Assembly: GCA_018398765.1 (NCBI GenBank) | Contig: JAHBMJ010005772.1 | Coordinates: 1-31,030 of the forward strand | Source of the DNA: Chromera velia | Lineage: Eukaryota > Sar > Chromeraceae | DNA: 31,030 nt | Reading direction: 5' to 3' | Shown here: positions 1-31,030 of the stretch, piece by piece | How the letters are laid out: every line of letters starts with the position of its first letter | Numbering within the stretch: position 1 is the first letter of the stretch | Notes under the pieces: generated by a model | Database searches by the model: none | What the model saw: the letters and a program-made list of their open reading frames with translations, nothing else | What the model was told of the DNA's origin: nothing | Program-made: the position numbers and the translations under genes

Positions 1-210
<210 letters not shown>

Positions 211-447
211 TGCGCGCACTGGCAGATCCACATGCACACAGATTTTTACTGACAGGTTACGTACACTGAAAGCCAATATAAAAATGTTGATCATTGTTTC
301 GGCGGCATTAAAAAATTGTTATATGAGTCGAATAACTTCGTTGTCTGGTTGTTGCAGTGTTACGCTGAAACAGTGCCTTCAGCTCACAGCCAATATTATG
401 AGCGTTCTGCTCATGATTTGTATTCAGACAGTCTAGTACACAGTAAG

Positions 448-478
<31 letters not shown>

Positions 479-3387
479 ACATATTAATAATATCAATTGT
501 GATACTTGTAAAAGCTCTACACTATGTTTTATATGTTTTCAATCTTTTTGTTAAAACCTTAAGATTCATTGTAAAGAAAATATTTTAAAGAGTTAAAAGC
601 TTAAAATCATACATTTAAATTTAAATATATATAGATAGTTATCATAAATCAAATTTTTATATAATTCTCTTACTAACTAGGATTTAAAAAACACTTAATT
701 GCACTCTCAAACCGTTTAAAACTCTTTGTTTTAAGTTTTTAATCATTGTTTAGTACCTAGAAATGTTTGATAGATATGGTAATTCTGGAGACCGTTTTGA
801 TGTTGGAGACCGTTTGGGATAGATTTGTCTTCTCCTCTTTGAAGCGAGTTGGCATGTGCATTCGCAGGATCTCTTTGTCTTTTCCGACTGTGAAAGTCTT
901 TCCTAGAAGTGTTTCTGATGTTTTTTCCCTGATGCATGCCGAACCAGAACCACTTTGCGGGAGGAAAGCTCCACTGTGCAGACACCGCCTCTTGAGTGCC
1001 TGTGGTGTCATTATTCATTGTTTGCAGAGTGAGTGGATGGATGATGAGTGAAAGTGTATGACTGGCTGTGGGGCGATCTCTACATAAGCTCATATGCAGT
1101 AAGTTAAACAGATTCATGAAGCTTCTTGTGGTGACTGATCGCTTACGCGAACCGTCATCCCATTCTTGTTTGCTTGAGGCAGCGATGTTCAAGATGAATG
1201 GTTGGCACTCCACGCACATGCTTGTGGCAGTGTCCGACAACCCGTGTCGGTCGTTGCATACCGATTTCTTCTGTGATTCAAATCTGATGCGAGGGAGAAA
1301 GGAAAGAGCATCAAGGAGAAATGAAGCGATTAAAATTGAGTACGAGATCTGAGATCGTGTGTGGACATACGCCTTGGGAGGACGGGCATGTGTAACGTGA
1401 ATGCTCATAGCTGCGCCGCCTCTAAGCGTTGGCGTGGGCCGGTCGGTGGTGTTAAGAGAACGCATGAGCCTGCCTTGCGGGACCGAGCGGAAGCGTGCGC
1501 GCCCGTAGCCACTCCAATCGATATAGCTTTAGGACGGCTTGTGTTCATGGCATCCAGATTGACTATCAGGAGAACCGGACTTTGAAGTAGGACTTCTAGG
1601 ATGAACGTTTCTAGAACAAGCCAACCATTCACTCCTTCTTCGTGTCATTACTTTTATGCCTTGGAATATGAGCTCCGTTACCGCTAGACTACTGGTTATG
1701 TTACACTAGGGCTAAAAACTATATAAACATGTGTCAGACTAAATTTTTAATAAGCAAAGTGTTTCAAATCAAAATTAAACTAGAAATTAAATTATTTAGT
1801 CAGTTCTAAATTCAAATTAATTACTAATTAATTTGACAAAAACATAATTTAAAATTTGTCAGAAATTGACTTAGAATTGAATGAATTAATTGTCTTTTCA
1901 GTTGAATCGGTTCAAGTTAAGTAACATGAATGGCGAGAAGCGCCGAGAACAGTGCTAGCTATAGGAGCTACTAGTAATAGCATCAAAGTATGATCAAACT
2001 GTCATCACATCACTCCTGACTCAGTTTCACTTTGTGACAAAGTTTGTGTCCAATTCGTTGCCTTGCTCTACAGTGCCCGGCCATGGAAATAGATGGAATG
2101 AATGCGATGAAGGAAGGACCTCGGGAAAGACGCGCTCTAGGACGCGCTTGACAAAAGAACGAGAAAGTAGAAGATAAGACGGGGTGGGAGAATCTTTCAA
2201 CTGGTGGTGCAGCGAAAGAAGCGGATGTAAGAATTCTCAGTTCTCCAGCTGCTCATTGCGTCTCCCTTCTTCAGAGACTCAAGAGACCTGACACCTAGCC
2301 CGCCACCCTGAGGGAACTGCCGCAAGGGAAGCGAAAGGGAAGAAGACTGACGAAGGACAGAGTAGAAGCCCGAAGGAATCTCCAGAGAGAAAAGGAAAGA
2401 TCATTGAAAGCAAAGAGACACTCAATCACGCACTCTCATTGTGAAGAGTGGGCCCAGATCGCGGCTTCTGGAAGGCACCCAGCATGTATCATTAAATTCG
2501 ATCCACACGTACGTTTATCAACCGACTGACTGATGAAATCAGTCCCACCATGTGCAAACGGTTGCACTGCCAAGCCGTCAATCATCGACCCCCACACCCC
2601 ATGCAGCTTTCTTTCTTTTCTTTTGAATTCAGGTGCATGGGTAGATTGTGCCGATTGCAAAGGTCCACACGAATTGGTGCACATCGCCTCAATTTACGTA
2701 TCCTGAGGCATGAAACACAAATGCAACCGCAAACAGAAAGAAAAGGAAGCTTCGATTCCTCTTCTGTCTGCATCGTAGGTGTGTAGAAGGCGTCTGTATG
2801 GGTTTTGAGTGGATGTGTCTGTACAATCAATCCATGATCCGAGGCAGAGCAAAAGTAATCCGCACAGCCCAGCAGGCAAACCCCTTTTCCAGCTTCCTTC
2901 CATCCAACAAACTGACGGTGCCAATCGCCTATAAGCAAGAAGGCACACACTCCACTCTAGCTGCGCACGGCCTTTTTGCAGCACCAACTCATGCACGCAT
3001 GCACACGCACACGCGGTCACTGACAGAGAAAAAGACGCCCTCTTTCGCACGCACACGCACACACGAACACAGACGGGTATTCCGACAAATAAACGCAATG
3101 CCTTAATTCCCTCTGCGGCCGTTCCAACCGGAAGGCAGGAATGCACAGAGACCGGCACAGAGAAAGACGGAGAGAGGGCGGAAAGAGGGAATTGCGGGGG
3201 AGGGAACAAACACCTAGCCGTGCCTGTTTGCCCCCCTTTCCCCCTTCCTCCCCTGCTGTATCAACATCTTCCGATTAGAACGTGTTAAATCCACCCTCCC
3301 TCTCTCTCCCTCTGTTCCCTCCAACCCGACCAAAGCGCCGCCCAAAGCCCCCCTGCCCCCTTTCCAATCGCTCTGCATCTTCCCGTA
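211..3387. other. No supportable gene; two AT-rich blocks
   Basis: This 3.2-kb stretch holds an AT dinucleotide run (448-476), an AT-rich block (about 430-760), a second AT-rich block (about 1640-1935) and mixed-composition DNA. The longest open frame, 240 codons on the minus strand at 743-1465, has no recognisable domain, no hydrophobic or compositional pattern typical of protein and no coding-like neighbours. A 171-codon minus-strand frame at 2694-3209 is Cys/Val/Ser-rich and overlaps CA/GT-rich DNA. I cannot support either as a gene. A small duplication, GGAGACCGTTT, occurs at 787 and 805. Confidence 0.6.
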
Positions 3388-4950
3388 TCATCCCACCGCA
3401 TCAAAGGACAGACCCCCCCCATGTCCGATTTTGGAGGCCCACGTCCCTCCCCCCTCGTTGACCACATCTGACGAGACAGAGGTCAGCAGATCGGGAGAAG
3501 GGCCGGGCCCCCCAACGAGAGGAGACTCCTCAACGAGACTCCACACGATCCAGCAGAGAAGCGCCAACACGGCAAAGAACACCAGCGTGCGAAGCGTGTG
3601 GGCGATTCTGGACACCATGGCCCCAAGGCACCAGAGAAGGGCCCAAAAAGGAGAAAAGAGACGACAGCAGAAACAAACAGAAGACGAAGAAGAAGCAGGC
3701 GAACGGCGGACACGTCTGCCTCCTCCATACTTTTCCTCCCCCCTCTTGCTGCTGGAGTACTGCTGCTGCGTCTCTCCTGCTCCCACCGAGCCAGCAGGTC
3801 TCCTTCCTCGGACGCTGTTGGCATTGGGGGTCAAAATCGAGTCAGCGTACGACAACTGACCCACGCCCTTCCGAGAGGGGGTGGGCGATACATGCGCTGA
3901 AGGGGGTCCTGAGTTTCCTGGGGTTGGTGCGGGGGAGGGAGAGGACGAGTGGGGGGGGCGGGGGGGTCTGGAAAGGTCGGCTCTTGGGGTGCTGAAAGCG
4001 CTGTTTGGCATGTTCGCATTTACGTTCGGGCTTCTCTGTGCAGCTGCTGGCGGGTGAGTAACAGCAGGAGAGGGAGAGGTATCGCGGTTAAACACATTCC
4101 CGTATCTTCCCTTGCTTTTATTGTGTGTGTCGTTGGATGCATCTGTGGCGGACATCGTTGTCGAGGATGTCGCTGCGTGAGTGATGCCCTCCTGGATGGT
4201 CCCCCCGTCCCGGTCTCCTCCCCCTGATCGGCTATGCTCCAAATGGATGTCCCCGGAAGGGGGTGGTGCGAATTCGGGAGTCGCTGCAGGGCCGGTCGAG
4301 AAGCTTCCGACCCCGGCAAAGGAGGGGGGTCTCTCGTTGGTGGAGAAGGGATGGTCGATCTGCGGGCTCTCACCGGTCCTTCCCCTCGGCTCCTCTTCTC
4401 TTCCTTGAGGGGTGGTTGTGGGGGGGTGAGAGAGAGACACAGCCTGACCATGGAAGGGAGGGGAAGAATCGAGGGGACGAAATTCGGATGTGGCTGACAA
4501 TTCGGGACCTCGCTGGGGGGTATCTCCGCTGCTTGCTTTCTGGGCAGCTGCCGGGGCTGTGTGGCCAAAGGGATTCTGAGAAGGGGGGGGAAAGGGAGAG
4601 GTTGAAGGAGGTCCACGTCTGGACGCAACAGCTGGACGTTCGGGCCCTGATTCTGTGGGAAACGAAGGGGGAAAGCTTGTCGGAGGCTTCCCCCTATTCG
4701 AGTTCGAAGCCCCAGCACGTTGCGCATGCGTTGGAATGGGCGGTGTGCCTTTGTCAGAATTTGGAGAGGACGCTGCTTGAAGTCCCATGATGGCGTCGGA
4801 CGGAGACTGTTGGGGAATTGACAAGGTCGCTCCTCCACTTCCACCTGCGCCTCCCCCACCTCCGTGGTCGTCTCTGCTGGATGCCCTAGCCCGGATGGAC
4901 ACGGGGGTCCGGGGAGGAGGGCCAAGCGGGGGGGTCGAACGATTCTGCAT
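3388..4950 (-). CDS. Proline/serine-rich protein with C-terminal hydrophobic segment
   Basis: A single open frame of 520 codons ending in TGA. I do not recognise the family. Residues 1 to about 420 are low-complexity and rich in Pro, Ser, Gly and Thr, with many PP and SP steps, and are predicted to be disordered. Residues about 425-476 are hydrophobic: a Cys-rich lead (VCFCC), a stretch near 430-447, a short basic break (SRIAHTLR) and a second stretch near 454-472, followed by a 44-residue polar Gly-rich tail. This looks like an intrinsically disordered protein anchored by one or two membrane helices, with Cys residues placed where palmitoylation would be possible. The frame stays open upstream of the ATG at 4950 to a TGA near 5040 but has no earlier ATG. 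A 313-codon frame in another register on the same strand is also open, as GC-rich Pro-coding DNA often is, so coding status rests on the longer frame and its membrane segment. No intron is needed. Confidence 0.5.
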   Translation of the reverse strand: MQNRSTPPLGPPPRTPVSIRARASSRDDHGGGGGAGGSGGATLSIPQQSPSDAIMGLQAASSPNSDKGTPPIPTHAQRAGASNSNRGKPPTSFPPSFPTESGPERPAVASRRGPPSTSPFPPPSQNPFGHTAPAAAQKASSGDTPQRGPELSATSEFRPLDSSPPFHGQAVSLSHPPTTTPQGREEEPRGRTGESPQIDHPFSTNERPPSFAGVGSFSTGPAATPEFAPPPSGDIHLEHSRSGGGDRDGGTIQEGITHAATSSTTMSATDASNDTHNKSKGRYGNVFNRDTSPSPAVTHPPAAAQRSPNVNANMPNSAFSTPRADLSRPPRPPHSSSPSPAPTPGNSGPPSAHVSPTPSRKGVGQLSYADSILTPNANSVRGRRPAGSVGAGETQQQYSSSKRGEEKYGGGRRVRRSPASSSSSVCFCCRLFSPFWALLWCLGAMVSRIAHTLRTLVFFAVLALLCWIVWSLVEESPLVGGPGPSPDLLTSVSSDVVNEGGGTWASKIGHGGGLSFDAVG

Positions 4951-6695
4951 CCCTTTTCCAACGCTAGTTAATTGCGTTTGATCTTGATCTGAATCCTCCG
5001 CCGTGAGGTTTTGTTTCAGGCCGTCTTTGCACTTGTGAATGCTTCAAAACCGTCCTGAAAACAGTCAAAATGCACACAAAAAAGAAAAGACACCGATGTG
5101 GGCAAAACTGGAATGATGAAGAGGGGAGCGATGAGGCAAAAGTGGGCGCGAAAATGAAACAACAGCGGCGATCGAAACCGAGTGGCAGAATCTCGACGGA
5201 CCGTCCTGAAAAATTGAGAACCCGTAGTTCCAGGCAAGACATTCACAAAAGAGCATGCACGTGGGCTGCGCCAAGTGAACAAGCGAACCTGTGACTAGGT
5301 GAAGTCTGTTCGGAGGCAAGTGTGGCCTGTCCACTTCACTGTCGAGGGGAGCACACAACAATCGCGTCGAAAAAGCTATGCCCCTGCAGACAGGACTTTG
5401 CAGCGTGTCTTCCCGGATGCAACCTGATGTTCGGTCCGTGACTTCCATGCAGCAATCAATGGAGTTCAGCATCGCCAGATCAGACTTGCCAGGGCAGCAG
5501 TGGAGTTCTGTTAGACGTGAATTGACGCGAATCGTAGCTCAAGTCCGTCGATCTGCATGCATCATTTGAATGTCAGAATGTGCGGGGCGGACCCGGCCGG
5601 GTCCGCCCCCGCGGTCGGGGCCGCCCGCCACGCGGCCGCCGCGCGTGCATGGCCCCGCGCCGCGCCTGCCTCGCGGCGCGCCGGGAATACAATCCGCTGT
5701 CATAAAGTCGGGGGCGTTCATTCAAGCTGCATAACGAGCCCATGCGAGCCCAAGACCACAAAACTATGGTGAGCTATGCATGGCTGTCATGGCTAGCTAT
5801 TACAGAAGTAAATAGAAGTATCAAAGAATATAAAATCTAGGTATGAAATAGTATGAAATAAGGTAGAAGTTCTAATTGAAGTAAATTGAAGTTATAAATG
5901 AGTTAATAACTTGAAATCTCTATAATACTCTATGTAAAACATCTAAAAACATCAAAACAACAATTTGTCAATAAAAATAAATTGAAAAGAACATAGAAAA
6001 ACACTTTTGGTTGTCTTGAATAATCTTGAACGATCTGGTTGGAGGTTCAACTAAAAATCAACTCGGGGACACAACGTGTATAATAGTTCGTCAATCGGTG
6101 AAAAAGCTATGCAACTATATAAAACAATTAAAGTTTATGCACTGTAACAGTCAGCAAGAGTAGTTGATCTAACTTGACCTAAAGCACCATTTAAAATAAC
6201 TTAAAACACTGTGATATACTGTGATTATTAATGATATAAGTTAGCCTAAGTACTACAGCATTACGGCTACTATATACATTAATTATAATTAGTACGTTAT
6301 AATTAGAAGTATTTAGAAGTCAAGAAAGAAGAAGAATACTGGCACTTACTGCTAACTTACCGGCGTAAGTGTGATTGCCGGGGATTCAAAAGATTTAACA
6401 GGAGTGCAGACAGGAAATCGAGTGCTAAAGCATGAATATAGCTAGGAATATAGGCCCAGGCAATGTCCTGTCCTCATGTTTTTGACGGCCAACATCAGTA
6501 GTCTGTTTTCAACGGCCAGCATGAGTAGCCAAAATCATCATGACAGAATGGAGAACGCTTTTGCATCAATCGCTCCATGACGGGATACAAGATCGAAGCA
6601 CCACTGATTCCATATTGAACGAGTCAGAGTCAGTGTGAGTTTCTTTTCCATCCCTGTTTGAATTTTCTCCAAGCCCCCCTTCACTGTTCTCCAAG
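4951..6695. other. Intergenic: GC island then AT-rich block
   Basis: Up to about 5570 there is ordinary mixed sequence, possibly the 5' UTR and promoter of the minus-strand gene that starts at 4950. At 5580-5690 is a very GC-rich island containing a perfect palindrome. From about 5765 to 6400 composition flips to AT-rich, with recurring words such as AGAAGTA and TGAAGTAAAT. The 3' end of the next minus-strand gene follows at 6696. Open frames here are short and look like chance. Confidence 0.6.
5584..5609. repeat. 26-bp perfect palindrome in GC island
   Basis: The 13-base arm GGGGCGGACCCGG (5584-5596) is followed with no spacer by its exact reverse complement (5597-5609). It lies at the start of a roughly 110-bp island that is almost all G and C. 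It could form a cruciform, bind a dimeric protein, or act as a strong hairpin in RNA. Confidence 0.9.
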
Positions 6696-7767
6696 TCAGA
6701 CATCCGGAGACGGGCACGTGGAAAATTCTTCTTCACTGGCGACGACCCAAAGGCGGTAGAAAGCGTAGATAATAAAGGTGTACAGCAGGAGGTTCTTTCC
6801 GACTTTGCAGGCACTTAAGAGGAGTGAAGCTCCTTTGCTGTTGTCCATACGAGAGAGTCCAGTCCCTGCCTGAAGAAATATCGCACAAGAAAATGTAGAA
6901 GTCAAAGAACCGGGGTCAGGCCATTTGCGATCGCAGGGAAAGCTTTACGCACCTGCGGCTGCGAGGCGGCAAGATTTTCCGTTTGTACAGCCACCTCAAC
7001 GTTGATTCGCGTCAGAATGTCGTCTGCTGGGACAACAGCTGCGAGCTTGTCCTGAGGCATTTTTGACGATCCTGTGTCTGTAGTTTCGCTGACACAGTCG
7101 GAGCTGTCCAAAGTTCGGAAGCTGAAGTGACCATTCCTCGTGATCATCTGGCAAGCAAGACATTCTTGCGACTGGTCCTTGAGCTCTTGTTGCAACCTGC
7201 AAAGACAAGACTCATGTGATCGCCTAATCTCAGTTTCCTTCGCATTTCAAAGGTCTTCGCATTCAATCACGGCCTTGATGAACATTTGACAGGGACCTTC
7301 GACCGTGGAGCGGGCACGGATGAGTCACTGCCCCACTGAGGACAAGTAGCGCACGAGCAGATCGAACTCACTTTTCCAACATCATTCCGAGTTGACGGAT
7401 TTCTTCCCGCAGCTCAAAAGTTTCGATTAGGTGTTGTTCCTGCAGCTCAACTCTCTCGCTCAAGAGGTATTTTACAAAACTTGCTGATCCGTCAAGGCAG
7501 GGGTCAGCAGTTCGAACTGCAGACAAACACATGGCTTCGATTTCAAAGCCATTGCTTGATAAACAGCTGAGCCACAGACTGAGTGTCTCTCTCACCCGGC
7601 TCTGGAACGCCATCTCCTTCGTGTGACACCAAAGATGAGTCGGACAAAAGATCAGATGCGACGTCACTGGGCGAATCGGCGGAATAGCTCAATGCTTGAG
7701 GCTTTCGCGCAGACACTCTGTTTCGACCCTGAGTCCGAACCCTCGGGATTTTTCTCAGTCCAAACAT
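6696..7767 (-). CDS. Coiled-coil protein with C-terminal membrane anchor (4 exons)
   Basis: Unrecognised protein of 244 residues. Exons in transcript order: 7767-7596, 7516-7372, 7196-6953 and 6869-6696. Donors are GTGAGA, GTGAGT and GTGCGT, all acceptors are CAG, and phases match (1, 2, 0). The start is ATG 7767 (MFGLRKIP); the frame is open further upstream, so an earlier start is possible. Residues 1-57 are basic then Ser/Asp-rich. Residues about 70-115 are rich in Glu, Gln and Leu (SERVELQEQHL, FELREEIRQLGMMLEKLQQEL) and should form a short coiled coil that runs across the exon 2/3 junction. Residues about 212-230 (NLLLYTFIIYAFYRLWVVA) are a single membrane helix followed by an acidic 14-residue tail. 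There is no signal peptide, so a tail-anchored protein of ER, mitochondrial or other organelle membrane is the natural reading. Function is unknown. The splicing coherence and the coiled coil crossing an intron argue that the gene is real. Confidence 0.72.
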
Positions 7768-8253
7768 GGTGGACCAACTGTGGGTAGGGAACAGGTTGAG
7801 ACGCTCGCAGGACCAAAGTTGGAAATGGCCAGTTGACTTTGAATGCCTCAAAAAAGTGCCCTGGGTTCAAGTGCTGCGATGTCTCGGAAGATCGACGGGA
7901 AGTGCTGAAGCTGCGGCGCCGAAATTCATTAATAGGAATAGTTGATCAAGAGATTCAAATTCAAGCCGTCCTGGTGCTCAAATCATTTCAAAGATGTTGC
8001 TGCTGCTCGAGCATACAGTCAGAACGCGTGTTGCATGACTTGCTCGATCGAAAAGTCATTTATGTCCATGATCATTCATGCACTGATTCAAGCATTGCAA
8101 TGCAACCCTCAGTCGATCAGATGGGATGAGATCCAATACTCATGCATGGCGGCATGATATCGATATTAATACTGATAGACATCGTGTGGAGCTGAGAGCA
8201 TGACCTCTTTGAAGCGGTACGCAGCGATGTGGCTCGATCGTCGGAGCTCGACA

Positions 8254-8273
8254 GATCGATATTAATATCGATC
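8254..8273. repeat. 20-bp palindrome GATCGATATT/AATATCGATC
   Basis: A perfect inverted repeat with no spacer, next to another ATCGATATTAATA motif near 8158 and 20 bp before an AT dinucleotide run. Its AT-rich centre makes cruciform extrusion easy. Confidence 0.85.
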
Positions 8274-8317
8274 GATATACGCACGTTCTGTAGTATATAT
8301 ATATATATATATATATT

Positions 8318-8421
8318 GAAACGCAAAACCATGCAACACTGCACACGCAACACCATAAACGCAAAACCGCAAAAACGTGCAACGACGCAACACAACGCGC
8401 AACACGTAATGCAACATCGCT
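8318..8421. repeat. Degenerate CGCAAAAC/CGCAACAC short repeat
   Basis: About 100 bp built from loosely repeated 8-13-base words (CGCAAAACC, CGCAACACC, CGCAACAC, GCAACGACGCAACAC) on the plus strand, with strong C/A strand bias. It is not a clean telomere repeat and is not coding. Confidence 0.6.
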
Positions 8422-8450
8422 TACCATGCATCGGACCAATGCATGTCGTG

Positions 8451-9760
8451 ACATGAGCGCCCTTTCTTCGTTCTTGCGGTTGCTGTCTATCTCTAATTAA
8501 GGGTCAGACTGGCTTTCTTTTATTTGTCTTCAGTGTGCCGATTGTTTGCACAGGAGTCGATTTGCCTGCCTTTCTTTTCTTTGACATGAGCGCCCTTTCT
8601 TCGTGCTTGATTGACATTACGGTCCGGAAGTGGTGCCAAGAGACGGGTCTCCTGTCAAGGCTCCTGCAGCTGCATGCGGATTGGGCTGGTCTATCTTCCT
8701 TATCAGAATGTCATTCTTCAGAGACTCGAGGTGAAGCTTCAGACCGCCGACAAACGAATCTGAAGCCACTGAGGAAGAGGGATGCGGGCCGTCGGACCGT
8801 TGTGCCTCCTCTTCCTCTTTTTCCCGAGTGTTTTTTTCTCCCGACTGTGTGCTTCGGGGAGGACGCGAGAAAGGGGGCCCGCCCATCTAATGACAGCTCT
8901 CTGGTGGCATGGAATGCTTTGGAGTCATCCAGAGCTTCTTTTCCCCTCTTCCCTCCTGCGGGGTTCTGGAGGATATTCTCGACCGGTCCCTCTCTCTGTG
9001 TACAGGGTCTGAGTGACTTTCGTTTCTTTGATATGAGTGTTTTTTCTTCGTGCTTGACGCTCCTGTGTGTCTGGACAAGGCCAGACTGACTTTCTGCTCT
9101 TTGGCACGAACGCGCCCTTTCTTCGTACTTTACAGCAGGGTACCTCTCTGTTTCTGTATTTCTGTACAGGGTCAGACTGCTTTTCGTTTCTTTGACATGA
9201 GCGCCCTTTCTTCGTGCTTGACGTTCCACCTTGCCTTTTTCTGTTCAGACTGGCTTTCTCTGCTCTGACATGAGCGCCGTTTCTTCGTCTTCTAGTTCGT
9301 GCTTGACGATCCTGTGTGTCTGTACAGAGTCAGATTGGTTTTCGTTTCTTTAATATGAGTGCATCCTTTCCTCTTGTTTGACGTTCCTGTGTATCTGTAC
9401 GTACAGGGTCAGATTGGCTTTCTTTTCTTTGATATGAACGCCCTTTCTTCGCACTTGATGTTCCTGTGTGTCTGTACAGTGTCAGACTGGTTTTTCTGTG
9501 CTCTGACATGAGCGCCGTTTCTTCGTGCTTGACGTTCCACCTTGTCTTTTTCTGGTCAGACCGGTCTTCGTTTCTTTGACACGAACGCTTTTTCTTCGTG
9601 CTTGACGTTCCTGTGTGTCTGTACAGTGTCAGACTGGCTTTCTTTGCCTTTTCTTTGCTCTGATATGAGCGCCCGTTCTTCGTGCTTGACGTTCCAGTTT
9701 GTGTTTTTCTTCATGGCAAGAGTGACTTTCCTTTCTTTGATGCGAGCGCACACTTTCGTG
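8451..9760. repeat. Degenerate ~75-85-bp minisatellite, about 12 units
   Basis: Each unit contains GACATGAGCGCCCTTTCTTC, then CGTGCTTGACGTTCC, TGTGTGTCTGTACAG and GGTCAGACTGGCTTTC. The ATGAGCGCC-type core occurs near 8454, 8586, 9032, 9107, 9197, 9270, 9354, 9433, 9508, 9582, 9664 and 9741. Spacing in the dense part is about 72-90 bp and is not a multiple of three. About 400 bp of non-repeat sequence (8640-9010) separates the first two units from the rest. The varying period and broken frames rule out a coding repeat. Confidence 0.85.
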
Positions 9761-10362
9761 ACAGGTTTCATCTATAAGGTCAGATATCAGGTCAGACGCA
9801 ATGGCTGGCTGTTTTTTTACGCGTATTTACGTGAGTGCGATACTACTGTAGTAAATTTTATGTATTTATTGCCGGTAGATACTAGTGTATGTCGCTAGTT
9901 ATGTCGGTGTCTTTTACAGCCTGAATTACGGGATTAATTATCTAATCATTTTTTTTTAAATATATACTGGCTTGTGTATGAGCGCCTTTAATTTTAATAT
10001 ATACACCTGTGTCACAGGCTGTATGAGTGCTATAACACTGTCTGTATATAAAAAGCTTATAAAAAAAACATAAAATATCATTATAAAACTAGTAGACTGC
10101 TAGGTAGGCTACAATCAACAGTTTATTTAGCTATAGTTATTGCGATTGATTCATGATTGGATCGATTGAGTGTCAAAGTTACACGGTGATACTAGGAGTT
10201 TCAAGTTCAACATTTTTTCTCCAGTTGATTAACTATTTCTTAGATTGAGTTCACCGTATGTTAGGCCTGATGGACCACATTCATTATTCGAATCATAGCA
10301 GCATTATTAGCTGCAGCGGCTTGCTAGGCACTGTTGTAGTGGGCAGGCTGTGTCAACAAACA

Positions 10363-10865
10363 TTACTTCCTGATTTGCAGCTTCTCCTCCAGATCTGTGG
10401 CCTCGAGGAGACGGGACTTTTCCTGTTTGGCTTTGTTCTTGTACACCCTGAAAAGAGAGGGAATCAAAGCGAATGAACACAAAGACATAGATGATCAGGA
10501 ATGAAGGGAAATGGAACAAGAGCCACCCGAGACGTGGGACAAAAAGACAGACACAAATGGGGGCAGGCAGAAAGTTTCTCGCAGAAGGAAGTAGACAAGG
10601 AAGGATGGAGAGACGAACGCTGTGCAGACACTCGCACGCACACACGTTTGTTTACGGAGCAAAACATTTTCACGCGTGACAGTGTGCACCCACACGAACA
10701 GCCGAACCGACAGAAAACACTAAATTAGCCCTACCGACCCACCGCGAATCTTGAGGATCAAACCCCCTCTCTTCGGACCCGATCACTGCCCAGGAAGGCG
10801 TGGGAGCGCAGTAGTCCTCTGCAGAAAACGGCTTCCCTGAGGCAACCTGCAGATAGGCAACACAC

Positions 10866-10897
<32 letters not shown>

Positions 10898-11453
10898 GGA
10901 TGAGAAAGAGAATGAGGGGGGTGAGAGAGAATGAAAGAGAGCGACCAAGAAAGAGACAGAGAAAGAGGGAGTGCGCAAGTGGCCGAAAGGAGCCAGATCG
11001 CACTCTTCAATTGTTTAACTGCTCCGCAGAACGATGGATGATGAAATAAAACAGAAAAAAAATTCCAAGCACTGCAATTTTTCTTTCAGCACATCAACCG
11101 ATGGGGTAAATTTCAAAGAGCTCTCAAAGCGTTGGCGTATCATTAGCAAAGCTGAAGGTTTATGCCGTCCCTCAGTGCAACTTGTGCTCAAAATGCACAA
11201 GCGTTTTCAAAGGTGTGTGCAGATTCTTAAGTCGATCGAAAAAAACTGGTGGGACCCCCCCCCCGCCTTCTATTTTCCTTCTTTCTCTTTTCGTGTCAGT
11301 CTGTCTGTCTGCCTCCCTGTTTCTACCGACCAGGGAATGGAAGCGATCATAGTCAATCCAGGTGTGCCACTGGCCCTCCTTTTTGAACCTGCAGGCAGGC
11401 ATCACATTTCGTTTATTCATAGACACTCACACACACTTACGTAGAGAGGCATC

Positions 11454-11517
<64 letters not shown>

Positions 11518-11532
11518 ATGTGTGTGCATGCG

Positions 11533-11570
<38 letters not shown>

Positions 11571-14500
11571 TGAGAGAGAGAGAGAGAGAAAGAGAGAGAG
11601 ACTGCGGGGACGGTGCCGTACACAAGAGCGTCGATAGCTGAGAAACAGAAGGCTGGCGGACATCGAAGACTCCCACAAACGTAATCTACAGAAACCAATG
11701 ATAGGCAGCTGTTCCCGACTCCCCTCCGTTCATGCTGTTAGGCCATTCGCTTTCCATCACTTTGATGAAACTCATGCGCTGACTTGCTCATTGAGGTTCA
11801 GTCATTCATTCATTTTCTTACGTTTTCTTCGCAATGAGGACGCAGCAGGAGTGCTTGTGCTCGCATGCCACTTCATACTCTGACTGGAGGTCCGCGTCGA
11901 TGCTTACGAGAGAATTGCAGAAATTCAGTACCTGCATTCGTCCCGAAACCATGCATGCCTCACCAACATGAGACTTGTCCCAAATGCACTCACAAATGGA
12001 TTTGGAGAGCTCGGGTGGGTGCGTGGAAAAAGATTCGGTCCATGCGAATTCGATCGAACCTCTGACAGGAAGGCGGATTGTCAGTACTGACAGGAAGGAA
12101 AGGAAATCTTCATCAGTCTCTTGCCATTTTCTCAGGCCACCCAGAATGTCAGAACACCTCCTTTTGCGGGCAAACACTGTGACTGCCATGATGAACAAAT
12201 GCCACTCTGATTGCCTTCTTGAAACTCCCCCGAATTCTTTGACTTCAAACGTTATTCACACCGCAGGTCGGTCCTCATCACCAGATGTGATGACCGAAAA
12301 TAGGGCATTAAGCACAGTCCGAGAGCAAGACAGAAAAGAAGAACATTTCAAACAGACAGGGACTGACTCTCTCTTCCGACCGACCTCTTCATGCCAGGGA
12401 ACGTTCTTCATCGTCAGGTCCGACCCCTTCGAGGTCCCACAGAACGTCACTGCCTTGACTTCAATCAGATCGGGGTACCCTTCCTTCACCAGGGATGCGT
12501 ACCTTCTCAGCTCCTCCGCATCCTCGCCGTTCTCTGACATATTATACTGCAAGCGGTTTCATCCGTTCATTCACTCATTTACGAAGTTTGCAAATCAAAC
12601 CGGTCCCCGACGTGTGCCACATGCAGCATGCAGAAAGGAAACAGACAGAACACCGAGCCTGGATCTGACGATGTGTTCGTCACCAAAGCTGGAGGACGGA
12701 GGCACTACCGGAGAGAGAGCGCATTCATCGCGATCGAACAAATGAAGAGAGAAGCCTCCAAAGAGACAACTGAGCTACCGTTCGATGCCCTGGTCTGGCT
12801 GAATGTATGCACGTACCTGTTTGACAAGGGTCAATCTGTAGACAGTCCTCTGTCTCTTTTCCTTCAGGGCCCGCAAACAGCGGACAAATCTTTCCCAGAA
12901 GTCCGAAAACAGAGGGCGATCCACCGCCTTGAGGGACTCAGCCGTCGGGGCGTCAACCGAAACGTACAGCTGCGTGACGGGACGAAGGTTCTCAATCGCC
13001 TCGGGGAACTGGGCATTGGTCACCTGCACACACACACACCCATTCGATCAGGCAACAGTCAGTCACACGACTTGTCGATCATTGATACTTTCTATGCCTT
13101 CTCTCATGGACGGTCATACAAAGATCTTCTCATCCCATGTAGCAAAAAGGGAAAGGAGGGAACCGTCGATAGACACAAGAGAACGTGACTGGGCACTTGG
13201 CAACCAGTGTGTGAGAGAAGGACGGAGCAGGTTCCACCAAGTGAACACCAAATGCGTCTTTGCAAAGGCTTAAAGCAGCAGAGTAGCAGGTCAAGTTCAG
13301 GCGGTGAGCGATCCTTCCCACTTCCTTCCGACTGCGACCGCACTGGTTTTCAACTCTGAGGTCGACAAAAGAAAGCATACTCTTCCGAAACGATGAGAAA
13401 GAATCAGAAATAAACTCAAGAAACACAGAATCTGAGAGAACGACAGAGAGCTACACGTATCAATCAGACAGACAGACAGGCAGACAGACAAGGCTGTCAT
13501 TTTCCATTTCTTCCTCAGAATGAGTGGGCGGGAGCTTTCATTTCAGATTGCCGCCTGACCAGGAAGGACGAGATCTGTTCCTTGTGCAGTTCAGAGATCA
13601 GCTCGTTGATCTGGGGGTACATGATGGGCTCTCCGACAAGAGACAAGGCGCAGTGCTTTACCTTCTGCGCAGCCTCAAATCTTTCCGGGGTCACTCCGGG
13701 AACTCCTGAAAGAAAAGAAAGAAAACACGACGGCGCACCGGTATGTTAGCAGAGAGAGGGATGAGTACGCATCCGTCTGTAAAGAGCTATTCTGAGATCA
13801 TTCTTGTGGCTCCGAAAATAAGTGAGGGGACAAGGGGGGCCTCAGCAGTTCGTTCGAAGAGGAAGTAAGGAATCGCAACAGAAAGCAGAAACCTCGCTCG
13901 TTCTGGCACTATTGTTGTTCTTGCGAGCTATGGGGAACGGCTTGCAAGTCAACATGCAGGTACGCAGCCACCCACGCACTCACCCTTGAGCATTTTGATC
14001 ATCGCTGCATGTTTGTCGAGAGCCTCTCTCACGATTTGGTCTGCCGGGTCCATCTGCCACCTCCACTCCCTCCCCACCGGGTTTTTGTGGTGCCGCCAGC
14101 AGAACACACACCTGCATGCACACACCCTCAACGGAAGAGGGGGAAATTATGCTTCGTCACGGGAACGCGTCTTTCTTCGATTGCCAACAGCCTATCTGGG
14201 GTGGGGGAAGAAAAGGTGTTCACAAACTCTTTAACTTAAGGTTGCCGCAGAGGGTCACGTACCCACTACAAAATATGAAACAACAGAAACGATCAGAATC
14301 CTTTGAATCACTACGCTCATGTGCACTCACTTGTTTGCGCACGCAAGAGAAGGTGTCGCCTCCATGCAAGACAGAGAAGCAATTCCGTAGAAACTGTGCT
14401 TGTAGCAGCCCCCCCTTCCCCTCAGATGGTGTTTTGTCCATCTGCAAAGCTTGACAGCTGAGTGGGATCCAATCAATTTGTATCCTTCCTTCGTCAGTTG

Positions 14501-15412
14501 CTGCCGGTGTCTCTCCGTCACCATTGCAGGTTTCTCCTTGACCCGAATCTGACCGTCTCCACCCTCACCCTCCTCCTCCCTTCCTCGAAGATCTTCCACG
14601 TCGACAAAACTACCGTCTCCGTCTCCATCCTCCTCGTCGTCGTAGTCAGACTCGGAAGCTGACGAAGACCCATCGGACAATGCATCCCCTTTTTCCACTC
14701 CCACAGTCTCGGTGGCTCCACTCTTGTCAAGCCCGGAAGGCGACAAAGACGAAGCACAGCCACACGAATTCCCCACCTGATCCTTTCCACCTCCCCCGCC
14801 ACAACATCCGACCTCCTCCGTCTCCACCTGCTTTAGGCCCGAACCCTTCATCCCCTCCAGAGCGTTGACAAAAGCAGCTCTCCAACCCCGCATCTGCCCC
14901 TCAATGCTGTCTGTGTCCGTCACTTTCAAGAGAGGAACCACCCGCCTTGCTGACAGTGACGCCAACCACGAATCCAGTTCCCCAGCACACCTACAGAAGT
15001 TAGATTGATACTCAATGCTTCCAAACCCGACAACAGCAAAGGACAGCTTCTGTAGGAATGTTTTGTCGTATCTGAAGTCGAAGACAGCTTCTCCGAGATC
15101 AACAAAGAACTGTTTGCATGACGGGACGGGTTCCCCCCCCTCATAAGTCGAGACGAGGAAAACTACGAACCTCTTGGAGGGAAGATCGATATCGAACTGG
15201 AGATCAGAAAGATTCAAAACGTCTACCTTGCACACGCCAGAAGCCTCCAGAAATCTGCCCAAGCTCTCAGCTTCAGTCTTTGTATTCCCTGTGTAGGAAG
15301 CGTAGATCACAGTCACCAACGGCAATTCCACACTCCCGTCTCCACATCCGTCACCTTGAACCTGCCGCTCCCTCAGGGTGGCATGAAGCCGGGGATCCAG
15401 GTAACGGAACAT
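10363..15412 (-). CDS. TYW1: tRNA 4-demethylwyosine synthase TYW1 (9 exons)
   Basis: TYW1 is a radical-SAM flavoprotein that, in known members, condenses N1-methylguanosine-37 of tRNA-Phe with pyruvate to make the wyosine tricycle. Exons: 15412-14331, 14111-13984, 13705-13560, 13023-12817, 12546-12385, 11931-11822, 11388-11327 (or -11331), 10846-10743 and 10447-10363 (TAA). All phases match, giving about 693 residues, close to the human enzyme. Exon 1 holds a flavodoxin domain (VIYASYTGNTKTEAESLG, then VVFLVSTYEGGEPVPSCKQF), an acidic linker ending DVEDLRGREEE, and the start of the radical-SAM domain (GSHSAVKLCRWTKHHLRGRG). The Fe-S motif CANKCVFC (CxxxCxxC) is split by intron 1. Later landmarks are CALSLVGEPIMYP, FLVTNAQFPEAI, YVSVDAPT, VPWHEE, YEVACEHKHSCC and GSEERGFDPQDSR. 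The exon 7/8 junction is ambiguous by a few residues. The ATG at 15412 is the first after an in-frame TAG; an in-frame 27-codon frame lies upstream. The animal-type N-terminal membrane helix is absent. Confidence 0.96.
10859..10897. repeat. CA microsatellite in TYW1 intron 7
   Basis: A nearly pure CA run just upstream (in transcript sense) of the exon 8 acceptor region. Confidence 0.9.
11458..11601. repeat. CT-GT-AG symmetric microsatellite in TYW1 intron 6
   Basis: A (CT) arm at 11458-11485 and an (AG) arm at 11572-11601 are mutually complementary and flank a GT-rich centre with GCATG interruptions. The whole can fold as a long hairpin in either strand or in pre-mRNA. Confidence 0.9.
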
Positions 15413-15907
15413 CCTTTGTTCGGCTTCCTTTCCTTCCCTCAATTTCACCTCCAGCTACGGTTCAACTGTACGTAAGGCGACTGCTCTCTTCCCCTCGTCC
15501 GCTGCTTCTGCTTCGGTCCTTTTGGGACGCGGCTGCATGATCACGAAAATCGGTTATCTCTGCGATTCTAAGGATTAATTCGCGGCTATATTCGGCTATT
15601 GGTTCGCGTTGCCATGACCTCGATTGCCGTCTCCGGCCGTCCGTTGTTGAAACACGTTGAAACTTTTTTTTTTCTCAACTGAACTCGCCATCTGAAAGTG
15701 CGTCCCGACCCGTCTATGTGTGACACTTTGCGACCTGACTCTTCAAGCCGTCCACAGTCCTGAGGGTTTGTTCTCGACATGTACGAATGAAGCGTCGGAA
15801 GCAAGGGAAGCCAAATCAGAAGACTGAAACTTGACCGGGAGGCCCCGTCGCCCTGCCTACCTTCTTTTCGTTTGCTCAGCATATACTTCTGTTCGTTTTC
15901 TCTTAAG
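15413..15907. promoter_or_regulatory. Shared TYW1/TBL2 head-to-head promoter interval
   Basis: The starts of TYW1 (minus, 15412) and the TBL2-like gene (plus, 15908) are only 495 bp apart, so this interval must hold both 5' UTRs and both promoters. It is not AT-rich, unlike the 3' intergenic blocks. An ATTGG (inverted CCAAT) lies at 15598-15602 and an A/T tract near 15665-15673. No TATA element is obvious. A 98-codon minus-strand open frame (15586-15882) has no similarity I recognise and is probably chance. Confidence 0.6.
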
Positions 15908-17345
15908 ATGATTGTTCCTCTTGCTATCGTTGTGGCACTTGGTGCGATTTTTGCTGGGGCCTGGTTGCTTCTCTTCTCACCAAGTAAGCCATTGCTTTCC
16001 CTGTGCTTTTCTGACGTAAACCAAGACTCCTTCTGATATCAAGTGTGCCTGTCAGAATTCGCAGGCAGACCTTGCAGTCGGCAATTTAAGCTCAGTGAAA
16101 GAGAACGGAGAAACTGGGAAAGGGGGGTCCTGAAACGAAGACTGTCTTGTGCCGTGGCTGCAATAATGATACATGCTCTTCTTCCACACATCCCCCCTTG
16201 ATAATGCTGCACGTTGTCGCTATTTCATTTCCTTCTGCTGCTGTGCCTCTCGGCAGTTTCTCTTAGCCTTCCCCCCAAAAGTTAGGCTAGCAGGGAAGCT
16301 ATAAAGGAAATTGGAAGAGAGTCAGGAAAATCAAGGTGCAGATGGGAGCGCTTTTTTTTTTCTGTCAACCTTTTCGCCTTGCGTGCAGAGACGGGAACTG
16401 GCGGGAAGAAAGCAGGAGACGCCAACAAAGAGGGAAATTCAGGAGGCAAGACGGACGCCAAAACTTCAGGAGCCCAACAGCAGAAAAAGGGGAGCCAGAA
16501 AGTTGACATGAAGCTTCTCCAAGCAAAGGCAAAAAAGGCAGCTGCTGTTCTTGAAAAAACCATCGACCATCCCCTTTTCCTGGGCGCCCTGAAGGGAGTC
16601 AACAACCCCATTGAGAGCGTCGCAGTGTCCCCTGACAGCCAGAAGATTGCAGTGGCATCTTCCGAACGCGTCTTGCGTGTCTACCGTCTGAAAGGCCCTG
16701 CCGAAGAGGCCATGAAGGGTCCTATTGACTTTGACCGTCTGACCATGCCCGGGTCTGACTATCCGGCTTTGCTGGACTTCACGACTGACTCGTCCTCTTT
16801 GGCTGTGGTGTCAGAGGGTGAGCAGCGTCTGGTGATGTTTGATCTGGGGAAGCCTCCGAAGCTCTCTTTCCACTCGAAGGATGCGTTGCACAAGGGAAAC
16901 GTCAAATGGATCGTCGCATCCAAAGGTCAGTCAGTCAGGAAAGAAAAAAAAGGGAATATTCCGTGTGGGTCCGGGTGTGATTCCAAGAAGTGACCTGACT
17001 GTTCAACGTTAAGTGGAAGACCACGACAAGGGATCGGAAGCCATCTACACAGAAAGTCGGATGGGACCGTAGAAGAGGGTAGAGAGGAGAAAGTGCCTGT
17101 GTTTGTGTTTCTGAGGTCAACGCTTTTGGTCATACACCTGATCGATTTTTGCGTTCTCCCTTTCTACCTTCTTGCTGTACGTCCCGGCCCTCCTTTATGT
17201 CTGCATTGCTGCGTCTCGGATGGCCAGAAGGGTCTGTGTACGTCTCCTTTCTGGGTGCTTCCTCCGTGCAGGAAGCTTTATCGTGACCTGCTCTGAGGGG
17301 AAGGACACGGAGGTCCGTGTGTCTGCTTCTGTATCTGCATTTTTA

Positions 17346-17420
<75 letters not shown>

Positions 17421-18449
17421 ACGCTAGTCTCTTTCTCTTTTCCCCAAGCTGGCTGGCTGGCTGGCTATTTGGTTTAACATTTGAGAGTCTCGCTACTACG
17501 ATTCCTTTGTTCTTTCAGCAGTCGGTCGCCTGTGACCTGATTGATAGTTTTCTCGTTCCGTCGCTCTGCCTCACTGTTTTCTGCTCCGATTCTCGTCTCT
17601 TCTTTTCTCTTTTCTTCTCTTCTCTGAGAGAGAGGTGCATGCAGGTAAAGTTCTGGTCCTACAGAGGAGATCTCTTGGGGACCTACGACACCAAACAGGC
17701 AAGCAAGCAAGCGATCTTTCATTTTCGCATCATGCATCTGATTGAATTGAGACTGACACAGCGTGCGTTTGTTTGACGTGAATGCACCATCACAGTCAGT
17801 GAAGCAGTTCATGAAGAGCTACAGAATGCGATGTGTAGAAGAGCCTTGCAATGCCTTTCTTTCAGTGACGCATTCCCTCAACCGATTCCTCCGCACTTGG
17901 CTCTGGAGCAGGGAGACCGTTCTTTCTCTTCCGCAGTTGTCCTTCATGCGATCACTTACGCGCCTTATTTTCTTGGACCCAAAAGAGGTCCAAAGATTCA
18001 CCATGAATGACTCTCACAGCACCATATTCAATTCGTTCGTCGGCGTCTTCAGTTTGTGCCTCAGAGAGGGCGTCTTGTTTCCCCACTCTATCCTCCCGGT
18101 TCTGCCTGGCTCTCTTCCTTTGCGCTCCTATCTTGCATCCATTCTTTGTCCATCCTCATTTCTTCTTGCATGACTCCGACTGTCTCAGTGGTATCATTGT
18201 CCTTGAACAGAGGGAAATCGCCCACAGAGTACAAAAGTGCGCTTCCCGCTTTCTCTTCATTCCTTTCTTTCTCTTCTCTCTTCCCATGCAGATCCAAAAC
18301 TTTTTTCTCTCAGTGTCCCCTCTGGACGCGCGCTTCGTTGCTGTGGCTGCTTGGTCGGCAGGGGTGAAGATGATGGAAGTGGGGGCGAAGTCAGGGATGT
18401 TCCAGAAGGTCTGTCTGTCTGTCTGCCTCTTTGCGTGTGTCTCTGTCTT

Positions 18450-18505
<56 letters not shown>

Positions 18506-19989
18506 TGTCTGTCTGTCTGTCTGTCTGCCTGTTCTTTCTGTCTGTCTGTCTGTCTGTCTGTTCTTTCTTTCTTTCTTTCTTTCTTGCTGTCTTTTCATCG
18601 GTTATGTAGATGAAGAAAACAAGGGAGAAGAAGAAGAAACATGTAGTCTGTCTGTCTCCTGACAGGAACAGGGTAAATGTAGCGCTAAGTTCCGTTTTCT
18701 CCAATCCCCGTTCTTCCGTCTCCCTCCCATGCATTGGAGGGAGCGGTGTGACGACTCACGGGGAAAGTTGAAAGAAAAGGGGGAACTTCTCTGCATCAAG
18801 AAGAAAGAAGAAGAGAAGAGAAGAGAAGAGGAGAGGAACGATCTTGAGCCTGCCTCAGACGAACTTATTTGTTGGTTGCTCCTGATCGAGGAACGATGCC
18901 CCCCTTTTATCAGTTTGTCTTTCTCTTCTGCATGCCACTTCTCTCCTTATTGCGCAAGCTCTTTTCTACTTGCCGTCTGAGAAGGAAACTGGCCTGCCTC
19001 CTTTTTGCCACCTCCCTTCTTCCCGTCCTCCTGCACGTGCATTGTCAGTCGCTTCCAACAGACCATGACGCACGACTTGTTCATTTCCTCCTTTCTCCAT
19101 TCGTTCATTCATTTAGCCCGAGAAAGCAATGGACCTTCCCACCAAGGGCGGCGTCAACTCTGTGTGCCTGTCGGGGGACCACAGCAGGGCCGTGTGTCTG
19201 TGCAAGGACGGCACCGTCGGGGTCTTTCGGACAGACGTCAGGTCCGTCGGTCGATCAGTCAGGCGACTGGTCGGCGGTTTACTCAAGCGGTCTGTATGCG
19301 CCTTCCTGTCTTTTGATCTGTCCACTTAGCTTGCTTTGGTAAGTGAGTGAGTGAGTGTGTGTGTGTGTGTGAGTGTGTGTGTGTGTGTAAAGTTGAGTGC
19401 GTCTGTGCGTGTACTGACTGATGAATACAGGTATCAGGTGAACGAGGACCCGAAGAAGGTGGCGGAGTATCGGGAGGAGGAGGAGAACTTCAAGGACGCC
19501 CACGTGATGTGTCAGTCAGTCAGTGGTGAATGCAGGGAGAAGAGAAGCCAATGCATATGCAAGAAGGTGCGTAAACCTGTTCCTCGGTGCATATCTGTAG
19601 GAGGACATGAAAGACTCTGAGGGGGAGTCAGAAAGGCACGGAATTTTTGGAGTGAATGCTGTCTTTTTAGTCCTTCGATTCGGGGGAGTCCTTTGTGACT
19701 TCTTCTTCTCTTTTCCTTCCTTTTTGGTCTTGGCAGAAGTGGCGGACTTTTTGGAGGGGTGTGTCGGTCCAGTAAGATCTGGATCCCGGTCAAAAAACAT
19801 GAGACATACAGACATGACAGGAAGTGCGCTCACACACAGGGGGTTTTGCGTTCGTTGGTTTGTTGTGTCGGTTTTAGGATCAATTGTCGGTCAGAAACGA
19901 ACATTCATGTTCGCATACCTTTGGAGCGTGAAGAAGAAAAGAGATAAGCAAAACTTTCATGTGGATGTGTTTGTGTGTGTGTGTGTGTG

Positions 19990-20028
<39 letters not shown>

Positions 20029-21250
20029 CTGTGTGTGGGGCGGGGGTTGAGGCGGGATTGCAGATTACGTCGGTGAGGGATCCGAGAGGGTGCTCGTCTG
20101 TCACGGAAGAAACGCAAAGCTCGTCACAGTGGACGGATGGAAGGTTAGGGTGAAGAGAGGCAAGCAAGCAGGAGGGGATAAGCTTCTGTTGTTGTCCGGG
20201 GGAAGCAGACCATCATGAATCTCTGCTTTTCTCTTCCTTCCTTTCTCTCTCTCTCTCTCTCTCTCTCGCTCGCTCGCTCGTGCGGCGGGGGAAGGCCTCT
20301 TCTTTCTTCTTTCTCATTCAGTCTCTCACTTTCTTTTTCTTCCTTGTTTCCCTTAATTCTCTCTCGTTTTGTTCTGCCCCCATTCTTTTGTTCCTTCTTT
20401 TCCTCCCTCCCTGCATGTCCCTCTCGCCTCTTCATCACTCTCTGTGTCTCTTCCTCTTTCTGTCTGTGTCTCTTTTTCTCCCTATGTCTCTCCCTCTTCC
20501 TGCATTTTTGCTCTTTCCCCTGCCATTTTTCTCTAGTTCCTCGGCAGATATCTCTGGTACACCGTTGTCCCCTCATTTGTCAGCACATTTTTGACTGCAC
20601 TGCATGGATCCGATGCAGACACACAATCGCCGCACAGTTGCCGCCTGCGTTCCCCCCCCCCCCCCNNNNNNNNCCCCCCTCTCTCTCTCTCTCGCGTGTC
20701 TGTGTCTCTCCCCTGTATCTTTCTGGCTGAGTGTCTGCATGTGGTATGTCTGCAGACGGTGTCGACTTTCATGGACATGCACTCATCGAGCATGAGGAGT
20801 CTAGCTGTCGCCCCGGATGGCACGTTCTTTGTCACTGGAGGGGTCAGTCGTTCCGTCATTTTATCGGTCAGAGAGGGCGTCAGCAGTCTGTGAGTCCGGT
20901 CATCAATCAGACCGTCCTACGGACAGGTTGGGTGTTTGTTCATTGAGCAGCTCCCAGTCGGGTGGGTGAGTTGGTAGAAGCATCTGTTGACAAGTGCAGA
21001 AGCAGAGCGTGATGTCTCAGTCTGTTGAAGTGTTTGTTGAGGTTATCTGCACAACGGTTCTGCACAGGCTTGCTGAAAATGGATGATCCCGCTCGTGCCC
21101 CTTTTCCTCCGCGTGAGTGCATATGTCACACACTCTTTTGTTCCCACTCGCTTCTCTCCATCCTTACTACCGCCTCCTTTGTTTTCGTCTCTTCTGTTTT
21201 TGCAGGGGGATGCAAAGGTGCGTCTGTGGAAGATTCCAGCCGCCAATTAA
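15908..21250 (+). CDS. TBL2: TBL2-like ER membrane WD40 protein
   Basis: Transducin-beta-like 2 family; in animals TBL2 is an ER-anchored WD40 protein linked to stress signalling through PERK. Exons: 15908-15983, 16389-16925, 17272-17312, 17645-17698, 18292-18408, 19117-19241, 19431-19510, 20064-20143, 20756-20842 and 21206-21250 (TAA); phases match at every join, giving about 413 residues. An optional exon 18610-18672 would add 21. Residues 2-23 form an N-terminal signal anchor ([20 protein letters not shown]), followed by a Lys/Gly/Gln-rich linker. WD-type blades follow: [75 protein letters not shown] ending in [22 protein letters not shown] and [16 protein letters not shown] with terminal DAKVRLWKI. 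The TDVRY plus charged insert ([16 protein letters not shown]) matches the TBL2 layout. The intron after exon 4 begins GCAAGC. Eight Ns interrupt the intron before 20756. Without the optional exon the alignment to animal TBL2 is nearly gap-free there. Confidence 0.9.
17349..17418. repeat. GT microsatellite in TBL2 intron
   Basis: About 70 bp of GT with one TATG interruption, in the intron following exon 3 (17272-17312). Confidence 0.95.
18409..18590. repeat. CTGT/CT/GT/TTTC composite repeat after TBL2 exon 5
   Basis: The array starts at the splice donor itself (AAG, then GTCTGTCTGTCTGTCTGCC) and runs through CT, GT, CTGT and TTTC tracts for about 180 bp. Confidence 0.9.
19347..19388. repeat. 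GAGT/GT microsatellite
   Basis: A GAGT run followed by GT, in the TBL2 intron upstream of exon 19431-19510. Confidence 0.85.
19972..20038. repeat. GT microsatellite in TBL2 intron
   Basis: About 65 bp of GT with GC interruptions, ending 26 bp before the exon at 20064. Confidence 0.95.
20243..20272. repeat. CT microsatellite in TBL2 intron
   Basis: A CT run within a long pyrimidine-rich stretch (20220-20540) that fills most of the intron between exons 20064-20143 and 20756-20842. Confidence 0.85.
20666..20673. other. Assembly gap (8 N) in a poly-C tract
   Basis: Eight undetermined bases flanked by C homopolymer on both sides and a CT run on the right. It lies in an intron, so it does not damage the TBL2 coding sequence, but the true length of the tract is unknown. 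Confidence 0.98.
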
Positions 21251-22132
21251 TTCTGAAGACATTGCGACGTTTTTTTGGGACAATTGTCTCGCGGGCGGAT
21301 GTGTGCGATTAGTACTGTCGTTAACAGTGGTAAATTCAGAGGGCAGCACCCGGAACATAAATCCTATCCTATCCTATCCTCATTCAGGGCACTATCATTC
21401 TAAGTATGGCTTGCTGAAACCTAGGCTGAAACAGTAAAACTTTCATCATGATGCCTGTATATTTCTAGCCTAAATTCTAGGTATGGTGAGGTGTAGTTTG
21501 ATTTTGTTTGAAATGTTGCTGTATATAGTCTATCGAGTTTTTTACTAGGTTTTTAAATTTTATGTAATTTATCTAGCTGATTATTTTTTTTTTTTGAATA
21601 ATAAAGCATAGATTAAAAGCATACACTATATGCAATAGTCAATACAAGGCTTAATTTGCACGGTATCTGCCACTAGGGGTGTCAACGACCCACTTGTCTA
21701 AGTTGTCCTACCTTACCCACTTAAAGACCGGAAGTTAGGATAACATAATATAACATGCATGGGAAAAGAACTGGGCTAAAACTTACGAGAACATTTTATT
21801 GTATATGTTACTGTACTGATTGGGCGTTTATTACAGATACTGTTTAACGTAAATTTTGCGGTAAAAAACTTCTTATGTAGTAACAACGATGATATATTAT
21901 AATGATGTTGAGTATGATCATAATGAAACATATAAAAGAATTCTATAGGAAACAAAATTGTTTTGAGTCAGGTTTTTCATCAACTAATTAGCATCAACTT
22001 GCTTCGATAAGATGTGAGTCTGATTAGGATAGGTACAAGCTCAATTAAATAAAATTATAAAATTACAGTCTAGTATATATTCACTACTGGTTCCCACGAG
22101 GGTTTCCAACAATCAAGGCTACCGTTTCGTGG
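21251..22132. other. AT-rich convergent 3' intergenic region
   Basis: This lies between the stop codons of the plus-strand TBL2-like gene (21250) and the minus-strand calpain (22133). Composition becomes AT-rich from about 21360 to 22110. It contains an (ATCCT)n-type short repeat near 21362-21381 and an AATAAA at 21600-21605 on the plus strand, some 350 bp after the TBL2 stop, a possible poly(A) signal. No gene is seen. Confidence 0.65.
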
Positions 22133-24510
22133 CTATCGAAAAGGCCAGCATCCACAACAGCCTCCTGTTTTTTCCGTCCCCTTCTTTCCTTTGTCAGGTG
22201 CAGACTGCGCCAGCAGCTCCCCTCCGTTCATTCGGTGTTGCGATGGAGTTTCTTGGTCTTCCCGGCGTTCAGTCCAGGCGCCCTGCTCCCTCTGGTGCCC
22301 CTGCGAGGTTGAGAGATCTAATCCTGGGGGTGTCCTGGGGGCGTCTGAGCTCTGAGCAGGGTGGAGGGGACGCGGCTTGGTCGCCGTCTGTGGAGCACAC
22401 GCACCCATGATCGGTTGCTTGATTATCCTTCGGGAACTTCCGCCCCCGTGTCTCGGAGAAGCCCCTTGCCCCTGCGCCTCTCGATCTCTCTCCGGGGCTC
22501 CACGCGGCTGTACTGACGTCGCGCAGTGCTGGTCATAAGGGACCATGTGAGCAACTACTGCTGCCGTGTCGACTGAAGTTGTCTGCGAAAGAGAGTACCG
22601 TCCCCCCGACGAGTAGGTGTCCAGTTGTCCCGGCAGTCGGGCCACGGTTCCCCCCTGGAGGGGCGTCACCGATCGCCGACGCCCCCTGATGGGGGGTCTC
22701 GGAACTGTCGGTGGCTTCCGGTGGGCTGCAAGGCGATCGATCGAGGGGCATGCATGCGTGAGCGGGGCAGGACTGACGCTGTGGGTGGCAGAGTATTCGT
22801 TCGTATGCGTGGGAACAAGGTAGAGAAGGCAGAAGGTGATTCAGCTGGGCGCTCCAGAAAAGAAAAGAAAAGCACAGAAGAGGAGAGGAAAGAGGAGCGC
22901 ATTCCTCGTTGACCCTGAAGGTTTCATACACACGAAACTTAGACGCATACGTACATTCACACAGCCGTGCGTGAAGTCAACATATGAAAAGAAACGGATT
23001 CCAGACGTCAATCGATTACAGACATTCACGAGATGGAGAAGCAAGTGGTGTACTTTTCCCCTCTTTCTTGCTTGCTGACTTGCTCTTTTGTTAGACTTCT
23101 CCAGAGGACACAGCTGGATGTTCTGGAATATGTCGATAAAGTCTCCGTACTCCATCCAGAAGGTGCCATCCTCGTCGTCACTCCACAACTTCTGCATGGG
23201 GGGGGCCGTCCGTCCATTCAGCCATCCCTCGATCGATTGTAAGCATACGATTCAATTAAGGTGCTGACCTGTTTCTCTCTCCCCCCGCCCCCTTCCTTTC
23301 CCTTCTTCTCTCTTCCCTTTTCTCTTTCCGGAGAGGAGCTGTCACTCTTGTACCACGTGGCATGTAGGGCAGGAGAGAGGGAGAAACGGAGACAGGAGGG
23401 AAAGGCGGTAAGAAAGAAAAAAGGAACTCAGAAAGGAAAATCCGCAGACGGATTCACGGAGGGGTACAGTAACCGACAGACAGGCAAACACACGGACGTT
23501 ATCGTAGTCAAACACACAAAAGATGGTGGATCATTTTTTGGCCAACCCTGACACACTCCCGCCGTTTGTGTGACAAACCTGTCATTTGTCGACATCTTGA
23601 ACAAAGAATCAGCACAAAGAATAAGTGTCAACCCACTCACCTGTTGGACCTCAGGGTACCGATCCCACTCATCAGACGTCACAGAAAACCTGCCGATCCA
23701 CTCAGTCATCCCCCAGGGATTCCGAAGCTGCACCAGCCGCAACGGTTTGTTGTTCAGCCGAGTGGCTCTGGGGACTGTCGCCGCCCGCGTCCGGGGGGAC
23801 GCGAGGGAGGAGGAGGGCTGTGGCGGCGCCAGGTAGAGGGGGTTGGGGTCCTCGAATGTTCTGATGAAGGAGTACGCGTGGCCCTCCACCAACCCATCCT
23901 CTCTCTTCACCTCACCCCCTGTGCTCGACGTTCTGCTGGCAGCAAGGAGAAAATTCTCCTGCAGGCAGGTAGACACACGGGCAGGGTCATAGATAAGCGG
24001 ATGTTAACAAACAGCTTTCAAATTTTTCTGCGTTGCCTCTCTGACCTTTCTTGTATGAAGCGCATTGAATTCAGGGGAGGCCTTGCGGTCTGCCGAGTAC
24101 AAGATCGACCCAGTTTCTTGTACGTATTCTTGCACACTTAGACTGTTCACTCTCACAGAAAAGGTAGGAGAGCTGAGAATTCAAAGCAAGAGAGACTGTG
24201 TGAATAGAGTTGGGAAACACAAGCATGTGTATGACAGTCTGTCTGCAGGTCTCTGAAGGGCTTCTCTGCAGACCCGGTCCCAGTGCTACAATAAGATGAA
24301 GTCCAATAAGATGAAGTCCAATTAATGTTTTCTTTCATTCTTTTCCACAAAAACACACAGATTCATGTTATTGTTTTTCTGCAAAAGACCGAAGTTTGAT
24401 CGATCCCGTGCGCTCTTCTGTGCTGACCTGGTCCCAGTGCTTCAACAAAATGAAGAAGTCCGCCTTCGATACCTGTCTCTTGGTCGCTGCGGATATCCAC
24501 AAAGGGGGCA

Positions 24511-24541
<31 letters not shown>

Positions 24542-24565
24542 GACTGAAAGAGAGAGGGGGAAGGC

Positions 24566-24601
<36 letters not shown>

Positions 24602-25668
24602 AGGACGGGCTAGAGGGTTGCTGCGAAGAGTAAAAGGGATAAAGAGTGGGCACCAGCGGAGAAAAGGAGAATAGAAATGCCAGAAGGGGAGAAGGGGCCC
24701 GCAAGTAAGGGGAAAAAATGCAAGGCCGGTGGGGAGAGAGGGCAAGGAGAGAAATGAAGGCGGGGAGCTTCTGCAAAGCAGACATGCAAACAGACACGCA
24801 TTTCTAAGCGTGAAAGAAAAAGTGAGGAAAAATCCAAACGGGAAGGCAGTATCACGGCAGACAGTAGGCGACTGACGACGAGAGAAGAGTTTCTTCAAAT
24901 TTCGAGGATTTTGCTTCAGCCATGTCAGTTGGACTTCTTTCTCGAACATCGTGGCGTGGGGAGTGGAGCTCCAGATGAACTACACGCAATTCAGTCAGGA
25001 AGGGGGAAAACAATACAACAACAAGCATGACCACGGATGAGAAAAGAGAAACATCAAACGTGTGAAAAGAGACCTAGCGAAAAAAGAAGCAAAGTACGCT
25101 TGCGCAAACTTGGTTTGAGACACACAACAGACCGGCACAAAGCACAACGGTGAAGAAAGAGAGACATAGAGAGACAGACAGAGAGAGAGCACAGACCTGT
25201 TGTTCGACTCCTGTAAGGCACTGGAATCCGTATGGAGAGTGACATCCTGCAGTGAGTGCATTTGGGTAGTCAGTCGAGGAAGAGGGAGATCAGAAACAGG
25301 GCAGCAAAGAGGTCTTAGAAAGAAAAGACAGCTCACTGCAAGATGCTGAGCTGCTGCAAATAAAATGCGAGTCGACCTGCGTCCACAGCATGACGAGACC
25401 ATAGAAATAGAAAGACGAAAAAGAGGCACTCCCATTCTACCCGCGTTGCCATGACACACCCTGTCGTGCCGTGCAGGTCGGCATGCATCAACTGCCTCAA
25501 TAGGAAAGAGTGCCACAGAATGCAGATGGAAAGAGGGTGAATGCAGACAGAACTTGTCTATGTGATTACAGAAGAAGAAGAGGCAAAATACCAAAAGTAC
25601 AGTAGGCCCTGTTGGCTCTTTTTGTACGTTTTCATTCGATCGAGGCACTGCACTCTCTCTCCGTTCCT

Positions 25669-25700
<32 letters not shown>

Positions 25701-28397
25701 CAGTCAATCAAGGCACTCACCCCTGAGTTCCTTCCTTCTCTCTCTCTCTCTCCAGTCAATCAAGGCACTCACCCCTGAGTTCCTTCCTTCTCTCTCTCTC
25801 TCTCTCCAGTCAATCAAGGCACTCACCCCTGAGTTCCTTCCTTCTTTCTCTCTCTCTCCAGTCAATCAAGGCACTCACCCCTGAGTTCCTTCCTTCTCTC
25901 TCTCTCTCGCCAGTCAATCAAGGCACTCACCCCTGAGTTCCTTCCTTCCTTCTCTCTCTCTCTCCAGTCAATCAAGGCACTCACCCCTGAGTTCCGAGTA
26001 CCCCCCGCAGAACTTTGCGAATGCTTTTTCGAGAAGAAGTGGCCTGCATTCAGTCAGCAGAAAAGAGCGATAAAGTCACGCTGATTGATTGGACCAGTCC
26101 GTGCTGAACGCGCGGCAACAGCCTCACTTTGAATCCATGCGCGACCAAAGAAGACAGGCCAGCAAGTACAATGAAAAGAAAACACCGAGGAGCAAGCGAA
26201 CCACTGATTCTACTGACGGCCTTGATTGAGTATTTGAATTTTTTTCTCTTTCTAAAGAGAAATTTGGTTGACACCCTTCCTTTCTCGAGTGGAAAAGGCC
26301 GGAGCGAAAACGGCTTGACAACTGGCAGAGAACACACACAGAGGAAAAATAGAGGGAGGAAGAAGAAGGTCCACAAGGCATGGGACGAAGAGACGCTCCA
26401 ATATGCACCGCGTACCAAAGTTCGTTTCCCTGAGGCTTTGTGAAGAGAGGTACTCCCCCTCTTTGCCACCTGCAAAGAAAGGAATAACAGGCAGAATACA
26501 GACGGGTCCTCGTCTGCTATCCCTGAGAACTTTTTTCAAATTGACTTGCGTACTCTGTTACTCCTTGCCTCCCCCGGTGCCTTCTTCGTTTGGTTTTAGT
26601 GCGTGCGTCTCTCCTCAAATGCGCTCTCTTTCCGTCCTTGTCTCTGTCGATCGGTCGGCCGGTCGGTCTGTCTGTCTGTCTGTCTGTCTGTCTGGAGAAG
26701 AAACATATAGTCTGTCTGTCTGTTTGTCTCTTTGTGTCTTCTGTATCGGTCAGAAACCATCTTGGCAGCTTGCCTATTCCTTTCCACTCACACCCCTTGG
26801 CAGGCATGCCTATTCCTTTCCACTCACACAGCACGTGTTCCACTCATCCACCGTCTTGCCCTGTTTGTGTTTTGACACCTTCAAGAATTCTTCAAGGAAG
26901 AGCTGATGCCTCCCTCGACCCCTCGTCACTTCGTGGTTTTCTTTTGAACGCACTAGCTCACCATTTTTTGGGCAGACACGGAATGAAGTCGTCGATGACC
27001 AGGGTTACCCACTGCCCGATCGCGACGTCGTACAGACGTATGGCGTACTTCCCCTCTCTGCTGAACCGTTTGGTCTCGAAAAGATTCTCGATCTTCCCCG
27101 GAAACTCAGCGACGCACGCAAGCGCAGCGATCAACCAGCAGTTGCCAAGTTGCCTGCAGCAAACACGAAATGCAGTGACCACAAGGAAGAGGGGAGAAAA
27201 GTACACAGGATTGGATTCACGCGCCATACCATCGAAGCGCATCATGAAGCAGACAGCCAACAGACCTATTTTGTGTGTGGGGGGGTGTTGTACAGTTCAC
27301 GGAGAAGTACACCATACGCCAATTTCGGGTATTGCATCAACAGAGTCACACACAGAATGACAAGGTTTTCCGTTCTCAAGACTTTTTATATCTAGTTTCC
27401 CTTCCCTCAGATCGATTTCTAAGTTCTGGTTCGCCGGCTCCCTCCTCTTTTCCTTTACACGTTTCCACGTTTTCCCTTTCTATGCCGTTTTCTTTCCCGT
27501 TTGCCTGCAGTTTTGATTCTCGCGCATGAGCACTGACTGACCCTTGCCTGAGGTCTGCTGGGTTGATCTCGTCGAAGAGTTTGTTCATTCGGGTGTCCCC
27601 GTTGGAGTTGGAGACTGCCAGATGAGAGGCTGCATGCACATGTTTTAAGTATCCCATCTTGGATTTTAAAGTCGTTTCCGTCTTTTATTGTGTTTGTCTC
27701 TCGCAAAGCTGTCGATGTGCTCCAGCTCAGTCCATCCTTTCAACGTACGAACACCCCCTCCAGCCCGTTAGGAATGGGCCTTCCGATGGTGTTCGGGGGG
27801 CGAAATCTCGTTGACTTCTACGCGTTGACATTAATGGTCGACAGATGTTCTTCTCTCTTGACAGCATTCTGAGTCAGTGACGTGCTCTTTAATCTCTCTT
27901 TGCTCGACCTTTTCACAGCGTAACAGATTTTCTCTTTTTCTCTTTTGAGTCCTCCCTTCCACTCGCTGGATAAAAGTACCGGAGTGTTTTAGTTTGTTCT
28001 TTCGTGCCTCACTTGCGCACTGCATCAAATCGTATAAACGAAAGGAGATAGACGTGTCGGCTGACGGACCTCGAATCCATTCTCTTTCTGCAAATCTCTC
28101 GACGCACGCAGGCCCCAGAGAAGCGTCTGAGGCAGGGAACTCAGGGTCAGAGAAGAACTCCACGTTCTCGAAATTGGGCTCTCGGATTTTTATTCGAGCA
28201 CCCTCATGGAGTTTCTTCTCCCCTGCAGGCAGGCAGGCACGCTCTCTCAAAAGAATAAAAAGAAAGGAAGATAGAAATGCACCCGCAGACAGGCAAGGAC
28301 AGAAGAAAAGAAGGAAGTACGGAGGGAAGGGAAGGGAAGGGAAGAAAGAAAGAAAGAAAGAAAGAAAGACAGACAGACAGACAGACAGACACACACA

Positions 28398-28444
<47 letters not shown>

Positions 28445-29428
28445 AAGAAAGAAGGAAAGAAAGAAAGAAAACAGAGAAGTGTGACCAGACACTTTCAGAA
28501 ACGATTCAATGCAAAGCAAAAGACACGATGCAAAAGAGGAAGTGAATTGCAGTTCCATTATTTGGAATTCCTTTGCTTAACTCCTCTCCTGTCTCTCTTT
28601 TTCGAGCAATCGAGAGAGAGTTCCACAGTCCATTTCCTTCATTCAGCTCATGCGGCCGCCGCCTGTTGGAAGAAAAAGAGACAGTAGAAACGATGACCTG
28701 AGAAGTAAACTTGATTCCACCCTCTCAACAAAACCAAAAGAGGTCGTCGATTTCACAAACAAACAGAGAAAAACCGACCAAAAACGTCTTCGAATATCAG
28801 CCCTCCATCGCAGTTTCTCCTCACTCTCCTGCAAAATTATTGCAAACCATCAAAGAGCGCAAGCCGATAGGCTGGAACAGCTGTTGAAGATTAGTGGTCG
28901 ACAAGCATCCTTTTCTCCCCAACCGTCTCTCCGCTTCCGCATAAGCAAACGTAAGATAGAAGATAGTTTTGACAGATGTAGAGCTCGTATCAGTAGAGAC
29001 AGATGACGGCATTCATGCAAAGATGCAGGCTGCCAAGCAAAACGGAGACACACTCACAGATGAACAAAAAGTCTGCGTAAACAAATGCATCACAGGCTGA
29101 CAAGCAGAAGGAGCGCAACAAAAAGACCAATCAAGATCCCAACAAGCAAACAAAGTGTCAAGATATTCATTCACTCACCAGGCGTGCCCTGCGAGAGACC
29201 TCAAAGTGAACGTCTGGTTTTTGTTCAAACTTCCTTGGAAGACCTCATGTCCCCCTCCATCTACCCAGAAAACGTCCACCTTCAGATCGCACCTGCGGAA
29301 TGGCACAGAAACACCATGAGACAGAGAAGACACAGAGAAAGAAAAAAAGATATTCAGAGAGACAGCAGATCCATCAAACATGAATCAGATTTGTCCCTCT
29401 CCCCCGTTTCCTCAGGACACGATTCAGT

Positions 29429-29464
<36 letters not shown>

Positions 29465-29737
29465 AGAAGAAGAAGAAGAAGAAGAAGAAGAGAGCCAGAC
29501 GCACGGACAGTCTCGACGCATGGAGCAATGCTTTTTTCTCGATCCTCATAGATCCCCTCCCCTGCAGGCACTCCTCCGCTTGCTTGAGTGTCAACACAGG
29601 ACGACAGCCCAAGGACAAGGACTCTCTTGGTGATGCACTTTGAGGTCTCTTGGACAGAGAGACATACACACACACGCACGGACACAGACATACGCAGAGA
29701 GTGAGAGAGACAGAGAAAGAGAGAGAAAGATAGATAA

Positions 29738-29768
<31 letters not shown>

Positions 29769-30561
29769 AAGAGAGAGAGAGGTGTGACCCTATAGAAACA
29801 CCGGGGTGATTGCCGACTGACCTGTTCACGAGAGTCGCGCTCATGTCCCTCCCAAGGTCTTCGCTTCTCAAGTCTCCCGTGGCCACTAAATCTGCATTTT
29901 GGTTTGTTCATTTGAAGGGAGCACCACACGCAAATCATGAACACTGACAGACAGACTCACATGGAGAAAACAGGGGCAGGGAGGAGGCCTGAGTTATACA
30001 ACGAGGTCGCACAAAGATGCAACCATGCCTCCACAATAGAGGCCCCCCCCGGCTCCCAGAAATACATCCTCCCACTAGCCAGTCCATTAGTCCATCTCCC
30101 TCTCCCCCATCCAACCGCTGACCGACCGACCGTTGTCCTGTCCCTCCTCATACGCAACCACACGGAACGATGGATCGGGTCTGCACACCTTCGCCTCCAC
30201 GTCCATTGCTTCCCAAACAACACCAATCTGCACACGGGCAGGCCGGCTTGAGTCTCTGGTTGTTGTTTTTTTTTCGGGCTCGCGCGATAAGAAAAAGACA
30301 AAGAACGCGAGAGGCAGCCACAATAGAAGAAGCTGAAGTGACTTTACGGTTGAGGCAACCGCCTCTGAAGTCAGTCAGAGGGCCTGTCCCCCTGCCCTCC
30401 TCTCTCTTGCTTATTCCCCAAACAAAGTTAAATCACGAGAAGAAGAACGGGAGAGGTGAACGATAGAAGCGAAAAAGAGAAGAAGACCAGAGCAAAGAGG
30501 CCGACCTCCAGAGGGGTCACCGCAAGCATGTCGTATGCCAAAGCAAAATGGCCCCCTTCCC
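22133..30561 (-). CDS. Calpain-type cysteine protease with VHL beta-like domain (5' partial, 16 exons seen)
   Basis: Exons: 30561-30506, 30227-30131, 29891-29822, 29292-29179, 28828-28779, 28222-28070, 27629-27542, 27153-26962, 26469-26416, 26043-25985, 25246-25197, 24979-24877, 24486-24428, 23958-23641, 23191-23080 and 22725-22133 (TAG). Phases agree at every join; about 722 residues are visible. The first exon opens with a split codon, so the 5' end lies upstream, probably beyond the right edge. In order: an unassigned segment (IGVVWEAMDVEAKV), a VHL beta-like domain (LVNR, FWVDGGGHEVF, RSLAGHAWRVR), the calpain lead-in (FFSDPEFPASDASLG, EREWIR) and the papain-fold core. The catalytic Cys is in QLGNCWLIAALACVAEF, His in GLVEGHAYSF and Asn in LVQLRNPWGMTEWIG, so an active protease is expected. 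PLLLEKAFAKFCGGYSELRG and DEDGTFWMEYGDFIDIF are typical calpain blocks. The last exon gives a basic, disordered tail ending CCGCWPFR; its join is the least certain (the alternative donor at 23097 gives a shorter tail in another frame). Confidence 0.9.
24261..24319 (-). repeat. Decayed copy of a calpain exon end and its splice donor
   Basis: In the intron after exon 24486-24428, the minus strand again reads a stretch close to the exon end (AGCACTGGGACC then GGGTCTGC, against exon AGCACTGGGACC then AGGTCAGC). The adjoining GGACTTCATCTTATT is itself duplicated in tandem (15-bp units 24290-24304 and 24305-24319). Confidence 0.75.
24513..24602. repeat. GT then GA microsatellites in calpain intron
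   Basis: A GT run (about 24511-24536) and a GA run (about 24570-24601) lie just upstream, in transcript sense, of the acceptor of exon 24486-24428. Confidence 0.9.
25701..26000 (-). repeat. Six-copy tandem array built from an exon end plus its 5' splice site
   Basis: On the plus strand CAGTCAATCAAGGCACTCAC begins at 25701, 25753, 25807, 25859, 25911 and 25965, a period of 52-54 bp. Read on the minus strand each unit is GGAACTCAGGGGTGAGTGCC followed by TTGATTGACTGG and a GA run. The right-most unit is the genuine end of calpain exon 26043-25985 (CTC AGG G, then GTGAGT). The other five are intronic copies, each with the last coding bases and a perfect GTGAGT donor. Confidence 0.93.
26667..26730. 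repeat. CTGT tetranucleotide arrays in calpain intron
   Basis: Two CTGT runs separated by GGAGAAGAAACATATAGT, in the intron after exon 27153-26962. The separator plus the second run resembles TBL2 intron sequence at 18628-18655. Confidence 0.85.
26771..26829. repeat. 36-bp tandem duplication in calpain intron
   Basis: TGCCTATTCCTTTCCACTCA plus CAC occurs at 26771-26793 and again at 26807-26829. On the coding strand each copy contains GTGTGAGTGG, a donor-like word. Confidence 0.85.
28321..28470. repeat. Composite GGGAA/AAAG/ACAG/AC/GA/AAAG microsatellite
   Basis: About 150 bp of purine-rich tracts change unit every 20-40 bp, in the calpain intron upstream (transcript sense) of exon 28222-28070. 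On the coding strand it is a long pyrimidine tract. Confidence 0.9.
29430..29490. repeat. GA then GAA microsatellite
   Basis: A GA run followed by (GAA)n in the calpain intron between exons 29891-29822 and 29292-29179. Confidence 0.9.
29660..29781. repeat. CA/GA-rich microsatellite region
   Basis: Short CA and long GA tracts with A and T interruptions, in the same calpain intron as the GA/GAA array. Confidence 0.85.
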
Positions 30562-30582
30562 CTGCAGATTTCAGACAACAGT

Positions 30583-30585
<3 letters not shown>

Positions 30586-30647
<62 letters not shown>

Positions 30648-30650
30648 GTA
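30586..30650. repeat. CA then GA microsatellite
   Basis: A CA run followed by a GA run immediately upstream (transcript sense) of the first visible calpain exon; on the coding strand it reads TC then TG before the CAG acceptor at 30562. Confidence 0.9.
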
Positions 30651-31030
30651 AAGACCCTCTTAAGATCAGATACGGGAAATAAAAAGCTAAAAAAAAAAAC
30701 CGGACGGACGACCAGAACAATTAAGACACACAGAGAGACGCGCAGAGAGCGCTACTCTTAATTTCAACAGCGATCAGACTTGTCTGTATGTGGCAGGTCT
30801 CGTCTTGTCTCATTTTTTCATCACGATTCCCCTTTGTGCATATCCACCCATCGGTCAGTCTTGCGCTTCTGCTTCAGTACAATCCCTTGAGGTCATTCCA
30901 CGATAAGCACTTCAGTCCTATACACCGTGTTCGTTTGCGTGGCCTCGTGCATATGTGCTTGTGTGTATCAATGGGTGTGTATGTGTTTGCGCCTGCGTGC
31001 TTGTGAAAGCTCTCTCTCTCTCTCTCTCCC
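30651..31030. other. Probable calpain intron or 5' region; no exon identified
   Basis: The first visible calpain exon begins inside a codon, so coding sequence must lie further upstream. I find no convincing phase-matched exon here on the minus strand. A CT run occupies 31010-31029 at the window edge. Confidence 0.5.

What the first reader, a model, noticed from the sequence alone, without database searches (positions are those of the whole stretch)
28779..29891. VHL beta-type domain fused to a calpain protease
Three phase-matched exons (29891-29822, 29292-29179, 28828-28779) encode a stretch that aligns without gaps to the human VHL beta domain over about 30 residues. Taking the Trp of VFWVDGG as human W88, the counterparts of G93, L101, S111, G114, H115, W117 and R120 are all present and correctly spaced (LRSLAGHAWRVR). 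S111, H115, W88 and W117 help form the hydroxyproline pocket of human VHL; Y98 is not conserved (Gln, with Phe one position before). The alpha domain that recruits elongin is not seen; calpain sequence follows at once. A reader of modified proline joined directly to a protease would be a degradation device that bypasses ubiquitin. The domain match is strong; hydroxyproline binding is inference.
Basis: partly seen in the sequence, partly recalled or inferred. Interest (0 to 1): 0.9.

Follow-up and report, generated by a model that had tools for sequence, protein, structure and literature searches.

The report
VHL-like domain fused to calpain protease
An alga related to malaria parasites has a calpain protease joined to a domain related to the part of the human VHL tumour suppressor that recognises oxygen-modified proline, which might let one protein both choose and cut its target, although one key residue of the recognition pocket is missing.

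Summary
The exons belong to a 16-exon stretch (15 GT-AG introns, one open frame) matching the Chromera velia calpain model P0001. A second protein, P0002, an MMETSP transcript ORF of unnamed origin, has the same domain order. The VHL match is real but weak on its own: the window domain has no Pfam VHL hit, and 49 of 5000 shuffles reach its score to human VHL. Relatives and structure prediction secure it: a profile from human plus one bacterial VHL scores P0001 (1.1e-5) and P0002 (1.7e-7) among 120 calpain proteins, the next at 0.66, and the first non-calpain PDB matches of both models are pVHL chains. Pocket residues W88, S111, H115 and W117 are kept; Y98 is Gln in the window and Lys in P0002, but Tyr in 29 of 30 bacterial VHL domains. 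I read it as a calpain with a VHL-beta-type recognition domain; hydroxyproline reading is possible but doubtful. Of 30 fetched bacterial VHL loci, 28 lie in ORFs with an HExxH protease-like motif.

The parts
30506..30561 (-). Exon (first one inside the window) ending the N-terminal repeat module (EGGHFALAYDMLAVTPLE); gene continues upstream beyond the window
   Evidence: GT-AG, in phase; refined model equals P0001 from residue 118
30131..30227 (-). Exon IGVVWEAMDVEAKVCRPDPSFRVVAYEEGQDN, linker before the VHL-like domain
29822..29891 (-). Exon holding the first strand of the VHL-like domain (..DMSATLVNR); N78 counterpart = P0001 N190
29179..29292 (-). Exon holding most of the VHL-like domain (CDLKVDVFWVDGGGHEVFQGSLNKNQTFTLRSLAGHAW); W88, Y98 (here Q), S111, H115, W117 counterparts = P0001 W200, Q210, S223, H227, W229
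28779..28828 (-). Exon RVRRNCDGGLIFEDVF, later strands of the VHL-like domain
   Evidence: model strands 228-233 and 239-244
28070..28222 (-). Exon joining the end of the VHL-like region (GEKKLHEGARIKIREP) to the start of the calpain domain (FSDPEFPASDASLG..EWIR)
27542..27629 (-). Calpain exon ASHLAVSNSNGDTRMNKLFDEINPADLRQG
26962..27153 (-). Calpain exon with the catalytic Cys (QLGNCWLIAAL)
   Evidence: invariant Cys column in A2
26416..26469 (-). Calpain exon WQRGGVPLFTKPQGNEL, left out of the public model P0001 but matched by P0002
25985..26043 (-). Calpain exon PLLLEKAFAKFCGGYSELR
25197..25246 (-). Calpain exon CHSPYGFQCLTGVEQQ, left out of P0001 but matched by P0002
24877..24979 (-). Calpain exon FIWSSTPHATMFEKEVQLTWLKQNPRNLKKLFSR, left out of P0001 but matched by P0002
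24428..24486 (-). Calpain exon TKRQVSKADFFILLKHWDQ
23641..23958 (-). Calpain exon with catalytic His (EGHAYS) and Asn (RNPWG)
23080..23191 (-). Last calpain-domain exon (KLWSDDEDGTFWMEYGDFIDIFQNIQLCP)
22133..22725 (-). C-terminal tail (no Pfam match, low model confidence) ending GGCCGCWPFR and stop

Best explanation
This is a non-classical calpain of the alga Chromera velia in which a domain homologous to the beta domain of VHL stands between an N-terminal repeat module and the calpain protease core. Shown: the in-frame fusion, sequence relationship to VHL, intact catalytic residues, and one other protein with the same order of domains. Predicted: the VHL-like beta-sandwich fold. Inferred: the domain works as a recognition or docking module that presents a partner or substrate peptide to the attached protease core (limited proteolysis). 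It may use the same face as VHL, but its ligand need not be hydroxyproline, because the pocket lacks Y98.
Confidence: 0.6

Rival explanations
1. Hydroxyproline-reading calpain: a prolyl hydroxylase marks a protein when oxygen is present, the VHL-type domain binds the mark, and the calpain core cuts the same protein, without elongin, cullin or ubiquitin.
For: W88, S111, H115 and W117 are kept in register in both fusions. The genome has 12 exon-level matches to 2OG-FeII_Oxy_3 at E<=0.01, 8 over the cut-off. Prolyl-hydroxylase oxygen sensing is reported in Toxoplasma, an apicomplexan (PHYa; PMC11570480 and PMC11192375, abstract openings in the listing); that chromerids are kin of apicomplexans is recalled.
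Against: Y98 is replaced in both fusions (Q, K), against Tyr in 29 of 30 bacterial VHL domains. W117 is a core residue of the fold (PMC3688787, passages), so its conservation is weak evidence. Members of this oxygenase family act on many kinds of substrate (recalled), and no hydroxylated partner is known.
Confidence: 0.15
2. The VHL-type beta sandwich has no ligand pocket function; it is a structural or regulatory flank of the protease core (fold stability, autoinhibition or dimerisation), as the C2-like domain is in classical calpains.
For: Its place next to the core; loss of Y98. Classical calpains carry a C2-like domain (C2L) as a standard part (PMC3563603, passages); its regulatory role is recalled.
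Against: The stretch GHAWRVRR is the longest run of identical residues between the two fusions, which a passive flank would not need. The domain sits before the core, whereas C2L follows it (order Nter-CysPc-C2L-PEF in PMC3563603).
Confidence: 0.18
3. Gene-model artefact: the VHL-type exons and the calpain are separate genes merged by prediction.
For: P0001 is a predicted protein that leaves out three exons supported by P0002, so the public model is not reliable in detail. My own exon borders were chosen to keep the frame open, with P0001 and P0002 as guides. No Chromera transcript was seen.
Against: The 15 introns are GT-AG with consistent phase across the junction, and P0002, transcript-derived, carries the same order in one ORF.
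Confidence: 0.04
4. The domain only resembles VHL by convergence of a small beta sandwich.
For: No Pfam VHL hit for the window protein; a de novo designed protein scores as well by VIA-align.
Against: The sequence profile test, the gapless register to human and bacterial VHL, and Foldseek ranking pVHL first after calpains in both models.
Confidence: 0.03

Closest known systems
VHL beta domain (Pfam PF01847), human pVHL
   Same: Predicted beta sandwich aligned to pVHL 68-139; N78, W88, G93, L101, S111, G114, H115, W117, R120 in register
   Different: Y98 is Gln, F76 Leu, F119 Val; no VHL alpha domain follows; not detected by the Pfam profile; joined to a protease
Non-classical calpains (Pfam PF00648), such as Chromera P0003 and P0006
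   Same: Catalytic core over cut-off (171.8 bits), triad kept, same kind of N-terminal repeat modules
   Different: P0003 and P0006 have no VHL-type stretch before the core in the alignment and no significant match to the VHL profile
P0002, MMETSP transcript-derived protein of an organism not named in my calls
   Same: Same order: repeat modules, VHL-type domain, calpain core
   Different: Lys at the Y98 position; no long C-terminal tail
Bacterial ORFs with HExxH and a C-terminal VHL domain (L040/L041 and relatives, phylum of Candidatus Poribacteria)
   Same: VHL-type domain on the same chain as a protease-like motif (28 of 30 fetched loci)
   Different: Different catalytic motif, VHL at the C-terminus, Y98 kept in 29 of 30, Thr at 111 in 29 of 30

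Membership tests
VHL beta domain (PF01847) | Score over the Pfam gathering cut-off (21 bits) | tested here: not met
   Window protein: no hit listed with E-value limit 10. P0002: 13.0 bits whole protein, 16.0 bits domain alone
VHL beta domain (PF01847) | Sequence profile relationship to VHL members at lower stringency | tested here: met
   Profile of human plus one bacterial VHL: P0001 1.1e-5, P0002 1.7e-7, next of 120 at 0.66; hhalign probability 86%
VHL beta domain (PF01847) | Beta sandwich of VHL type | tested here: met
Hydroxyproline-binding VHL | All five pocket residues W88, Y98, S111, H115, W117 (list from the finding and recall) | tested here: not met
   Four of five kept; Y98 is Q in the window and K in P0002
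Hydroxyproline-binding VHL | Binding of hydroxyprolyl peptide | not testable with these tools
   Needs a binding assay
VHL E3 substrate receptor | Alpha domain with elongin C (BC) box | tested here: not met
   The Pfam calpain match begins at residue 269 of P0001, 23 residues after the aligned VHL region. A BC-box-like stretch (SLGPACVERF; motif recalled) lies inside the calpain start and is not kept in P0002
Calpain (PF00648) | Catalytic core over Pfam cut-off | tested here: met
   171.8 bits against cut-off 23.8
Calpain (PF00648) | Catalytic Cys, His, Asn | tested here: met
   C331, H456, N509 of P0001 in invariant columns of 28 sequences
Classical calpain | C2-like domain and penta-EF-hand after the core | tested here: not met
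   No other Pfam family listed in P0001 with E-value limit 10; the tail is of low confidence in the model

The most novel reading that the evidence does not exclude
A ubiquitin-free, oxygen-gated protease: a calpain that reads prolyl hydroxylation through its own VHL-type domain (with a rebuilt pocket lacking Y98) and cuts the marked protein directly. More broadly, VHL-type domains may have begun as targeting modules of proteases, of which the animal E3 receptor is a late special case.
Probability: 0.12. Interest if true: 0.9.

Novelty: new variant of a known kind. Interest (0 to 1): 0.58.

Why it matters
VHL is known for handing hydroxylated proteins to a ubiquitin ligase. A VHL-type domain wired straight to a protease, in a calpain lineage and apparently separately in a bacterial HExxH family, suggests that this domain was used as a protease targeting module more than once. 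If the calpain version still reads hydroxyproline, it would be a one-protein route from oxygen sensing to proteolysis. If it does not, the two lineages give natural tests of what the VHL pocket does without Y98. I found no paper that describes the fusion: searches returned none; one search listed 5 papers, one search listed 3 and one search listed 20 of 323, all seen as listings, apart from three calpain papers in which the words VHL and Hippel do not occur in the main text. Most subscription papers are outside that library.

Tried and rejected
Pfam and PDB sequence searches of the window domain alone gave nothing for VHL. Chance sub-threshold hits to CooT, to Bys1 and PH_alsin for the P0002 domain and to SSU81 were set aside. 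A whole-genome search for PF01847 in Chromera found nothing, but its controls also rang nowhere, so it shows nothing. A search of the Chromera assembly with the P0002 domain gave one candidate, the window exon itself at 26% identity; so P0002 is probably not a Chromera gene. I tried to confirm this with the whole of P0002, but that request did not complete three times. Viral contigs: 25 pattern matches, none a relative. Region-limited protein searches returned only P0001 and only P0002, although the two are relatives; that tool's word filter missed the pair, so the absence of further fusions is not shown. Only the best 120 of 229 calpain hits were listed and tested.

My first gene model (used as the query) included two stretches (MGYLKHVHA.. 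and GGRLAFYLQQLSILQ) that the comparison with P0002 later removed. A BC box in SLGPACVERF was considered and rejected (not kept in P0002). That both fusions descend from one event is not settled: P0001 groups with P0006, which shows no significant VHL match; 14 of the 120 proteins were left out of that tree because a motif was missing or the piece was short. Beyond the window edge the next 9 kb held, part of which reads N, gave no convincing match to the start of P0001, so the start of the gene was not seen.

Full report
What the sequence is. The window belongs to a 178-Mb, 4040-contig assembly, and its gene product is in UniRef as a 769-residue 'Calpain catalytic domain-containing protein' of Chromera velia CCMP2878 (P0001). 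On the minus strand I model 16 exons between 30561 and 22133; the 15 introns are GT-AG and the joined frame is open for 721 residues. I set the borders to keep the frame open, with P0001 and P0002 as guides, so the phases are not fully independent evidence. The public model leaves out three exons (26469-26416, 25246-25197, 24979-24877) that the relative P0002 supports. The first 117 residues of P0001 are not in the window and I could not place them in the next stretch held.

Is the VHL resemblance more than chance? Taken alone, the window domain is marginal. Pfam lists no VHL hit with E-value limit 10, a PDB sequence search gives none, and its alignment score to human VHL, 36, is reached by 49 of 5000 shuffles. 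Relatives settle it. P0002, an MMETSP transcript-derived protein from an organism not named in my calls and probably not Chromera, is 38% identical to the window domain. Its domain scores 69 against human VHL (0 of 5000 shuffles), and VHL is its best Pfam family, though below cut-off (E 0.012). A scan of genome contigs (one genome for each of 84,980 prokaryote species) with the two-sequence alignment gave 108 pattern matches and one relative, in a Candidatus Poribacteria MAG (L040). That protein has a Pfam VHL hit over the cut-off (6.6e-8, 32.9 bits against 21), and the window domain scores 77 against it (0 of 5000 shuffles, maximum 53). L040 was found with a query containing the window domain, so its similarity to the window is partly selected; its Pfam hit is not. 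A profile made only of human VHL and L040 finds P0002 (1.7e-7) and P0001 (1.1e-5) among the 120 listed calpain proteins, the next at 0.66.

The pocket. At human positions 78, 88, 93, 98, 101, 111, 114, 115, 117 and 120 the window has N, W, G, Q, L, S, G, H, W, R and P0002 has N, W, G, K, I, S, G, H, W, R. In 30 bacterial VHL domains W88, H115 and W117 are present in 30 of 30, Y98 in 29 of 30, and position 111 is Thr in 29 and Ser in 1. Those 30 are the best-scoring loci of one phylum and closely related, so the counts lean towards typical VHL. A paper on pVHL folding calls Y98 the residue that directly binds the hydroxyproline and W117 part of a core aromatic tetrahedron with F76, F119 and F136 (PMC3688787, passages). 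Positions 76 and 119 are Leu and Val in the window, Ile and Val in P0002. So the fusion keeps W88, S111, H115 and W117 but loses a residue named as contacting hydroxyproline and two core aromatics. I put hydroxyproline reading at about 0.15.

The protease. The calpain core is over the Pfam cut-off (171.8 bits), and Cys331, His456 and Asn509 lie in columns invariant over 28 aligned calpains. I saw no sign of an inactive enzyme.

Spread. Of the 120 listed calpain proteins (229 hits in all), 2 match the VHL profile significantly: P0001 and P0002. A FastTree tree of 106 catalytic domains puts P0001 with P0006 (0.773) inside a clade with P0003 and P0002 (0.905). Either the domain was lost in P0003 and P0006, or the branch order is wrong, or it was gained twice.

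A second VHL-protease pairing. In the phylum of L040, 40 of 84 genomes have a VHL match. Of the 30 loci fetched, 28 lie in open frames of 403-460 residues with an HExxH motif and the VHL domain towards the C-terminus; two lie in longer frames in whose fetched part there is no such motif. Pfam gives only weak, sub-threshold metallopeptidase hits for L040 (Peptidase_M90 0.0058, ATLF 0.012), so 'metalloprotease' is an inference. A VHL-containing hypothetical protein in another bacterium has been reported (PMC9002001, abstract opening in the listing), so bacterial VHL domains as such are known.

How it most likely works. The domain sits directly before the core, keeps a stretch identical between the two fusions (GHAWRVRR) and has no elongin-binding alpha domain. 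I infer that it docks a partner or substrate for the attached protease. The alternative that it is a structural or regulatory flank is not excluded. Oxygen dependence is a further step with one piece of circumstantial support: the genome has 2OG-FeII_Oxy_3 matches (12 exon-level, 8 over cut-off).

What is known. The 2012 calpain survey reports 41 architectures with 24 added domain types; VHL does not occur in its main text (PMC3563603, passages; its supplementary tables were not seen), nor in two later calpain papers (PMC13413365, PMC10762896; passages). Full-text searches for 'VHL beta domain' with calpain and for 'VHL domain' with calpain, protease and fusion returned none; Chromera velia with calpain returned three papers seen only as a listing. 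I rate it a new variant of a known kind: a new calpain architecture.

Noticed in passing
L041-L070 (phylum of Candidatus Poribacteria): A bacterial family of open frames of 403-460 residues with HExxH (mostly ILVHEFAHAIHQMG) and a VHL domain towards the C-terminus: 28 of 30 fetched loci; 40 of 84 genomes have a VHL match.
   Followed up: partly
P0001 1-160; window 30561-30131; also P0002, P0003, P0006, P0008: A repeat module (pattern like NGGY.RL...GRPAY....LYLYF...W.IG) stands before the calpain core in many of these calpains and got no Pfam match in the four proteins scanned whole (P0001, P0002; P0003, P0006).
   Followed up: no
C-termini of calpains P0006, P0008, P0015, P0030: Tails end in CVVQ, CTIM, CALM and CSVM, which look like CaaX-type lipidation motifs (motif recalled); the window protein ends CCGCWPFR, with Cys but no CaaX.
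   Followed up: no
window 14327-15454, minus strand: A 375-aa open frame with a flavodoxin-like start and a KLCRWTKHHLRGRGGCYKHSFYGIASLSCMEATPSLACANK stretch that resembles the tRNA wybutosine enzyme TYW1 (from recall, no profile run).
   Followed up: no
window 16286-16993, plus strand: Open frame with weak beta-propeller hits below the curated cut-offs (PF10647 5.3e-4, PF23414 6.1e-4); perhaps part of a WD-repeat gene on the plus strand.
   Followed up: partly
window 26469-26416, 25246-25197, 24979-24877: The public protein model leaves out three exons that complete the calpain domain when compared with P0002.
   Followed up: yes
own genome: 77 exon-level matches to the calpain domain at E<=0.1: a large calpain family in this alga.
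   Followed up: no
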